Source: Halalkalicoccus sp. CGA53
GTDB lineage: Archaea; Halobacteriota; Halobacteria; Halobacteriales; Halalkalicoccaceae
Assembly: GCF_036429475.1 (NCBI RefSeq)
Contig: NZ_CP144125.1
Location: forward strand, 1,674,001-1,738,000
Direction: 5' to 3'
DNA length: 64,000 bases
In this document: in pieces, positions 1 through 64,000 of the stretch
How the letters are laid out: every line of letters starts with the position of its first letter
Position numbering within the stretch: the first letter of the stretch is position 1
Translations under genes and position numbers: made by a program
The notes under the pieces: generated by a model
The model's input: only the letters and a program-made list of their open reading frames with translations
The model's database searches: none
Told to the model about the DNA's origin: nothing

Positions 1-1
1 A

Positions 2-586
2 GAACACTTCGAGGACGTACTCCTCCGTGCGGGGGTACGAAAGGCCGGGCATCAGATCGTAGACCACACATCCGCCCGTGTTCGTATCGCCGTCCGGAGC
101 CGGGCCCCGTGGCTCCTGTTTGGCCTAGTGGCCGGGTTGCTTCTCAGTGTCATCACGAGCCAGTTCGAGGGGACCATGGAAGAGACGATCGCACTCGCAT
201 TCTTTCCCCCAGTCATCGCGTACATCGCCGATTCAGTGGGAACGCAGTCGGAGACCATCGCAATCAGGGCGTTTGCGATCGCCGACGTCAACTACGGTAG
301 CTACATCCAACAAGAACTCCTCGTCGGGATCGTCCTCGGAACCATGATAGGGATCCTCGGTGGGCTCGGCGCAACAGCTATTGTCGACTCGCCACAGATA
401 GGTTTCGTCGTCGGACTCTCGCTGTTCGTTTCTAGTGCCGTGGCAACCGTCCTCGCCTCCCTCATCCCGGTTGGGTTCATTCTGTTGAACGTGGATCCAG
501 CACTCGGCAGTGGCCCGATTGCTACCGCACTTCAAGACGCCTTCAGTATCGCTATCTACTTCCTGTTCGCACTTACCCTGCTCTGA
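2..586 (+). CDS. MgtE-family divalent cation (Mg2+) transporter, C-terminal membrane domain (5' truncated by window)
   Basis: The frame is open from base 2, so the N-terminal part lies outside the window; 194 residues are visible. A short polar linker (about residues 1-35) is followed by five hydrophobic segments. The segment FFPPVIAYIADSVGTQSETI followed by AIRA matches the conserved signature of the MgtE/SLC41 transmembrane domain, where the G-T-Q-S stretch lines the cation pathway. MgtE proteins import Mg2+ across the cytoplasmic membrane and normally carry cytosolic N and CBS domains upstream, which cannot be seen here. The family call is firm; ion specificity is inferred from the family. 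Confidence 0.85.
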   Translation, partial: EHFEDVLLRAGVRKAGHQIVDHTSARVRIAVRSRAPWLLFGLVAGLLLSVITSQFEGTMEETIALAFFPPVIAYIADSVGTQSETIAIRAFAIADVNYGSYIQQELLVGIVLGTMIGILGGLGATAIVDSPQIGFVVGLSLFVSSAVATVLASLIPVGFILLNVDPALGSGPIATALQDAFSIAIYFLFALTLL

Positions 587-852
587 TCCGTGATTTTCGA
601 GATCGAGCCACGAGTCGGTTTGGCCGAGATGGTGCGAAGGTGCCTTCTATTCGGTACGGCTCCGAACGCGACTCAGAACTGATGGAGCGACCGATGATCG
701 ATACGTCTCTCTCGTGAGCGGCCGATTCATCGAACGACGGCCGAAACCTACTCCCGCGAACTCTCCCCCGAGACCCTTGACGAGGTCTCTCACCGGTCAC
801 CGCCGACCAGGATGAAAGGCCACTGGAAGACGCTCGGATCCGTCCGTCGACC

Positions 853-1272
853 CTACCGCAGTGCGTCGAGCGCGCGTTCGCTGAGGTCGGTCGTCGTGTA
901 GCCACGCTCCCCGTTCACGCTCGTTTCTTCGATCAGTCCCGATACGTGAAGTTCCGCGATCCGGCCGTGGAGGTCGCTCTCACAGAGGTCGTAGGCGGCC
1001 ATGAGTTCACGCACCGAGAGCGGACCCCGGCGGTCGAGTTCGAGGAGCAGGCCCAGCCCGCGGTCGTTGTGAACCGCGGAGAGCAGCGTTCTGGTGGGGG
1101 CAGAGACGGTCCGTGCGGCGGTCTCCAGGGGGGACTCGCCGCCGACGGGAGAGAGCCGGGCGTTCTCGACGTAGCGCTCCTCGCCCGTCTCGGGGTCGAA
1201 GACGAGGCTGCTCTCGGCCGACCGCTTTCGCAGGAGATACCGCCCGCCCTCGTCGTCCTCGACGGTTCGCAT
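853..1272 (-). CDS. Halobacterial winged-helix protein (DUF7346-like)
   Basis: A 139-residue acidic protein starting at an ATG at 1272. The N-terminal third resembles a small beta domain (RYLLRKRSAESSLVFDPETG). The C-terminal half (about residues 65-139) reads as a winged helix: LLSAVHNDRGLGLLLEL, then RELMAAYDLCESDLHGRIAE as helix-turn-helix, then the wing around GERGYTTTDLSERA. This layout is that of a halobacterial family seen near polB. It is probably a DNA-binding regulator of unknown target. The downstream 266 bp to the MgtE gene hold no recognisable gene. Confidence 0.75.
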   Translation of the reverse strand: MRTVEDDEGGRYLLRKRSAESSLVFDPETGEERYVENARLSPVGGESPLETAARTVSAPTRTLLSAVHNDRGLGLLLELDRRGPLSVRELMAAYDLCESDLHGRIAELHVSGLIEETSVNGERGYTTTDLSERALDALR

Positions 1273-1308
1273 ACGTGGTCGTGGTTCGGGAGGAAGAAAG
1301 CGGTTCTG

Positions 1309-1662
1309 TTACGGCTCGTCCTCTCCCTCTCCCTCTCCGGGTTCGCCTTCCTGCTCGCCGTACATCTCGTCGAAGTCGAGCCGGGAGTAGTAGAGGAGGC
1401 CGTGTGCGAGGGCGAAGACGCCGAGCAGGGCGAGCGCGCCGCCGAGGCGCCAGTCGCCCCTGAAGTAGACGAGCATCGGGCCGACGCTGACGCCGAAGAC
1501 GCCGATGTGGGCGATGAGGACGAGGGTCCAGAACGCCCTGAGCAGCGACTTCGACATTCCCTCGGGTCCGGTGAGTCCGTGGTCCTCGGGCTCGACGTCG
1601 GGGACGCGTGGTCCGATCTGGGGTTCGTCGGGCTCGTGTGCGGATCGCTCGTCGAGTACCAC
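1309..1662 (-). CDS. Small halobacterial membrane protein (DUF7322-like)
   Basis: A 117-residue protein starting at a GTG (1662). A T-rich TATA-like element (gcttttgac on the minus strand, about 1690) sits 28 bp upstream, which fits a leaderless transcript and supports this start. The first 35 residues are acidic and proline-rich (DEPQIGPRVPDVEPEDHGL). Two transmembrane helices follow (about residues 41-62 and 70-92), then a YYSRLDFDEMYGEQEGE tail of mainly Gly/Glu. The architecture is typical of a halobacterial family with no known role. It is co-oriented with the winged-helix gene, with a 36-bp gap. Confidence 0.75.
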   Translation of the reverse strand: MVLDERSAHEPDEPQIGPRVPDVEPEDHGLTGPEGMSKSLLRAFWTLVLIAHIGVFGVSVGPMLVYFRGDWRLGGALALLGVFALAHGLLYYSRLDFDEMYGEQEGEPGEGEGEDEP

Positions 1663-1702
1663 GAACGGGGTTCGGAGGGGTGAGTCAAAAGCGGTTCGAC
1701 GT

Positions 1703-1876
1703 TCAGGTCAGATCGGAGAGTCTTACGGTCAGCGACGAGTGTACCCAGGCGAGGGGGTTGTAGCCGTCGAAGAGGACGAGCCCCCCGTCGGCCTCGTACG
1801 CCTCGACGCGCTCGACCGCCTCGCCGGCGGGACGCTCCTCGCGACCGTTCCGTTCGTCTCCGGTGCGTGTGGACAT
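1703..1876 (-). CDS. Small conserved halobacterial protein (DUF7331-like)
   Basis: A 57-residue protein. The start at 1876 (MSTRTGDERNGREERP) is preferred over the more distal ATG at 1990 because the extra 38 codons look non-coding and a TATA-like acatatatcg lies at about 1909-1918. The C-terminal half, VERVEAYEADGGLVLFDGYN followed by PLAWVHSS, is the recognisable conserved block of a very short Halobacteria-only family. No catalytic residues are evident and the function is unknown. It is divergently oriented from polB. Confidence 0.75.
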   Translation of the reverse strand: MSTRTGDERNGREERPAGEAVERVEAYEADGGLVLFDGYNPLAWVHSSLTVRLSDLT

Positions 1877-2097
1877 CGTCGTCGTCACCGTCACGTGGTA
1901 CGCGATAGCACGATATATGTGTTGTTGCTGACCGTCGAATCTGACGACTACTAGGTGAACTAGGTCTTCAGTAGTGTATTCACACGACACACTCGAGATA
2001 AATCGAACGATGCGATATCAGAAATTTGTCACTCTCCCCCGGTTCGAAGCGGATCCGCTCGCCGGGGTGGGCCGAAGACGGACCCCAGACCGTGGGG

Positions 2098-2105
2098 CCT
2101 ATACC
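2098..2105 (+). promoter_or_regulatory. TATA-like element of polB
   Basis: cctatacc is centred about 26 bp before the ATG at 2127. This is the spacing of a leaderless haloarchaeal promoter and argues for the 2127 start rather than the ATG at 1974. Confidence 0.5.
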
Positions 2106-2126
2106 GGGGGGTGGCGAAGGCCGGGT

Positions 2127-4844
2127 ATGCAGCAGTCGGGGCTCTCCGAGTTCGAGACGGGTGCGGGCGACGCCGCGAGTCGAGACCTCGACGCCGACCG
2201 GGACGCGGCCGCCGAGGCGGAGGCGACCGCGGGCAACGGCGGCGTGGTCGTCGACGAGGTCGTCGATCCGGACGAGGCGACGTTTCCGCCGGTCGACGAC
2301 CGGGTCGACCTCGCCGTCACGCAGGTGAACTACACGGTCGCCGAAGCGGGGTCGACCGAGCGCCCGATCGTCCACGTCTTCGGCCGCCGCGAGGACGGCA
2401 CGGCCGAGCACGTCCGCGTCTACGGCTTTCGGCCCTACTTCTACGCCCCGACCGAGAGCCTCACCGACGCGGACCTCGCCGACGGGCGGATCACCGGCAG
2501 CCAGGAGGGCTACGAGAGCATCCGCGGCGAGTCGTTGACGAAGATATTCGGCCGGACCCCCCGGGACGTGGGGGCGATCCGCGACGAGTTCGACCACTAC
2601 GAGGCGGACATCCTCTTCCCGAACCGCTTTCTGATCGACAAGGACGTTCGCAGTGGAGTCTCCGTCCCGAACCGCCGGTCGGAGGACGACGGCGCGCTCG
2701 TCGTCCACGAGGAGGAGGTCGAGGCGGTCGACCTGCAGATCCCACCGAGGGTCCACACCTTCGACATCGAGGTCGACGACCGTTCCGGGTTTCCGGAGGA
2801 GGGCGAGGAGCCGATCATCTGTCTCACCAGCCACGACTCGGTGCGCGAGGAGTACGTCGTCTGGCTGTTCGACGCGCCCGCGGGCGAGGCGGCGGTACCT
2901 GAAGCGCTCGCCGGCTACGAGTTCCTCGCCGGCGAGACGACGGTCGACGTGCGCGGGTTCGAGACCGAGGCGGCGATGCTCGACGACTACCTCACGTACG
3001 TCGAGGAGACCGACCCGGACGTGCTGACGGGGTGGAACGCCGACGACTTCGACGCGCCGTACGTGCTCGACAGGCTGGAGCGCCTCGATTCAGGGAGCGA
3101 GTACGACCTGCGGGGAGAGCGTCTCTCGCGGGTGAACGAGGTCTGGCGGAACAATTGGGGCGGGCCGAACGTGAAGGGACGGGTGGTGTTCGACCTGCTG
3201 TATGCCTACCAGCGGACGAAGTTCTCCGAACTCGACTCCTACCGGCTGGATGCGGTCGCGGAGGTCGAACTCGGCGTCGGGAAGGAGCGATACACGGGTG
3301 CGATCGGCGACCTCTGGGAACAGGACCCCGAACGCCTCTTGGAGTACAACCTGCGCGACGTCGAACTCTGTGTCGAGATCAACGACCGCCAGGACCTCAT
3401 CCCGTTCTGGCAGGAGGTCCGCACGTTCGTCGGCTGCAAACTCGAGGACGCGACCACGCCCGGCGACGCGGTCGACATGTACGTCCTGCACAAGGTCCAC
3501 GGTCAGTTCGCGCTCCCCTCGAAGGGGCGCGTCGAGGGCGAGGAGTACGAGGGCGGAGCGGTGTTCGACCCGATCACCGGGGTTCGCGAGATGGTCTCGG
3601 TGCTCGACCTGAAGTCGCTGTACCCGATGTGCATGGTGACGACGAACGCCAGCCCCGAGACGAAGGTCGATCCAGAGCGCTACGACGGCGAGACCTACCG
3701 TGCGCCGAACGGGACCCACTTCCGGAAGGAGCCGGACGGGATCATCCGGGAGATGGTCGACGAACTGCTCGCAGAGCGCGAGCAGAAGAAAGTACTCAGA
3801 AACGACCACGACCCCGGGAGCGAGACCTACACCGTCTACGACCGCCAGCAGGCGGCGGTGAAGGTGATCATGAACTCTCTCTATGGCGTCCTCGGCTGGA
3901 CCCGGTTCCGGCTCTACGACCAGGAGATGGGCGCGGCGATCACCGCCACGGGCCGCGAGGTGATCCGGTTCACCGAGCGGGCGGCGAACGAACGAGACAA
4001 AGAAGTGATATATGGTGACACGGACTCGGTGATGCTGGAGTTCGGCGGGGGCGCCTCGACCGAGGAGGTTATCGAGCAGTCGTTCGAGTTAGAGGACTAC
4101 ATCAACGACCGGTACGACGAGTTCGCCCGCGAAGAGCTCGGCGCGGACGACCACCGCTTCCAGATCGAGTTCGAGAAGCTCTACCGACGGTTTTTCCAGG
4201 CGGGGAGCAAGAAACGGTACGCCGGCCACATCGTCTGGAAGGAGGGGAAGGAGGTCGACGACATCGACATCACCGGCTTCGAGTACAAACGATCGGACAT
4301 CGCGCCGATCACGAAGGAGGTCCAGCACCGGGTGATCGAGATGATCGTCACCGGGGAGGAGTTAGCGGAGGTGACGACCTACCTCACCGAGGTGATCGCC
4401 GAGTTCCTCGAGGGCGAACTCCCGTACGACGAGATCGCGATCCCGGGCGGGATCGGAAAGCGCCTCGACGCCTACGACACGGCGACGGCGCAGGTACGCG
4501 GCGCACAGTACGCCAACGAGTTCCTGGGGACGAACTTCGGCAGGGGTTCGAAGCCGAAACGGCTCTACCTGCGGAAGGTCCACCCGGACTTCTTCAAGCG
4601 ACTGGAGGCCGAGGAGGGGCTCGACCCCCATCAGAACGACCTCTACAACGAGTTCAAACGCGACCCGGACGTGATCTGTTTCGAGTACGCCGACGAGATC
4701 CCCGAGGAGTTCGAGGTCGACTACGAGAAGATGCTCGAGAAGACGCTGGAGAACCCGATCTCCCGGGTGATCGAGGCGCTCGGAATCTCCTGGGAGGAGG
4801 TCCGGACCGGCCAGCAACAGACCGGCCTCGGGAGCTTCATGTAA
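2127..4844 (+). CDS. polB: Family B DNA polymerase (PolB1), intein-free
   Basis: A 905-residue replicative/repair DNA polymerase with 3'-5' exonuclease. Exo I is FDIEVDD (Asp213, Glu215), Exo II is the NADDFDAPYVL region, and Exo III is YNLRDVEL. Polymerase region II is DLKSLYP (Asp494), region III is KVIMNSLYG (Lys579, Asn583), and region I is YGDTDS (Asp631, Asp633). The N-terminal 50 residues are an acidic, low-complexity halophilic extension. The C-terminus GQQQTGLGSFM resembles a PIP-box-like clamp-binding tail (inference). The protein is uninterrupted, although haloarchaeal polB genes often carry inteins at regions II, III and I. An upstream in-frame ATG at 1974 is rejected because the TATA-like box lies between it and 2127. 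Confidence 0.96.
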   Translation: MQQSGLSEFETGAGDAASRDLDADRDAAAEAEATAGNGGVVVDEVVDPDEATFPPVDDRVDLAVTQVNYTVAEAGSTERPIVHVFGRREDGTAEHVRVYGFRPYFYAPTESLTDADLADGRITGSQEGYESIRGESLTKIFGRTPRDVGAIRDEFDHYEADILFPNRFLIDKDVRSGVSVPNRRSEDDGALVVHEEEVEAVDLQIPPRVHTFDIEVDDRSGFPEEGEEPIICLTSHDSVREEYVVWLFDAPAGEAAVPEALAGYEFLAGETTVDVRGFETEAAMLDDYLTYVEETDPDVLTGWNADDFDAPYVLDRLERLDSGSEYDLRGERLSRVNEVWRNNWGGPNVKGRVVFDLLYAYQRTKFSELDSYRLDAVAEVELGVGKERYTGAIGDLWEQDPERLLEYNLRDVELCVEINDRQDLIPFWQEVRTFVGCKLEDATTPGDAVDMYVLHKVHGQFALPSKGRVEGEEYEGGAVFDPITGVREMVSVLDLKSLYPMCMVTTNASPETKVDPERYDGETYRAPNGTHFRKEPDGIIREMVDELLAEREQKKVLRNDHDPGSETYTVYDRQQAAVKVIMNSLYGVLGWTRFRLYDQEMGAAITATGREVIRFTERAANERDKEVIYGDTDSVMLEFGGGASTEEVIEQSFELEDYINDRYDEFAREELGADDHRFQIEFEKLYRRFFQAGSKKRYAGHIVWKEGKEVDDIDITGFEYKRSDIAPITKEVQHRVIEMIVTGEELAEVTTYLTEVIAEFLEGELPYDEIAIPGGIGKRLDAYDTATAQVRGAQYANEFLGTNFGRGSKPKRLYLRKVHPDFFKRLEAEEGLDPHQNDLYNEFKRDPDVICFEYADEIPEEFEVDYEKMLEKTLENPISRVIEALGISWEEVRTGQQQTGLGSFM

Positions 4845-4943
4845 CGATTCTTCATCGGCGAACTATTTTTCCCGATTCGAGAACCGATCACCCCGAATAC
4901 GAAACCATTATGCGTCGCACGACCCTCCCCACGCGTGAGAGAA

Positions 4944-5864
4944 ATGGCTACGCTAGAGATCACGAACCTGCACGCGGAGGTCGCAGAAGAGGGCGGGGAG
5001 ACGATTCTTCGAGGGGTCGACCTCGAGGTACGATCGGGCGAGATCCACGCGCTGATGGGTCCGAACGGGAGCGGGAAGTCGACGCTGGCGAAGATCGTCG
5101 CCGGGCACCCGGCCTACGAGGTCACCGACGGCGAGGTACTGATCCACCTCGACGACGGAGACTTCGGCGAGGAGTTCGAGATCCCGGCGGACAAGCGCAC
5201 CTGGAACCTACTCGAGCTCGAACCGAACGAGCGCGCCGCGCTCGGCGTCTTCCTCGGCTTCCAGTACCCCGCCGAGATCGAGGGCGTCACGCTGACGAAC
5301 TTCCTCCGCCAGGCGGTCAACGCCCGTCTCGGCGAGCGCGAGGAGCTCTTCGAAGAGGACGACGAGGAGGACTCAGAGCGCGTCGAGTCCGAGGACACCG
5401 GCTACGACACGAGCCCGATGGAGGGGCCGGTCGACGACGGCGAGATCGGCGTCGCCGAGTTCCAGCAGCTCCTCCAGGAGAAGATGGAGCTGCTCGACAT
5501 GGACGAGAAGTTCGCGATGCGGTACCTCAACGCCGGCTTCTCCGGCGGTGAGAAGAAACAGAACGAGGTGCTCCAGGCCGCGATGCTCGAACCCGAGATC
5601 GCCGTCCTCGACGAGATCGACTCCGGGCTCGACATCGACCGCCTGCAGGACGTCTCCCACGGGATCAACGCGCTGCGCGACGAGCAGGGAACCGGAATCC
5701 TGCAGATCACACACTACCAGCGGATCCTCGACTACGTCGAGCCCGACCACGTCCACGTGATGCTCGACGGACAGATCGCCATGAGCGGCGGACCCGAACT
5801 CGCCGAGAAGCTAGAGGACAAGGGCTACGACTGGGTCCGAGACGAGTTCTACCAGACGGCCTGA
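4944..5864 (+). CDS. sufC: Fe-S cluster assembly ATPase SufC
   Basis: A 306-residue ABC-type ATPase of the SUF iron-sulfur scaffold complex, acting in the cytoplasm with SufB and SufD. Walker A is GPNGSGKST (about residues 36-44), the signature is FSGGEKKQNEV, Walker B is IAVLDEIDSGLD, and the H-loop lies in QITHYQRIL. Compared with bacterial SufC (about 250 residues) there is an extra acidic insert at about residues 133-165 (EELFEEDDEEDSERVESEDT), as is usual in halophiles. The ATG at 4944 is preferred over a GTG three codons earlier. It is the first gene of the sufC-sufB-sufD operon; ccattatg at 4905-4912 is a plausible TATA box. Confidence 0.95.
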   Translation: MATLEITNLHAEVAEEGGETILRGVDLEVRSGEIHALMGPNGSGKSTLAKIVAGHPAYEVTDGEVLIHLDDGDFGEEFEIPADKRTWNLLELEPNERAALGVFLGFQYPAEIEGVTLTNFLRQAVNARLGEREELFEEDDEEDSERVESEDTGYDTSPMEGPVDDGEIGVAEFQQLLQEKMELLDMDEKFAMRYLNAGFSGGEKKQNEVLQAAMLEPEIAVLDEIDSGLDIDRLQDVSHGINALRDEQGTGILQITHYQRILDYVEPDHVHVMLDGQIAMSGGPELAEKLEDKGYDWVRDEFYQTA

Positions 5865-5895
5865 TAACTGCAAAACTACCATACAAATACACACA

Positions 5896-7314
5896 ATGAG
5901 CTCAGAAGAACTCACGAAGAACCAGGAGCGCTTCGATCACAAGAACGAGGAGCGATCGGCGTTCCGCTCGGAGAAGGGGCTGACCGAGGAGGTCGTCCGG
6001 CTGATCAGCGAAGACAAGGAGGAACCGGAGTGGATGCTCGAGCGGCGTCTGCGCGCGTTGAAACACTACCAGCGGATGCCGATGCCGACCGACTGGCCCG
6101 GCCAGCCCGACCTCTCGGAGCTGGACGTCTCGGAGATCGTCCCGTACATCCGCCCCGACGTCGAAACCCGTGGCGGCGTCGACTCCTGGGAGGAGGTCCC
6201 CGACGAGATCAAAGACACGTTCGAGAAACTCGGCATCCCCGAGGCAGAGCGCAAATCCCTCTCCGGGGTAGGCGCGCAGTACGAGTCCGAGATCGTCTAC
6301 CAGAACATGAAAGAGCAGTGGGAGGACAAGGGCGTGGTCTTCATGAACATGGATCAAGCGGTGCAAGACCACCCCGAGATCGTCAAGGAGTACTTCATGA
6401 CGACGTGCGTCCCACCGAGCGACAACAAGTTCGCCGCGCTGCACGGCGCCGTGTGGAGTGGTGGCTCGTTCGTCTACGTGCCCGAGGGGGTGACGGTGGA
6501 GATGCCCGTTCAGGCGTACTTCCGGATGAACTCCGAAGGGATGGGCCAGTTCGAACACACGTTGATAGTGGCTGAAGAGGGCTCGGAAGTCCACTACATC
6601 GAGGGGTGTTCGGCGCCGAAGTACAACGTGATCAACCTGCACTCGGGCGGTGTCGAGGTCTTTGTGGGTGAGGACGCCCACGTGCAGTACTCGACGGTGC
6701 AGAACTGGTCGAAGAACACGTTCAACCTGAACACGAAGCGAGCGATCGTCGACCGCGGCGGGCGGATGGAGTGGGTCTCTGGAAGCATGGGCTCGAAAGC
6801 GACGATGCTCTACCCGTGTTCGATTCTCAAGGGTCGCGGAGCGTCGGCGAACCACATCTCGATCGCGTTCGCGGGCGAGGGTCAGGACATCGACACGGGG
6901 GCGAAAGTCTACCACAACGCTCCTCGTACTAATTCGACGATCGAGTCGAAGAGCATCTCGAAGGACGGCGGTCGGACGAACTACAGAGGGTTGGTCCACA
7001 TCGCCGACGGCGCGCACGACTCGTCGACGGCGGTGGAGTGTGACGCGCTGATGTTCGACAACGAGTCGATCTCGGACACGATGCCGTACATGGAGATCAA
7101 CGAGTCGACGGTCGACGTCGCGCACGAGGCGACGGTGGGGAAGATCGGCGACGAGGACATCTTCTACTTACAAACGAGAGGACTCGACGACGACGACGCG
7201 AAACAGATGATCGTCTCGGGGTTCATCGAGCCGATCACCGAAGAGCTACCGATCGAGTACGCCGTCGAGCTGAACAGGCTGATCGAACTCGAGATGGAGG
7301 GCAGCCTCGGATGA
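5896..7314 (+). CDS. sufB: Fe-S cluster assembly scaffold SufB
   Basis: A 472-residue SufB, core scaffold of the SUF complex on which Fe-S clusters are built. Diagnostic stretches are the N-terminal RLISEDKEEPEWMLERRLRA, the beta-helix core (VFVGEDAHVQYSTVQNWSKN), and the C-terminal block DEDIFYLQTRGLDDDDAKQM. The latter contains the conserved Gly-Leu near the C-terminus that separates SufB from SufD. It lies 31 bp after sufC and overlaps sufD by 4 bp (ATGA), so the three genes are translationally coupled. No cysteine desulfurase or SufU is present nearby. Confidence 0.96.
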   Translation: MSSEELTKNQERFDHKNEERSAFRSEKGLTEEVVRLISEDKEEPEWMLERRLRALKHYQRMPMPTDWPGQPDLSELDVSEIVPYIRPDVETRGGVDSWEEVPDEIKDTFEKLGIPEAERKSLSGVGAQYESEIVYQNMKEQWEDKGVVFMNMDQAVQDHPEIVKEYFMTTCVPPSDNKFAALHGAVWSGGSFVYVPEGVTVEMPVQAYFRMNSEGMGQFEHTLIVAEEGSEVHYIEGCSAPKYNVINLHSGGVEVFVGEDAHVQYSTVQNWSKNTFNLNTKRAIVDRGGRMEWVSGSMGSKATMLYPCSILKGRGASANHISIAFAGEGQDIDTGAKVYHNAPRTNSTIESKSISKDGGRTNYRGLVHIADGAHDSSTAVECDALMFDNESISDTMPYMEINESTVDVAHEATVGKIGDEDIFYLQTRGLDDDDAKQMIVSGFIEPITEELPIEYAVELNRLIELEMEGSLG

Positions 7315-8522
7315 GCGCGAAGATCCAGCATGCCGAGATCTCCGAGGAGACGGTCCGCGAGATCTCGAGCCGGCTCGACGAGCCGGAGTGGATGCTCGAG
7401 ACTCGTCTCTCCGCGCTCTCCGCACTGGACGAGATCGACCTGCCGAAGGTGATCCAGACGCCGGGTCGGCGGTGGACGAACCTCGCGGACCTGGACTTCG
7501 AGTCGCTGGTCGATCCGCTCGACGCTCGCGAGAAGAAGGATCAGATCGGGCCGGACGAGGTCGAGGTGCTCTCGTTCGCCGAGGCCTTGCAGGAGCACGA
7601 GGAGCTCGTGAAGGAGCACTTCGGCTCGATCCTCGATCCGGAGACGAACTACCTGACTGCGCTCTCGACGGCGCTGTTCTCGACCGGGACGGTCGTCTAC
7701 GTACCCGAGGGCGTCGACGCCGAGGACGTCACGATCCGGACGACGATGAACTCGCGGTCGCTCTTCAACTACACGCTCGTCGTCACCGAGCAGTCGAGTT
7801 CGGTGACGATCCTCGAGCGACAGGAGACCGGCGAGAACGTCGAGGGCGAGCGATACTACAGCGGCCTCGTCGAGATCGCGGCGGGCGAGAACTCCAGCGT
7901 GCAGTACGGCAGCCTGCAGGACCTCTCGGAGGAGACCTACGTCTACACGCTGAAGGAGGGCGAGACCGACACCTACGCGACGCTCGACTGGATCGAGTGC
8001 AACCTCGGCTCGCGGCTGACGAAGGCCTCGGTCGAGACGACGCTCGCGGGCGACGGCTCCGAGTCACGGATCATCGGGGCCTTTTACGGTCACAACGACC
8101 AGCATCTGGACGTCGACGCCCGGGTCTGGCACCGCGCCGAGCACACGGTCGCGGACCTCGTGACCCGCGGGGTGCTCGACGACGCGGCGCGCTCGGTCTA
8201 CGAGGGCGTCCAGCACGTCGGGAAGGAGGCCTGGAACACCAGCTCCTACCAGCGCGAGAACACGCTGATGCTAAGCGACGAGAGCGAGGCCGACGCCTCC
8301 CCGAAGTTGATCATCAACAACCACGAGACCGAGGCGAGCCACTCGGCGACCGTGGGTCAGATCGATCGCGAGGACCTCTTCTACATGACCTCGCGCGGCA
8401 TCGGCGAGCGCGAGGCACGGAACACCCTCGTCGAGGGCTTCTTCGTGCCCGTCTTAGAGGAGATCGAGGTCGACGAACTCCGAGAGGACCTCGAAGCACG
8501 TATCGTCAGCCGGCTCCGATAG
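7311..8522 (+). CDS. sufD: Fe-S cluster assembly protein SufD
   Basis: A 403-residue SufB/SufD-family protein, the paralogous partner of SufB in the SufBC2D scaffold. It shares the EPEWMLETRLSAL N-terminal motif and the beta-helix core. The C-terminus carries NHETEASHSATVGQIDREDL then FYMTSRGIGEREA, which includes the conserved His involved in cluster assembly. Its start overlaps the sufB stop by 4 bp. The gene ends 72 bp before the ferritin-like gene, which has its own TATA-like element, so the suf operon probably ends here. Confidence 0.94.
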   Translation: MSAKIQHAEISEETVREISSRLDEPEWMLETRLSALSALDEIDLPKVIQTPGRRWTNLADLDFESLVDPLDAREKKDQIGPDEVEVLSFAEALQEHEELVKEHFGSILDPETNYLTALSTALFSTGTVVYVPEGVDAEDVTIRTTMNSRSLFNYTLVVTEQSSSVTILERQETGENVEGERYYSGLVEIAAGENSSVQYGSLQDLSEETYVYTLKEGETDTYATLDWIECNLGSRLTKASVETTLAGDGSESRIIGAFYGHNDQHLDVDARVWHRAEHTVADLVTRGVLDDAARSVYEGVQHVGKEAWNTSSYQRENTLMLSDESEADASPKLIINNHETEASHSATVGQIDREDLFYMTSRGIGEREARNTLVEGFFVPVLEEIEVDELREDLEARIVSRLR

Positions 8523-8593
8523 CCGGCCATGCACGGGTTTCGGTGTATCGTACGGACACAACGTTTTCACGGCTCGGCCCCGAGTGAGCGCGT

Positions 8594-9094
8594 ATGAGCG
8601 TCGGGACGACCGTCACGTCGGACCAGCAGCTCGTCCGCCTGCTCCAGATCGGGGTCGTCCTCGAAGAGGTCGTCGAGGCGCGCGCCGCCCACCACTACCG
8701 ATCACTGTCGGACGAAGAGCGCGAACAGCTCGACGAGCGGATCGTGGCGCTGCTCGATCACGCCGCCGAGGAGTCCGCAGAACACAGAGAGCGCTTGGAG
8801 GGACTGATCGACGCGCTCGACGCCGAGAGCGTCGCGTTCGAGGAGATCGAGACCCTCGTGCGGGGCCACTACGGACAGACGAAACCCGAGGACTTCGACG
8901 GTATCCTCTACGACCAGCTCCACGGCGAGGAGACGGCGTACAAGTTCTACGACGACCTGATCACGGCGATCGAAGAGAGCGACGCACAGTTCAGCGTGGA
9001 CCGCGTGCGGCTGCTCTCCGTGCTTCGGGAGATCCGGGAGGAGGAGAGGGACGGGGCGCAGGAGGTCGCAGACATCATGGAGGAACGAGAATGA
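8594..9094 (+). CDS. Ferritin-like diiron protein (halobacterial)
   Basis: A 166-residue, highly acidic, all-helical protein. Candidate metal ligands occur in helix pairs typical of the ferritin-like fold: EEVVEARAAHHY (about residues 24-35), EESAEHRERLE (about 57-67), HGEETAYKFYDDL (about 109-121) and EIREEERDGAQE. It probably binds iron or manganese; storage versus oxidase activity cannot be decided. acgttttcacgg at 8559-8570 gives a TATA-like element about 28 bp before the ATG. It is followed by a 19-codon reading frame overlapping by ATGA and then by a DtxR-family metal regulator, which suggests metal-responsive expression. Confidence 0.8.
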   Translation: MSVGTTVTSDQQLVRLLQIGVVLEEVVEARAAHHYRSLSDEEREQLDERIVALLDHAAEESAEHRERLEGLIDALDAESVAFEEIETLVRGHYGQTKPEDFDGILYDQLHGEETAYKFYDDLITAIEESDAQFSVDRVRLLSVLREIREEERDGAQEVADIMEERE

Positions 9095-9150
9095 CGGCGG
9101 GCGAGGAGGCGTCGGACGGAAACGATACGTATCGGGGGTGGTCGCCGTGA
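9091..9150 (+). CDS. 19-codon reading frame coupled to the ferritin-like gene (leader peptide or relic)
   Basis: The ATG overlaps the TGA of the ferritin-like gene by 4 bp, and the frame reads MTAGEEASDGNDTYRGWSP before stopping inside the left arm of the large inverted repeat upstream of the DtxR-family gene. The overlap and the acidic composition are what a translated halophile frame would show, but it is too short to judge. It could be a leader peptide whose translation disrupts the hairpin, a relic, or chance. Confidence 0.25.
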   Translation: MTAGEEASDGNDTYRGWSP

Positions 9151-9191
9151 ACCCACTCGCAGCGGAGCTGTTCGCTGCTCACGGCGACCAC
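9138..9191 (+). promoter_or_regulatory. Large hairpin/inverted repeat immediately upstream of the DtxR-family gene
   Basis: GTGGTCGCCGTGA (9138-9150) is repeated as its exact reverse complement TCACGGCGACCAC (9179-9191). Nested inside are GCAGCG (9159-9164) and CGCTGC (9173-9178), which can extend the stem on one side with no gap. The structure ends 15 bp before the ATG at 9206. It may be a metal-regulator operator or an RNA hairpin controlling translation of the downstream gene. Confidence 0.6.
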
Positions 9192-9205
9192 GAGAGGTGG
9201 TCGCA

Positions 9206-9640
9206 ATGAACACAGCCGACCAGTACCTCAAGTCGATCTACCTGATCCAGCGGGCCGAGAACGGCCCGGCGGCGACGGGGGCGCTCGCCGACAGCCTCGA
9301 CGTGAGCCCCGCCAGCGCGAACGAGATGATCGGGAAGCTCCAGGACCGGGAGCTGGTCGACCACGAGAAGTACAAGGGGGTGTCTCTGACCGACGACGGG
9401 ATCGTCCGCGCGCGCGAGGCGCTCCAGACCTACTGCATCATCGAGCGCTTCCTCGCGAACGTCCTCGAGGTCGAGGAGTTCCGCGCCGAAGCCAGAGAGC
9501 TCGAGGCGGTGATCGACGAGACGGTCGCCGAGCGCCTCGATACGATCATCGAACGCGAACCCCAGTGCCCGGACTGTTTCGACCCCGAGGCCGACGTCTG
9601 TGCGCTGATCGACCTGGAGATCGAGGAGCTCGCCGACTGA
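9206..9640 (+). CDS. DtxR/MntR-family metal-dependent transcriptional regulator (SirR-like)
   Basis: A 144-residue protein with an N-terminal winged helix (ADQYLKSIYLIQRAENGPAA, then TGALADSLDVSPASANEMIG as helix-turn-helix). It continues into a dimerisation domain with candidate metal ligands (ERFLANVLEVEEF, EAVIDETVAERL) and a CPDCFDPEADVC stretch containing a C-x2-C. Family members repress metal uptake genes when loaded with Mn2+ or Fe2+. The start at 9206 is chosen over an in-frame GTG at 9197. Neighbours are a ferritin-like gene and the suf operon, which fits iron homeostasis. The strong hairpin before it suggests autoregulation. Confidence 0.9.
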   Translation: MNTADQYLKSIYLIQRAENGPAATGALADSLDVSPASANEMIGKLQDRELVDHEKYKGVSLTDDGIVRAREALQTYCIIERFLANVLEVEEFRAEARELEAVIDETVAERLDTIIEREPQCPDCFDPEADVCALIDLEIEELAD

Positions 9641-9650
9641 TCTGGGTCCC

Positions 9651-10004
9651 TCACCACTCGGTCGGGTGGGCCACCCTGCCGGTCGCGACGCCGGCCAGCA
9701 GCGCGAGGTAGCAGACGAGCGCGCCACAGAGTGCCGAGAGGAGGGAACCGGACCGGAACCGGAGCGAGCCGACGACGAGCGCGAGCGTCCCGATGACGGT
9801 GAGTGCCCTGACGTCCGGCCGCGACCACCACCTCCTGATCCGTTCCTGGTGGCGCGAGGCGACGTACTCGAAGGCGAGGGTGCCGAGCGCCCCGCCGAGC
9901 GCACTCGGGAGCGAGATCCGAAACCCCGCCCGACGGAGCGCGACCAGCGACGCGCAGAGCGCGCAGAGCGCGAGGCCGGCGTCGGTCCGGTGGGCTCGAC
10001 TCAC
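9651..10004 (-). CDS. Hypothetical membrane protein
   Basis: A 117-residue protein with about four hydrophobic stretches: LALCALCASLVAL, ISLPSALGGALGTLAFEYV, LTVIGTLALVVGSL and LLSALCGALVCYLALLAGVA. A basic loop RHQERIRRWWSRPDVR separates the second and third. No family recognised. It begins 3 bp after the stop of the alcohol dehydrogenase gene on the same strand and is probably co-transcribed with it. Confidence 0.65.
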   Translation of the reverse strand: MSRAHRTDAGLALCALCASLVALRRAGFRISLPSALGGALGTLAFEYVASRHQERIRRWWSRPDVRALTVIGTLALVVGSLRFRSGSLLSALCGALVCYLALLAGVATGRVAHPTEW

Positions 10005-10007
10005 GGC

Positions 10008-11069
10008 TCAGAACCGATCGACGACGGGGATGCCGATCGTCTCGAACTCGGTCATCGCCTCGAGTCTCCCGGTGATCCCGTCGAGTCCGACCCGCTCGGA
10101 GACGACGAGCGAGGGATCGAGCTTGCCCGTCTCGACCATCCGGAAGATCTCGTCGTAGCGTGGAGGCTGCATCCCGAGCGAGCCGACGAACTCGATCTCG
10201 TTGAGCACCATCTCGTCGATCGGGAGGGTGACCTCGCCCTCCTCGCGTTTGGTCGTCATCCCGATCTGGACGTGCTGGCCGGTCGTCGCCAGACAGCGAA
10301 CCGAGTTCCGGCAGGTCTCGGCGATGCCGAGCGCGTCGACGGAGACGTCGGCGCCGCGGTCGGTGATCGCCCGGATCTCCTCGGGTACGTCCTCGGCGTC
10401 GGCGGCGTTCACGCGTTCGACGGCGCCGAGGTCCTCAGCGAGGTCGAGTTTCTCGTCGGTCAGGTCGACGGCGATCACGTTCGCGCCGAGCGCGTCGCCG
10501 ATGTGAACCGCGGAGAGTCCGATCCCCCCGCAGCCGTGGACGGCGAGCCAGTCGCCCGCACCGACGTCCGCGCGGTGGGCGAGCGCGTGGAAGGCGGTCA
10601 TGAACCGACAGCCGAGTCCGGCCATCTCGACCGAGGAGACGTCCTCGGGGAGGGCAACGGCGTTGTGGTCGGCCGCGGGGACGTGGAGTTCCTCCGCCCA
10701 CGCGCCCTGTGCGGTCTCGACGAAGCCGAGGCCCTGACGGTTCTCACAGACGTTCGAGCGCCCGTTCCGACAGAGCTGGCAGGTCCCGTCCCCGAGATTG
10801 AACGGGACCGCGACGTGGTCACCCTCTCGAACGGTGTCGACGCCCTCGCCCACCTCGATCACCGTCCCAGCTGGTTCGTGCCCGAAGACGTGTCCCTCCT
10901 CGAAGTCGACGCCCCGCCAGGCCCAGTCGCCGATCCAGCCGTGCCAGTCCGAGCGACAGATCCCGCAGGCTTCGACCTCCACGACGACACCGTCGGAGTC
11001 GGGCTCCGGCGCGTCGATCTCACGGACGTCGAGCGGTTCGCCGAATCCGGTGAACACGGCGGCTCGCAT
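10008..11069 (-). CDS. Zinc-dependent alcohol dehydrogenase (MDR superfamily)
   Basis: A 353-residue medium-chain dehydrogenase/reductase. Catalytic zinc ligands are visible in ACGICRSDWHG and the GHEPAG block. The nucleotide-binding glycine motif is VHGCGGIGLSAVHIG with the acidic residue in VIAVDLTD at the end of the second strand, favouring NAD(H). The structural-zinc lobe reads D-x2-C-x2-C-x7-C instead of four cysteines, which occurs in some halophilic MDR enzymes. The substrate is not identifiable. The ATG at 11069 is clear. Confidence 0.9.
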   Translation of the reverse strand: MRAAVFTGFGEPLDVREIDAPEPDSDGVVVEVEACGICRSDWHGWIGDWAWRGVDFEEGHVFGHEPAGTVIEVGEGVDTVREGDHVAVPFNLGDGTCQLCRNGRSNVCENRQGLGFVETAQGAWAEELHVPAADHNAVALPEDVSSVEMAGLGCRFMTAFHALAHRADVGAGDWLAVHGCGGIGLSAVHIGDALGANVIAVDLTDEKLDLAEDLGAVERVNAADAEDVPEEIRAITDRGADVSVDALGIAETCRNSVRCLATTGQHVQIGMTTKREEGEVTLPIDEMVLNEIEFVGSLGMQPPRYDEIFRMVETGKLDPSLVVSERVGLDGITGRLEAMTEFETIGIPVVDRF

Positions 11070-11175
11070 AGTGGTACCCCCACGGGCAGGGCTCTTAACC
11101 CTATGCCGGGAGATCCGTGCGATAGGGCGGGGAGATAACCGGTCGATCGTCCACCGGACCGGTCACGGGAACGGG

Positions 11176-11187
11176 GAGGTTTAAGTC
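11176..11187 (+). promoter_or_regulatory. TATA-like promoter element of the tRNA-Gln gene
   Basis: gaggtttaagtc places a TTTAAG TATA-like core at 11181-11186, about 50 bp before the mature tRNA 5' end, as expected for a short 5' leader removed by RNase P. Confidence 0.5.
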
Positions 11188-11230
11188 GGCCGGTCCGTTG
11201 AGTTCGGTGTGAGGCGGGCCGACCCGCCGG

Positions 11231-11303
11231 AGCCCCGTGGTGTAGCGGCCAATCATAACGGCCTTTGGAGCCGTTGACACCGGTTCGAATCCGGTCGGGG
11301 CTA
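11231..11303 (+). tRNA. tRNA-Gln (anticodon UUG)
   Basis: 73 nt fold into a cloverleaf. The acceptor arms are AGCCCCG (11231-11237) and CGGGGCT (11296-11302) with discriminator A. The anticodon stem is ACGGC/GCCGT around the loop CTTTGGA, giving anticodon TTG (Gln, CAA). The T arm is CCGG-TTCGAAT-CCGG. No CCA is encoded. It is followed directly by a hairpin (11306-11342). Confidence 0.95.
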
Positions 11304-11305
11304 TC

Positions 11306-11342
11306 GGTTTTCGTGGCGAGCACTGTCGCGAGCCACGAAACC
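11306..11342 (+). terminator. Hairpin following tRNA-Gln
   Basis: GGTTTTCGTGGC (11306-11317) pairs with GCCACGAAACC (11332-11342), with one bulged T and a 14-nt loop. The position 2 nt after the tRNA suggests a transcription-end or 3'-processing structure. There is no downstream T tract. Confidence 0.4.
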
Positions 11343-11401
11343 GTGACGAGAACGGATTCGAATCAGGAAGTGGAGAGAGCGCGGGCGAGCGAAACGACCG
11401 T

Positions 11402-11422
11402 GGTTCGAATCCGATCGAGCTA
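11402..11422 (+). repeat. tRNA-Gln 3'-end-like copy 1 (candidate att scar)
   Basis: ggttcgaatccgatcgagcta differs from the tRNA-Gln 3' end (11282-11303) by one substitution each in the T stem and acceptor region and one missing base. It lies in the same orientation, about 120 bp downstream, in gene-free DNA. Tyrosine integrases of archaeal elements commonly recombine at tRNA 3' ends and leave such copies. Confidence 0.5.
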
Positions 11423-11687
11423 CTTCGTGTTGCAGTTTTCTGCTAATGGAACGTCCGGGAACTACGACCGAAGCCGACACGGCTCTACCGGATGTGTCGA
11501 GGAGTGTCGTTCTCGTGCCGAAACCTCCGGGCTCACCTCATACCGTCGGCAGGACGTCGGTCGGGGGTATCGAACCCTCGTGGTGCCGGGAATCCGTACA
11601 GAGTCACAGCCGGCAGTATCACGACCGACAGTTTCGAGGGACGGACGACGTCCCCTCGTCTGCCTTCCACGCCCGGTTCGAATATCA

Positions 11688-11701
11688 CCTATACGTATAG
11701 G
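11688..11701. promoter_or_regulatory. Palindromic TATA-like element
   Basis: CCTATACGTATAGG is a perfect 14-bp palindrome flanked by CAC and GTG. It could be a bidirectional TATA element; on the plus strand it lies about 45 bp before the hairpin at 11740-11779. Confidence 0.3.
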
Positions 11702-11739
11702 GTGTGAGTTCAATAACACTCGATGAATTCTACACCTCG

Positions 11740-11779
11740 GGGATGCCGATCGACTTCCCACTCCCCACATCGGCATCCC
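11740..11779 (+). ncRNA. Candidate structured RNA or terminator hairpin in the gene-free interval
   Basis: GGGATGCCGAT (11740-11750) and ATCGGCATCCC (11769-11779) form a perfect 11-bp stem with an 18-nt loop. It follows a TATA-like palindrome at a distance suitable for a short transcript. No coding gene ends here, so it is not an obvious gene terminator. A decayed mobile-element end is an equal alternative. Confidence 0.25.
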
Positions 11780-11936
11780 GATGCGGTCAGAGGTACAGCT
11801 TCCATTCTCCCCTCTCTGTACCCAGACGCAACCCACGCAGCAGAGTGAAATCGATCGAAAATCGCGTTGCGTCTTTCCTAATGTCGGGAGAGCGAAACTC
11901 TCGCGAACCGTGAGGCGAGCGGGACCGTCCCGGCGC

Positions 11937-11958
11937 GGTTCGAACTCGATCGAGGCTA
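11937..11958 (+). repeat. tRNA-Gln 3'-end-like copy 2 (candidate att scar)
   Basis: The sequence ggttcgaactcgatcgaggc followed by ta repeats the tRNA-Gln T-arm/3' end with four substitutions. It shares CGATCGAG and a preceding GCGAGCG with copy 1 at 11402. It lies about 80 bp before the stop of the MFS gene, closing the gene-free interval. Confidence 0.45.
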
Positions 11959-12041
11959 CTCTATCGCCGACGTATACGGAGGTGATGTGTCTGCTTCCAT
12001 GAGCTGCCGAGCCCCACTCCGATGAGCGGTTCGTCGTCCGT

Positions 12042-13214
12042 TCAGTAGCCCAGATCGAACGCCCAGTTCACGAGTATCAGAACGAACACGAGCCCGAGCA
12101 GGCCGGTGAGGACGCCGAAGGAGACCGCCCAGCCAGCGAGGTCTGCGAGCAGGCCGACGACGACCGGGCCGAACGCACCGAGGACGAGGTAGACCGTTCG
12201 CACGAGGCCGAAGCCGGTGCTCCGTTCCTCCTCGGTGAGGTGGTCGATGAACCGCGGCTCGACGGCGGCGGCCCAGCTCAGCCCGATCCCGAGCAGGACG
12301 ACCGCAGCGGCGATCCCCACGAGGCCGGGTGCGGCGACGAACGCGACCATCCCGACCGCCGCGGTGACCATGCAGCCAGCGGTCGCGGCCTCCCGGCCGT
12401 ACCTGTCGGAGGCGGCGCCGACGCCGACCTTCACGACGCCCTGAACGACGAAGTACGCGGAGAAGACGACGCCCGCGAGCGTCGCCGACTGCCCGCGGTG
12501 TTCGATCAGGAACGTCGGGAGAAAGGAGGCGACCGCCTGCCAGACGAACGCCCCGACGAGCGCCATCACCAGCGTGAAGAGGATCGGTGGCCGGGCGAGC
12601 AGCGAGAGCGTCGGGGCGAGTTCGAAGCGCTCGCGCATCGGCTGGGCCGGACGCTGTGGCTCGGTCGGCCGGACCCGGAGCGCGAAGAGCACGAAGACGG
12701 GGACGGCGACGAGTGTGCCGACCGCGACGGCGGATCGCCAGCCGTACTGCGAGCCGACCCACGCGGCAGCGATCGGGGCGACCAGTCCCGCCGCGGGCGA
12801 GCCGATCGTGTGGATCCCGATCGCGGTCCCGATGTCGTCGTGCGTGCGGGTCAACAGGGCGGTCGCGACGCTGTAGTGGAGCCCGGCGACGCCGCCGAGG
12901 AGGACGGCGAAGAGGACGAACGCGGCGAACACCGGCGAGAGTGCGAGCAGCAGGCTCGTCACCGCGGTCCCACCGACGGCGACGAGGATCACGAGCCGTT
13001 CGCCGTAGCGGTCGCCGAGCACCCCGCTGGGGAACTGCGAGAGGGCGTAGGCGAGCCACATCCCGGACAGCGCGACCCCGATGACGGTGTTCGAGACCGC
13101 GAACTCGGCGTTGATCGCCGGGACGACGGGGCTGATCGCGAGTCGTGCGACCATCGTCGCGAAGAAAGCCACGGTACAGAGAACGAGAACGGTGTGTCGG
13201 TAAGCCCAGACCAT
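12042..13214 (-). CDS. MFS transporter
   Basis: A 390-residue integral membrane protein with about 12 transmembrane helices. The major facilitator motif A is GVLGDRYGERLVI between TM2 and TM3 (about residues 63-75), with the domain-repeat equivalent GAASDRYGRE between TM8 and TM9. The central cytoplasmic loop is around RVRPTEPQRPAQPMRERF. The start MVWAYRHTV at 13214 is the first ATG followed immediately by TM1; further upstream codons look non-coding. The substrate is unknown. It is divergent from the CBS-domain gene, with 123 bp between starts. Confidence 0.9.
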   Translation of the reverse strand: MVWAYRHTVLVLCTVAFFATMVARLAISPVVPAINAEFAVSNTVIGVALSGMWLAYALSQFPSGVLGDRYGERLVILVAVGGTAVTSLLLALSPVFAAFVLFAVLLGGVAGLHYSVATALLTRTHDDIGTAIGIHTIGSPAAGLVAPIAAAWVGSQYGWRSAVAVGTLVAVPVFVLFALRVRPTEPQRPAQPMRERFELAPTLSLLARPPILFTLVMALVGAFVWQAVASFLPTFLIEHRGQSATLAGVVFSAYFVVQGVVKVGVGAASDRYGREAATAGCMVTAAVGMVAFVAAPGLVGIAAAVVLLGIGLSWAAAVEPRFIDHLTEEERSTGFGLVRTVYLVLGAFGPVVVGLLADLAGWAVSFGVLTGLLGLVFVLILVNWAFDLGY

Positions 13215-13337
13215 CGGATCGGAGGTGTCACCTTCGAGCACTACCGCCAGCGGGATGAGCGTGTGGATAGGGGCAGGGCGAGCGCGTCGCGTGCCGCCGC
13301 GCCAACGCTTATCACCGCTCCGGCGCTCGGGTGAGAC

Positions 13338-13742
13338 ATGACCGATATCTTCGTCGGACGCCTGATGTCTTCGCCGGTCGAGACGGTCTCGCCCGAGGCC
13401 TCCGCACAGCGTGCCGCCCGGGCGATGGTCGAGAACGGGATCGGATCGGTGATCGTCACGGACGAGGCGGACCACGCCGTCGGGATCCTCACGGCGACCG
13501 ACCTCGTCCGCCTCGGTGCGGAGGGAACCTCGGCGAGCGAGGTGCCCGTCAGCGAGTACATGAGCACGGAGCTGGTGACGACGACGGCGAACGCCTCGAT
13601 CGAGGAGGCCGCAGACGCCATGATCGAGGAGGGCTTTCACCACCTCCCGGTCGTCGACGAAACCGAGGGCGTCATCGGCATCGTCACGACGACCGACCTG
13701 ACGGCGTACCTCTCGCGGGCGGAGACGCCGAGCCCGTCGTAG
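13338..13742 (+). CDS. Tandem CBS-domain protein
   Basis: A 134-residue protein made almost entirely of two CBS motifs: MSSPVETVSPEASAQRAARA, then GSVIVTDEADHAVGILTATDL (CBS1, residues 10-60), and MSTELVTTTANASIEEAADA followed by HLPVVDETEGVIGIVTTTDL (CBS2, 75-125). Such stand-alone pairs bind adenine nucleotides and act as energy sensors for partner proteins. No partner is evident nearby except the divergent MFS transporter. Confidence 0.92.
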   Translation: MTDIFVGRLMSSPVETVSPEASAQRAARAMVENGIGSVIVTDEADHAVGILTATDLVRLGAEGTSASEVPVSEYMSTELVTTTANASIEEAADAMIEEGFHHLPVVDETEGVIGIVTTTDLTAYLSRAETPSPS

Positions 13743-13769
13743 TCGGCTCCCGTCGACCTCTCCTCCGAC

Positions 13770-15650
13770 CTACCGTGACCTGACCGGCAACTCGATTCGT
13801 GTCGCGTGCTCGCGCTCGTGATACACCGTGTTCGTCGCCACACGATACGCACGGTCGCCGTAGAGCGGACCACCCGTGTTGGGGTTGACGTCGAAGCGCG
13901 GGTAGTTCGACGAGGAGACGTCGAGGCGGATCCGGTGGCCCTCCCCGAACACGTTGGCGGTCGGGTACGGCTCCATCGGGAACTCGTAGACCTCTCCCGG
14001 ATCGAGGAACTCTGCCTCGCGTCGATACCCACGGTACCGACCCCGACAGATCGAGTCCGAGAGGTTGAGCGCGAACCCCTCCGGGAACTCGGGGTCCGGC
14101 GGATACTCGTCGATCAGCTTCGCAGTGAAGTCGGTGTCCGGACCGTCGGTCGATCCCTCCACGACGACGCGGATCGGCCCGACGATCTCGACCGGCGCTT
14201 CCAGAGGGGCCGTCCTGAACGCCACGACGTCCGACCGGTGTTCCAGCGGACCGTACGGTGGATCCGCCCCGAACGTCTCCGGCCGCGTGCGCTGGTCGTG
14301 GCCGCCGCGTCCGGTGATCGAGAGCGTCGGTCGATCCGCCAGCGGACATTCCTCGATCGACTCTCGCCTGGGCTCGAGCGTGTAGTACGACGAGCAGTTG
14401 CCGCCGATCGTCGGGACTGGATCCCTCGGATCGAACTCGTAGGCAGTCGCCGAGTCCTCCGCGTCCGGCCGATTCGATGAGAGCGTACCGTCGCCGTGAG
14501 CGTAGTACGTTCTGAACTCGGTACCCGAGAGCGGCCACTCCTCTCCGCTGGCCCACTCGCCGCCGTGGGAGAGCCGACCGCCGGGTGCGAGTCCGCCCTC
14601 GCCGGTTCCCATCCGGAAGTAGCTCACGGGGGGCTGGTCTGCCCAGGTGTCTTTCCCCTTCAGGTAGTGATCGAAAAAGCGTAGTCTCGTCTCCAGGTGG
14701 TCGATGACCGCCGCTTCTCCGAAGTCCGTCTCGCCCGAGAACGTCCGCGTCCAGGTCGACTGCCCGCCGTGGGTCCACGGCCCCATGATCAGGAACTGGT
14801 CGCTCTCCGTCCGTTCACTGAGCGCCGCGAAGTTGTCGACGGTCGCCTTCGCGTAGGAGTCGTACCAGGCCCCCGAGTAGACGGTGGGGACGTCGGCCAT
14901 CACGTCGTAGTGGCGTGCGAAGTTCAGCGAGGGCGAGTCCCAGAACTCGCTCTCGCCCTCGGTCGTCGCGAAGTCGAAGACGTACCGTTCGTAGTTCGGG
15001 AGGTGCGAGAGCGGCGACTGCCCCTCGATCACGGGACCGTTCGCGAGCACGTCGCGGGTGTCGGTGGCGGCCAGCTTCCGACGCAGGTCCGGATCGGAGA
15101 GCGCGCGTTGCGCGCCGGGCGCGCCGAGGGTGAGCGCCCAGGTGAGCCATCGGAGTTCGAACGCGCCGTTGTGGCGCAGCGTCGCCTCCCACGCGCTCGC
15201 AGCGCCCTGGTTGACGAACATGGCGGCGAGGCCCTCCGGGTCCTGGGTGGCGAGCGCGCTCTGAACCCAGGCCATGTACGAGGTGCCCATCGTCCCGACC
15301 TGTCCGTCGCAGTAGGGGCGGTCGGCGAGCCACTCCACCGTGTCCGCCCCGTCCTCGGCCTCGCTTCTGAGTAGGTAGAACTCTCCCTCGCTCGCGTACC
15401 GCCCGCGGACGTCCTGGAGCGCGACGACGTAGCCCCGTTCGGCGTAGTACCGCCCCGCGTTCTCGACGCGCTCTCTCGCCCGTTTGTCGTACGGCGTGCG
15501 TTCGAGCAGCGCCGGCATCGGCTCCTCCACCGGATCGCCGGTCTCCGGGTCCGCCGGTCGATAGATATCGGTCGAGAGCGAGACGCCGTCGCGGGTCTCG
15601 ACGCGACGGTCGAACGCGACTGCCGTCCCGTACTCGGGATCGCTGGCCAT
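13770..15650 (-). CDS. CocE/NonD-family alpha/beta hydrolase (X-Pro dipeptidyl-peptidase S15 family)
   Basis: A 626-residue serine hydrolase. The N-terminal alpha/beta-hydrolase domain carries RDGVSLSTDIYRP, the oxyanion-region YVVALQDVRGRYASEG, and the nucleophile elbow GTSYMAWVQ with catalytic Ser in GTSYM. The catalytic His is likely in MGPWTHGG. The C-terminal half is the jelly-roll domain (VEIVGPIRVVVEGSTDGPDT followed by DFTAKLIDEYP) typical of cocaine esterase and X-Pro peptidases. It probably hydrolyses esters, amides or proline peptides. The ATG at 15650 is preferred over a GTG three codons upstream. No signal peptide is seen. Confidence 0.88.
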   Translation of the reverse strand: MASDPEYGTAVAFDRRVETRDGVSLSTDIYRPADPETGDPVEEPMPALLERTPYDKRARERVENAGRYYAERGYVVALQDVRGRYASEGEFYLLRSEAEDGADTVEWLADRPYCDGQVGTMGTSYMAWVQSALATQDPEGLAAMFVNQGAASAWEATLRHNGAFELRWLTWALTLGAPGAQRALSDPDLRRKLAATDTRDVLANGPVIEGQSPLSHLPNYERYVFDFATTEGESEFWDSPSLNFARHYDVMADVPTVYSGAWYDSYAKATVDNFAALSERTESDQFLIMGPWTHGGQSTWTRTFSGETDFGEAAVIDHLETRLRFFDHYLKGKDTWADQPPVSYFRMGTGEGGLAPGGRLSHGGEWASGEEWPLSGTEFRTYYAHGDGTLSSNRPDAEDSATAYEFDPRDPVPTIGGNCSSYYTLEPRRESIEECPLADRPTLSITGRGGHDQRTRPETFGADPPYGPLEHRSDVVAFRTAPLEAPVEIVGPIRVVVEGSTDGPDTDFTAKLIDEYPPDPEFPEGFALNLSDSICRGRYRGYRREAEFLDPGEVYEFPMEPYPTANVFGEGHRIRLDVSSSNYPRFDVNPNTGGPLYGDRAYRVATNTVYHEREHATRIELPVRSR

Positions 15651-15709
15651 ACGAGACACTCGCTGTGTGCTCCGTTAACTCCCCACCTCGCGGAACGGAT
15701 CGCCGCGAC

Positions 15710-16909
15710 CTACCCGTAGTGGGTGCGGAACTGCTCGATCTGCGTTTCGAGGGTCGGTCCGATCGCGTCGCGGTTGACGTACGCCCAGTCCTCGCCGTCG
15801 AAGAGCGCGACGATCGGACGCTCGGGGTAGGAGCCGACGGGCCAGCGGGCGGTCGTCTCGATCGGGACGTACGCGCCGTCGAGGACGGGCAGTCGTCCCG
15901 CGTCCCCGTAGCCGTCGGGAAGGTCCTCGGCACGCACCCCGAGGAAGACGTGATTCGCCAGGAAGACCAGCGCCGTCCTGTAGCCGAACGGTCCCTGCGA
16001 GAGGATCCCCGAGAGCAGGTAGGTGGCGTCCTTGCAGTCGGCGAGACAGTCGACGAGCGTCTCCTCGACCGTTCGGTGGTAGTCGTGGGTCCCTTTCACC
16101 TCGCTGTCGAGGGCGTACTGGATCGACTGGACGTACCTGACCGCGAGCGCGAACGCCTCGCTCTCGTCGAGCTCCGCTCTCTCGCCCGGTTCGATCGGCT
16201 CGTCCATCCGTCGCGTCTCGGTCGCGATCAGCTCCCCGAGTCGTCCCGCGTACCGGTTCGCGGAGGCGTCGGCGAACGACCGGATGTACCCCCGGGGTCG
16301 CCGCCGCGAGCGCTCGTAGGCCGACTTCCCGACCGTGTAGTCGAGTCGCCGTCGCCGACCCTCGTCGTCGCGCCAGACGTGCGTCAGTTCGTACCGTCCC
16401 TCACCCACCCACCGGAGGCCGTGGTCGAACCTCCCGGACGTCGGAGCGTCCTCGACCGGGGCGTCGGTCACGCCGACGTCTCCCGATCGGACGAGCGGGT
16501 CCGACTCACAGAGGTAGGCGGCGTCGGTCCCCCGTTCCAGCTCGATCACGTACCGCCAACGCCCGTTCGTCCGCGGCCGATCGAACCGGAGCGTCACCCG
16601 TCCCCTGCTATCGACCACCGGTCCGTCCACCCGCTCGAGCAGGTCGCCGCTTCCCGTCTCGCGACGGCTCCCGACGAGCCGTCCCGCCGGGAGCGATCCG
16701 TCCGGGCGAACGTCGACGGTCACCCGGTCGCCGGTCCGAGCGACGACGCTCGCCCCGGAGGGAAGCGTCCCCATCCGGACCTCGGAGGGGGCACGCCGTC
16801 TCGCGCTCGCGGCGACCCGGCCGGCACCGATCGTGAGCGCAGCGGCGCCCCCGCCGAGGGTCGCACCGCCCACCCCCGCGAGGCTCGCGAGGAAGCGTCG
16901 CCGGTTCAT
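15710..16909 (-). CDS. Tat-exported transglutaminase-like protein
   Basis: A 399-residue protein. The N-terminus MNRRRFLASLAGVGGATLGG is a twin-arginine signal, so it is exported folded; the start at ATG 16909 places the RR correctly. The C-terminal domain (about 220-399) is a transglutaminase/peptidase-like fold with Cys292 in LADCKDAT, His320 in LANHVFLG and Glu351 in VPIETTARW as the likely catalytic triad. The middle region is beta-rich and unassigned. It may be a cell-surface protease or cross-linking enzyme; the substrate is unknown. The 179-bp gap upstream separates it from the divergent epimerase gene. Confidence 0.82.
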   Translation of the reverse strand: MNRRRFLASLAGVGGATLGGGAAALTIGAGRVAASARRRAPSEVRMGTLPSGASVVARTGDRVTVDVRPDGSLPAGRLVGSRRETGSGDLLERVDGPVVDSRGRVTLRFDRPRTNGRWRYVIELERGTDAAYLCESDPLVRSGDVGVTDAPVEDAPTSGRFDHGLRWVGEGRYELTHVWRDDEGRRRRLDYTVGKSAYERSRRRPRGYIRSFADASANRYAGRLGELIATETRRMDEPIEPGERAELDESEAFALAVRYVQSIQYALDSEVKGTHDYHRTVEETLVDCLADCKDATYLLSGILSQGPFGYRTALVFLANHVFLGVRAEDLPDGYGDAGRLPVLDGAYVPIETTARWPVGSYPERPIVALFDGEDWAYVNRDAIGPTLETQIEQFRTHYG

Positions 16910-17097
16910 CTCAGACAAAACACCTCATCATATCGGATACGTTATCCGGACCTGCCGATCCCCAGTAATGAACTTTCTGGCAGGGGCTACACCGGCGAAG
17001 GGGGACGTCGCTGAACGGGTGACCGGTCGAGAGATGGCCGGCGTGTGCACCGTCCCGAGCGGGGTACGGCTAATACCGACCCGCGCGTACCGTTCGC

Positions 17098-18177
17098 ATG
17101 AGTTCTGCGCTCGTCGTGGGTGCCACCGGCTTCGTCGGCCGACACGTCGTCTGGACGCTCCTCGACCACGGCTACGACGTCGCGGCGGCGAGCCGCGGCA
17201 GCCACGTGTTTCGGTTCGCCGACCCGGGCGTCGAGGCCGTCACCGTGGACAGGACCGATCCCGAGGCGCTCGCCGCGGTGGCGAGACGCGTCGACCCCGA
17301 CGTCGTCGTCGACTGCGCGGCGATTCATCCGGAAGACGTCGAGGTGGGAGTCGAGACGTTCGAGGGGGTCGACGCGTACGTCTACGTCTCGAGCGGGGCG
17401 GCCTACCGGGGACGAGCGATCCCGAAGCGCGAGGAGGAGTCGCCGCTCCACGAGTGTACCCCGGAGCAGGCCGCAGACGGCTCGATGGCGAGCTACGGCC
17501 CCCGCAAGGCCGAGGGCGATCGGATCGTCGCCACGGCCGCCGAACGGGGCGTCGCCGCGACGAGCGTCCGTCCAACGGTCGTCTACGGCCCACAGATCAC
17601 GGAGGAACGTGCCGACGAGGCGATCGGGACGGCCCCGTGGGAGGACGGGATCCCCGCGTCCTGGGCGCCGGACGTCTCGGGTATCCAGGGCCACCACGAC
17701 TACTGGATCGACAGGATCCGCCGCTCCGACCGCGTCGTCGTTCCGGGCGACGGGACCGCGATCTGGCACCGGGCGTACGTCGAGGACGTGGCCGAGGCGA
17801 TCAGGACCGTCGCCGAGCGTGGGCGGCCGGGCGGGGCGTACAACGTCGGCGACCGGCGCGTCTGCACGCTGGAGGACGTCGTCGTCCTGATCGCCGAGGC
17901 ACTCGACGCCGAGGTCGAGGTCGTCCACGCGAGCCGTCGCGACCTCGCGGGCGTGGGACTCTCGCCCGGTGAGTTCCCTCTCTATCACCACCCGATGACG
18001 GGCTACCCGCACGTGCTCGAGACGTGTAAGCTCGCGTCGCTCGGCTGGGAGTCGACGGGGGTCGAGAGAGCGATCGAGCGGACCGTCGCCGAGTGCCTGC
18101 GAAGCGGCCGGCCGGGACGCGTCGACGACCCGAGACGGGAGGCCGAAGCGCGCCTGCTCGACCGCCTTAAGACGTAG
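17098..18177 (+). CDS. NAD-dependent epimerase/dehydratase (extended SDR)
   Basis: A 359-residue extended short-chain dehydrogenase. The Rossmann glycine motif is GATGFVGRH (residues 8-16), the catalytic pair is Y-x3-K in SYGPRKAEGD, preceded by YVSSGAAYRG, and substrate-binding elements include RPTVVYGPQ. The family acts on nucleotide sugars or related carbonyl substrates; no partner gene indicates which. ggctaatacc at about 17067-17076 gives a TATA-like element 26 bp before the ATG. Unlike most UDP-sugar epimerases, no sugar-pathway gene is adjacent. Confidence 0.85.
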   Translation: MSSALVVGATGFVGRHVVWTLLDHGYDVAAASRGSHVFRFADPGVEAVTVDRTDPEALAAVARRVDPDVVVDCAAIHPEDVEVGVETFEGVDAYVYVSSGAAYRGRAIPKREEESPLHECTPEQAADGSMASYGPRKAEGDRIVATAAERGVAATSVRPTVVYGPQITEERADEAIGTAPWEDGIPASWAPDVSGIQGHHDYWIDRIRRSDRVVVPGDGTAIWHRAYVEDVAEAIRTVAERGRPGGAYNVGDRRVCTLEDVVVLIAEALDAEVEVVHASRRDLAGVGLSPGEFPLYHHPMTGYPHVLETCKLASLGWESTGVERAIERTVAECLRSGRPGRVDDPRREAEARLLDRLKT

Positions 18178-18206
18178 CGATCGGGCCGCTCCGCGCGGGA
18201 CGACGC

Positions 18207-19031
18207 TCAGCCGTAGAACTCGTTTCTGCCCGCCGCACCCGCCCGGCACATCGCGATCGCCCGCTCGAACGCCTCGGGGTAGCACTCGGCCTCGACGGCC
18301 GTCGTCCGTCCGTCGACCCGTTCGATCCCGGGCAGGCCGCCCGCGTGCGCCGCGTGGTTCGTCGCCGACCAGTCCGCCTCGATCCGCGTCGGTTCGTCCG
18401 GCGCCCTCACCGTGAACTCCCCGGCCCGTTCGACAGCCCTCCTGGCCGCCTCGCGGATCTCACCCTCGCACTCCTCGACCGGCCGACACCGTGCGCTGAA
18501 GCGGTCGATCCCCTCCTTCACCGCGACGGTCTCCACCTCCCCGAGTTCCACGCTGGCTTCCGCACAGGTCGCGTCGTCGCCGGTCACGAGGCCGACCGGA
18601 ACGCCGAGTGCCGCCGCGAACCGGGCGTTCCACCCGAGCTCGCCCACCTCGTCCTCGTCCACGCGAAGCCGGAGCAGTTCGTGTGCGAGGAACGTGTGGT
18701 TGAGCACTGCGTTCTCCGTACCCGCCATCGCGTGATAGCCGACGAAGAGGGCGACGTCGTGGTCCCGGCACAGGCCCTCGACCATCGACCGTGGCTTCGT
18801 GCTGCCGCGGATCAACGCGGCCCGATCGTCGAGCCGACTCCGATCGAGGTTCCGCATCGTCGAGTGCGCGTCGTTCACCACCACATCGATCGCACCGGCC
18901 TCGACCGCGGCGTTCACGTCCCCGTGCAGGAGCTCCTGGCCCGGAGGGTACTCCTCACAGCCCTTCACGACGTCCGCTGCGGTCGCGATACCGCTCACGC
19001 CCTCCATGTCCGCGGAGACGAACACTCGCAT
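18207..19031 (-). CDS. M55-family D-aminopeptidase (DppA-like)
   Basis: A 274-residue zinc peptidase matching the usual DppA length. The N-terminal metal site is VFVSADMEGVSGI (Asp8, Glu10), with further conserved His in NDAHSTM, FVGYHAMAG and the ATNHAAHA region. DppA enzymes are decameric D-aminopeptidases acting on D-Ala-containing peptides. The ATG at 19031 begins MRVFVSADMEG directly; eight extra upstream codons are rejected. It lies 30 bp downstream of a ureohydrolase gene on the same strand and is probably co-transcribed. Confidence 0.9.
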   Translation of the reverse strand: MRVFVSADMEGVSGIATAADVVKGCEEYPPGQELLHGDVNAAVEAGAIDVVVNDAHSTMRNLDRSRLDDRAALIRGSTKPRSMVEGLCRDHDVALFVGYHAMAGTENAVLNHTFLAHELLRLRVDEDEVGELGWNARFAAALGVPVGLVTGDDATCAEASVELGEVETVAVKEGIDRFSARCRPVEECEGEIREAARRAVERAGEFTVRAPDEPTRIEADWSATNHAAHAGGLPGIERVDGRTTAVEAECYPEAFERAIAMCRAGAAGRNEFYG

Positions 19032-19061
19032 GCCTCCGCTGCGCACAGGGGTCAAAAAGCT

Positions 19062-20087
19062 CTATCCCTCGACCTCGGCGAACCGCCGTTCGAGTGCCGT
19101 GACGAGCAGCACGGCGGCCAGCCGCGCGGTCGTCCCCGTCGGGTCGTAGCAGGGTGAGACCTCCATCAGGTCGAGCGCGCCGACTCGCTCGTCGGCACCG
19201 ACAGTCTCCAGTACCCGGAGCGCCTCGTCGGCCGTCAGGCCGCCGGGAACAGGGGTCCCGGTGCCGGGCGCGGCGCTCGGATCCACCGCGTCGACGTCGA
19301 ACGTGACGTAGACGGAATCCGCTCCCTCGGCAGCCGCGTCGAGCGCTCTTCGCACCGACTCCTCGATCCCTCGCTCGCGTGCCTCCCGGGCGGTCTGGAC
19401 GTCCATACCCACCTCGTCGGCGAACACGAAGAAGCCGGGCGACTCGTAGCCGCGAAGACCGACCTGTGCGACGCTCGCGTAACCGCCACGATCGCTCCCG
19501 GCGATCAGGTTCGTACTCGACCCGTGGAACTCGGTCCCGAAGACGGGGCTCTCGACGACCGTATCCGAGTGGGCGTCGATCTGTACGAGTCCGACCCGGT
19601 CGTGATCCGCGCCCTCCGCGAACCCGCGGAACGAGGGGTAGGTACAGTAGTGGTCCCCGCCGAGCACCACGGGGACCGTCCCGTTCGAGGCGACGCTCGC
19701 GACGTGACGCCGGATCGCCTCGCCCGTCCGCTCGTGGCTCATCGGGAAGACGGGGACGTCACCGCAGTCGGCGATCGAGAGTGTGGAGAGGTCGATCTCC
19801 GCGCCGGTCTGGAGGTTCGTCAGCCCACCCTTGTACCCCCCGAGGTACGCCCACCAGCCGCTCTCCCGACGGATCGCCGCCGGTCCGTAGCGCGCGCCGG
19901 GGCGGTTGCTCACCGCCCCGTCGTAGGGTGCCCCGAGCACCGCGACCTCCTCGTCCGTGAGCGCCTCGACCGGCCGGTGTGGCGCCTTGAGGAACGTCCC
20001 GATCCCGGCGTACGCGAGTTCGACCGCGGAGCCGGGCGTCCCCTCGTCGCTCCCGTCATCGCTCTCCGTCTCCGGATCGTCTACCAT
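19062..20087 (-). CDS. Ureohydrolase family protein (agmatinase/arginase/formimidoylglutamase-like)
   Basis: A 341-residue binuclear manganese hydrolase. All metal-binding motifs are present: GGDHYCTYPSF, QIDAHSDTV and VTFDVDAVDPS. The N-terminal 45 residues are an acidic halophilic extension. The family hydrolyses guanidino groups of agmatine, arginine or related substrates; the active-site loop does not single one out for me. It is followed at 30 bp by the DppA-like gene. The upstream tandem 13-bp repeat (20114-20139) covers the TATA region. Confidence 0.85.
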   Translation of the reverse strand: MVDDPETESDDGSDEGTPGSAVELAYAGIGTFLKAPHRPVEALTDEEVAVLGAPYDGAVSNRPGARYGPAAIRRESGWWAYLGGYKGGLTNLQTGAEIDLSTLSIADCGDVPVFPMSHERTGEAIRRHVASVASNGTVPVVLGGDHYCTYPSFRGFAEGADHDRVGLVQIDAHSDTVVESPVFGTEFHGSSTNLIAGSDRGGYASVAQVGLRGYESPGFFVFADEVGMDVQTAREARERGIEESVRRALDAAAEGADSVYVTFDVDAVDPSAAPGTGTPVPGGLTADEALRVLETVGADERVGALDLMEVSPCYDPTGTTARLAAVLLVTALERRFAEVEG

Positions 20088-20111
20088 GTGACGGCTTCAC
20101 CACCCGGTGTG

Positions 20112-20139
20112 AAAACCCTCACTCACAACCCTCACTCAC
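20112..20139 (-). promoter_or_regulatory. Ureohydrolase promoter with tandem 13-bp repeat
   Basis: On the minus strand GTGAGTGAGGGTT occurs twice in direct tandem (20127-20139 and 20114-20126). The T-rich end of the second copy forms the TATA-like ggttttcac about 26 bp before the ATG at 20087. The repeat occupies the BRE/TATA zone where an activator or repressor would bind. Confidence 0.45.
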
Positions 20140-20246
20140 CTCGCACGCGACGGCGGATGCCGAGGTCACGGCCCGAGCTACTCGCGACGAACCGGACGTC
20201 GTACGTGGGACCCGAAGAGCCGCTCGCGTCCCCGTACCGCCGACGA

Positions 20247-21197
20247 TCAGAGGAGTCGCGTCGTGAGTTCGAGCCGGTCGTCGAGGTCGGCGACGTACCC
20301 CTCTTCGTCCGGGTCGAGGTCGTTCACTACCACCGCGTCGGCGGCGCCGTAGGCGTGGACGAACGAACTCCCCCCGCGGCTGATCGCGACGTGACCCGGG
20401 AAGAAGAGCAGGTCGCAGGGTCGGAGCGCCTCCCGACCGACCGCCCGTCCCATCGCGCGCTGCTGGTCGGCGTCCCGCGGCATCGTGATCCCGATCCGTC
20501 GGTAGGCGATCCAGACCAGCCCCGAACAGTCGATCCCATCGTGGCTCATCCCACCCCACCGGTACTCGGTTCCGAGGAACGACTCGGCCGCGGCGAGCGC
20601 GTCGGCCCCCGTCGCGTCGGATCGCGGGACGGTCACGGAGTCGGTGGGGACGGCAACTTCGAGACCGGTCCGGAACGCGACCGTTGCCTCCTCGTCCTCG
20701 CGGTCGAGGACCGCGCAGTCCGCGCCGGCCGGGAGCGTCGTACTCGGTTCGACCGTCACCGGCGTGGAGAGCGTCGCGTCCGGGTCGACGGGCGCCGAAA
20801 CCGAGAGCGCTTCGCGCCCGATCCAGCCGAGGTAGCCACACGGCGTCCGCACTCGACGCCAGCCCCCCTCGTGATCGTACGCCCCGAGCGTCGCGCCGTA
20901 GAGCGCGGTCGTCACCCGTTCGGCGTCGGGCTCCGCTCGCACCGGCGCACACGGGACGGCGAGGGTCCGCTCCTCGCCCCGCGAGAGGACCGACACCTCG
21001 CTCGCGTCGATCGGCTCGGCGCTCACCTGGCCGAGCACTTCGACCGCCCGCCGTCGGAGGGCGTGCGAGGAGACGGTTCCCGAGAGCCTGACGTCGCCGT
21101 CGCGTCGATCTGCCTCCACGTCGAAACACGAGATCCGGTCGTCGGGAGCCGAGATCGTCTCACAGTACGAGAGCGCGAGCGAGAGGTCGTCGGTCAT
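20247..21197 (-). CDS. NlpC/P60-family cysteine peptidase with SH3-like domains
   Basis: A 316-residue protein. The N-terminal 60 residues have a BON-like helix/strand stretch (VRLSGTVSSHALRRRAVEVL). Two SH3-like regions follow (about 65-135 and 138-190: YGATLGAYDHEGGWRRVRTP then CGYLGWIG). The C-terminal NlpC/P60 domain has Cys224 in GIDCSGLVW, His269 in PGHVAIS and His281 in FVHAYG. The SH3-NlpC order matches bacterial YkfC-type gamma-D-glutamyl peptidases that process murein peptides. No signal peptide is visible, so it is likely cytoplasmic. It lies 159 bp upstream of the ureohydrolase-DppA pair on the same strand. Confidence 0.88.
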   Translation of the reverse strand: MTDDLSLALSYCETISAPDDRISCFDVEADRRDGDVRLSGTVSSHALRRRAVEVLGQVSAEPIDASEVSVLSRGEERTLAVPCAPVRAEPDAERVTTALYGATLGAYDHEGGWRRVRTPCGYLGWIGREALSVSAPVDPDATLSTPVTVEPSTTLPAGADCAVLDREDEEATVAFRTGLEVAVPTDSVTVPRSDATGADALAAAESFLGTEYRWGGMSHDGIDCSGLVWIAYRRIGITMPRDADQQRAMGRAVGREALRPCDLLFFPGHVAISRGGSSFVHAYGAADAVVVNDLDPDEEGYVADLDDRLELTTRLL

Positions 21198-21272
21198 ACC
21201 CCGGGTACCGCGATCGGTGGCAAAAGGGTTCGGCTACCAGAGGTTTTTCTCGCTCCCAGAGCATCCACCGGT

Positions 21273-21644
21273 ATGTCCGGTCTCGAATGTCGCGTGGACG
21301 ACCGCACGCTCGCCGCCGAGTGGACCGACGACAGCCCCGAGACGCGGGCCGCCGTCGAGGCCGCGCTCCCGCTCTCCGGGGAGGCCTCGCGCTGGGGCGA
21401 GGAGCTCTACTTCCGAACCGACGTCGACGTCGGTCCCGAGAATCCCAGAGAGCTGGTCGATCCCGGAACGATCGCCTACTGGCCGGCCGGGAACGCGCTC
21501 TGTCTCTTCTGGGGGCCGACGCCCGCGAGCGAGGGCGAGGAACCGCGGGCTGCCTCGCCGGTCAACGTCGTCGCGCGGGTCGAGGATGTCTCGGCGCTCG
21601 CGGACCTGGAGGGGAGCGCGTCCGTCGAACTACGGGAGGGCTGA
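21273..21644 (+). CDS. Cyclophilin-like fold protein (TM1367-like)
   Basis: A 123-residue acidic beta-barrel protein. Characteristic blocks are ALPLSGEASRWGEELYFRTD, LVDPGTIAYWPAGNALCLFW and GPTP, as in the Cyclophil_like family. These proteins have the cyclophilin fold without the prolyl-isomerase active-site residues; their ligand is unknown. The frame is open far upstream but only the part from the ATG at 21273 matches the family, and ggtttttctcgc at 21242-21253 is a good TATA region. Confidence 0.82.
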   Translation: MSGLECRVDDRTLAAEWTDDSPETRAAVEAALPLSGEASRWGEELYFRTDVDVGPENPRELVDPGTIAYWPAGNALCLFWGPTPASEGEEPRAASPVNVVARVEDVSALADLEGSASVELREG

Positions 21645-21652
21645 GTCGCGTC

Positions 21653-22402
21653 TCAGCGATACGGCCCGAAGACGTCCCGGTCGAGTTCGTCCGCGACGTG
21701 GTCGGCGAGCGTCGCGAGGTTCTCCGTGTCCTCGCGGTTGTACCGCACCAGGCGATCTAACGCGCCCTCGTCGCCGTGCCTCTCGAAGCGCTTCCAGAGC
21801 CGCACCGCTTCGAGGCCGTCGACGCCCTCGTCCTCGCGGCCGATCCCCACGTCGCGCTCGATCCGTTTCAGCCCGCCCGTGAGCCCGGCCGAGCGACAGG
21901 GATACATCAGGTCGAGGTGGGGTGTGTCGACCGAGAGATCGAACGCGGTCTCGAGAAAGGGCACGTCGAAGCGCGCGCCGTTGAACGAGACGAGCAGGGA
22001 GGCGTCGGCGAGTTCCTCACGAACCCGCTCTCGGGTGAGGTCGTCGTCGCGGACGAGCGTCGTCGTCTCCCCGTCACAGTGAAAGCTCACCGTCGTTACG
22101 ACGTCCCGGTGTTTGCTCAGTCCGGTCGTCTCGATGTCGAAGAAACAGGCGTCGGTGCGGAAGTTCTCGTAGAGCCGCCAGCGCTCGGCCGAGGGGAGGC
22201 GGTCGGCGAAGAACTCGGCGTTGCCGGCGTCGAGTTCGTCGTAGCCGCGGTCGATGAACGCCTCGACCGAGGCGCAGGTCGTCTCGCCGATTCCGGGTAC
22301 CGAGCAGAACTCGTCCCAGTGGGTGACGCCGTGGTCCCAGAGTCGCCGCTCGGTCCGTTCGCCGACGCCCTCCGCGAGGATGAAGCTGTTCTCGACGCGC
22401 AC
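21653..22402 (-). CDS. RNase H-like 3'-5' exonuclease (YprB-like) with helix-hairpin-helix region
   Basis: A 249-residue protein. An N-terminal HhH-like segment (GVGERTERRLWDHGVTHWDE then FCSVPGIGETT, residues 12-43) is followed by a DEDD-type nuclease domain: ACFFDIETTGLSKHRD (Asp/Glu of motif I), SLLVSFNGARFDVPFLE (motif II) and RLVRYNREDTENL (motif III). Such proteins are predicted DNA or RNA exonucleases. Stops of this gene and the cyclophilin-like gene converge with an 8-bp gap. Confidence 0.85.
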   Translation of the reverse strand: MRVENSFILAEGVGERTERRLWDHGVTHWDEFCSVPGIGETTCASVEAFIDRGYDELDAGNAEFFADRLPSAERWRLYENFRTDACFFDIETTGLSKHRDVVTTVSFHCDGETTTLVRDDDLTRERVREELADASLLVSFNGARFDVPFLETAFDLSVDTPHLDLMYPCRSAGLTGGLKRIERDVGIGREDEGVDGLEAVRLWKRFERHGDEGALDRLVRYNREDTENLATLADHVADELDRDVFGPYR

Positions 22403-22440
22403 AGGTGTCCTGCGAGCGTCGCCGAGTTATCGGTTTCGGA

Positions 22441-23160
22441 TCACTCGAGGGTGAACGAGAGGCGCTCCTCGTCGCTGCCCCGCGTCTCCCGGTCGGTCAC
22501 CGACAGTTCGCCGATCAGCCCGGTCGACTCGACGTGGGTTCCCGCGCACGCGGTCCGATCGTAGGGCTCTTCGGCGTCGCCGATATCGACGATCCGGACC
22601 TCCGTGATGCTCTCGGGGAGCAGGTCGAGTCGCGTTCGCTCGGGACCGAGATCGGCCTCCGCGGCCTCCCGGTCCATCTCGTACCACCGGACGGGGAGGT
22701 CCGAGTCGATCAGGTCGTTCAGGCCGGTTTCGATCCCCGCGAGGTCGTCGTCGGTGAACCGCTCGTAGCCGCAGTCGAGACGGGCGCGGTCGGCGTAGAG
22801 CTGATTGCCGGTCGTGGGGGCGTCGTAGCTCTCGAGGAGGTAGGCCGAGAGGAGGTGCTGGACGGTGTGATAGCGCATGTGGGCGGCGCGTCGCTCCCAG
22901 TCGAGGTCTCCGACGACGGTCTCACCCACCTCGGGCGGCTCCGGGCCGTCGACCGTGTGGTAGATCGTATCCCGTTTCGCCACGTCCGTCACACGCCAGG
23001 TCCGGTCATCGGTGGAGAGCGTGCCGGTGTCGTGGGGCTGGCCGCCGCCCGTCGGGTAGAAGCAGGTCCGATCGAGGACGACCCGGTCGTCGAGCGTCCG
23101 GTCGACGCGTGCCTCGAACTGCCCCCTACTGGAGTCGGTCAGGTACAGCGGTTCGGTCAT
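22441..23160 (-). CDS. alaX: Alanyl-tRNA editing protein AlaX (AlaX-M type)
   Basis: A 239-residue free-standing editing domain that hydrolyses mis-acylated Ser-tRNA(Ala) or Gly-tRNA(Ala). The zinc ligands are H-x3-H in RYHTVQHLLSAYL and C-x3-H in RTACAGTHVESTG. The N-terminal TCFYPTGGGQPHDTG is the conserved glycine-rich block of the AlaRS second domain, which makes this the medium-length type. Confidence 0.93.
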   Translation of the reverse strand: MTEPLYLTDSSRGQFEARVDRTLDDRVVLDRTCFYPTGGGQPHDTGTLSTDDRTWRVTDVAKRDTIYHTVDGPEPPEVGETVVGDLDWERRAAHMRYHTVQHLLSAYLLESYDAPTTGNQLYADRARLDCGYERFTDDDLAGIETGLNDLIDSDLPVRWYEMDREAAEADLGPERTRLDLLPESITEVRIVDIGDAEEPYDRTACAGTHVESTGLIGELSVTDRETRGSDEERLSFTLE

Positions 23161-23320
23161 CGGTCTCGGTTACCCCTCACCGGTGAAGCGGTTTCCGCTC
23201 TCGATCGCTCTCCTGACTCCTCGTGTGGGCCGTCTCGCTCCGGTCACGTTCCTGTCACTCGTCGGCCCCACCACGCCGCTAACGGGCGGGACTTCGGCCC
23301 ACACCGAATCTCCGTCTACT

Positions 23321-23374
23321 ATTTAACCAAACGGTTAAATATGGGCGTGGCGTATATTTAACCGGATGGTTGAA
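23321..23374 (+). promoter_or_regulatory. Promoter with two palindromic operators for the ArsR-type gene
   Basis: Operator 1 is ATTTAACC-AAAC-GGTTAAAT (23321-23340), a perfect 8-bp inverted repeat whose right half overlaps the TATA-like TTAAATAT. Operator 2 is TTTAACC-GGAT-GGTTGAA (23357-23374), one mismatch, overlapping the ATG at 23366. Centres are 35 bp apart. Binding would block both TATA access and the start region, which strongly suggests autorepression. Confidence 0.7.
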
Positions 23375-23704
23375 CAAGATGCGGACGACGTCGACCTCGA
23401 CGCGGTCTTCCGGGCGCTCGCGCACCCGATCCGCCGGGATCTGCTCGAGCGGCTGGCCGGCGGTCCCGAGCGCGTCGGCACGCTGGCCGAACCGTACGAC
23501 GTCTCGCTGGCGGCGGTCTCGAAGCACCTGAGCGTGCTCGAGGACGTGGGGCTCGTCGAGGTCGAGAAGGACGGACGCGCCCGCCGGTGTCACCTCGACG
23601 CTGCGCCGCTGAGCGCGGCGTTCGGCTGGCTGACCCGGTACCGCGTCTTCTGGGAGGACCGACTCGACGCGCTCGCCGACCATCTGGAGACCGAGGATCG
23701 ATGA
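23366..23704 (+). CDS. ArsR-family transcriptional regulator
   Basis: A 112-residue winged-helix repressor: VFRALAHPIRRDLLERLAGG, then the recognition helix in VSLAAVSKHLSVLEDVGLVE and the wing KDGRARRCHLD. It has no CxC metal motif, so it is of the non-metal type usually paired with an SRPBCC protein. The stop overlaps the start of the SRPBCC gene (ATGA), giving a translationally coupled pair. Two palindromes at its promoter and start codon point to autoregulation. Confidence 0.9.
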   Translation: MVEQDADDVDLDAVFRALAHPIRRDLLERLAGGPERVGTLAEPYDVSLAAVSKHLSVLEDVGLVEVEKDGRARRCHLDAAPLSAAFGWLTRYRVFWEDRLDALADHLETEDR

Positions 23705-24192
23705 CACCCGATACGACCGACAGCGAGTTCGACCCGAGCGAGTACGACCTGACCATCGAGCGGACGTTCGACGCTCCGCGCGACGCGGTGTGGGCGGCGT
23801 GGACCGATCCCGAGGAGGTGGCCGAGTGGTGGGGACCGGAGGGCTTCACCGTCCCACGCTGTGAGATGGACGTACGATCGGGTGGAACCTACCGCATCGA
23901 CATGCGGGCGCCCGACGGCACGATCTACCCGGACGAGGGGGAGTTCCACGAGGTCGTCGAGCCCGATCGCCTCGTCTTCACGAGTCGCGCCTTCGAGGAC
24001 GACGATGGGAGCTACGGGCTCGAGGTGGACAACACGGTGACGCTCGTCGAGCGCGACGGGCGGACGACGCTCACGCTCGAGGCGGAGGTCGTCAGGGCGA
24101 CCGACGAGGTGCGGGGAGCGCTCTCGGGGATGGAAGAGGGCTGGAACGGGAGCTTCGAGAAACTCGCCGAGTCGATCGCAGCGAGCGGCTGA
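23701..24192 (+). CDS. SRPBCC/AHSA1-type lipid-binding fold protein
   Basis: A 163-residue protein of the START-like superfamily: LTIERTFDAPRDAVWAAWTD, then EEVAEWWGPEGFTVPRCEMD, the FHEVVEPDRLVFTSR strand, and the C-terminal helix MEEGWNGSFEKLAESI. Proteins of this subtype are routinely encoded with an ArsR regulator in bacteria and archaea and probably bind small hydrophobic ligands; the actual ligand is unknown. It is translationally coupled to the ArsR gene by a 4-bp overlap. Confidence 0.9.
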   Translation: MTPDTTDSEFDPSEYDLTIERTFDAPRDAVWAAWTDPEEVAEWWGPEGFTVPRCEMDVRSGGTYRIDMRAPDGTIYPDEGEFHEVVEPDRLVFTSRAFEDDDGSYGLEVDNTVTLVERDGRTTLTLEAEVVRATDEVRGALSGMEEGWNGSFEKLAESIAASG

Positions 24193-24351
24193 CGCGGCGG
24201 CGATCGTCCGTTTCGAGCCCCGATCTCGAACCCCTCGATTGTAGCGAGCGTCGTGACCGACCCCGTGTGAAACCGTGTCGTAACGCTCAAGAGAGCGACA
24301 CACCTTTCCTCATCTAAGAATGAACGCTAGCCCGGTTCCCGAGGTGTCTCT

Positions 24352-25041
24352 ATGGGTGTCGAGATAAAGGAGACGCCCGTTTCCGACGATGAGTTCGAGG
24401 AGATGTGCGAGTTCGTCTACGAGTACCTCGCCGCGAGCGTCGCCAACGAGCGCGAGGGCGGCCGCATGCGGTGGTACCCGTGGCACTCCGCGGACTACCG
24501 CTACGCACACACGATAAACGTGGTAGACCTCGCGGAGGAGCTCGCCCGCGCGGAGGGCGCGGACCCCGACGTCACCCGCGTCGCGGCGCTCTTTCACGAC
24601 GTGGCGAAGCTCGACGCCGACCAGGACGTCCACGCCGAGGAGGGCGCGCGCGTCGCCCGCGAGTACCTCACCTCCCGGGGAGAGTACCCCCAGTCGTTCG
24701 TGGACGAGGTTTGCAGAGCGATCGTGAACCACTCGTATCAGGGGCCGCTCGCCGACGTCTCGCTCGAGGCGCGCTGTCTGATCGAGGCCGACTTACTCGA
24801 CAAGGTCGGCGCGAACGGCGTGACGCTCATGTTGCTTCGGATGGGCTACGAGGCGCGCTCGCACCTGGACGCCGCGACGATGGTCGAGCGCGTGCTCACA
24901 CGCGGCGAGGAGGCAGTCAAACGGATCGAGAGCGAGACGGCAGAGAGCATGGCCCACGAACGGTTAAAGCGCGTGCGCTGGTTCCGCGAGTGGCTCGAAC
25001 TCGAGGTGCCCGAGATGGACGTCACCGAAGAAGAGTGGTGA
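24352..25041 (+). CDS. HD-domain phosphohydrolase
   Basis: A 229-residue protein with the HD metal-binding layout: His in YRYAHTINVVDLA, the HD doublet in VAALFHDVAKLDAD, His in AIVNHSYQG, and Asp in CLIEADLLDKVGANG. HD enzymes hydrolyse phosphate esters, commonly of nucleotides. The substrate is not apparent. Its 3' end overlaps the convergent LysE-type gene by 20 bp. Confidence 0.9.
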   Translation: MGVEIKETPVSDDEFEEMCEFVYEYLAASVANEREGGRMRWYPWHSADYRYAHTINVVDLAEELARAEGADPDVTRVAALFHDVAKLDADQDVHAEEGARVAREYLTSRGEYPQSFVDEVCRAIVNHSYQGPLADVSLEARCLIEADLLDKVGANGVTLMLLRMGYEARSHLDAATMVERVLTRGEEAVKRIESETAESMAHERLKRVRWFREWLELEVPEMDVTEEEW

Positions 25042-25687
25042 GTTCGTTCGCCGCACCGTAGAGAAAGAGGAGGCCGAAGCCGGCGAGGACGAGGGCGCTG
25101 CCCACCGCGACCGCCGGGGCGAACCAGTCGGCGCGCTCGCCCACGGCGACGAGCGCCGCCGGAAAGGTGACGATCCAGATGGCGATCCCGGAGAAGAAGC
25201 CGACGACGATCGCGGCGCTCCCGGTCGAGACGGCGAGGTCGCCGAGGACCGGGAGCGCGAACGAGAGCGTTCCGGGGTCGAGCAGCGTCACCCCCACCGT
25301 GAGCCACCAGAGCACCTGATACGGGTTCGAAAGCGAGAGCCCGAACGTCTTCCTGAACCCAGTCGAGTCGCCGGCCTCGCCCTCGGTGAACGAGCCTCTC
25401 GCGCTGCGGGCCGCCCCGACGGCGAAGTAGCACATCAGGAGGCCGCCGACGGCCATCATCCCCGCCTGCGCGCCCGGCGCGTTCTGGAGTACCGTCGCGA
25501 CGCCCGCGAGCGCCACGAGGAAGAAGACGCCGTCGGCGCTCATCGCGCCCAGCCCGGCACGAAAGCCCGCGGCCCACCCCCTCAGGACGCTCTCCTCCGC
25601 GATGATCGCGTTCATCGGTCCGGGAGGAGCTGCTAACGAGAGCCCCAGGAGGACGCCGGCGGCGAGCGAGCTCGCGAGCGAGAGCAC
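25022..25687 (-). CDS. LysE/RhtB-family amino-acid exporter
   Basis: A 221-residue membrane protein with six transmembrane helices. TM1 carries the family signature AAPPGPMNAII, and the conserved FRAGLGAMSADGVFFLVALA and SLSNPYQVLWWLTVG blocks follow. LysE-type carriers export amino acids or small metabolites. The start is a GTG at 25687. The C-terminus overlaps the convergent HD gene by 20 bp. Confidence 0.88.
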   Translation of the reverse strand: MLSLASSLAAGVLLGLSLAAPPGPMNAIIAEESVLRGWAAGFRAGLGAMSADGVFFLVALAGVATVLQNAPGAQAGMMAVGGLLMCYFAVGAARSARGSFTEGEAGDSTGFRKTFGLSLSNPYQVLWWLTVGVTLLDPGTLSFALPVLGDLAVSTGSAAIVVGFFSGIAIWIVTFPAALVAVGERADWFAPAVAVGSALVLAGFGLLFLYGAANELTTLLR

Positions 25688-26283
25688 ACGTTCCCTTGTG
25701 GGTCGCGGTGCGAAAACGCCTCTGATCCGGACCTACCCCGGGCACGCTCGCCGTGACGTGGATAGCTCGTCGAGTCCGTGGTCGTCGTCCTGTGCATCCG
25801 TGGACTCCACCCGATCCCCGGTCGGTCGGTCGGTCGGGCGTGACCGCTAACCAACAAAGAATTGATAGTAAAATACCTTCATATATTATCTAAAATACAT
25901 ATATAATCATTCTCCACAATTTCAACAATTAGGCGAGTAATAATGAAAATGAGTGGTATAGAGGAAGATTCTTTGGATTTCCTCGACGACCGTTAGTTTT
26001 ATAGGTATCAGGTGAGTTGACATTCACGCCCGTCAAGGGCACGCGACAGAGGGGAGGGGACAGGGATTGCCTCTGACAGCACCCGGTTCGGGTGGGATCC
26101 TTCCGACCCACCTCGTTCGATGCTAACGACCACCTGAGAAAACGTTCGCGACCGGACCAAACACCGAAACAGCGTGGTATCCACGGGTACCCGCTACGGC
26201 CAGAGAACACGCATGCCGTCTGTCGGTGACCGAAACCGCTCTTCGCCGAAACGATTTTGAACAGACTCACGGTACAAGAAGCG
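25688..26283. other. Gene-free interval with a sharp AT-rich island
   Basis: A (CGGT)4 run at 25819-25837 is followed abruptly by about 130 bp of very AT-rich DNA (25847-25975), unlike the high-G+C surroundings. Inside is a 17-codon frame MKMSGIEEDSLDFLDDR (25943-25996) of doubtful meaning, then a TATA element and a run of hairpins (25997-26112, listed separately). The remaining 170 bp to the next gene show nothing recognisable. Confidence 0.6.
26028..26112 (+). ncRNA. Candidate structured non-coding RNA
   Basis: A TTTTATAG TATA-like box at 25997-26004 is followed at the expected distance by three hairpins. These are GCCC-GTCAA-GGGC (26028-26040), CAGAGG/CCTCTG (26047-26052 with 26070-26075), and overlapping alternatives ACCCG-GTT-CGGGT (26081-26093) and GGTGGG/CCCACC (26091-26096 with 26107-26112). 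The last two compete for the same bases, as in a switch. No protein frame fits. It may instead be the decayed end of an IS200/IS605-type element. Confidence 0.35.
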
Positions 26284-26886
26284 ATGGCGGGCCTACTGCC
26301 CACCGACTCCGACGCGGAGCCGTCGGGCGAGCCGCGGGTGATCGGCATGGACAGCGCCGATGCGGGTGCGGTCCTCGACGCGCTCTCCTCGGAGACCACC
26401 CGGCGAGTCTACGTCGCCCTCCAGGAGGAGCCAGCCCCCGTCTCCGTCGTCGCCGATCGGACCGACCTCTCCCTGCAGAACGCCCGCTACCACGTCGGGA
26501 AGCTCCGCGAGGCGGGGCTGATCGAGGTCGTGGACACGATCTACTCGGAGAAGGGCCGCGAGATGGAGATGTTCGCCCCGGCGGACGCGCCGATGATCGT
26601 GGTCCTGGGCGACGAGCGGGAGAGGAACGTCCGCGACGCGCTCACGAGACTCCTCGGCGCGGTCGCGCTGCTCGGGTTCGTCAGCGCGTTGATCCAGCAG
26701 GTCGCGGCGGCGCTCGCGCCCGAACGGGAGGAGAGCGACGCGGTGGCGGTCGAGACCGCACCCGCGGAGCCGGGGGTCGGCGACCCCCTCCTCGACATCG
26801 CGCTCACCGATCCCGGGGTGCTGTTCTTCCTCGGGGGGCTCGCCGTCCTCCTCGCGGCGTTCGCGGTCTGGTGGACGAGAAGCTGA
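26284..26886 (+). CDS. Membrane-anchored ArsR-like transcriptional regulator
   Basis: A 200-residue protein with an N-terminal winged helix (AVLDALSSETTRRVYVALQE, then SVVADRTDLSLQNARYHVGK and LREAGLIEVVDTIYSEKGRE) and two C-terminal transmembrane helices (about residues 124-145 and 178-197) around an acidic loop. This membrane-tethered wHTH layout is frequent in Halobacteria; the signal sensed is unknown. The ATG at 26284 is preferred because the T-rich cgattttga (26252-26260) 28 bp upstream serves as TATA; an in-frame TTG at 26257 would overlap it. Confidence 0.82.
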   Translation: MAGLLPTDSDAEPSGEPRVIGMDSADAGAVLDALSSETTRRVYVALQEEPAPVSVVADRTDLSLQNARYHVGKLREAGLIEVVDTIYSEKGREMEMFAPADAPMIVVLGDERERNVRDALTRLLGAVALLGFVSALIQQVAAALAPEREESDAVAVETAPAEPGVGDPLLDIALTDPGVLFFLGGLAVLLAAFAVWWTRS

Positions 26887-26894
26887 GGGGGGAT

Positions 26895-28088
26895 TCAGAC
26901 GCCCTGGCCCATCAGGTGGCTGCGCAGCACGTCCGCGTCCTTGTTCGCCGTACCGGTGTTGAGGAGGACGACCGTGTCGTCCGGGCCGAACTCGCCTTCC
27001 TCGGCGAGCTTCCACGCCCCGCTCGCGGCCGCGGCGCAGGTCGCGCCCATCTCCAGGCCCTCGGCCTGCGCGACCGCGACGCCCGCTTCGAGGATCTCGT
27101 CGTCGGTCGTCGCGACCGCCCCGCCGTCGCTCTCGCGGAGCGCCTCCAGGATCATCGGGCTCGCACCCGGGTCGGGGATCTCGATCCCGCCACAGATCGT
27201 GTCCGGGTGCTCCCACGGCTCGTGGACGTCCCTGCCCTCTTCCCATGCCGCGACGACCGGGGCGCAGCCGGTCGCCTGTGCGGCGTACATGCTCGGGAGG
27301 TCGTCGGTGAAGCCGAGTTCCACCAACTCCTTCGCGGCCTTGTGCATACCCACGAGACCGACGCCGCCGCCGGTCGGGTAGACGACGGCGTCGGGCACCT
27401 CCCAGTCCATCTGTTCGAGCAGTTCGAGCGCCATCGTCTTCTTGCCCTCGTGACGGTACGGGGTGACGAACGTCGCGACCGGGTACCAGTCGTCGTTCTC
27501 CGAGAGCGCGTCGGCACACGCCGCGCCCGCGTCGCCGATTCGCCCGCCGACGACGGTGAGATCGCCACCGTGGACGTTCACCATCGCCTTCTGGTCGAAG
27601 CCCGCCCGCGAGGGCAAGAAGACGTGCGAGGCGAGACCCGCCCGCGCGGCGTACGCGGAGGCGGCCTGTCCGGCGTTTCCGGCAGAGGCGAGGGCGACGT
27701 CGCTCGCACCGTGCTGTACTGCCGCAGTGACCGCTGCCGACTGTCCCCGGTCCTTGAACGTCCCGGTGGGGTTGCGCCCCTCGTCCTTGAACAGAACACG
27801 AGCGACGCCGAGCTCCTCGGCGAGCTTCGGACAGTCGACGAGCGGGGTCGCCCCCTCGTCCATCGTGACGGCGGCCTCCCGCGGGAACGGGAGCAGTTCC
27901 TCGTAGCGCCACATCGAGTCGAACGGGCGTGCAGCGAGCTCTTCTTTGCTCAGCTCTATCGCGTCGTAGTCGTACTCCGGGTCGAGGATGCCGCCACACT
28001 CGGGACAACGGTGTGTGCCGACGTCCGGCTCGGCCACCTCGTCACACTCGATACACCGAAGCCCGACGAACGCGGGTGTCGTCTCCAT
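26895..28088 (-). CDS. thrC: Threonine synthase
   Basis: A 397-residue PLP enzyme converting O-phosphohomoserine to threonine. An N-terminal zinc ribbon (LRCIECDEVAEP, RCPECGGILDP) precedes the fold-type II core. The PLP lysine is in PTGTFKDRGQS (about residue 106), the phosphate-binding loop is PTGGGVGLVGMHKA, and SAGNAGQAASAYAARAG is the substrate/PLP loop. Archaea often have several paralogues, so a related PLP lyase function cannot be fully excluded. The ATG at 28088 starts METTPAFVGLRC, with a TATA-like cttaggt 25 bp upstream. Confidence 0.92.
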   Translation of the reverse strand: METTPAFVGLRCIECDEVAEPDVGTHRCPECGGILDPEYDYDAIELSKEELAARPFDSMWRYEELLPFPREAAVTMDEGATPLVDCPKLAEELGVARVLFKDEGRNPTGTFKDRGQSAAVTAAVQHGASDVALASAGNAGQAASAYAARAGLASHVFLPSRAGFDQKAMVNVHGGDLTVVGGRIGDAGAACADALSENDDWYPVATFVTPYRHEGKKTMALELLEQMDWEVPDAVVYPTGGGVGLVGMHKAAKELVELGFTDDLPSMYAAQATGCAPVVAAWEEGRDVHEPWEHPDTICGGIEIPDPGASPMILEALRESDGGAVATTDDEILEAGVAVAQAEGLEMGATCAAAASGAWKLAEEGEFGPDDTVVLLNTGTANKDADVLRSHLMGQGV

Positions 28089-28198
28089 ACTCGGGCGGTC
28101 GGCCGGCCCCACCTAAGTCCTGTTGTAACCGGCGACCGGCGTGAGTGAGGGCTCCCTCGAACAAACCAGTCATTACCGACGGCGGCGATGGTCCTCCG

Positions 28199-28909
28199 AT
28201 GAACATGGGGGAAACGAGGACCATCCGGGAGGAGACGAAGGTGATCGCGTTCGACGTGTGGGACACGCTGCTCGACCGGGAGGCGACGCTCGTCCCGGCG
28301 CTCGCGGCGCTGCTGGCGGACCACGACAGCGAGTACGACCCGGAGATCCTCCTGCGTCGGTACCTCGCGATGCACTTTCGCGACTCGATGATCGACTCGC
28401 TGATCCCCGGCCCCCACACCCCGTTCAAGGAGGTCAGCCGAAGGGCGCTCGGCTACCGGCTCGCGCAGCTGGGCCTGGACGTGCCCGACGAGGAGATCCG
28501 GTCGGTCGTAGCGCAGTGGAAACGGCTCCAGCCGTATCCCGACGTCGACGACCGGCTCGGCTCGCTTGCCGACGAGTACGTCCTCGTCGGGCTCTCGAAC
28601 GGCGACCCGGACATGCTGGAAGCCGTTCGACCGAACTTCGAGACGGAACTCGACGCGTTCGTCTCGGTCGCGGAGGCGGGCACGTACAAGCCGCATCCGG
28701 CACCGTACCGGCTCTGTTGCGAACGGTTCGACGTCGCTCCACACGAGGTGCTCTTCGCGAGTTCGCACACGTTCGACCTGGTCGGGGCGAAGGCGGTCGG
28801 GATGTGTGGGGCGTTTCTCAACCGACACGAGAACCCGTTCGGCGGGTGGATTCACCGGCCCGATCTGACCGTCGCCGACGTCGGTGAACTAGTCGATCTG
28901 CTCGAGTGA
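28199..28909 (+). CDS. HAD-superfamily hydrolase, haloacid dehalogenase type II-like
   Basis: A 236-residue protein with all four HAD motifs: I, IAFDVWDTLLD; II, VGLSNGDPDML; III, TYKPHPAPYRL; IV, FASSHTFDLVGAKAVGM. The VWDTLLD and SSHTFDLVGAKA blocks are those of (S)-2-haloacid dehalogenases, although in archaea the true substrate may be a phosphate ester. The start is ATG 28199 or 28205; the GTG at 28145 would add 18 poorly conserved residues. Confidence 0.85.
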   Translation: MNMGETRTIREETKVIAFDVWDTLLDREATLVPALAALLADHDSEYDPEILLRRYLAMHFRDSMIDSLIPGPHTPFKEVSRRALGYRLAQLGLDVPDEEIRSVVAQWKRLQPYPDVDDRLGSLADEYVLVGLSNGDPDMLEAVRPNFETELDAFVSVAEAGTYKPHPAPYRLCCERFDVAPHEVLFASSHTFDLVGAKAVGMCGAFLNRHENPFGGWIHRPDLTVADVGELVDLLE

Positions 28910-29010
28910 TCTATATGGTTCGTTTCGCGACGCTCGAATCCCGCTCTCGAGGGGAGGGTCACGAGTGCGCCCCGTGGCCATTTTTGTAGCCCGCCGACGA
29001 AACGGGCACA

Positions 29011-30306
29011 ATGACAGCGAGGGTCGTCGTCGTGGGCGGTGGGCTGGCCGGACTCGTCTGTGCCCGCCGACTCGCAGAGCGCGGGATCGACGTGACGGTG
29101 TACGAACGCGAGGCGGAGGTCGGCGGCCGGGTCCGATCGCGGGAGGTCGAGGGCTTCACCCTCGACCGGGGCTTTCAGGTGCTCTTCACCGCGTATCCGA
29201 CGGCGAGTCGCGAACTCGACTACGAGGCGCTCGATCTCAGGATGTTCACTCCGGGCGCGTGTCTCGCTCGGCCTGGCGAGCGCTCGATCCTTTCGGACCC
29301 GCTCCGGGACCTCGGCGCGCTCGTCCAGTCGGCGCTCAACCGCGAGGTAGGTATGAAGGACAAACTCGGGACGCTCTCGCTGCGCAACGACCTCCAGGAG
29401 AAGAACCTCTCGCGGATATTCGACGGCGAGGACCGCTCGATCGAGGAGTACCTGACCGAGCGCGGCTTCTCGCGGAAGTTCCTCTCTAACTTCGTCGCGC
29501 CCTTCTACGGCGGGATCACACTCGACCGCACCCTCGGGACCTCCGCGTCGGTCTTCGAGTACACGTTCGCGATGCTCTCTGCCGGCGAGATCGCAGTCCC
29601 CGCCGCGGGGATGGGCGCGATCCCGGACCAGCTCGCGGCCCGAGCGCGCGAGGCGGGCGCGACGATCGAACTCGACAGGGAGGTGACGGCGGTCGATCCC
29701 GACGGGCCGAGCGTCACGATCGGAACCGAGACGGTCGAGGCGGAGGCGGTCGTCGTCGCGACGAACCCGAAGGCGGCGAGGGACCTGACGGGGGTCGCGG
29801 CGATCCCGACCGAGGGACGATCCTGCGCCACCCAGTGGTACAAGCTCCCCGGCGAGGTGCCGTTCGACGCCGGAAAGCGGCTGATCCTCAACTGCGAGGA
29901 CGACCGGCCGAACCAGGTCGTCCCGCACAGCACGGTCGCCCCGGAGTACTCGGTCCCCGGGATGACGCTCCTGAGCGCGACGTTCCTCGGCGAGCAGTCG
30001 AAGAGCGACGTCGAACTCGCGGCCGAGACCCGCGAGGCGCTCTCGTCGTGGTACCCCGAGCGCTCGTTCACGACGCTCTCGATCCTCGCGACCGACAGGA
30101 TCGGCTTCGCGCAGTTCGCCCAGCCGCCTGGTTTCTACGCCACGCTGCCCGACGTCCGGTCGCCCGAGGGGCCGGTCTACCTCGCCGGCGACTACACCCA
30201 GTGGTCCTCGATCGAGGGCGCGATGGAGAGCGGCGTGCTCGCGGCCCGTGCGGTCAGGGACGACCTACCGGTCGAGACGCCTGCGGAGGCGGACCTGACG
30301 ACGTAG
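29011..30306 (+). CDS. FAD-dependent amine oxidase/phytoene desaturase-like oxidoreductase
   Basis: A 431-residue flavoprotein. The N-terminal FAD dinucleotide-binding motif is VVVVGGGLAGLVCARRLAER, followed by YEREAEVGGRVRSREVEGFT and LDRGFQVLFTAYP. The C-terminal FAD signature is PVYLAGDYTQWSSIEGAMES. The fold is that of amine oxidases, protoporphyrinogen oxidase and carotenoid desaturases; the substrate is unknown. A TATA-like catttttgtag lies at 28979-28989, 25-30 bp upstream of the ATG. Confidence 0.9.
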   Translation: MTARVVVVGGGLAGLVCARRLAERGIDVTVYEREAEVGGRVRSREVEGFTLDRGFQVLFTAYPTASRELDYEALDLRMFTPGACLARPGERSILSDPLRDLGALVQSALNREVGMKDKLGTLSLRNDLQEKNLSRIFDGEDRSIEEYLTERGFSRKFLSNFVAPFYGGITLDRTLGTSASVFEYTFAMLSAGEIAVPAAGMGAIPDQLAARAREAGATIELDREVTAVDPDGPSVTIGTETVEAEAVVVATNPKAARDLTGVAAIPTEGRSCATQWYKLPGEVPFDAGKRLILNCEDDRPNQVVPHSTVAPEYSVPGMTLLSATFLGEQSKSDVELAAETREALSSWYPERSFTTLSILATDRIGFAQFAQPPGFYATLPDVRSPEGPVYLAGDYTQWSSIEGAMESGVLAARAVRDDLPVETPAEADLTT

Positions 30307-30355
30307 GTGTCAGCGACGTGGTCGTCGGCGACGCCAGGACGGGGGTCGTCGCCGT

Positions 30356-30514
30356 TCACTCGGTCGTCGCCGACCGTTGCGGGTAGAGGAGGTCACGGAG
30401 CCTCTCGGAGTAGGCGCCGATGCCGATCCCCGCGAGGAACGTGAGGATGCTCGGAACGAGTACCCAGGCGAGGTTCGGATGCTCCGTGCCAGCGTGAAGT
30501 ACGATTTCGATCAT
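30356..30514 (-). CDS. 52-residue membrane microprotein
   Basis: The minus-strand frame starts at ATG 30514 and reads MIEIVLHAGTEHPNLAWVLV then PSILTFLAGIGIGAYSERLR, ending DLLYPQRSATTE. There is one, possibly two, hydrophobic helices (residues 15-35) followed by a basic YSERLR boundary and a short tail. G/C-ending codons and amphipathic layout support a real gene. I recall similar small halobacterial membrane proteins but cannot name the family. It converges with the FAD oxidoreductase gene (stops 50 bp apart). Confidence 0.65.
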   Translation of the reverse strand: MIEIVLHAGTEHPNLAWVLVPSILTFLAGIGIGAYSERLRDLLYPQRSATTE

Positions 30515-30638
30515 ACGCGGCTACCATCGCCCGACGGGGCTACATAGGTGTCGGTCTCGGAAACTCTCGCCCGCGGCTCCGTCCCGTACTGGCAATCAGT
30601 CACCCCTGCAGGGTCGCGATGGCGACCTCCGATACCCC

Positions 30639-31394
30639 TCAGAGGAGACGGCGAAGCCGCGAGAGCGGCGGAAACGCGAGCGTCTCGTCGCCCTCCTCGT
30701 CGCGGACGATCGGACGGTAGGTGCCCGGATCGGCGAGCAGCGGCGAGAGGAACGACGTGGACCGAGAGACGTCGACACCGCGGGTCAGCCGGTTGAACGC
30801 CGGGAGGACGAGCGCCCGTCCTTCCCCACCCGATCGAGGGCCGAGGAGGTAACAGGGCCGTTTCCGACCCTCGATCCGGATTGCCGGGTGGTCGTGGCCC
30901 AGCACCGTGAGCGGGGCGTCCGCCTCCATCTTCCTGTGCCCGTGACAGATCGCCACCTCACCGATGCGGTAGCACTCCGGGCTCTCCCCGTCGAAGACCG
31001 CCCCCAGCATCGCGTCGTGGTTCCCGGGGGTGACGACCGAGGTCGCTCCCGCACGGTCGATCAGCGAGAGGATGTCTGTGACCGACTCGCGGACCTCCTC
31101 GGGGACCGTCCCGTAGCTGTGGAGCAGGTCACCGGCGAGGACGACTCGCTCGGGCGAGAACCGGTCGAGCAACCCGTCGAGGCGGTCGTGGAGGTCGTCG
31201 TGCTCGCCGAGCGGGAGCGAGAGTGCGCTTGCACGGTCGCGGCCGACGTGGAGGTCGGCGAGGACGAGCGTGCGCTCCTCGCCCAGGTAGATCGCCCGGT
31301 CGCGGAACTCGGCACCCTCCAGCACGGTCGGGGCTTCGCCCGCCCCGGCATCAACCTGCCGACCGCGCCCGACATCGTTCCGGGACCTGGGCAC
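30639..31394 (-). CDS. Calcineurin-like metallophosphoesterase
   Basis: A 251-residue phosphoesterase with all dinuclear metal motifs: LADLHVGRD, LAGDLLHS, TPGNHDAM, ICHGHRK and VLGHDHPAI. The compact form with a helicase-adjacent motif set resembles archaeal YfcE/ligase-associated phosphoesterases. The start is uncertain: a GTG at 31394 gives the length stated, but a GTG at 31325 (VLEGAEFRDRAIYLG) is more consistent with conserved content. It is divergent from the DUF7839-like regulator and shares a 30-bp promoter region. Confidence 0.85.
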   Translation of the reverse strand: MPRSRNDVGRGRQVDAGAGEAPTVLEGAEFRDRAIYLGEERTLVLADLHVGRDRASALSLPLGEHDDLHDRLDGLLDRFSPERVVLAGDLLHSYGTVPEEVRESVTDILSLIDRAGATSVVTPGNHDAMLGAVFDGESPECYRIGEVAICHGHRKMEADAPLTVLGHDHPAIRIEGRKRPCYLLGPRSGGEGRALVLPAFNRLTRGVDVSRSTSFLSPLLADPGTYRPIVRDEEGDETLAFPPLSRLRRLL

Positions 31395-31424
31395 GTTTTT
31401 GTGTCCCCCCGACCGATACCGGGT

Positions 31425-32219
31425 ATGGTCGACGTCCTCGACACGAAGCGGTCGGCGACGCGCTTTCGCATCCTCGTCGAGATCGCCGAACGCCAGCCGG
31501 CGGTGAGCCAGGGCGAGATCGCGGAGGCCGTCGGCGTCACCAGCCAGGCGGTCAGCGAGTACATCCGCGACCTCGTGGCCGAGGGCTACGTCGAGAAGGA
31601 AGGGCGCTCACGGTACAGAGTGACGAAGGAGGGCGTCGACTGGCTGTTTCGCGCGGCCACCGAGGTGCGCCGGTTCGCCGAACACGTCACCGACGACGTC
31701 CTCGGGAGCGTCGGCGAGGACGCCGCCATCGCCACGGGGTCGATCACGGAGGGCGAGACGGTGACGCTCACGCTCTCTTCGGGGCTGCTCCACGCGACGC
31801 CGGGCGACGGTGGGCCCGCGACGGGCGTCGCGACGACCGACGCGGAGGAGGGCAGCGAGGTCGGCGTCACCGGCTTCGAGGGGGTGATCGACCTCGACCC
31901 GGGGCGGGCGACCGTCATCCAGGTCCCCGCGATCCGCTCGGGGGGGAGCGCCGCGGTCGATGCGGAGGCGCTCTCGGAGCAGTGCGAGCGGGCGGACCTC
32001 GTCGTCGCGTCGGGTGTCGAGGCGGTCGTCGCCTGCTCGCGGGCGGACGTCGACCCGCGGACGACGTTCGGCGCGGGTGCGGTCTCCGCCGACGCGGCCG
32101 AGCGAGGGCTCCGGGTCGTGGTCGTCGCGACGGCCGACACGGCCGGCCGGGTGACCGACGCCCTTCGGGACTCGGGCGTGGACTACGAGGTCGCCGAGGC
32201 GGCCCGAGCGGAGGCGTGA
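31425..32219 (+). CDS. Halobacterial MarR/TrmB-like transcriptional regulator (DUF7839-like)
   Basis: A 264-residue protein: winged helix at the N-terminus (RSATRFRILVEIAERQPAVS, then GEIAEAVGVTSQAVSEYIRD and GYVEKEGRSRYRVTKEGVDW), followed by a large ligand-binding-like domain rich in Val/Ala (GRATVIQVPAIRSGG, RADLVVASGVEAVVACSRAD). cgttttt at 31394-31400 is a TATA-like element 28 bp upstream. The C-terminus overlaps the convergent J-domain gene by 37 bp. The regulated pathway is not evident. Confidence 0.82.
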   Translation: MVDVLDTKRSATRFRILVEIAERQPAVSQGEIAEAVGVTSQAVSEYIRDLVAEGYVEKEGRSRYRVTKEGVDWLFRAATEVRRFAEHVTDDVLGSVGEDAAIATGSITEGETVTLTLSSGLLHATPGDGGPATGVATTDAEEGSEVGVTGFEGVIDLDPGRATVIQVPAIRSGGSAAVDAEALSEQCERADLVVASGVEAVVACSRADVDPRTTFGAGAVSADAAERGLRVVVVATADTAGRVTDALRDSGVDYEVAEAARAEA

Positions 32220-32809
32220 TCGGAGGCGATCTCGTAGGCCTCGCGCACCCGATCGAACGTCTCGCGGTCGCCGCCGTGGTCCGGATGGACGTGTTTGATC
32301 CGTTCGCGATAGGCACGCCTGACTTCCCCCGCGTCCGCGTCGGTCGGAAGCCCGAGGAAGGCGTAGGCTGCCCTGATCGTCTCTGCTTCCTCGGCGCTCC
32401 CCTCGACGCCGAACTCGAACTCCGGTACCTCGAACGGGAGGCGGGCGCCGAGGTGGACCCCTCGCATCTCGTGTTCGACGAGGATCGTGTCCGTCTCGGT
32501 CTCGCCGACGGTGAAGTAGGTCCGCACGTCGAACGTGATCGCGACGTCCCGTTCGGGGAGGTAGAACTCGACGACCCGCCCGCCGATCTCACTGTCCTCG
32601 ACGAACCGTTCCCCGATCGCCTCCAGGTAGGTGCGGATCTCCCGGCGCTTCCGATCGTCACCGGTCCGTCGCGGTCCGGCCGAGGGTGTGTCGGGGTACA
32701 GCCGCGTCCCGACGTAGAACACCCCGGCGATGAGGACGGTGAGACAGAGTCCGGCGAGGACGCCGGCGATGAACCACCAGGGGAGCCACGCGATCAGGTC
32801 CGAGAGCAC
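32183..32809 (-). CDS. Membrane-anchored J-domain (DnaJ-like) protein
   Basis: A 208-residue protein with an N-terminal transmembrane helix (WFIAGVLAGLCLTVLIAGVF, residues 12-31), a middle beta-rich domain (RTYFTVGETETDTILVEHEM), and a C-terminal J domain (about residues 145-205) with AYAFLGLPTDADAGEVRRAY and the HPD motif in HVHPDHGG. J domains stimulate Hsp70/DnaK ATPase, so this probably recruits DnaK to the membrane. C-terminal placement of the J domain is opposite to canonical DnaJ. Confidence 0.85.
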   Translation of the reverse strand: MLSDLIAWLPWWFIAGVLAGLCLTVLIAGVFYVGTRLYPDTPSAGPRRTGDDRKRREIRTYLEAIGERFVEDSEIGGRVVEFYLPERDVAITFDVRTYFTVGETETDTILVEHEMRGVHLGARLPFEVPEFEFGVEGSAEEAETIRAAYAFLGLPTDADAGEVRRAYRERIKHVHPDHGGDRETFDRVREAYEIASDHASARAASATS

Positions 32810-32849
32810 GGAATCCCGTAGGGCTCTCGGGTCAAAGAACCTTCGCAGA

Positions 32850-34742
32850 TCAGTTCCCCCGACGATCGATCTCGTCGGTCTGGACCCCCCAGAGCGTCGC
32901 GTAGAGCCCGTCTCGCTCCAGCAGTTCGTCGTGCGTGCCGCGCTCGACGATCTCTCCGTCCTCGACGACGAGGATCGTGTCGGCCTCTTTCACCGTCGAG
33001 AGGCGGTGGGCGACCGCGAGCGTCGTTCGGCCCGCAGAGAGCCGGTCGAGGCTCCGCTGGATCGCGAGTTCCGTCTCCGTGTCGACGGCCGAGGTCGCCT
33101 CGTCGAGCACGAGGATCGCCGGATCCTGCACGACCGTCCGGGCGAGCGAGAGCCGCTGGCGCTGGCCGCCCGAGAGCTTCACGCCGCGTTCACCGATCCG
33201 GGTGTCGTAACCCCTGGGGAGGTCGCGGATGAACCCGTCGGCCTCGGCCGCCTCGGCGGCCGCCCGGACCTCCGCGTCCGTCACGTCGAACTCCCCGTAC
33301 CGGATGTTCTCCCCGACCGTCCCGTCGAAGAGGAACGTGTCCTGACCGACGTAGCCGATGGCCCCTCGAAGGCTCGCGGTCGTCAGCTCGCGGACGTCGC
33401 GGTCGTCGACGCGGATCTCCCCCTCCGTGACCTCGTAGAGTCGCAGGAGCAGCTTCAGGATCGTCGACTTCCCCGCGCCGGTCGGCCCGACGATGGCGAC
33501 GGTCTCGCCCGGATCGGCGGTAAAGGAGACGTCTCTCAACACCACCTCGCCACCCTCGCGCCGTTCGGCGGCGGCCAGCGCGGTCTCCGGGTAGGAAAAG
33601 GAGACGTCGCGGTACTCGACGCGACCCTCCGGGTTTCGGAGGTCGGTCGCGTCGTCGGCGTCGGTGATCCAGACCGGAACGTCCATCAGCCCGAAGACGC
33701 GCTCGGAGGAGGCCTTCGCGTTCTCGTACTGGTCGACGATGTTCGAGACCTCCGCGAGCGGCGTGACGATGCGCTGGCTCATGAACAGGAACGTGACGAA
33801 CGCGCCGACGGAGAGGTCGCCCGAAAAGGGCCCCGGCGGGCCGTCGAAGATCCAGATCCCGCCGACGACGAACGTCGCGGCGAACGACAGCCCCGCGAGC
33901 AGCTCCATCCCCGGTCTGTAGACGTAGTTGAGCTTGAGCATCGACATCGTCTGCCGGAAGTACTCGAGCGAGGCGTGGGTGACCCGCTCGACCTCGTAGG
34001 ACTCGGTACCGGAGGTCTTCACGAGCTCGACGCCGCTCAGGCTGTTCTCGAGTCTCGTGTTCAGGTGGCCGATGCTCGCGCGCTGTTCGACGTAGATCGG
34101 CTCGACCCGGCGCATGAACCAGAGGGTGAGCAGCATCATCGCGGGCACCGCGACGAGGGTGACGAGCGCGAGCTGGGCGTTCAGGTAGAACAGCACTGCG
34201 GCGATGCCGAGGACCATCACGCCGAGACGGGCGGTGTTCTGGAGCGCGTCGTCGAGGAACACCTCGAGGTTCGAGGCGTCGTTGTTGAGCACGCTCATCA
34301 CCTCGCCGGTCTGCTTGTCGTCGAAGAAGGGCATGTCGAGCTCCTGCATCCGGGCGAAGCTGTCGGTGCGAACGGCGTGCATCACGCGGTGGGCGAAGTT
34401 GTTCGCCGCGACGCCGTAGACCCAGGTGAAGACGCCGGTCGTGAGGAAGGCGCCGACGATCAGCGCGACCGAGAACCAGAACTGGCCCTCGGCGGTGACC
34501 GGGAGCCAGGCGTCGGGGACGATCGGGAGCGTGTAGGGCTGTTGGTCGACGAAGACGGCGTCGATCGCCACGCCGAGAATCAGCGGCGGGGCGAGGCTGG
34601 CGAGGCGTGCGATCACGTTCGCGGCCATCCCGAGCGCGAACCAGTGGATCTCGTCGGTACCGTACGCCTGAAAGAGCCGGGCCAGCGGGCGATCGACCCG
34701 CTCCCTGTAGACGTCGAAGACGTTCTCCTCGCGGGCGACCAT
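32850..34742 (-). CDS. ABC-type exporter (fused transmembrane and ATPase domains)
   Basis: A 630-residue half-transporter. The N-terminal six-helix ABC transmembrane type-1 domain (about 45-345) includes QELDMPFFDDKQTGEVMSVL-type coupling elements. The ATPase domain follows with Walker A GPTGAGKST, Q-loop in YVGQDTFLFDGTV, signature LSGGQRQRLSLAR, Walker B ILVLDEATS and the H-loop in LAVAHRLSTV. It resembles MsbA/LmrA-type lipid or drug exporters and would work as a homodimer. The substrate is unknown. It is divergent from a small flavoprotein gene. Confidence 0.93.
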   Translation of the reverse strand: MVAREENVFDVYRERVDRPLARLFQAYGTDEIHWFALGMAANVIARLASLAPPLILGVAIDAVFVDQQPYTLPIVPDAWLPVTAEGQFWFSVALIVGAFLTTGVFTWVYGVAANNFAHRVMHAVRTDSFARMQELDMPFFDDKQTGEVMSVLNNDASNLEVFLDDALQNTARLGVMVLGIAAVLFYLNAQLALVTLVAVPAMMLLTLWFMRRVEPIYVEQRASIGHLNTRLENSLSGVELVKTSGTESYEVERVTHASLEYFRQTMSMLKLNYVYRPGMELLAGLSFAATFVVGGIWIFDGPPGPFSGDLSVGAFVTFLFMSQRIVTPLAEVSNIVDQYENAKASSERVFGLMDVPVWITDADDATDLRNPEGRVEYRDVSFSYPETALAAAERREGGEVVLRDVSFTADPGETVAIVGPTGAGKSTILKLLLRLYEVTEGEIRVDDRDVRELTTASLRGAIGYVGQDTFLFDGTVGENIRYGEFDVTDAEVRAAAEAAEADGFIRDLPRGYDTRIGERGVKLSGGQRQRLSLARTVVQDPAILVLDEATSAVDTETELAIQRSLDRLSAGRTTLAVAHRLSTVKEADTILVVEDGEIVERGTHDELLERDGLYATLWGVQTDEIDRRGN

Positions 34743-34838
34743 CGCTCTCCGGAGGGCCCCGGGGGCTATCAGTTCCCGGGTGGCGGCAGCGCAGGTCTTT
34801 CACGCAGAGTTAACACGCCGGCGTCCGTAACCGATGCC

Positions 34839-35423
34839 ATGACAACCGTAGCTGTCGTCGGCGGCGGTCCGGCGGGACTGAGCGCCGCGCTGTTCGCGAG
34901 CAAGAACGGGCTCGAGACCGTGCTCTTCGACAGGGACGCAACCTGGATGCACAAAGCACACCTGTTCAACTACCTCGGCGTCGGGTCGGTGGGCGGCAGC
35001 GAGTTCCTCGCGACCGCCCGCCAGCAGGTCGACGACTTCGGTGTCGACCGGAGACAGGGCGAGGAGGTCACCGGCGTCGAGGAGACCGACGGCGGGTTCG
35101 CCGTCCACACCGAGGAGGGAGAGCCCGACGCCGAGTACGTGATCCTCGCGACGGGTGCGAACCGCGACCTGGCGGAGGACCTCGGCTGTGCGCTCACCGA
35201 CGAGGGGGTCGTCGAGGCGGACGTGACGATGGAGACGTCGGTCGAGAACGCCTACGCGACCGGCGCGATGGTCAGGGCAGAGGAGTGGCAGGCGGTCATC
35301 TCGGCGGGAGACGGCGCGGCCGCCGCGCTCAACGTCCTCACGAAGGAGAAGGGAGAACACTTCCACGACTTCGACACGCCGGCGACTGCAGAGGGGCTCT
35401 TCGGCGGGCTGATCGACGACTAG
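34839..35423 (+). CDS. Small FAD/NAD(P)-binding protein, thioredoxin-reductase-like without redox cysteines
   Basis: A 194-residue protein. It starts TVAVVGGGPAGLSAALFASK (FAD-binding G-x-G-x2-G) and ends with the flavin motif VENAYATGAMVRAEEWQAVI followed by SAGDGAAAALNVL, as in thioredoxin reductases. The NADPH domain and CxxC redox centre are absent, so it is about 110 residues shorter than TrxR. This compact form is common in Halobacteria; its partner is unknown. It is followed after 1 bp by the GTG start of the glyoxalase-type gene. Confidence 0.85.
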   Translation: MTTVAVVGGGPAGLSAALFASKNGLETVLFDRDATWMHKAHLFNYLGVGSVGGSEFLATARQQVDDFGVDRRQGEEVTGVEETDGGFAVHTEEGEPDAEYVILATGANRDLAEDLGCALTDEGVVEADVTMETSVENAYATGAMVRAEEWQAVISAGDGAAAALNVLTKEKGEHFHDFDTPATAEGLFGGLIDD

Positions 35424-35424
35424 C

Positions 35425-36351
35425 GTGCTCTCGGATACAACGGGACTCCACCACGTCACCGCGATCGCGGGCGACGCCCAGCGTAACGTCGAGTTCGCCG
35501 TCGGCACGCTCGGGCTTCGGCTCGTCCGAACCACGGTGAACCAGGAGGACGTCCTCGTCCACCACCTCTACTACGGGAGCGGGGAGCCGGGGACGGTCCT
35601 CACCTACTTCCCCTATCCCCATCAGGATCCGGGTCGAGTGGGTAAACCGCAGCCGAGTGCGGTCTCGTTTTCGGTTCCCGAGGGCTCGATCGGCTACTGG
35701 GGCGACCGGCTTCGAGAGCGGGGAATCGAGGTGGCGGGGCCGACCGAACGGTTCGGCGAGCGCGTACTTCGATTCACCGATCCGGACGGGACGCCGATCG
35801 AACTCTGTGGCAGCGAGGGAGAATCGCCGGTCGACCCGTGGTCGGACGGGCCGGTACCGGAGGGGCACGCGATCCGGGAGCTCCACGGCGTGACGCTGCT
35901 GCCGACGGACCCCTACGGTACGGGAAGCGTTCTGGAGACGCTCGGCTTTTCCCTGGAGGGACAGGAGGGCGACCGGATCCGGTACCTCGCGCCGGGCGAC
36001 CGGGCACGGGTGGTCGACCTGCTCGATCGAGGGAGCGAATACGGCCGCGAGGGCCCGGGGACGATCCACCACCTCGCGGTGCGGGTGGACCAGGTGGACG
36101 ACCTCTACGAGTGGCACGACCTGTTCAGGGAGCGCGAGATCCACGTCTCGCGGGTTCGCGACCGGGGGTACTTCCACTCGCTGTACGTGCGGGAGCCGGG
36201 CGGGATCCTGATCGAACTCGCGACGGACGGACCGGGGCCGGCTCCCGAGGAGACACGGCCCGACACGTACCTCGACCTCCCGGGGTGGGCGGAGGAGGAC
36301 CGCGAGATGATCGAGGGGCAGTTGCCGTCGCTCGAACTACCGACGTGGTGA
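35425..36351 (+). CDS. VOC-superfamily ring-cleaving dioxygenase/glyoxalase-like protein
   Basis: A 308-residue protein with two tandem vicinal-oxygen-chelate modules. Metal ligands are visible in GLHHVTAIAG, FTDPDGTPIELCG (Glu), GTIHHLAVRV and EPGGILIELATDG (Glu). The combination is that of YkcA/MhqO-type putative ring-cleaving dioxygenases linked to quinone and hydroquinone resistance. The GTG start follows the stop of the flavoprotein gene by 1 bp, so the two are an operon, consistent with a redox or quinone-detoxification role (inference). Confidence 0.88.
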   Translation: MLSDTTGLHHVTAIAGDAQRNVEFAVGTLGLRLVRTTVNQEDVLVHHLYYGSGEPGTVLTYFPYPHQDPGRVGKPQPSAVSFSVPEGSIGYWGDRLRERGIEVAGPTERFGERVLRFTDPDGTPIELCGSEGESPVDPWSDGPVPEGHAIRELHGVTLLPTDPYGTGSVLETLGFSLEGQEGDRIRYLAPGDRARVVDLLDRGSEYGREGPGTIHHLAVRVDQVDDLYEWHDLFREREIHVSRVRDRGYFHSLYVREPGGILIELATDGPGPAPEETRPDTYLDLPGWAEEDREMIEGQLPSLELPTW

Positions 36352-36499
36352 GGACGGGGTGTGCGCGGCGTTCCCGTCGCTCGCGTCCGGGAGAACGGCA
36401 CGGGCGACTCGACGACTCATGCAGACTGCTGTACCCGCGTACCGCTCGGACCGAGAGGTGGGTCCCGGTCCGACCGGTACGGGCGTCCGGCGGTCCGTA

Positions 36500-38866
36500 T
36501 CACGGCTTCATCCGGGAGAGCCGCATCGCGTTGCCCGTCACGCCGAGGCTCATCCCCATGTCGCCGACGAGGACCGCGAGCGCGACACTCACGTAGCCGA
36601 ACGGGACGCCGACGGCGAGCAGGAACTTCACCCCGAGGCTCGCCCAGACGTTCTGTCGGATCACGCCGTTGGCCGTCCGAGAGAGTTCGTAGAGGTAGGG
36701 CAGTTTCTCGATCTCGTCGCCCATCAGCGCGATGTCCGCCGTCTCGATCGCCGTGTCGGTCCCCGCCGCGCCCATCGCGACCCCGACCGTCGCCGTCGCC
36801 AGCGCGGGCGCGTCGTTGATCCCGTCGCCGACCATCGCGACCGCGCCGTACTCCGCTTCGAGTGCCTCCACCGCCTCGACCTTCCCGTCGGGGAGGAGTT
36901 CCGCGCGGTACTCGTCGACCCCGAGTTCGTCGGCGACCGCCCGGGCGGTCCCCTCGTTGTCCCCCGTGAGCATCACCACCCGCGAGACGCCGAGGTCGTG
37001 GAGGCGCTCGACCGTTCGCCTCGCCTCCTGTCTGACCTCGTCGGCGATCCCGAGGACCCCCACGAGCCGTTCGTCGGTCCCGACGAGGACCACGGTCTTC
37101 CCCTCGCGCTGTAACGACGCGACGACGGCGTCGGCCTCCGCTTCGGCGCCACGAACCCCGGGGGCGGTCCCCAGGGCGCTCTCCCCCCCGTCGGTGCGCC
37201 CCTCCCCGACTGCGAGGTCCGGGTCCGCGAACAGCCCCGGTTTCCCCGCGTAGTACGTCCTCCCGTCTATTCTCCCGGAGACGCCCTTGCCGGTGATGCT
37301 CTCGAACCCGGTCACCTCTCGATACCGCACGTCCGCCCCCGCCGCCCGGTCGAGGACCGCGTCGGCGATCGGGTGTTCGCTGCGGCGTTCGAGCGACCCG
37401 GCGAGGCCGAGGACGTCGGTCTCGGTCGCCTCCCCGAACGGGACGACGTCGGTCACGGCGAGTTCGCCCCGCGTGAGCGTTCCCGTCTTGTCGAACGCGA
37501 TCGCGTCGACCGCGCCCATCGCCTCGAGGTGATTGCCGCCCTTGATCAGCACCCCGTTTCGCGCGGCGGACGTGACGCCGGAGGCGACGCTCACCGGCGT
37601 GGAGATGACGAACGCGCAGGGACAGGCGATGACGAGCAGCGTCAGCCCGCGGACGAACCACGTCCGCCACTCGCCCGCGAACACGTGCGTGTAGCCTCCG
37701 ACGCCGACGGAGACGCTCCCGTCTATCAGCACCGGCGGGACTGCGGCGGTGAGCAGCGCGAGTGCGACCACGACCGGCGTGTAGTATCCGGCGAACCGGT
37801 CGACGAACTGCTCTCGCTCGGTCTTCTTCGCCTGCGCGTCACCGACGAGGGAGATGATACGCGAGAGCGTCGTCTCGGCCGCCTCCGTCCTGGCCTCGAT
37901 CTCGAGATAGCCCGCCTCGGTGAGCGTCCCCGCGTAGACGTCGTCACCCGCTTCCTTGTCCACCGGAACGCTCTCGCCGGTGATCGGCGACTGGTCGACG
38001 GCGCTCTCGCCCCCGGTGACGACGCCGTCGACCGGGATCTTCTCCCCCGGACGGACGATCACGGTCTCGCCGACCGCGACCTCCCCGGCGGGGACGGTCA
38101 CCTCCCTCCCGTCGCGGACGACGGTCGCCCGATCCGGCGCGAGCTCCATCAGCTCCCGGAGCGAGTCGCGCGTCCGGTCCATCGCGAACCGTTCGAGCAG
38201 CTCCGCGATGCTGAACAGGACCGCGAGCGTCGCCGCCTCGATGAAGAGCCCGATCGCGGTCGCGGCGACGATCGCGGTCCCCATCAGCAGGTCGATGTCG
38301 AGGCTGCGGTTGCGCGCGGAGTAGTACCCGCTCCGGACGACCGGGAGCCCGCTCGTCAGGACGGCGACGAGGAAGGCGACGTCGGCGGCGGTGAGCGAAA
38401 CCGACGGCGTCGAGAGGAACGCGAGGTTCCACCCGGTGAGGACGAACTCGAGGAGCAGTCCGGCGGTCAGGAAGACGGCCCCGACCCACGTCTTGATCGC
38501 GCGAGGGCTGGTCCAGACCTCCGAGGGCGGGGCGATCCCGGCGGCCCCGCTCGTGTCGCGGGTGGATCGATCCACGACCTCGTAGCCGGCCCGTTCGATC
38601 GCGGCGGCGATCTCGCTCACGCCGACGCGGGCGGGGTCGTAGCGCACGGTGGCCGTGCCGGTCGTCGGCTGGAGGCCCGTCCCGCGGACCCCATCGACGC
38701 TCTCGAGGCTCTTTCGCACCTTCGTCGCACACGACGGACAGTCCATCTCCGGGACGGAGAGGACGACGGCTCCCTCTCCCGGCCCCGCTCCGCCGTCGGT
38801 CGTGGTCTCGATCCCGGTCACTACCGTCTCCCAGTGGGCCGACCCGGATACGTCTTGGTTGGACAT
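36500..38866 (-). CDS. P1B-2-type heavy-metal ATPase (Zn2+/Cd2+/Pb2+ exporter, ZntA/CadA-like)
   Basis: A 788-residue metal pump. The N-terminal HMA domain has MDCPSCATKVRKS. Membrane CPC is in VIACPCAFVISTPVS, the phosphorylation site is AFDKTGTLTRGE, the actuator is TGES, and the hinge is VGDGINDAPALA. TM8 carries N-x7-K (NVWASLGVK) and the final helix D-x-G (VGDMGMSLG), the P1B-2 pattern for Zn/Cd/Pb rather than copper. The start is ATG 38866. It lies 47 bp downstream of a Bat-type HTH gene, with two TTGGA-N4-TCCAA palindromes between and over the start codon. Confidence 0.94.
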   Translation of the reverse strand: MSNQDVSGSAHWETVVTGIETTTDGGAGPGEGAVVLSVPEMDCPSCATKVRKSLESVDGVRGTGLQPTTGTATVRYDPARVGVSEIAAAIERAGYEVVDRSTRDTSGAAGIAPPSEVWTSPRAIKTWVGAVFLTAGLLLEFVLTGWNLAFLSTPSVSLTAADVAFLVAVLTSGLPVVRSGYYSARNRSLDIDLLMGTAIVAATAIGLFIEAATLAVLFSIAELLERFAMDRTRDSLRELMELAPDRATVVRDGREVTVPAGEVAVGETVIVRPGEKIPVDGVVTGGESAVDQSPITGESVPVDKEAGDDVYAGTLTEAGYLEIEARTEAAETTLSRIISLVGDAQAKKTEREQFVDRFAGYYTPVVVALALLTAAVPPVLIDGSVSVGVGGYTHVFAGEWRTWFVRGLTLLVIACPCAFVISTPVSVASGVTSAARNGVLIKGGNHLEAMGAVDAIAFDKTGTLTRGELAVTDVVPFGEATETDVLGLAGSLERRSEHPIADAVLDRAAGADVRYREVTGFESITGKGVSGRIDGRTYYAGKPGLFADPDLAVGEGRTDGGESALGTAPGVRGAEAEADAVVASLQREGKTVVLVGTDERLVGVLGIADEVRQEARRTVERLHDLGVSRVVMLTGDNEGTARAVADELGVDEYRAELLPDGKVEAVEALEAEYGAVAMVGDGINDAPALATATVGVAMGAAGTDTAIETADIALMGDEIEKLPYLYELSRTANGVIRQNVWASLGVKFLLAVGVPFGYVSVALAVLVGDMGMSLGVTGNAMRLSRMKP

Positions 38867-38894
38867 CTCCAACTCACCGCTTGGACGGTTCCAA
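38859..38894 (-). promoter_or_regulatory. Tandem operator TTGGA-N4-TCCAA before the metal ATPase gene
   Basis: TTGGA-CATC-TCCAA (38859-38872) spans the ATPase start codon and TTGGA-CGGT-TCCAA (38881-38894) lies just upstream. Centres are exactly 22 bp apart, about two helical turns, so two dimers would bind on the same DNA face. The adjacent Bat-type HTH protein is the obvious candidate binder. Confidence 0.65.
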
Positions 38895-38912
38895 TCGGGC
38901 TCGGGGACGACC

Positions 38913-39653
38913 TCACAGGGACGCCAGTACGCTCCCCGACGAGCGGTTCCGGGCGACCCGTCGCTCGGCCAGGTGTGCCTCCGCCCGCCGCAGTCGGTAG
39001 GCGAGCGTCGACCGTGGCAGATCGAGCGTCTCGGCGAGTTCGCCGAGGTCGACCGCCCGAGGCGTCTCGTAGTAGCCGTGTTCGACCGCCGCCCGAAGCG
39101 CCTCCTCCTGTTCGGCCGGCAGGTCGTCGTCACCTCCGGCTCGCGGCGCCGACGCGTCGGTCAACCGGTTGAGCTCCATCGTCGCGCAGCCCTCCACGAC
39201 CGTCTGGAGCTCCTCGACGAACGCTCTGACGTCGCCGGCTACGGGGTGGATGATCCGCCACCTGTACTCGCGTTCCTCGTGGCGTGTCTCGAGGACCGCC
39301 CCGTCCCCGAGGTGCTCGAGGGCGATGTGCGGGACCGACGCACAGGTCGGCGTCCGCTTCCAGTAGGAGTAGAGGACGAGCGTCTCGTCGGTGTGTTCGA
39401 GGACGTTCGTCGTCTGGCTGGCCCCGCAGTCCTCCGTGGCGAGACAGTCCGCGTAGTAGTCCGCGGTGAGGAACGTCTCCTCGATCGCCGCGAGCGCCCC
39501 TGGCGTCCCCGTGGCGTGGTCGACGCGCCAGAGGCTCCCCTCGGTGACGTGCAGCGAGAGCGAGCGGATCCGTGCGTCGGGGAACTCGGCGAGCGTGTCC
39601 GCCACCGCGTTGCAGCCCGGCTCGTACTCCAGGGTGAAGACGAATTCGCGCAT
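38913..39653 (-). CDS. Bat-type HTH regulator, putative metal-responsive regulator of the adjacent ATPase
   Basis: A 246-residue protein. The C-terminal HTH_10 (bacterio-opsin-activator) domain is LPAEQEEALRAAVEHGYYET, then PRAVDLGELAETLDLPRSTL and AYRLRRAEAHL (about 185-240). The N-terminal sensor half has several cysteines and histidines (EYEPGCNAV, YADCLATEDCGAS, TPTCASVPH) that could bind metal. ATG 39653 follows a minus-strand TATA-like ggttttacgc 27 bp upstream. Position directly before the P1B ATPase gene, with repeated palindromes between them, suggests local regulation (inference). Confidence 0.85.
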   Translation of the reverse strand: MREFVFTLEYEPGCNAVADTLAEFPDARIRSLSLHVTEGSLWRVDHATGTPGALAAIEETFLTADYYADCLATEDCGASQTTNVLEHTDETLVLYSYWKRTPTCASVPHIALEHLGDGAVLETRHEEREYRWRIIHPVAGDVRAFVEELQTVVEGCATMELNRLTDASAPRAGGDDDLPAEQEEALRAAVEHGYYETPRAVDLGELAETLDLPRSTLAYRLRRAEAHLAERRVARNRSSGSVLASL

Positions 39654-39932
39654 ACGTCTCGATAGATGCCGCACGCGTAAAACCACGTCCTCGAACGCGC
39701 TCGACCGTCGACGACCGACGTCGCGCGAACCGGAACAGAGCGGGTTCGTGAGCGGGCTCTCGACCGGTGGCCCCGGAGCGGTGGGCCGATCGGAGCGTGC
39801 CGCGTCTCGTCGTCTCCGCGCCCCCTCTCGTCGTCTCCGGTCGGCTCCGTGGTCCTCGAGTCGCGGACGCTTCGAGCGAGAACACGAAGTGACACCGGAG
39901 GGTGTTTATCTCCGAGCGCCGTCGTTCGATCC

Positions 39933-40115
39933 ATGGGCTTCGGTAGCTACGACGAATCCGAGCAGGGGAAACACGAGATCAAAGACGACGAGGACGAGGG
40001 GAGCGTGGACGTCCGCGAGAACGACCACCAGGGATCGATGAACGTCGACAACGGCGGTTCGACCGAGGATCTCCTCGATCAGCTTCAGCGGATCAAGGGC
40101 GCCGACGAGGAGTAG
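39933..40115 (+). CDS. Small acidic halobacterial protein (DUF5786-like)
   Basis: A 60-residue, strongly acidic protein MGFGSYDESEQGKHEIKDDE ... ending TEDLLDQLQRIKGADEE. The length, the GFGSYDESEQ opening and the C-terminal helix match a Halobacteria-only family of unknown function. gtgtttatct at 39902-39911 is a TATA-like element about 27 bp before the ATG, which sets this start. Confidence 0.85.
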   Translation: MGFGSYDESEQGKHEIKDDEDEGSVDVRENDHQGSMNVDNGGSTEDLLDQLQRIKGADEE

Positions 40116-40176
40116 ATCCGCCGCTCCGAGCGCGCTGCCGCCGATGCCGACGGTCGACCGCGACCCTCCCGGCCTC

Positions 40177-42090
40177 TCACGCGAGCCGGAACGTCTCTAA
40201 GTTACGCGGCGGGTGGGTCCGGATGCCGAAGCGCTGGTGGAGCGCCGACGAGAGCTGGTTCGTCGCGGTCGCGTCGCCGTGAACACAGAGGATCCGCTCG
40301 GGTCGCGGGTTCATCGTCTCGACGAACCCTTCGAGCCCGTTCCGATCGGCGTGGCCCGAGAACCCGCTCACCGACTCGACACCGAAGCGGAGCGTGAGCC
40401 GGTTCGACCCCCCACGACGGCCGCCGAGGTGGACCTCCCTGTTCCCTCCCTCGATCTTTCGGCCGAGCGTCCCCTCGGCCTGGTAGCCGACGAACACGAG
40501 CGTGTTCTCCGGCTCGCTCCCGAGCAGTTCGAGCCAGGACATGATCGGTCCGCCGGTCACCATCCCGGACGTCGAGAGGATGATACACGGCTCGCCGCCC
40601 GCGATCTCCTCGCGCATCTGCTCGCCGCCGTCGACCTGCCGGAACTCCTCGGCGAGGAACGGGTTCCGGTCCTCGTGGAGGATCTCCCGTCTGAGCTCGT
40701 CCCGAAGAAAGCGCGGGTAGGCGGTGTGGATCGCCGTCGCCTCCCTGATCATCCCGTCGAGGTAGATCGGCATCGACGGGAGCTTCCCCGTCCGCATCGC
40801 CTCCTCCAGGACGAGCATGATCTCCTGGGAGCGACCGACCGCGAACGCCGGAACGACGGTGATCCCGCCGTTCTCGTAGGTCTCCGTGATCAGCTCCAGC
40901 AGCCTCGCCTCGCTGTCGTCCTGGTCGGTCTGGTAGTCGCCTCGCCGGCCGTACGTCGACTCCAGAAAGAGCGTGTCCGCGCCTGGGAACTCGTTGACGG
41001 CGCCGTCGAACAGTCGCGTCCCCGAGTAGTGGATGTCGCCCGAGAAGACGACGTCGTGGACGCCCTCTCCGATCTCGAAGTGCGCGACCGCGCTCCCGAG
41101 GATGTGGCCCGCGTTGTGGAGCGTAAGCTTTATCTCCGGCGCGATGTCGGTCACCTCGTCGTACCCGAGGGTGATCGTGTGCTTGAGCTCCTCGCGGACC
41201 ATCTCGCTCTCGTACGGCGGGTGTCTGCCCTCCTTGGCGGCGACGTCGAGGTAGTCGAGTTGGAGCAGTCCGATGAGGTCCCGTGTCGGAGCAGTCGTGT
41301 AGATCGGGCCGTCGTAGCCGTACTTGAACAGCAGGGGGAGGAGCGCCGAGTGATCCAGGTGTGCGTGTGTCAGCACGACGGCGTCGAGGTCGGGGATCGG
41401 GTTCGCCTCCGGTACCTGGAGGTAGGGGACCTCGCCCTCGGCACCGGGTTTGTCCCCACAGTCGACGAGGATTCTGGACTCGGGGGTCGAGAGGACGTAG
41501 CTCGCACGTCCGACCTCGCGACAACAGCCGAGCGTCGTGACGCGGACCCAGTCGATCTCCTGCCGAGGCTCGCGGTGGATCCGTTCGCCGACCCGTTCGA
41601 GGAGCTCTCGCCGTTCGGCACGCTCGCCGATGAGGTAGTTCCGGACGTTCGAGACGGTCGAGGACTCCATCGGCGGGGTGCGGAGGACCTCGGGCGTCCA
41701 GCCGACCTCCTGGGTGATCTCGCGAAACGTGCTCCCACGGCGACCGACGACGAGGCCCGGCTTCTCGGCCTCGATGATCACCTCGCCCGTGTTCGGGTAG
41801 AACTCGAGGCTCTCGATGCCGGCGTCCTCGGGGATCAGTTCGCGTATCCGGGGTTCGGCCCGAGCGGGGTCGGTTCGAGTCTCCGGGGTGGGTCGGACCG
41901 CGATTCGCTTCTTGAACGTCCTCGCGAGGTGGGCGACGACGTCCCCTCGCTGGGCGAACTCGCGGGGGGTTCCGGTGTAGACGACGAGTTCCGAGCCCTC
42001 GTAGACGACCCTCGATATCGAGAGGTCGTCGGGGAGTTCCGCTTCGAGTTCCGCTTGGAGGTCCGAAAGGGATGTGTGGTTCGTGCTCAT
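40177..42090 (-). CDS. Archaeal CPSF-like ribonuclease/termination factor aCPSF1 (FttA)
   Basis: A 637-residue protein. Two N-terminal KH domains (about 1-140, with GLVVGRRGSTFREITQ as the KH GxxG loop) precede a metallo-beta-lactamase domain with VLTHAHLDHSALLP and later metal motifs (GHILGSAVAH, FSGDIHYSG), and a beta-CASP domain (ESTYGRRG, SGMVTGGP, SGHADRNGL). This enzyme cleaves RNA 3' ends and drives transcription termination in archaea. ATG 42090 is chosen because MSTNHTSLSDLQAELEAELP begins the conserved N-terminus. The 7-bp hairpin CTGACGG-acga-CCGTCAG at 42148-42165 lies in the upstream region. Confidence 0.95.
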   Translation of the reverse strand: MSTNHTSLSDLQAELEAELPDDLSISRVVYEGSELVVYTGTPREFAQRGDVVAHLARTFKKRIAVRPTPETRTDPARAEPRIRELIPEDAGIESLEFYPNTGEVIIEAEKPGLVVGRRGSTFREITQEVGWTPEVLRTPPMESSTVSNVRNYLIGERAERRELLERVGERIHREPRQEIDWVRVTTLGCCREVGRASYVLSTPESRILVDCGDKPGAEGEVPYLQVPEANPIPDLDAVVLTHAHLDHSALLPLLFKYGYDGPIYTTAPTRDLIGLLQLDYLDVAAKEGRHPPYESEMVREELKHTITLGYDEVTDIAPEIKLTLHNAGHILGSAVAHFEIGEGVHDVVFSGDIHYSGTRLFDGAVNEFPGADTLFLESTYGRRGDYQTDQDDSEARLLELITETYENGGITVVPAFAVGRSQEIMLVLEEAMRTGKLPSMPIYLDGMIREATAIHTAYPRFLRDELRREILHEDRNPFLAEEFRQVDGGEQMREEIAGGEPCIILSTSGMVTGGPIMSWLELLGSEPENTLVFVGYQAEGTLGRKIEGGNREVHLGGRRGGSNRLTLRFGVESVSGFSGHADRNGLEGFVETMNPRPERILCVHGDATATNQLSSALHQRFGIRTHPPRNLETFRLA

Positions 42091-42373
42091 GTGGTGTGCC
42101 GGCCGGCGTGGGAGTGTCGCTCGAACCGTTCGATGGGTCGACCGCGACTGACGGACGACCGTCAGACCGATCCGGACCGAGAGCGTGAGGTAGCCACACG
42201 AGAGCTCCAACCTGGGAAACGACTTCCCTCCCGGTGGCCGTCTCTCGTCTCCTCGTCGGGGTCGAGTCGGTCGCGACTCCGCTGGAGGAGTCTATCACAC
42301 GTCCCTATTTCAGCGTTGTGGCGTACTCACGACGCGCTCACGTCTGGGAGTGGGTCCGGATCCTCACCCTCTC

Positions 42374-42640
42374 TTACAGATCGGCCCCGACGTCGTCGGG
42401 GAGCGATTTGAGAAACAGGTGGAAGCGGACGTTCGCGACACCGGGGTCGAGCGACTCGCTGATCACGTCGCCGTCACCGTCCACGGGGCGACCGGTTTCG
42501 GGATCGGTGAACGCCTCGGACGGGTCGTCGTCGTCGCTCGTGGGGCCGTTCGCACACCCCAATAGTTCCCGATCCCGCCCGTGAACTCCCCGCTGTGGGT
42601 AGCGCCGTTGCCGATGATCCTCTCGGCGGGAAGATCGGCT
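42374..42640 (-). pseudogene. Frameshifted C-terminal relic of a NosD-like right-handed beta-helix protein
   Basis: On the minus strand one frame reads ERIIGNGATHSGEFTGGIGN then YWG down to about 42560. After a single-base shift the next frame continues CANGPTSDDDDPSEAFTDPE, then GRPVDGDGDVISESLDPGVA and NVRFHLFLKSLPDDVGADL to a stop at 42374. GNYWG-x-x-NGP...GDGD-x-IS is the hallmark of the final coil of NosD/CASH-type parallel beta-helix proteins. The upstream portion is missing, cut off by the SnoaL-like gene at 42656. An assembly error at the shift could mimic part of this. Confidence 0.5.
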
Positions 42641-42655
42641 ATCGGGGACCCACAG

Positions 42656-43069
42656 TCACTCGTCCGTTGCCCCGAGTTGTGAGAGGAGGTTCTGTGAGTC
42701 GAAGTACGCCCGGTTCGACTGGACTTTCCCGTCCGCGATCACGGTCATCGACATCCCCTCGAGCTCCACCTCGCGCCCGGTCGGCGGGATACCCTGCCAC
42801 TCCCCGTCGTGTGTACCGCTCATCGTCCATTTCCACATCGCGACCCCGTCACCGACGAGCATCTCGTCCACCTCGAGATCGGTATCGGCCATCGCGCGTT
42901 CGTTCTCGAGCTGCATCTCCACGAGTTCGTCCCCTCCGTGAACCTCCCCGAACGGGTGGGAGAACGTGAACGAGTCGGCTAGCACACTCAGTTTCGAACG
43001 GTCTCCGTTCCTCAGATCGAAGTAGTCCCTCATGACCTGCTCTGCGTCCGGCGCCGCTGTTTCTGCCAT
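42656..43069 (-). CDS. SnoaL-like polyketide-cyclase-fold protein
   Basis: A 137-residue NTF2-like protein: AEQVMRDYFDLRNGDRSKLS, then FSHPFGEVHGGDELVEMQLE, MWKWTMSGTHDGEWQGIPPT then GREVELEGMSMTVI, and NRAYFDSQNLLSQLG. These blocks are those of the SnoaL-like ester-cyclase group. Activity unknown. The ATG at 43069 begins the conserved region. It is divergent from the SRPBCC gene. Confidence 0.85.
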   Translation of the reverse strand: MAETAAPDAEQVMRDYFDLRNGDRSKLSVLADSFTFSHPFGEVHGGDELVEMQLENERAMADTDLEVDEMLVGDGVAMWKWTMSGTHDGEWQGIPPTGREVELEGMSMTVIADGKVQSNRAYFDSQNLLSQLGATDE

Positions 43070-43242
43070 GGCCGATCCCTCTATGTTACCGTACCACATA
43101 GAGTCATCCGATGATCGACACGCACGACCTGACCGATCCGCACCGTCTGAATCGGCTGCTGGCGGATACGACTGACAGAGGTCTGCCATACCAGTATCCG
43201 TCGGAACGATCCCTCCCCGGTCCTCAAGTAGGGTGACGAACC

Positions 43243-43689
43243 GTGATCCTAGAGGAACGGACACGTATCGGGGCTCCACCCGAGGAGGTCTTTCGCTACT
43301 TCGAGGAGATGGACAGCAACTACGAGGAGTGGCATCCGGACCACATCACGTTCCGGTGGGTCGAGGGCGAGGGACTCGAACGGGGAAACCGCTCCTATTT
43401 CGAGGAAGTGATCGGGGGGACGCTCATGAAAAAGACCGTCTGGTACGCCGCGGTGGAGCCGGATCGGTATATCGAGTTGCGGCCGACCTCGCGGCTGATA
43501 CGGTTCGTACTCCCCTACATCAGCTTCGCGTTCGAACCCGACGGGGAGGGGTGTCGGGTCGTCCAGCGGATCAAGATCCGAACCGGGCCGATCGGAGCGA
43601 GACTCAATCGGCGGGAGTTCGACGCGGTCCGACGACACATGAATGAGGAAGGGGAGAACTTGAAGAGAATACTCGAAGGGGGAGACTGA
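43243..43689 (+). CDS. SRPBCC-family protein
   Basis: A 148-residue START-like fold protein starting at GTG 43243: EERTRIGAPPEEVFRYFEEM, then SNYEEWHPDHITFRWVEGEG and a C-terminal helix LNRREFDAVRRHMNEEGENL. The E-W-H-P-D-H block is characteristic of a subgroup annotated as polyketide cyclase/dehydrase-like. Ligand unknown. It is not paired with an ArsR gene, unlike the SRPBCC gene at 23701. Confidence 0.8.
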   Translation: MILEERTRIGAPPEEVFRYFEEMDSNYEEWHPDHITFRWVEGEGLERGNRSYFEEVIGGTLMKKTVWYAAVEPDRYIELRPTSRLIRFVLPYISFAFEPDGEGCRVVQRIKIRTGPIGARLNRREFDAVRRHMNEEGENLKRILEGGD

Positions 43690-43904
43690 TCCGTTTCCGG
43701 TTCTCTGATGTGTGTGCCACAGTAAGCACACGACCCATCGATGCACCTCGATCGCACGGCCAGCCGGTTCGAACGACGGAGGCTGCATCCATCACGTGGC
43801 TCCGGTCGTCGAAGGATAGCTCCGCTGAATCGCCCTCACGGTAGCGCTGGGAGGTGACGGTCGTAGAACGTGATCACCGGTAACCGAGCCGCCGTCGGTA
43901 TCCC

Positions 43905-44378
43905 CTACCCGTCGCCTTCGTTCGTCTCTCCGGGGGTCGTGACGAGGACGGGCACGTCGACGAGGCCCGTGACGCGCTCGGTGACGCTCCCGAGCAGTGC
44001 TCGCTTGACGCCCTGATGACCCCTGCTCCCCATGACGACGAGGTCGATACCCTCGTTTTCCACGTAGTGAGCGATGACACGGGCGGGTTGACCGGGAACG
44101 ATGTGCTCGACCGTGTCGACCCCTCGGCTCTCCGCTTCGGACGTAACGGTACCGATCGCCTCTCGACCGATCTCGGCGAGCGTCTCCCGCTCGCTGAACT
44201 GATCGGTCCCGACCTGATCGAAACGCTGTCCGCCGTGGCTCTGATCGGGGTGACTGGAGTCGGTCACGTGTAGCACGTGGACCAATGCGTCGAAGCAGTT
44301 CCCGATGGCGAGAGCGTGATTGATCGCGGACTCGGCTGCCTCGCTCCCGTCGGTCGGTAAGAGGATGTCACTGTACAT
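43905..44378 (-). CDS. Universal stress protein (UspA family)
   Basis: A 157-residue protein with the Usp fold: SDILLPTDGSEAAESAINHA (residues 3-22), LVVMGSRGHQGVKRALLGSV then TERVTGLVDVPVLV, which is the G-x2-G-x9-G-S/T nucleotide-binding motif of ATP-binding Usp proteins. The promoter carries a minus-strand TATA ctatatta immediately followed by an 18-bp near-palindrome (44388-44405), suggesting specific repression or activation. Confidence 0.93.
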   Translation of the reverse strand: MYSDILLPTDGSEAAESAINHALAIGNCFDALVHVLHVTDSSHPDQSHGGQRFDQVGTDQFSERETLAEIGREAIGTVTSEAESRGVDTVEHIVPGQPARVIAHYVENEGIDLVVMGSRGHQGVKRALLGSVTERVTGLVDVPVLVTTPGETNEGDG

Positions 44379-44736
44379 ACGTCCATCATTACTTTCGAGA
44401 GTAATATAGTGGACGGCTCCCTCTCTCGTCGGTTCGAGCGACGAGCAGGTCGGGACGAGTGACGGTCACCCGACTCGCGGACCTGCTGGGGAGACGTGGG
44501 CGGAGATCCTCCCGTGGGTCGGCGAGAGACGCACCCCGAACGTCCCGACGAGTGTCGTGGTGTCTCCGTTCGGTCCGGGTATCGGGGAGAGAGAAACCGG
44601 CTGTTCGGGTTCGGTCGGGGATGGATTGGTCCGTTGTGAGCCGGGCCGGAACCCGTCGGCCGGCCGGTCGACACGCGCCGGCACCCGCCGACGGAACCGG
44701 TAAGTCGCGGTCTCTCATACCACGAGGGGTACGACC
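44379..44736. other. Intergenic region with a palindromic operator candidate
   Basis: Apart from the Usp promoter and palindrome (44388-44405), nothing recognisable was found in this 358-bp stretch. A weak TATA-like ggtaagtc near 44699 may serve the 74-residue gene. Confidence 0.5.
44388..44405 (-). promoter_or_regulatory. Operator candidate in the Usp promoter
   Basis: ATTACT-ttcgag-AGTAAT has perfect 6-bp arms and lies between the TATA-like tatatta (44403-44409, minus strand) and the ATG at 44378. Outer TCCA (44382-44385) and TGGA (44410-44413) extend the dyad. Confidence 0.5.
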
Positions 44737-44961
44737 ATGACGACCACGGACGGCGGTCAGGACGAGACCGCGATGTGTCAGTTCAGGGCCCTCCGCCGGC
44801 AGGAGGGGGCGAACATGCTGAACCACACGAAGATCCGACGGATGGCCGACGACGCCGGCCTGACCGAACTCGTCGACGCCGTCGACGAGGGACGGTACTA
44901 CGAACTGGTCGTCCGGTACCGTGCGGAGAGCCGATCGGACGACTCGAGCGCCGGTGGATAG
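44737..44961 (+). CDS. Hypothetical small protein
   Basis: A 74-residue acidic/basic mixed protein: MTTTDGGQDETAMCQFRALR, then ANMLNHTKIRRMADDAGLTE and LVDAVDEGRYYELVVRYRAE. Predicted as two helices and a short strand. Codon use matches neighbours and no overlapping gene competes. I do not recognise the family. The promoter is weak. Confidence 0.5.
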   Translation: MTTTDGGQDETAMCQFRALRRQEGANMLNHTKIRRMADDAGLTELVDAVDEGRYYELVVRYRAESRSDDSSAGG

Positions 44962-45142
44962 TCGGGGTCGCACTCCGCTCTCACTCCGAGCAGAGAGACG
45001 GGACCGCCGTCCCCGAGGCACTCGAAGCTGTAGCTGCGGGTGGCCTACACTCCTACTACGCGGCGCCCGCAATCACGGCGCGTCCGACCGGGTCACCGAC
45101 GGAACGATCGGTCTCGCCACGCTCGATGAGGGACACACGCGA

Positions 45143-45736
45143 TCAGAACTGCCGCTCGAACTCGTGTGGGTCTGAGACGGTGTAGTATGGCCCGCCTAGC
45201 CGGCCGACCGTATCGACCTTTCGGGAGTCGATCCGCCCGTCGGTGAGCACCTCGTCGGAGACGTGGTAGTACTGCACGTCGCCGAGTATCATCAGCTTCT
45301 CGTACACCTCGATCGCGTCGTACAGCGTACACTCCATCGTGATTACGGCGTCGGCCACTCGCGGCGGGGTGATCTCTCGGCACTCCGCTCGTCGCAGACC
45401 CGCGAGGTCGAACTCGCTCTCCTCCGGTGGGACGCTCGCGGAGGTCCGGTCCATCTCCTCGATGAGCGCCTCGGTGACGACGTTCACGGCGAACTCCTCC
45501 GTCTCCAGCGCGTTCCGAGCGGTGTCTTTCATCCGGCCGGAGGCCTCGCTCGGCGAGTTGAACACGACCACCGGCTGACTCGAGCCGACGTAGTTGTACG
45601 AGCTGAACGGGGCGAGGTTCTCGGTGCCGTTCCCGTCGACGGTACTGATCCAGGCGATGGGGCGCGGCGTGACCGCACTCTTGATGATTCGTGCGTTCTC
45701 TCCGGGATCGATCTCTCGAGCGGCAAACTGGTTCAC
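45143..45736 (-). CDS. Flavin reductase-like protein (FMN-binding split barrel)
   Basis: A 197-residue protein beginning at GTG 45736 (VNQFAAREIDPGENARII). The FMN-binding core is KSAVTPRPIAWISTVDGNGT, then ENLAPFSSYNYVGSSQPVVV and TARNALETEEFAVNVVTEAL. These match flavin reductase family proteins that bind FMN and transfer hydride to diffusible flavin or an oxygenase. The minus-strand TATA-like ggttaagc about 30 bp upstream supports the GTG start. Confidence 0.88.
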   Translation of the reverse strand: MNQFAAREIDPGENARIIKSAVTPRPIAWISTVDGNGTENLAPFSSYNYVGSSQPVVVFNSPSEASGRMKDTARNALETEEFAVNVVTEALIEEMDRTSASVPPEESEFDLAGLRRAECREITPPRVADAVITMECTLYDAIEVYEKLMILGDVQYYHVSDEVLTDGRIDSRKVDTVGRLGGPYYTVSDPHEFERQF

Positions 45737-46191
45737 TGGAATCCGGTTATCGATTCGATCAGACCTGCTTAACCCTTCCCGTGGCGGTGATCGGCGGTAC
45801 ACGGACCTCTCGATGTGTCGCGCGCTCGGTGTGGGATTCGGGGCGTGGTATGGGGTTCGGGGCGTGTATTCCGCTCCACTACCTCCCACCGGGTGACGCA
45901 GGCCGTCTGAGATCGACCCCCATCTTTCGTCCGTCGACGCCCGTCCTGCGAAAATCGCAGATTTCGGGCGCTTGAGTGACATTTAAGTAATACCCTGCCG
46001 TACTCCCTTTTGCTTCGCTACCCCTTCGCAGGAGCGAGGAGGCGGCGAGGTTGTCAGAGGCACTATTCCCTCCCCTTCTTCCGGCGTTCCTCCTGCGATG
46101 GGATAGCGGTGTTACTTCGCCCCGGTCAGCATCAGCGTTACGTGCTATCGCACTCCTTCTGCGAATTCCACATCAGGCGTGGACGAAATCG
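45737..46191. other. Intergenic region with TATA element and long imperfect hairpin
   Basis: No protein frame is supported. A TATA-like cattTAAGtaat at 45980-45990 precedes an imperfect 19-bp inverted repeat spanning 46016-46108. The rest has no recognisable feature. Confidence 0.5.
46016..46108 (+). ncRNA. Candidate small structured RNA (long imperfect hairpin)
   Basis: CGCTACCCCTTCGCAGGAG (46016-46034) pairs with CTCCTGCGATGGGATAGCG (46090-46108) at 17 of 19 positions, enclosing a 55-nt loop. A TATA-like element at 45982-45988 would place a transcription start at about 46010, just at the stem. It could also act as a terminator for the Lrp gene that ends at 46192 on the other strand. Confidence 0.3.
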
Positions 46192-46731
46192 TCACGTATC
46201 GGGCTCCGTCGAACGTTCGCCGGCGTCGTCCCCGTCGGCTTCGGATCTCCTCCGACTGGATTCGAAGTAGTTGAACGGCTGTGTGTAGGTGTTCGTGACG
46301 ATCTCGGAGCTGTGGATACGCATGTCGAGGCTCCCGAGATCGCGCGTGATCTCGGTGAGATCGTGCGAGTTCGTCGCGATGACGCGGACGATGAGGTTGC
46401 GTTCGCTCGTGACCATCTCCTGGACGGTGACGACGACGCCGACTTCGAGGGCCTCGCGCGCGATCCGGTGACGGTCTTCCATCGGCGCGGTGCAGACGAA
46501 CTGGACGTGAAGCGAGAAGCCCGCACGCTCGTAGTCGATCTCCGGGGCGTAGGATTTGATAACGCCCGTCTCCTCGAGAGCGGCGATCCGGTTCCGGACG
46601 GTGCTCTGGGAGACGCCGACCTCGGCGCTGATCTCCTCGTGGGTGATCCGTCGCGCGTCGCGTTGTAGCTCGTGGAGGATCGCCCGGTCGACGTCGTCCA
46701 GGATCACTCCCCTGTCCTTTTCGGTGACCAT
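46192..46731 (-). CDS. Lrp/AsnC-family transcriptional regulator
   Basis: A 179-residue regulator: VDRAILHELQRDARRITHEE, then ISAEVGVSQSTVRNRIAALE (helix-turn-helix) and an RAM ligand domain from about residue 70 (FSLHVQFVCTAPMEDRHRIA, RNLIVRVIATNSHDLTEITR). The C-terminal 25 residues are a charged tail. It is divergent from the alcohol dehydrogenase gene at 46915 with 183 bp between, so it may regulate that gene. Start ATG 46731 follows the usual Lrp N-terminal spacing. Confidence 0.9.
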   Translation of the reverse strand: MVTEKDRGVILDDVDRAILHELQRDARRITHEEISAEVGVSQSTVRNRIAALEETGVIKSYAPEIDYERAGFSLHVQFVCTAPMEDRHRIAREALEVGVVVTVQEMVTSERNLIVRVIATNSHDLTEITRDLGSLDMRIHSSEIVTNTYTQPFNYFESSRRRSEADGDDAGERSTEPDT

Positions 46732-46914
46732 CGCGCTGGGGTCCGTATCGTCGGCGAGGGGTATGAAGCTGCTGGCGAGACGACCGCCGTGCCGAACACG
46801 TTCTCTCGCTCGCAACGCCGTCACCGGCGTCCCTCGCACCCGTCGCTAACTCGCCGACGAGTGCGAGGGGCGTATCACTCATCGCTTTTGGTACGGCGGT
46901 CGTACACCCGGCCG

Positions 46915-47928
46915 ATGCGTACCGCAGCGTTCACCGAACTGACCGGACCGGACGGGGTAACGATCATCGAGCGACCCAGCCCAGAGCCGGGCCCTGGGGA
47001 GGCGGTCGTCGACGTCGAGGCGTGCGCGATCAACCGTCACGACCTCTGGATCCTCGAGGGCGACTCCGCCATGGTCGATGCCGATGACCTTCCGTTCGTC
47101 AGCGGCCTCGACGTGGCGGGCGTCGTCCGGGTAGTCGGCGACGACGTGACCGCGGTCGAACCGGGGGACCGTGTCCTTCTCTGCCCGAACGAGACCTGTG
47201 GGAGCTGTCGCTTCTGTCGCGACGGACCGGAGAACCTCTGTGAATCCTTCTCGCTGTATCACGGCGGCCTCGCGGAGACGGCACGCGTCAGGGCCGATCG
47301 CCTCCTCACGCTTCCGCCGTCCGTCGATACGACGAGCGCGGCCGCACTCCCGACCGCGTACATGACCGCCTACCACATGCTCCAGCGGGCGAACGTGGGT
47401 CCCACCGACACCGTCTTCGTCCCGGGTGCGACCGGCGGCGTCGGCGTCGCCTGCATCCAGCTCGCCGATATACTCGGTGTCCGAACCATCGGCACCTCCT
47501 CGAGGGCGGCGAAACTGGACCGACTCGCCGAGTTAGGTCTGGATCACGCCATCCAGGGCACCGATCCCGACGAGCTGCGCGATGCGGTGCGAGATATCGG
47601 TACGCCGGACGCCGTCCTCAACCATCTCGGAGGACGGTACACCGAACTCGGACTGGACGTCCTCAGACGTGGCGGGCGCATGGTGATCTGCGGACGGACC
47701 GCCGGTAGCCGGTCCGAGATAGACGTCCCCGACCTCTTCCTGGGACACAAACGGATTATAGGCAGTACGATGGGGACACAGACCGACCTGGAGACGCTGG
47801 TCGAACTCGTCGCAAGCGGTGCGTTGCGCCCCGAGATCGACGAGCTGTATCCGCTCGAGGAGACCGGGGCCGCCTTCGCAGCGATGCAGGACCGCGAGAG
47901 CGTCGGGAAACTCGTCGTGACGACCTGA
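46915..47928 (+). CDS. Zinc-binding alcohol dehydrogenase / quinone-oxidoreductase-like MDR protein
   Basis: A 337-residue MDR protein. The structural zinc lobe has four cysteines in TCGSCRFCRDGPENLCES. The cofactor motif is VPGATGGVGVACIQLA followed by TIGTSSRAAKLDRL, the latter suggesting NADP(H) preference. The usual G-H-E metal motif is replaced by FVSGLDVAG, so the catalytic zinc may be absent or differently liganded. cgcttttggta (46883-46893) is a TATA-like element 28 bp before the ATG. Divergent from the Lrp gene. Confidence 0.9.
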   Translation: MRTAAFTELTGPDGVTIIERPSPEPGPGEAVVDVEACAINRHDLWILEGDSAMVDADDLPFVSGLDVAGVVRVVGDDVTAVEPGDRVLLCPNETCGSCRFCRDGPENLCESFSLYHGGLAETARVRADRLLTLPPSVDTTSAAALPTAYMTAYHMLQRANVGPTDTVFVPGATGGVGVACIQLADILGVRTIGTSSRAAKLDRLAELGLDHAIQGTDPDELRDAVRDIGTPDAVLNHLGGRYTELGLDVLRRGGRMVICGRTAGSRSEIDVPDLFLGHKRIIGSTMGTQTDLETLVELVASGALRPEIDELYPLEETGAAFAAMQDRESVGKLVVTT

Positions 47929-48213
47929 CAGGGCTCGAAAACGGTCGCGTCGATCACTCGTCTCGTCCACTCTCCACTACGGGGTGAGAGACACGTCCTC
48001 TCTCTCCTGTACATCCCTCACCCTCGTCTTCGGTAGCCCCCAGAAAGGATTCCAGAGTGGAGGCCGCGTCCCGATCGGGAGTCGATCCCGGATCGGTGGA
48101 CCGGGTCGAGCAGATCGGTGAGTGGGGACGGGCCGCTCGCGTTCTTCACGTGTCGTCCGCGGTGTGCGAAACCGTCACATAGTTCGACGGCGTAGACGTA
48201 CGGTCGAGAGATA

Positions 48214-49005
48214 ATGGAGACGATCGCTTCGGTGGACGGCACGGAGATCGCGTACGAACGGACGGGGAGCGGTCCACCGCTCGTGCTCGTGCACGGGACG
48301 ACCGCCGACCACACCCGGTGGGACCCGGTCCGTCCCGCCCTCGAGGAACAGTTCACGGTATACGCGATGGACCGTCGAGGTCGGGGCGAGAGCGGGGACG
48401 CCGCCGACTACGAGCTGGACCGGGAGTTCGAGGACGTGGCCGCCGTCGTCGAGTCGATCGACGAGCCGGCCGTCCTGCTCGGCCACTCCTACGGCGCACT
48501 CTGCTCGCTGGAGGCGGCCTTGCGAACCGACGACCTGCGCGCGCTCGTCCTGTACGAGCCCCCGATCCGAGTCGGTGATCAGGAACTCCACTCCGAGGAC
48601 GTACTCGCCGAGATGAGGGCCCTTCTGGACGACGACGAGCACGAGCGAGCGCTCGTTCTGTTCCTGCGCGAGGTCGCCATGTTCTCGCCGACACAGCTCG
48701 ACGCGCTCCGTTCGGCACCGAACTGGCCGGCTAGAGTGAGTGCAGCCGACACGGCCTATCGCGAGACACGGGCGTCCGGCCAATACGAGTTCGATCCTAC
48801 CCGATTCGCGGCCATGACCACACCGACGCTGCTGCTGGTCGGCGGCGAGAGCCCTCAGTACTACGAAGACGCGACGGACGCCGTCGCCAGGGCACTCCCG
48901 GACAGCCGGGTCGTTACTTTGGACGGACAGCAACACGTCGCGATGAACACCGCGCCGGCGCTCTTCGTCGACGAGGTGCTCGCGTTCGCTCGCGAGCCGA
49001 GCTAA
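48214..49005 (+). CDS. Alpha/beta hydrolase
   Basis: A 263-residue serine hydrolase: oxyanion HGTTADHTRW, nucleophile elbow LLGHSYGALCS (Ser in G-H-S-Y-G), probable acid near LLLVGGESPQ, and catalytic His in DGQQHVAMN. Resembles esterase, epoxide-hydrolase or haloperoxidase relatives; substrate unknown. The 285-bp upstream region shows no further gene. It is the last gene before the membrane-protein block. Confidence 0.9.
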   Translation: METIASVDGTEIAYERTGSGPPLVLVHGTTADHTRWDPVRPALEEQFTVYAMDRRGRGESGDAADYELDREFEDVAAVVESIDEPAVLLGHSYGALCSLEAALRTDDLRALVLYEPPIRVGDQELHSEDVLAEMRALLDDDEHERALVLFLREVAMFSPTQLDALRSAPNWPARVSAADTAYRETRASGQYEFDPTRFAAMTTPTLLLVGGESPQYYEDATDAVARALPDSRVVTLDGQQHVAMNTAPALFVDEVLAFAREPS

Positions 49006-49039
49006 CCGAACGGACGGACGAGTCCTCGTCCTCGAGGGA

Positions 49040-49708
49040 TCAGACCCGGTCGGGAGACGATCTCGCCGCCTCCGACCGTAGCCCTCTGCCGAGCCAGAAC
49101 GCCCAGAGGGCGAACCCGACGGCGAACAGCGCCATGAACACCGAGAACGCCGGTGTGAACCACCCGACGGCGTACGAGTACACCAGCGTCACGATCCCGT
49201 CACCCGACCCGATGCCGGTCGCGACCGCGGCCCACGACACCCGCCGTTCGACGGTCTCGTTTCGGAGACCGAGCGCACCGACGCCGAGCAACCAGATGCC
49301 GAGGAACAGCCAGCCGGCGAACTGGATCGCGAGGAACCCGCCCCCGTAGACCGCGGGATCCAGCGAGAGCGCGTTCACCACGATCAGTCCGAGCGAGCCG
49401 AGACAGATCCCGAGCACGGTCAGGACACCGAGTGCGAGGACGGGACGGTCGAGGCCGTCACCGCTGTTCAGGAGGTACAGCCCCCACACCAGCGGGGCGA
49501 GGAGAACACCGACGAGTAGACCGCCCGCGTCGCTCAGCAGTGCGAAGATCCCCTCGTAGAGGAAGAACCCGATACCGAGTGGGATGGTGAGCGCTATCGC
49601 GCCGAGAACCGCGTACGCACACTTCCAGACGTAGGGAGGGACGGATCGCGTAGCGGTGTCTCGGGAGAGGTTGGTTCGTTCGGCCGAGTCAGAGATGCCG
49701 AGGGACAT
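49040..49708 (-). CDS. Hypothetical membrane protein (six helices)
   Basis: A 222-residue polytopic protein with about six transmembrane helices (VLGAIALTIPLGIGFFLYEG, LLVGVLLAPLVWGLYLL, VLALGVLTVLGICLGSLGLI, FAGWLFLGIWLLGVGALGL, a helix near GIGSGDGIVTLVYSYAVGWF, and FSVFMALFAVGFALWAFWLG). No known family recognised. It follows the 279-residue membrane gene by 12 bp on the same strand, so the two form an operon. Confidence 0.75.
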   Translation of the reverse strand: MSLGISDSAERTNLSRDTATRSVPPYVWKCAYAVLGAIALTIPLGIGFFLYEGIFALLSDAGGLLVGVLLAPLVWGLYLLNSGDGLDRPVLALGVLTVLGICLGSLGLIVVNALSLDPAVYGGGFLAIQFAGWLFLGIWLLGVGALGLRNETVERRVSWAAVATGIGSGDGIVTLVYSYAVGWFTPAFSVFMALFAVGFALWAFWLGRGLRSEAARSSPDRV

Positions 49709-49720
49709 GTAGCGTGGTCC

Positions 49721-50560
49721 CTATCCCTCGCGACGAAGCATCGCGGCGGTCCCTACACGAGAGTACTCCGCGACCGTGACGAACGCGATCGCCCAGAGGA
49801 TGGCCGCAGCTCCCCAGACGATTCCCGTCGAGCCCGACTGCAGGGGGAACGAGACGGACAGCAGGCCGTAGTAGGCCATCGGGAGTGCGGCGAGCCACGA
49901 GGCGAGACGCCAGCCGTCGAACCCGAACGCCGCGAAGACGCCGTATGCGAGCGGTGCGACCGCGAGACCGGCCATCATCACGTAGTGACCATCGAGGGCG
50001 TGGGGGTCGAGGGTACTCGACGACAGGCTCAGTTGGGCCCCGGCGAACGCGAGCAGCGGAACCGCGGCGATGGCGACCAGCGCCACCAGCGCCGGGCTGT
50101 AGGAGTCGCCGCGCCGGAACGTTCTCCGACCCGCCGGGTGGGCGACGAACGCGAGGCCTGTGAGCAGGAGGAAGGGGAGGACCTCCTCCGGGCGCCCGAC
50201 TCCGTATTCGACCGTCCCGAGACTCACGACGAGGATGGTGAGGAACGCACCCCACATCGCTGCGACGCGCTCTCTCGGGCGATAGGCCTGCGCGAACAGT
50301 CCGAGCAGGAACACCGCCACGACGGTAGCGATACCCATCACGTGGAGTTGGTGAATGCCGAGTTCCGCACCGACAGCGGGGGTCCAGCCCGTCACGAGCA
50401 ACGCGAGGAGGCCCGGGAGGAACAACAGCGTCATCACGCCTGCACGCAGGAGCGAAAGGTAGAACACACCCGTTCGAGCCATCGCGAGCACGGAACGGCG
50501 TTCGCCCGTCTCACCGATCGCGCGGTCGGTGTAGGTCGCTTCATCGATACTTGTCGTCAT
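49721..50560 (-). CDS. Hypothetical membrane protein (seven to eight helices)
   Basis: A 279-residue protein with an N-terminal cytoplasmic stretch (about 25 residues) and many transmembrane helices, e.g. LLRAGVMTLLFLPGLLALLV, VMGIATVVAVFLLGLFAQAY, AAMWGAFLTILVVSLGTV, VALVAIAAVPLLAFAGAQLS, MMAGLAVAPLAYGVFAAFGF. Conserved small polar patches around HQLHVMG and HYVMMAG might bind a ligand. No family recognised. Its promoter lies in the AT-rich stretch near 50595-50625. It is the first gene of a two-gene operon. Confidence 0.75.
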   Translation of the reverse strand: MTTSIDEATYTDRAIGETGERRSVLAMARTGVFYLSLLRAGVMTLLFLPGLLALLVTGWTPAVGAELGIHQLHVMGIATVVAVFLLGLFAQAYRPRERVAAMWGAFLTILVVSLGTVEYGVGRPEEVLPFLLLTGLAFVAHPAGRRTFRRGDSYSPALVALVAIAAVPLLAFAGAQLSLSSSTLDPHALDGHYVMMAGLAVAPLAYGVFAAFGFDGWRLASWLAALPMAYYGLLSVSFPLQSGSTGIVWGAAAILWAIAFVTVAEYSRVGTAAMLRREG

Positions 50561-50788
50561 CGTAGATCAGCAGTGATACGACACGAACGGGGATAAACAT
50601 ATAAATTTTAATATGGGGGTGATTGGGCATAACTAATACTGCTGGAGGGAGGCACGACGGGGTTCGAGGCCTCTCACTCGGGTGAATCGGCGAACGAACC
50701 CATGCATTCGACGGGGCAGGACCGTGAAGAACCCGTCGTGGAGCACTCTCGCGTCGTATCGTCGGTCGACAGCGGTAGTTCCACGGTT

Positions 50789-51682
50789 TCAGACCGTCGA
50801 GGCAACCGACGGGCGACTCGCTCTCTTACGGGCGAACTCGCGGGTCAGTCGTGGCGGTCCGGCGATCGCGATCACGACCGCGATCAGCACGAAGACCACC
50901 AGACCGACGAGGCCGGCTTCGCTGGCGACGAGTTCCCGAACGACGGTGTCGGGCGTCGACGTAACGGCGATCGTGAGAGCGAACGTGTTGAACACGCCGT
51001 GGAACACCGCTGCCGGTAACACCGACCGCGAACGGATCACGAGATAGGTGTAAAGCGGCGCGAGGAGCGTACAGAAGAGGGTCATCAGGACGACACCGAG
51101 GACCGGGAACGACGGGTAGTTGTGACCGGCCACGATCCCGGGCGTGTGCCACAGCCCCCACACCACCCCGATACCGAACGACGCTCTCCAGAAGCCAAGC
51201 GGCGCGAGCTCCCACAGCAGGTATCCACGCCATCCGAACTCTTCGCCGAGCGCGACCAGCGAATTCACCGTGATCCCGGTGAGCAACAGTAGCCCGAAGA
51301 TCGGGAGTACTTCGTGCAGTCCGGCCGTGAGATCGAGTCCCGGAACGTCGCTTGCAGCCGGATCGAAGGCGACTCCCGGAATGCCCGTCGAGATGGCGGT
51401 CACCGCCCCCACGATCGGGAACACGATCACGACGGCGACGACGAGCCACCGAGCTCTGCCCACCCGGAGCCCGACAGTAGAGAGCGAGATCCCGTCCCAA
51501 TAGCACACGATCAGGGCAGCTATCATCGGTGTGAACATGTACGGTACGAGCAACGAGAGGAACGAGCGACCGGAGATCCACGAGAAACCGACGAACCCCG
51601 CCATCGACACGAGCAGAACGCCGAGGAACAGCGTGAGACGACTCCCGCTAATACCTCCCCTAACCGAGTTCCCGGGCGTCAT
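50789..51682 (-). CDS. CPBP-family intramembrane metalloprotease
   Basis: A 297-residue membrane protein with about eight helices. The family motifs are VALGEEFGWRGYLLWELAPL (motif 1, E-E-x3-R), VWGLWHTPGIV (motif 2, His) and AAVFHGVFNT (motif 3, His). CPBP (Abi/Rce1-like) proteases include CAAX peptidases and bacteriocin self-immunity proteins. It starts 4 bp within the stop of the preceding small membrane gene (ATGA), so translation is coupled. The natural substrate is unknown. Confidence 0.88.
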   Translation of the reverse strand: MTPGNSVRGGISGSRLTLFLGVLLVSMAGFVGFSWISGRSFLSLLVPYMFTPMIAALIVCYWDGISLSTVGLRVGRARWLVVAVVIVFPIVGAVTAISTGIPGVAFDPAASDVPGLDLTAGLHEVLPIFGLLLLTGITVNSLVALGEEFGWRGYLLWELAPLGFWRASFGIGVVWGLWHTPGIVAGHNYPSFPVLGVVLMTLFCTLLAPLYTYLVIRSRSVLPAAVFHGVFNTFALTIAVTSTPDTVVRELVASEAGLVGLVVFVLIAVVIAIAGPPRLTREFARKRASRPSVASTV

Positions 51683-52059
51683 ACCGGTCCCACGTCGAGG
51701 ACGATGACGACGAACTGGACGATCGACACGCTTCCGAGCAGGAAGAGGACTCCCCGGTCGTAGAGAGGCTGGATCGTCTCGACCCGTTCCGGTCGGGTGA
51801 AACACGTTCGTATCGGGAGACAGGTGAGGGCGATACCAGTGATGAACAGCGGGAATGCGGCCAGCACGAGCGACGGCGGAACGAACTCCGGCCCGTAGTA
51901 CGGTCCACCGACCGTCCAGGGTAGTTGGATTCTCCCGGGGAGTGCACTGACCGACAGTGTGCTCGTGATGACACTCACGAGCACGATCAGTGATCCGCCC
52001 GCCGGTAGCGGCCTCTGCATCCGTCGTCGATGGTCTTCGTGGGTTGGTAGACCCATCAT
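51679..52059 (-). CDS. Small DUF1648/SdpI-N-like membrane protein
   Basis: A 126-residue protein with four helices. The stretch between helices 1 and 2, LPGRIQLPWTVGGPYYGPEF followed by VPPSLVLAAFPL, resembles the SdpI N-terminal (DUF1648) pattern P-x2-I-x2-P/H-x3-G-x3-Y-x2-K/P. The ATG at 52059 is preferred because a TATA-like gatatatcg sits at about 52087-52095 on this strand, too close to the alternative starts at 52083 and 52086. It is coupled to the CPBP gene by ATGA overlap. Confidence 0.6.
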   Translation of the reverse strand: MMGLPTHEDHRRRMQRPLPAGGSLIVLVSVITSTLSVSALPGRIQLPWTVGGPYYGPEFVPPSLVLAAFPLFITGIALTCLPIRTCFTRPERVETIQPLYDRGVLFLLGSVSIVQFVVIVLDVGPV

Positions 52060-52086
52060 GGTACCCACCCCTACCGGTCCCATCAC

Positions 52087-52095
52087 GATATATCA
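52087..52095 (-). promoter_or_regulatory. TATA-like element of the DUF1648-like/CPBP operon
   Basis: gatatatcg on the minus strand lies about 32 bp upstream of the ATG at 52059, decided over two more distal starts. The divergent regulator gene begins 124 bp away. Confidence 0.45.
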
Positions 52096-52218
52096 ATCCT
52101 GTACCACGATACAGTAGTGTGCGTGACAGCTCGTTCGACCGAGTGCGGTCGTCGAACGAGGGGGAATCGGGTTCGAACCCGCCGGTAGCTTGTTGCTGTT
52201 GGATCTACAGTAGCTACC

Positions 52219-53100
52219 ATGGCCGAGACGGAGCGAGCGCCCTCGGAACCGGGGTTCGATCTCCTGAGCGACGAGACACGGATCGATATCGTTCGGACGC
52301 TCGTCGATCACCTGCGCGAAAGCCCCGACGAGCCTTCGATCGGCTTCTCCGACCTCCGACGCCGAGTCGGAGTTCGCGACTCCGGGAACTTCAGCTACCA
52401 CTTGAACAAACTCGAAGGGCGGTTCGTCAGAAAGACGGCCGAGGGGTATCGTATCGCCCCTGCAGGGCTCAAGGTCGTCGCCGCACTCATCACCGGCACG
52501 TACGACACCGGTAGTCCGCTCGGTCCCCTCGAACTCGAGGACCGGTGTCCCGTCTGTGACGGACGGCTCACGGCGACGTACAGGGACGGCCTCCTCGGGG
52601 TACGCTGTCCGAACGACCACGTCTTCAAGAACACACTGCCGCCCGGCACGATCGACGATCGTACCCTACCGGAGGTGCTCGAACTCTGGACGCACAAGAC
52701 CAGGAACGATCTGGCCCTGGCGACCGAAGGGATCTGTCCGTTCTGTTACGGCCGATTGGAGCTCTCGGCCGGTTCCGATATCGGGCCCGAGTGCTCGGAG
52801 GTCGAGACGCGGTGTCCCCGCTGTGGGGTTTCACTCGAGATCCCGGTCATCGTGAGTGCGTGCCGACACCCGACCGTTACAGCGTACTACTTCGATCACG
52901 GGATCGATGTCCGAGCGACTCCGCTCTGGGCGTCCGAATTCTACGACCCCGTCGACGTCTCCCGATCGACCGATCCCGACCGGATACACCTCAGCATCGA
53001 CCTCGGCCACGACCCGCTCGCGGTGACGCTTGACGACTCCCTCGCCGTCGTACGGGTTTCCGCACCCGAGGACACGACCGAAGACCTGGCGGGCGGCTGA
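52219..53100 (+). CDS. ArsR-like regulator with zinc-ribbon domain (DUF7347/DUF7351-like)
   Basis: A 293-residue protein. The N-terminal winged helix is FDLLSDETRIDIVRTLVDHL, then SDLRRRVGVRDSGNFSYHLN and KLEGRFVRKTAEGYRIAPAG (about residues 13-90). The middle region holds zinc-ribbon-like pairs: DRCPVCDGRL, GVRCPNDHVF, GICPFCYGRL and TRCPRCGVSL. The C-terminal part is unassigned. It is typical of a halobacterial regulator class. Divergent from the DUF1648-CPBP operon, 124 bp between starts, and a candidate controller of that operon. Confidence 0.85.
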   Translation: MAETERAPSEPGFDLLSDETRIDIVRTLVDHLRESPDEPSIGFSDLRRRVGVRDSGNFSYHLNKLEGRFVRKTAEGYRIAPAGLKVVAALITGTYDTGSPLGPLELEDRCPVCDGRLTATYRDGLLGVRCPNDHVFKNTLPPGTIDDRTLPEVLELWTHKTRNDLALATEGICPFCYGRLELSAGSDIGPECSEVETRCPRCGVSLEIPVIVSACRHPTVTAYYFDHGIDVRATPLWASEFYDPVDVSRSTDPDRIHLSIDLGHDPLAVTLDDSLAVVRVSAPEDTTEDLAGG

Positions 53101-53206
53101 CGGCGATCGTTCCCCGTTCTCCCGACCGTTTCCCTTCCGTTCGGTGTGGTGCGATCGACGAACGAATCGGTTCGGTGCTCGAAAAGGAGACGTGTACGGC
53201 TTAGTA

Positions 53207-53220
53207 GAGCCTCTCGGCTC
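53207..53220 (+). terminator. Hairpin after the ArsR-like zinc-ribbon gene
   Basis: GAGCC-tctc-GGCTC lies 106 bp after the stop, followed by cgtttcaacctt. A weak terminator candidate; no long T tract. Confidence 0.25.
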
Positions 53221-53352
53221 CGTTTCAACCTTCGTACGGAACACCCAGGTCCACCCTTTCTCCCACGGTGTTACACTTCTCAGGGTTTGGGAATCCGCTC
53301 CGTGGTCTAAGTACTCGGTGGGTGTATCAGTAGTTGTAAGGAGAGACCGATC

Positions 53353-53919
53353 ATGTCCATATCCACACCGACTGAGAACAGACTCGAGAGCAGGATCGGC
53401 GGGCTCACGCTCACCGGAACGCCACACGCGCTTTCCGCGTGGTTCGTCGTCGCGTTGCGGCTCGTCATGGGCGGGGCGTTTCTCGGGGCTGGCCTCGGGA
53501 AGGTCGCGTTCGTCTCGGGCGAGTCCTTCGACGCGGCGGGCTACCTCATGGGTTCGGAGGGTCCCGTCGCGGGGATCTACGCGGCGATGGCCGCGAGCAC
53601 GATGCTGATGGAGGTGGTGAACGTCGTCGTCCCGGTGACGCAGGTGCTGATCGGGATCGCCCTCATTACAGGGGCGTTCGTCCGACTGGCGGCGCTCGGC
53701 GGGGCGCTGCAGATGGCGATGTTCTACCTGGGGAGTTGGGACGTCGCGGGGCCGCTGGGGTTCGTGAACTCGAACCTGGTCTACCTCGTGGTGTTCCTCG
53801 CGGTCGCGGCGTTCGGCGCGGGGCGGATCCTCGGGCTCGACCGATACATCGAGGGGATCGACGTTGGGGGCCAGCCGCTCGTCGAGCGCTACCCGAAAAC
53901 CAGGTACCTCCTCGGCTGA
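53353..53919 (+). CDS. DoxX-family membrane protein
   Basis: A 188-residue protein with four transmembrane helices: FVVALRLVMGGAFLGAGLGK, VVPVTQVLIGIALITGAFVR, LAALGGALQMAMFYLGSW and LVYLVVFLAVAAFGAGRILG. RLVMGGAFLGAGLGKV and the GALQMAMFYLG block match the DoxX/DoxD family, which includes thiosulfate:quinone oxidoreductase subunits and uncharacterised relatives. The Shine-Dalgarno-like aaggaga (53338-53344) 8 bp before the ATG indicates a leadered transcript, unusual in this window. Confidence 0.88.
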   Translation: MSISTPTENRLESRIGGLTLTGTPHALSAWFVVALRLVMGGAFLGAGLGKVAFVSGESFDAAGYLMGSEGPVAGIYAAMAASTMLMEVVNVVVPVTQVLIGIALITGAFVRLAALGGALQMAMFYLGSWDVAGPLGFVNSNLVYLVVFLAVAAFGAGRILGLDRYIEGIDVGGQPLVERYPKTRYLLG

Positions 53920-54044
53920 ACTCCATCTCACTCACTCTACGAACTCCGGACCGAGTGATCGGAAGCTTCCTTCTTCCCGGTGGAGTACCGACGACCGTTG
54001 CCTGCGCACGAAACACCTGTAACCCCTCCCGACGAAACGGGGCC

Positions 54045-54704
54045 ATGCGCTTCGCACCCGGGGCTCTCTGGTACGCGGTGCCCGCGTTCCTGATCGCGTT
54101 GCCGGCGTTCCTCGTCTCGGCCTGGCTCACGCTCGCGTTCGCCGCCGTCGGCGGGTTCGTCCTCTTCTTCTTCCGCGATCCGGACCGCTCGCCACCCTTC
54201 TCGGGGATCGTCTCGCCCGCCGACGGGAAGGTCACGGTGATCCGCGAGGAAGGCGACCGGATCCGAGTCGGGGTGTTCATGAGTCCGTTCGACGTCCACG
54301 TCAACCGCGCGCCGACCGACGGAACCGTACAGAGGGTCGAACACAGCCCCGGGGACTACCGACCGGCGTTCTCGAAGGACTCCGAGCACAACGAACGCGT
54401 CGAGATCGGGTTCGAGGAGTTCTCGGTGACGCTCATCGCGGGGGCGTTCGCCCGCCGGATCACCCCCTACGTCGAGACCGGCGACGAGCTCTCTCGCGGC
54501 GAGAAGATCGGCCACATCGCGTTCGGGAGCCGGGCGGACGTCCTCTTACCCCCGGAGATAGGGAGGGAGGACCTCCTCGTCGAGAAAGGCGAGCGGGTGA
54601 CCGCGGGCGAGACACTGCTGGCGGACACCGAGGGGTCGGATCCGTTCGGGTTCGACGGGACGGACGCGACCGCGGTCGACGATCGGCCGCTGTCGGCCGA
54701 CTAA
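54045..54704 (+). CDS. asd: Archaeal phosphatidylserine decarboxylase proenzyme
   Basis: A 219-residue protein: two N-terminal transmembrane helices (residues 9-40), then the decarboxylase core FFRDPDRSPPFSGIVSPADG, FMSPFDVHVNRAPTDG (His-rich site) and the autocleavage serine in AFGSRADVLLP, where cleavage at Gly-Ser yields the pyruvoyl cofactor. It makes archaetidylethanolamine from archaetidylserine. An acidic C-terminal tail of about 25 residues is halophile-specific. The stop overlaps the convergent AAA gene by 4 bp. Confidence 0.92.
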   Translation: MRFAPGALWYAVPAFLIALPAFLVSAWLTLAFAAVGGFVLFFFRDPDRSPPFSGIVSPADGKVTVIREEGDRIRVGVFMSPFDVHVNRAPTDGTVQRVEHSPGDYRPAFSKDSEHNERVEIGFEEFSVTLIAGAFARRITPYVETGDELSRGEKIGHIAFGSRADVLLPPEIGREDLLVEKGERVTAGETLLADTEGSDPFGFDGTDATAVDDRPLSAD

Positions 54705-56809
54705 GGCTCGCGGGCGGCGTCGATCTCCTCGCGCGCGGCCGCGAAGTGTCCCTCCCCGATCACGACCTCCGCCGCGCGCTCGGTCGCCTCCTCCGGGCCG
54801 TACTCGTCGGCGATCTCGCGGATCGCCCGCATCGAGGCGTTCCGTACCAGCGCCGCGATGTCCGCACCCGAGTATCCCACTAACTCGTCGGCGATCGTGT
54901 CGAGGTCGACCGTCTCGTCTATCGGTCTGCCCGTCGCGTGGACCGCGAGGATCTCCCGGCGTGCTTCGGCGTCCGGATCGGGAACGAGGACGTGCGTCTC
55001 GAGGCGACCCGGCCGGAGGAGCGCGGGGTCGAGCGCCTCCCGCCTGTTGGTCGCGGCCAGTACGACCAGGTTCGGGTTCTCCGCCAGACTATCGAGCTCT
55101 GCCAGTAGCTGGGAGACGACGCGCTCGGTCACCTCGTGGGTGCCGTCGCCACGCTGGCTCGCGATGGCGTCGATCTCGTCGAAGAAGACGATCGACGGCG
55201 CGGACTGTCTGGCACGCTCGAACACCTTTCGTACCGCCTTCTCGGACTCCCCGACGTACCGGTCGAGCAGTTCGGGCCCGGCGACGCTGATGAAGTTCAC
55301 GCCGCTCTCGCTCGCGATCGCGCGCGCGAGCATCGTCTTCCCGGTGCCGGGCGGGCCGTAGAGCAGCACGCCCGACGGCGGTTTCGTCCCCGTCTCGTCG
55401 AAGAGTTCGCCGTAGGTCAGCGGCCACTCGACGGCCTCCTGGAGCGTACGTTTCGCCTCCGCCAGCCCGCCGACGTCCTCGAACCCGGTCTTGGGGGTCT
55501 CGGCGACGAACTCGCGCATCGCGCTCGGTTCGACCGCCGCCATCGCCCCCTCGAAGTCCTCCTTCGTCACCTGGAGCTCCGCGAGCGAGCCGCGTTCGTC
55601 GCGATACCGGCGCAGGGCGTTCATCCCGGCCTCCGTCGCGAGCGCGTGGACGTCCGCGCCGACGAAACCGTAGGTACGTGACGCGAGCCAGTCGATCGAG
55701 ACGTCCTCGGCGAGCGGCATCCCCCGCGTGTGGACCTCGAAGATCTCCTTTCTCCCACTCTCGTCCGGGACGCCGATCTCGATCTCGCGGTCGAACCGGC
55801 CACCCCGCCGCAGCGCGGGATCGAGCGAGTCGACCCGGTTGGTCGCCCCGATGACGACGACGTCGCCTCTGGCCTCGAGGCCGTCCATCAGGCTTAGGAG
55901 CTGGGCGACGACGCGGTTCTCGGCGTCGGCCCCACCGTCGTTGCGTTTGCCCGCCACCGAATCGATCTCGTCGAAGAAGACGATCGCGGGGGCGTTCTCC
56001 TGGGCCTCCTCGAACCGCTCTCGGAGCCGCTCCTCGGACTCGCCTTTGTACTTCGACATGATCTCCGGGCCGGAGATCGTGTAGAAGTTCGCGTCGACCT
56101 CGTTCGCGACCGCCCGGGCGATCAGCGTCTTTCCGGTGCCGGGCGGGCCGTAGAGCAGCACGCCCTTCGGCGCGTCGATCCCGACGTGTCTGAACAGTTC
56201 CGGCTCCGAGAGCGGGAGTTCGATCATCTCCCGGACGAGGTCTAACTCCTCGTCGAGGCCGCCGATGTCCTCGTAGCTCACCCGGCCACTCGCCTCCTCC
56301 GCGCCGCTTTCGACGTCCGCGGGAACCGTCACCCGGGTCTCCTCGGAGATGTGGACGGTTCCGGAGGGCTCGGTGTGGGTGATCGTAAAGGGGCCGACGC
56401 CGAGCCGTTCGATCCGTACCCGTTGTCCCGCGCTCACCGGTCGGTCCCGCAGGTCGCGTTTGACCGCCGCCTCGACGCTCCTCGCGTCGTCCTCGGTGAT
56501 CGAGACGGGCGGGGTGACCGTCACGCTCGCGGCCTGTCTCACCGACTGTTTTCGCACGCTGACCGTGTCGCCGATCGAGACGCCCGCGTTCTGTCGCGTG
56601 TCGGCGTCGATCTGGATCGCGCCGGCTCCCAGGTCGCCGCCGCCGGGCCAGACCTTCGCGACGGTGGTCTTCTCACCCTCGATCAGGACGGTGTCGCCGC
56701 TCAGCACGCCGAGACGCGAGCGAACACCCTCGGGAAGCCGCGCCACCCCCCGGCCGGCGTCGCGCTTTTCGGCACCCTTGACCGTCAGCGTGACCTCTAC
56801 GTCGTTCAT
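54701..56809 (-). CDS. Cdc48/VAT-type AAA+ ATPase
   Basis: A 702-residue unfoldase with an N-terminal CDC48-N double-psi barrel (residues 1-185; GEKTTVAKVWPGGGDLGAGA) and two AAA+ rings, each with Walker A GPPGTGKT and Walker B IVFFDEIDS/IVFFDEIDA. YEDIGGLDEELDLVREMIEL is the D1 signature and FEDVGGLAEAKRTLQEAVEW the D2 signature. It extracts and unfolds proteins for the proteasome. ATG 56809 is chosen, as MNDVEVTLTVKGAEKRDAGR is the usual start. Confidence 0.96.
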   Translation of the reverse strand: MNDVEVTLTVKGAEKRDAGRGVARLPEGVRSRLGVLSGDTVLIEGEKTTVAKVWPGGGDLGAGAIQIDADTRQNAGVSIGDTVSVRKQSVRQAASVTVTPPVSITEDDARSVEAAVKRDLRDRPVSAGQRVRIERLGVGPFTITHTEPSGTVHISEETRVTVPADVESGAEEASGRVSYEDIGGLDEELDLVREMIELPLSEPELFRHVGIDAPKGVLLYGPPGTGKTLIARAVANEVDANFYTISGPEIMSKYKGESEERLRERFEEAQENAPAIVFFDEIDSVAGKRNDGGADAENRVVAQLLSLMDGLEARGDVVVIGATNRVDSLDPALRRGGRFDREIEIGVPDESGRKEIFEVHTRGMPLAEDVSIDWLASRTYGFVGADVHALATEAGMNALRRYRDERGSLAELQVTKEDFEGAMAAVEPSAMREFVAETPKTGFEDVGGLAEAKRTLQEAVEWPLTYGELFDETGTKPPSGVLLYGPPGTGKTMLARAIASESGVNFISVAGPELLDRYVGESEKAVRKVFERARQSAPSIVFFDEIDAIASQRGDGTHEVTERVVSQLLAELDSLAENPNLVVLAATNRREALDPALLRPGRLETHVLVPDPDAEARREILAVHATGRPIDETVDLDTIADELVGYSGADIAALVRNASMRAIREIADEYGPEEATERAAEVVIGEGHFAAAREEIDAAREP

Positions 56810-56892
56810 ACCCCTCCTACCCACCGTGCCGTCATTATCGTTCGCCCCCGGCGGGGGCAACTGCTATGTGTCACGGCGTCACACCCTCTCGC

Positions 56893-57027
56893 ATGGTCGC
56901 ACAGACCACACGCGAGGACGGGACCTGGTTCGAGTGCGAAGCCTGCGGGCTGCTCTTCGACGAGCGCGAGAGCGCGCGGCAGCACGAACGGACCTGCGAC
57001 GCGGAGGAGCCGACGTACATCCAGTAG
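56893..57027 (+). CDS. 44-residue zinc-ribbon microprotein (DUF7128-like)
   Basis: The frame starts MVAQTTREDGTWFECEACGL and continues LFDERESARQHERTCDAEEP then TYIQ. C-x2-C (ECEACG) and H-x4-C (QHERTC) form a single C2HC zinc-finger-like site, a layout conserved in very small halobacterial proteins. Position, codon use and zinc motif support a real gene despite its length. It is divergent from the Cdc48 gene. Confidence 0.8.
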   Translation: MVAQTTREDGTWFECEACGLLFDERESARQHERTCDAEEPTYIQ

Positions 57028-57129
57028 CGAGAGCGGTTTTCCTGGTCGGACTCGTCGTCCACCCGGTCGTCGACCCGCGAGCGGAGCGTGACGCACGCTG
57101 TTGATCACCCGGGAAGACGAAGGGAGGCC

Positions 57130-57693
57130 ATGAGCAACGAGAAGGAGGGGATGCTCTCCGGAGCGCTCTACGACGCGAGCGACCCCGAACTCGTCGCGGA
57201 ACGGAGACGCGCACGGGAGTTCACGGATCGGTGCAGCCGGACGCGAGTGAACGAGTGTGAGGAGCGAAATCGCCTGCTCTCCGAACTCCTCGGCTCGCGC
57301 GGGGAGCGGTGTCTGATAGAGCCACCCTTCCGGTGTGATTACGGTTACAACCTCCACGTCGGCGACGGGTTCTTCGCGAACTACGACTGCGTGGCTCTCG
57401 ACGTTCGTCGAATCGAGATCGGTCGAAACTGCCTGCTCGGGCCGGGCGTCCACCTCTACACCGCGACCCACCCGATCGACCCGGACGATCGGACCGAGCG
57501 TCTGGAGTACGGAGAACCGGTGACGATCGGGGACGACGTCTGGATCGGCGGCCGGGCGGTCGTGAATCCAGGCGTCGAGATCGGGGACGGCAGCGTCGTC
57601 GCCTCCGGCGCGGTCGTGATCGGGGACGTCCCGGCGGGGGTGGTCGTCGGCGGGAACCCCGCGAGGGTCGTAAAAGAGGTCGGTGGGGAGTGA
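57130..57693 (+). CDS. Maltose/galactoside O-acetyltransferase-like protein (LbetaH hexapeptide family)
   Basis: A 187-residue acyltransferase: MLSGALYDASDPELVAERRR opens the maltose-acetyltransferase domain, then PPFRCDYGYNLHVGDGFFAN and the left-handed beta-helix repeats with TATHPIDPDDRTERLEYGEP and GDDVWIGGRAVVNPGVEIGD. Catalytic His is in TATHPID. It acetylates a sugar using acetyl-CoA, trimeric. The substrate in this archaeon is unknown. ATG 57130 was selected over an upstream in-frame start. Confidence 0.92.
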   Translation: MSNEKEGMLSGALYDASDPELVAERRRAREFTDRCSRTRVNECEERNRLLSELLGSRGERCLIEPPFRCDYGYNLHVGDGFFANYDCVALDVRRIEIGRNCLLGPGVHLYTATHPIDPDDRTERLEYGEPVTIGDDVWIGGRAVVNPGVEIGDGSVVASGAVVIGDVPAGVVVGGNPARVVKEVGGE

Positions 57694-57707
57694 GACGTCG
57701 GTGAAGA

Positions 57708-58136
57708 CTACTCCCTGCCGGTGATCTCGTAGGCGAACTCGCCGGTCGCGTCCTCGGCGAAGACGAACACCCGGCCACGGGCGACCTCGGGATCGGCCTC
57801 GACGACCGCCGAGACCTCCCGGGCTGTCACCGAGACGCCCGGGAAGAGTTCGTCGGTCTCGCCCGGCTCGATCAGTACGCGGCCGACGCCGGTCGCCTCG
57901 ATGATCTCGTCGTGGGTGTCGTGGTCGTTGACGTACACCATCACGCCCTCGGTCTCGGTCGGGTCGGTGACGAGGACGTGGACCTCCTTTCCGGGTGGGG
58001 TCTCGACGCGTTCGTCGACCTCCTCGGGCTCGCGACGGTAGACGACGGTCCGTCCGTCGAGATAGGTGACGGCGATCCCCTCCTCGCGGAACTCGACTCC
58101 GAGCGTCGCGGGCGAGATGTCGCTTCTGAACTCCAT
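57708..58136 (-). CDS. Conserved halobacterial protein (DUF5796-like)
   Basis: A 142-residue, beta-rich acidic protein: MEFRSDISPATLGVEFREEG, then YLDGRTVVYRREPEEVDERV, and EATGVGRVLIEPGETDELFP followed by GVSVTAREVSAVV. The size and block order match a Halobacteria-only family of unknown function. It is convergent with the acetyltransferase gene. Confidence 0.82.
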   Translation of the reverse strand: MEFRSDISPATLGVEFREEGIAVTYLDGRTVVYRREPEEVDERVETPPGKEVHVLVTDPTETEGVMVYVNDHDTHDEIIEATGVGRVLIEPGETDELFPGVSVTAREVSAVVEADPEVARGRVFVFAEDATGEFAYEITGRE

Positions 58137-58223
58137 GGGCGGACTACGCCCCGCGCGGCAAAAACGACCGGGATCGCGTGCTCGAACCGCCACGGGTAAG
58201 TCACTACTCCCTCTCGACCCGCC

Positions 58224-59075
58224 ATGGACGGCCGCGCACGGGCACCGGCAGCCGGGACGATCTGCAACGCGCTCGCCACCGGGCGCGGCTCGGCGTTCGC
58301 CATCGACGGCGTGGAGACGACCGCGACCGTCTCCCTCGAACCCGGTACCGAAATCGAAGGGGAGATAGCGGAGGATCCGGAGGCCGACACGGCGCTGATC
58401 GAACGGTGTGTCTCGCTCGCGGTCGAACGGTACGACGACGAGTCGCTCGGAGGTCTCGTGAGAACCGAGAGTTCGATCCCGATGGCGGCGGGGTTGAAGA
58501 GCTCGAGCGCGGCGGCCAACGCGACGGTTCTCGCGACGTGTGACGCGCTCGGGATCGAGGTCGATCGCACGGAGGCCTGCCTGCTCGGCGTGCGGGCCGC
58601 TCGCGAGGCGGGCGTGACGGTCACCGGGGCGTTCGACGACGCCTCGGCGAGCATGCTCGGTGGGGTGACGGTCACCGACAACGCCCGCGACGAACTGCTC
58701 GCACACGAGACCGTCGACTGGGACGTGCTCGTCTGGACGCCCGAGGAGCGAGCGTTCAGCGCCGAAGCGGACGTCTCCGCCTGCGAGCGGATCGCCACGA
58801 TCGCGGAGCTGGTCGAGGAGCTCGCCCTCGCCGGGCGGTACGGCGAGGCGATGACGGTGAACGGACTCGCGTTCTCGGCCGCACTCGGTTTTCCCACCGA
58901 GCCGGCGATCGAGGCGCTGCCCGAGGCAGAGGGGGTCTCGCTCTCTGGGACCGGCCCGAGCGTGGTGGCGGTCGGCGACCGGAAGGCGTTAGGGGGAGTG
59001 CGTGAGCAGTGGGAAGAGAGGACCGGAACCACATGGCTGACGACCACACAGACGGCGGGGGCGAGACGGGGATGA
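58224..59075 (+). CDS. Archaeal shikimate kinase (GHMP superfamily)
   Basis: A 283-residue GHMP-type kinase, phosphorylating shikimate at the 3-OH in aromatic amino-acid synthesis; unrelated to bacterial AroK. The ATP-binding signature is SSIPMAAGLKSSSAAANATV. GVTVTGAFDDASASMLGGVT supplies a conserved loop and SLSGTGPSVVAVGD is the C-terminal glycine-rich motif. It overlaps the chorismate mutase gene, an arrangement typical of haloarchaea. Confidence 0.93.
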   Translation: MDGRARAPAAGTICNALATGRGSAFAIDGVETTATVSLEPGTEIEGEIAEDPEADTALIERCVSLAVERYDDESLGGLVRTESSIPMAAGLKSSSAAANATVLATCDALGIEVDRTEACLLGVRAAREAGVTVTGAFDDASASMLGGVTVTDNARDELLAHETVDWDVLVWTPEERAFSAEADVSACERIATIAELVEELALAGRYGEAMTVNGLAFSAALGFPTEPAIEALPEAEGVSLSGTGPSVVAVGDRKALGGVREQWEERTGTTWLTTTQTAGARRG

Positions 59076-59347
59076 ACCTGGACGAGCTACGCGAGGAGAT
59101 CCAGGAGATCGACCACGATCTCGTCGAACTCATCGCCCGCCGGACCTACGTCGCCTCCACCATCGCGGAGGTCAAGGCACGCGAGGGGCTGCCGACGACC
59201 GACGAGGGTCAGGAACAGCGGGTGATGGACCGGGCGGGCGAGAACGCAGAACGGTTCGACGTGGAGTCGAACCTGGTGAAGGCGATCTTTCGGCTACTGA
59301 TCGAACTGAACAAAGTAGAGCAGAGACAAGCTACCGAAAACGAGTGA
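59033..59347 (+). CDS. Chorismate mutase (AroQ class)
   Basis: A 104-residue all-helical enzyme converting chorismate to prephenate. The AroQ core is LDELREEIQEIDHDLVELIA, then RRTYVASTIAEVKAREGLPT, QEQRVMDRAGENAERFDVES and AIFRLLIELNKVEQR, with catalytic Arg/Lys and Glu/Gln in these helices. The start is ATG 59033, or ATG 59072, which overlaps the shikimate kinase stop by ATGA; the shorter form retains the whole core. Coupled to shikimate kinase. Confidence 0.92.
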   Translation: MADDHTDGGGETGMNLDELREEIQEIDHDLVELIARRTYVASTIAEVKAREGLPTTDEGQEQRVMDRAGENAERFDVESNLVKAIFRLLIELNKVEQRQATENE

Positions 59348-59370
59348 CTGCGCCCCGACGAGGTGCGAAC

Positions 59371-59391
59371 CGAGTAGCCGTGCTCTACTCG
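59371..59391 (+). terminator. Hairpin downstream of chorismate mutase
   Basis: CGAGTAG-ccgtgct-CTACTCG has a perfect 7-bp stem and a 7-nt loop, 24 bp after the stop. Likely a transcription-end structure. Confidence 0.4.
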
Positions 59392-59732
59392 GACAGTACT
59401 CGACGTCATCGGTCCCGTCGGTGGAGTGATCGCACACGAAGGGTTCGAACTACTGACGAGGGGAAATCGACTCCGAGCGAGCCGAGACTGGCAGTACTCG
59501 AGAGAGACCGGAGTCGGGTGATGCAGATCACCGAGTGACGATCGGTTCGGCCGCCAGTGGCGCGGACGGCTGAACGACCGGCACGACGGCCGGGTGTCGA
59601 GTACCCGACCCAGGGGAGCGAGCACGTGGTTGGCGAGGGACTCGATCGGCCGAGTCACCGGAGGGGGAGGTGAGGAAGGTGGCTCTGACGGAAGTGGGGA
59701 GCGTGCCAGGGGAGGGTCGAACCCGTGCAGGC

Positions 59733-59921
59733 GCCTCTGACACCACGTAACACTGCTCCCCGGATACCGATAGAGTATCAGCACAATAAGTATTCGTACT
59801 GACTGTAGTTCGTCCGTTCGTGTCACTATCCTCATTGAAACTCATTTCGCACGTCACCACTCGAACAGACGAACAAAGAGACGTGATACCGTTTCGAGCA
59901 GTGTTACGTGGTGTCAGAGGC
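59733..59921. mobile_element. MITE-like element with perfect 26-bp terminal inverted repeats
   Basis: The left end (59733-59758, beginning GCCTCTGACACC) is the exact reverse complement of the right end (59896-59921, ending GGTGTCAGAGGC) over 26 bp. A second, inner pair GTTCGTCCGTTCG (59808-59820) and CGAACAGACGAAC (59862-59874) matches at 12 of 13. There is no coding capacity. Length, perfect TIRs and AT-richer core fit a non-autonomous miniature transposon, though an obvious target-site duplication is not seen. Confidence 0.6.
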
Positions 59922-60091
59922 ACGTACTCTCTTGCTCGACCGGTCGTAAGTGAGGGATGGATACCCCCCACTCGACCGTACTCGGTTGTGCTACCGCCAT
60001 GTCAATAGCGATTGACGCTAGAAGGTGGAAACGGCTGTTACGCACCACCCTCAGCATCTAGCCTACGCCGCTCTCTACACGATCGATGGAC

Positions 60092-63000
60092 CTACGCTAT
60101 GGTGATCTCGCTTTCCTCGAATAGCACCTCGAACACTGCCCGTTGGGCCGCCCGGAGGTGGTTGCTGAACGTCGGTTGGGAGATGTCCAGTGATACGGAG
60201 ACGTCTCGCCCCGTTCGCACTCGTGGCGACTCGAAGAACCCACTCAGAAACGCCGTATGGAGGACTGCCTGTTGTTTCGGGGTCATACGTTCTTCACAGA
60301 TCGCCCGAAACGTCTGTCTGGTCTTGAGCGGCCGATCGCGACCACGACGGGCGAGCAGCTCGAGATCGGGAGCGAACTGCTGCATGTCCGTGACGAACCG
60401 ACGAGCGCTGGTCGTGTGAGGGATATCTACGACGGCGGTTGCGGTCCCTTCTTCGATGGTTAACGTGCGCACGATCGCGTGCTGCTCGGCGAACCGTGAT
60501 GCGAGCGCTGGCTCGGATACCCGTGCTCTGAACAAGGAGTGGCTCCCGTGGGTTGCGATACACGTCAGTTCCTGTATCGCGGCCGCCTCCTCACCGGCAG
60601 TCAGGAGTTCCTCCACCGAAGCTCCAGCAACGGTGAAGAAGACGTCCGGTTCACCGGCCGTTCGGTGTACGAGTCCCTCGAACTCTATCGTACAGTCGGT
60701 CTTCCGTACGAGCTGGCACAGTGGTGCTCTCGACTCGCGGGACCGTACTGTAAGCTCGACGACGCGGTCCGTCTGAAGCGTCTCTCTCGTTTCTATCGCG
60801 TTTATCGCGTGCGCTATCGTTCTCCCGAGCTCTTCGAAGACGACGAAGTCACGCTCGTCGGGCTGTGGCTGACGCGCGTAGATCGAAAGCACCCCGTAGA
60901 GGACCTCGTCGTAGACGAGTGGAACGGAAATACACGCGCGAGCGCCCCGCTCCAACGTAGCCTCGCGCCGGGGAGTGAACTGTGTCTCTGTAGCGATATC
61001 CGACACGACCTGTATCCGGTGTGAGAGCGCTGCCGTGGCGATCGGGCTCCGTTCCGTCGACTGTTCGTCGATTGAGACCGAGAGATCGTCGATGTAGCTG
61101 CTATCGACCCCCGCCCACTCTCGTGGAAGGATCGTGTCCGTGACCGCATCCCGGTCACCGATCCAAGCGAACTCGTACTGCTTCGACTCCGCCAGTCGTT
61201 CGCAAACGGCTCGGTCGATCGCTGGAAGACTATCTGCCTCAACTAGTGCCTCAATGATCTCCCGAATGAGACCGTTGAGACGGTCGAGGCGTGCCAGTTC
61301 CTCGTTCTGCTGTGCTAACTGCTGTTCGCTCGTCGCACGATTCCACGCCGCTTCGATGGTCGCTGCGAGCGTTTCAGTGAGATCGACCGTTACCTCGTCG
61401 ATCATTCCGGTTCCAGTGGTGCCTGCACAGATGGCGCCGTATCTACCAAGCGGCACGATTACACAACTCCGAAGCTGAGAGTTCGAGGGAGTTTCAGTCT
61501 CAGAGGCGTATGTGAGGTCGTTTTCAATCGCTATCTCGTCGTTGATAAATGCCTGCCACGCTCGCTCGGAGAGATCAGTAGGAAGATCGATCGCATCGGA
61601 GCTTGTCTTCGATTCTGCGTGACTGGTGTACTGCTGGAACTCACCGGTAGTCTCGTCATAGCACCAAAGGGCTGTGTACTCGAGATCAAGTGCGGTCCGG
61701 GCGAGTGAACCAGCGTGGGTAGCGATCGCCGTTGTGTCAGCCCTCATCAGCTCCTGACTTGCCTCGTTGAGCCGTTCGAGAGCGTCGTTCGCTCGTGTCA
61801 ACGATTTCTCGGCGTGAGCTCGTTCGACGGCCTCCCACGTACGTTCAGCCGTCTCCTGAACCATTGCGACCTCAACCTCCGTCCACTCTCGAGGAGTATA
61901 CTGGTTGACGACTACGTACGCCGTGCATCGGCAGTTTTTGATTACCGGTGCGGCCATCAACGAACGAACACCGTATTCCAGATAGGAGGCGCGTTGGTCC
62001 TCACTGAACTTCGGATCGGTCCCCAGATCGTCTACCACCACGGGATCACCCTCGTGGAGTGTCTCGAGGATGTGCTGGCCGAAGTCGTCGAGGTGATGCT
62101 CACCGAGAGCAGACGGAATGTCGCCACGAAGGTATTCGTTACGGACCAGCACCCTGCCGTCCTCGGAGAGGACTTCGCAATAGTTCGCTCGATCGGCTTG
62201 TAGCTGCTCGCCGAGAACGCGGGCGGCCTCCTGTTGCACCTCCACAGGATCGGCGAGTGGACGGATCGTGTCGGTGAGTTCGACACGGAAAGCATCCAAC
62301 TCTGCTCGTTCACGCAGTTCTTCTTCCCTACGCTTGCGTTCGGTAATATCCTGGAAAATCACCTCGACTTGCTCGTCTGTTCCATCTCCCGCTTGGAATG
62401 CGTATAGCTCTAAGATTCGCCCCTCGGTTTCGAGTTCGCGCTCGAATCGAACCGCGTCCCCGGTTTGTACGACGGTATCGTACGTCTCGAACCACTCTTC
62501 GGACAGTTCTGGAATCGCTTCCCGCATCGTCTTTCTAACCACGTCATCGATACCGGATTGGGCTGCAAAGGCGGGGTTCGCCTCTACGTACTGGAAATCA
62601 ATTGGCTCGTCCGGGTCGGTATCGACTTTCTCGAGGACGCAAAAGCCCTCGGTTATCGACTTGAACAGGGTCCGATAGCGTTCCTCGCTCTCACGTAATG
62701 CAGTTTCGGCACGTTTGCGCTCGGTAATATCTCTGAACAGCACGCCGAGTTTCCGCTCCTCGTTTTCAAGTCGGAATACTAATATCTCTAGATAGCAGTC
62801 GTTCCTCTCAAGCTCATACTCGAACTGAACCGATTCCCCGGTCTGTAAGATGGTGTCGTAGAGGTCATACACCTCCTCCGACTCGCCCGGAAACGACTCC
62901 CGGATAGTCGTTCCAACCACGTCGCCCCCTCCCGTGTGCCTCTCGAAGGCCGGGTTGGCCTCTACGTACCGAAAGTCGATCGGCTCGCCCGGGTCGGAGT

Positions 63001-63364
63001 CGATCTTCTCGACGATGCAGACCCCCTCATCGATCGACTCGAACAACTGACGGAAGGTAGGTTCCCCGACGTGTCTCCTCCGTTCGGACCCGGTGCTATC
63101 GGTGACGGTTCCCTCCGGGTCGAATCCACCAGTGTACTCGGTCTCGCACTCTCGAAGCGGTCGCCACCAGACCCGGCCCTTCGCCCCTATCTTCTTCGTT
63201 TCGAGAGGCCCCTCTTCGACGAGCGCGTCGAGTTTGTTGTAGATAGTTCGATCCGTACAGTCGAACCTCTCGGCCACTTCGGGGGTCGTCAACGGCGTGC
63301 CTGGCGGTGCGAGCTGATCAACCACCTCGAGGACGGACGACGGAGAGGGTACCGAGGAACTCAT
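60092..63364 (-). CDS. PAS/GAF sensor with Bat-type HTH (bacterio-opsin-activator-like regulator)
   Basis: A 1090-residue one-component regulator. Order: N-terminal winged-helix (residues 5-65, VAERFDCTDRTIYNKLDALV), two tandem PAS domains (about 95-220 and 225-350, each ending DITERKR), GAF domains (about 355-530, 555-700 and 715-870), then a Bat-like sensor region and a C-terminal HTH_10 (TPKQQAVLHTAFLSGFFESP, then SVSLDISQPTFSNHLRAAQR). The two PAS units are close duplicates. No kinase domain, so it acts directly on DNA. Base composition in the middle is more AT-rich than the neighbours. Minus-strand gtttttct 26 bp upstream is a TATA. Confidence 0.93.
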   Translation of the reverse strand: MSSSVPSPSSVLEVVDQLAPPGTPLTTPEVAERFDCTDRTIYNKLDALVEEGPLETKKIGAKGRVWWRPLRECETEYTGGFDPEGTVTDSTGSERRRHVGEPTFRQLFESIDEGVCIVEKIDSDPGEPIDFRYVEANPAFERHTGGGDVVGTTIRESFPGESEEVYDLYDTILQTGESVQFEYELERNDCYLEILVFRLENEERKLGVLFRDITERKRAETALRESEERYRTLFKSITEGFCVLEKVDTDPDEPIDFQYVEANPAFAAQSGIDDVVRKTMREAIPELSEEWFETYDTVVQTGDAVRFERELETEGRILELYAFQAGDGTDEQVEVIFQDITERKRREEELRERAELDAFRVELTDTIRPLADPVEVQQEAARVLGEQLQADRANYCEVLSEDGRVLVRNEYLRGDIPSALGEHHLDDFGQHILETLHEGDPVVVDDLGTDPKFSEDQRASYLEYGVRSLMAAPVIKNCRCTAYVVVNQYTPREWTEVEVAMVQETAERTWEAVERAHAEKSLTRANDALERLNEASQELMRADTTAIATHAGSLARTALDLEYTALWCYDETTGEFQQYTSHAESKTSSDAIDLPTDLSERAWQAFINDEIAIENDLTYASETETPSNSQLRSCVIVPLGRYGAICAGTTGTGMIDEVTVDLTETLAATIEAAWNRATSEQQLAQQNEELARLDRLNGLIREIIEALVEADSLPAIDRAVCERLAESKQYEFAWIGDRDAVTDTILPREWAGVDSSYIDDLSVSIDEQSTERSPIATAALSHRIQVVSDIATETQFTPRREATLERGARACISVPLVYDEVLYGVLSIYARQPQPDERDFVVFEELGRTIAHAINAIETRETLQTDRVVELTVRSRESRAPLCQLVRKTDCTIEFEGLVHRTAGEPDVFFTVAGASVEELLTAGEEAAAIQELTCIATHGSHSLFRARVSEPALASRFAEQHAIVRTLTIEEGTATAVVDIPHTTSARRFVTDMQQFAPDLELLARRGRDRPLKTRQTFRAICEERMTPKQQAVLHTAFLSGFFESPRVRTGRDVSVSLDISQPTFSNHLRAAQRAVFEVLFEESEITIA

Positions 63365-63771
63365 GCGTCTCGATACCTGTAACCGGAGAAAAACCTTCCG
63401 TTGACGGAAACCGCCGGTGTACCCCGGACCTCCAGACCCGTCGTCGGCACTCGCCACCCCGAGACCACCCTCGCCGGTACGTGGGTCGCGTTCGAGCGCG
63501 GTCGAGTCAACACACCGATATCGTGGCCGTCTCGTACCAGTGAGTTCCACGGACGAGAACCGATCGGGCCAGTCGGGCCGGTGGCGAAGGACATTGTACA
63601 ACGTCAATTCTCAACACGTACCGGCTCGTTCTCCATCGACTGCCGCCGGTCTGGTGTCGAGTCGTGTAGATCGATCCGACGACAGACACGAGCACTCCGT
63701 GGACGAATCGATCCGAGCGGTGACCGGACACACCCACTACCCTTATCCGTCGTGGTCGTGACTCGCACGTA
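63365..63771. other. Intergenic region, no gene recognised
   Basis: This 407-bp stretch holds the TATA-like element of the Bat-type gene (near 63390) and that of the methyltransferase gene (cccttatccg, about 63741-63750). Nothing else recognisable was found. Confidence 0.5.
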
Positions 63772-64000
63772 GTGACTCCGACCGAGGTCAGAGACGAGTG
63801 GGCCGGCCGTTCCGGCGAGTTCTCGCCCGCGTACTACGCCCACCACGGGCCGAACGCGACGAGCGACCTCGTTCGAGAGACGCTCGACGAGAGGGTGGGG
63901 CAGACGGCGAGCGTCCTCGAACTCGGCTGCAGTTCGGGACGACACCTCGCACACCTCCACGCGAACGGCTACGAGGACCTCCACGGGATCGAGGTGAACG
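63772..64000 (+). CDS. Class I SAM-dependent methyltransferase (3' truncated by window)
   Basis: 76 codons are visible from the GTG at 63772: TPTEVRDEWAGRSGEFSPAY, then YAHHGPNATSDLVRETLDER and the SAM-binding motif I SVLELGCSSGRHLAHLHANG. G-x-G in ELGCSSG is the glycine-rich loop. The start is supported by a TATA-like ccttatcc 29 bp upstream. The substrate lies beyond what can be seen. Confidence 0.85.
   Translation, partial: MTPTEVRDEWAGRSGEFSPAYYAHHGPNATSDLVRETLDERVGQTASVLELGCSSGRHLAHLHANGYEDLHGIEVN

Follow-up and report, generated by a model that had tools for sequence, protein, structure and literature searches.

The question raised by this locus of Halalkalicoccus sp. CGA53 is what kind of element lies between two perfect 26-bp inverted repeats in a gap that holds no gene. 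A mobile element, a structured transcript, an invertible switch and a local duplication are all weighed below. The window, by which we mean the whole stretch of 64,000 nucleotides that was analysed, is part of contig 2 of a genome of 4.04 Mb that is 99.7% complete. A preliminary description, made from the letters of the window, had proposed either a MITE mobilised in trans or a structured RNA with a long outer stem.

Structure and composition

The element covers 189 bp (59733-59921), with arms of 26 bp and a spacer of 137 bp. The left terminal inverted repeat, GCCTCTGACACCACGTAACACTGCTC at 59733-59758 on the forward strand, was located by a repeat search and pairs at 26 of 26 positions with the right terminal inverted repeat at 59896-59921 on the reverse strand, its exact reverse complement. 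Both the perfection of the ends and their coordinates are thus as first described. The non-coding core (59759-59895, assigned to no strand) is AT-rich compared with the left flank, has no Pfam match and no Rfam match above the gathering score, and folds at the level of shuffled sequence. Nested within the core is an inner dyad, read from the sequence, whose left arm GTTCGTCCGTTCG (59808-59820, forward strand) agrees at 12 of 13 positions with the right arm CGAACAGACGAAC (59862-59874, reverse strand), and the one mismatched position would form a G-U pair in a reverse-strand transcript.

Base composition predicts that 64 kb hold about 8e-8 perfect inverted repeats of 26 bp whose spacer is at most 400 bp, and the arms are real and far beyond chance, as had been stated. 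In a sample of 464 kb, made up of the 64-kb window and 400 kb taken at 20 places in its genome, the element is the sole perfect inverted repeat with arms of at least 20 bp and a spacer of at most 400 bp. The next best are hairpins of 17-19 bp with loops of 0-4 bases, and pairs of 16-17 bp with long spacers. The inner dyad, also confirmed at 12 of 13, is mildly unusual, a dyad as good occurring in only 3 out of 400 sequences of equal length drawn from a first-order Markov model.

The GC content of the element is 49%, against 66% over the 385 bp on its left side and 56% over the 170 bp on its right side. The earlier statement that the element is AT-richer than its flanks therefore applies strongly on the left and more weakly on the right. 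Lack of coding potential was borne out, as the open reading frames tested across the element and its core, which are mechanical calls, gave no Pfam match; open reading frames in the gap were also considered as a decayed transposase and were rejected, having no Pfam match. A search for target duplications of 3-12 bp, with the end positions shifted by up to 6 bp, found none, in agreement with the preliminary description. A 2-bp GC is possible as a target duplication, but it follows from the palindromic end and consequently says nothing.

On the reverse strand, the sequence adjoining the element (59690-59732) reads CACGGGTTCGACCC and resembles the T arm of a tRNA. Neither a tRNA nor a tmRNA is predicted at the element site, and the resemblance is probably due to chance.

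A perfect repeat of this kind might also come from a local inverted duplication, in which a template switch, in replication or in repair, placed an inverted copy of 26 bp at a distance of 137 bp, with no mobile element or function involved. One step would then explain the perfect repeat without copies, target duplication or partner element. Left unexplained are the nested dyad, with its 3 in 400 occurrence by chance, and the fact that the left arm coincides with the composition step; furthermore, no other such inverted repeat is present in the 464 kb, though such events would be rare, and no relative retains the flanking DNA. We consider this origin rather unlikely, and give it the same weight as the lineage-specific transcript discussed below.

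Genomic context

To the left of the element lie genes for a GHMP-family kinase and for a type II chorismate mutase (59036-59347, forward strand; Pfam CM_2, E 1.2e-18), the latter being the last gene of a conserved block. To the right, a gene for a Bat-type regulator with Pfam BAT, GAF, HTH_10 and PAS domains occupies 60092-63508 on the reverse strand, its start being approximate. The two genes are convergent, with the chorismate mutase stop at 59347 and the 3' end of the Bat-type gene at 60092. The gap between these gene ends is gene-free, as had been noted, and the element is upstream of no gene.

Nine further family members keep the left gene block up to about position 59323, with a DNA identity of 90% and 88% in the two genomes of the same genus. 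In all nine, conservation ends at the end of the chorismate mutase gene and the DNA beyond is unrelated (59348-63700 in the window). Judged by these comparisons, the gene block is conserved and the locus that follows it, 59348-63700, is variable. The Bat-type regulator has a best match of 36% in the two genomes of the same genus, whose completeness is only 61% and 70%, together with matches of about 60% in several members of the family's other genus, a distribution that suggests horizontal transfer or loss. Since DNA similar to the element is absent behind the orthologous chorismate mutase gene in the nine family members, its presence here fits a recent gain. No empty site was seen, because no relative keeps the flanks on both sides. 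A single copy conserved in synteny had been named as an argument against a transposon; the element is indeed a single copy, whereas conservation is lacking in the nine family members.

In bacterial invertible promoters (fimS-like switches and invertons), perfect inverted repeats enclose a short segment. The element shares this layout, and its arm length, perfection and spacing are like theirs. A site-specific recombinase would, in such a switch, flip the 137-bp core between the 26-bp repeats, the orientation of the core being known from the assembly alone. Unlike fimS-like switches, the element has no gene start on either side, both neighbours ending towards it, and there is no tyrosine recombinase gene nearby, the nearest being more than 180 kb away. 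A switch is accordingly the least probable of the readings weighed here, and very improbable in itself.

Search for related sequences

The preliminary description had suggested that a MITE would show itself by multiple dispersed copies, in the same genome and in other Halobacteria, and by an insertion sequence with the same ends. The searches gave neither. The 189-bp element is present as a single copy in its own genome, in which no further 26-bp end was found with up to 3 mismatches. A 15-bp end with up to 2 mismatches gave 20 matches in the same genome, including both arms, versus 9 for a reversed control pattern; those other than the arms are scattered singly, and no paired diverged 15-bp ends marking a parent insertion sequence were found. 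End searches at 26 bp and 15 bp would overlook a partner that has only a few terminal bases in common with the element.

No relatives of the element were found in 59 near genomes, and a 20-bp end with up to 2 mismatches was absent from 392 Halobacteriales genomes. The whole 744-bp intergenic stretch was also compared with these 392 genomes, with two candidates scored per genome, and no relative of the element was obtained; the weak matches of the stretch fell outside the element and were rejected. Neither the whole element nor the end by itself matched any plasmid or phage, and viral contigs gave no match with 21-mer, 18-mer and paired-end patterns. Two kinds of match were taken as chance. A 16-mer of the end has 17 exact matches in GTDB species genomes, all of them bacterial, and a 27-bp match in a distant haloarchaeon (E 0.003) concerns the core only, in a genome without a copy of the end.

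Folding and possible transcription

The structured RNA of the preliminary description would, in its most plausible form, be a lineage-specific transcript that folds into a branched RNA closed by the 26-bp stem, most stable when read from the reverse strand. It might be an independent RNA or lie in the 3' region of the Bat-type gene, and perhaps a transcription boundary between the convergent genes, a position that suits such a role. The whole element folds far better than shuffled sequences on both strands, with z-scores of -9.35 (forward) and -9.11 (reverse), in line with that proposal. The inner 137 nt alone, however, fold at shuffle level (z -0.63 and -1.08). The fold signal is therefore attributed to the 26-bp arms, and folding by itself is no argument for an RNA.

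A transcript would also account for the nested dyads. In the reverse-strand fold, the inner dyad forms 13 continuous pairs and is joined by an extra helix of 10 pairs, aided by G-U pairs; this predicted pairing hints weakly at an RNA transcribed from the reverse strand, no more. Against a transcript, no Rfam family scored above its gathering score, the one CRISPR-repeat match (E 0.66) being at chance level. A covariance model of the reverse-strand structure, which was built from one sequence and reaches only moderately diverged relatives, recovered the element itself only among 146 Halobacteriales genomes, an extra match at E 0.86 again being at chance level. By inspection, no recognisable TATA box or T-run stands beside either end, and a scan for sigma-70 promoters and T-runs, which is a bacterial scan unsuited to archaea, gave nothing. 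Behind related Bat-type genes, and behind the chorismate mutase genes of relatives, no comparable long inverted repeat was found, only repeats of 13-14 bp.

As neither sequence relatives nor structural relatives were found in the genomes searched, a conserved RNA is unlikely and a lineage-specific one is possible. We regard a lineage-specific transcript in general as rather unlikely. The narrower proposal of an undescribed family appears improbable; its RNA would be branched, restricted to this lineage, closed by a 26-bp stem and read from the reverse strand between the convergent genes.

Comparison with known elements

MITEs have ends in common with a transposon, are often flanked by target duplications and occur repeatedly. 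Like haloarchaeal MITEs, the element is short and non-coding and has terminal inverted repeats. Three of the four features by which it was compared with them are absent, namely dispersed copies, ends common to an autonomous transposon and a target-site duplication, the last being frequent in MITEs and not universal. Of the two proposals in the preliminary description, what stands is the anatomy of a transposase-free element and the strong fold of the whole; the copies, the partner and a fold of the core do not.

The small mobile repeats (SMRs) of Haloquadratum walsbyi are short and bounded by inverted terminal repeats (ITRs), have no target duplication and carry ITRs that match no transposon, their mobilisation being unknown (PMC3119063). 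SMR-A, of about 110 bp, has many nearly identical copies and targets PATEs or IS605-type transposons, and one SMR-B is 80 bp long (PMC3119063). The element resembles SMR-A and SMR-B in being short and non-coding, in its prominent terminal inverted repeats and in its haloarchaeal host, and it shares with SMRs the lack of a target duplication and ends unrelated to a transposon. The mobility of SMRs is seen from repeated, near-identical copies that often lie inside mobile elements, whereas the element is a single copy. It also differs in its length of 189 bp and in lying outside any recognised mobile element, the comparison being one of description and not of sequence identity. At most, the element works like an SMR, and we file it neither as an SMR nor as a MITE.

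Discussion

The reading that we prefer, tentatively and at somewhat less than even confidence, is a solitary, recently gained, non-autonomous element with terminal inverted repeats, MITE-like or SMR-like and without its mobilising enzyme. Being short and non-coding, with perfect terminal inverted repeats and a composition step, it has the anatomy of a mobile element that lacks a transposase. This anatomy, the single copy and the absence both of the element from the relatives searched and of a partner with similar ends are results; mobility, an enzyme and a recent arrival are what we infer beyond them. In the present lineage, the element would have inserted into the variable DNA that follows the chorismate mutase gene, and its 26-bp ends would be the recognition sites of a trans-acting recombinase or transposase. 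It is now probably stranded, as no element with such ends was found in its own genome, and the perfect arms may reflect how recently it arrived.

In favour of the lone-element reading are the perfect ends, arms beyond chance, the composition step on the left, a lineage-specific presence, the variable segment around it and the precedent set by the SMRs for such ITR-bounded elements in haloarchaea. Its single copy counts against it, because MITEs and SMRs are recognised by repetition, and so do the lack of relatives, of a target duplication, of parent ends and of an empty site.

Most likely, then, the element is a solitary remnant of a small mobile element and not a member of an active repeat family, and the known kind to which it belongs is that of short terminal-inverted-repeat elements in general. 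Such units in haloarchaea can, on this reading, stand alone, with no further copies, no target duplications and no visible partner, a situation similar to that noted for the enigmatic small mobile repeats of Haloquadratum. As no enzyme is known to mobilise such units, the element would matter more if it were found moving in sister strains. It would likewise matter more if it proved to be a discrete RNA.
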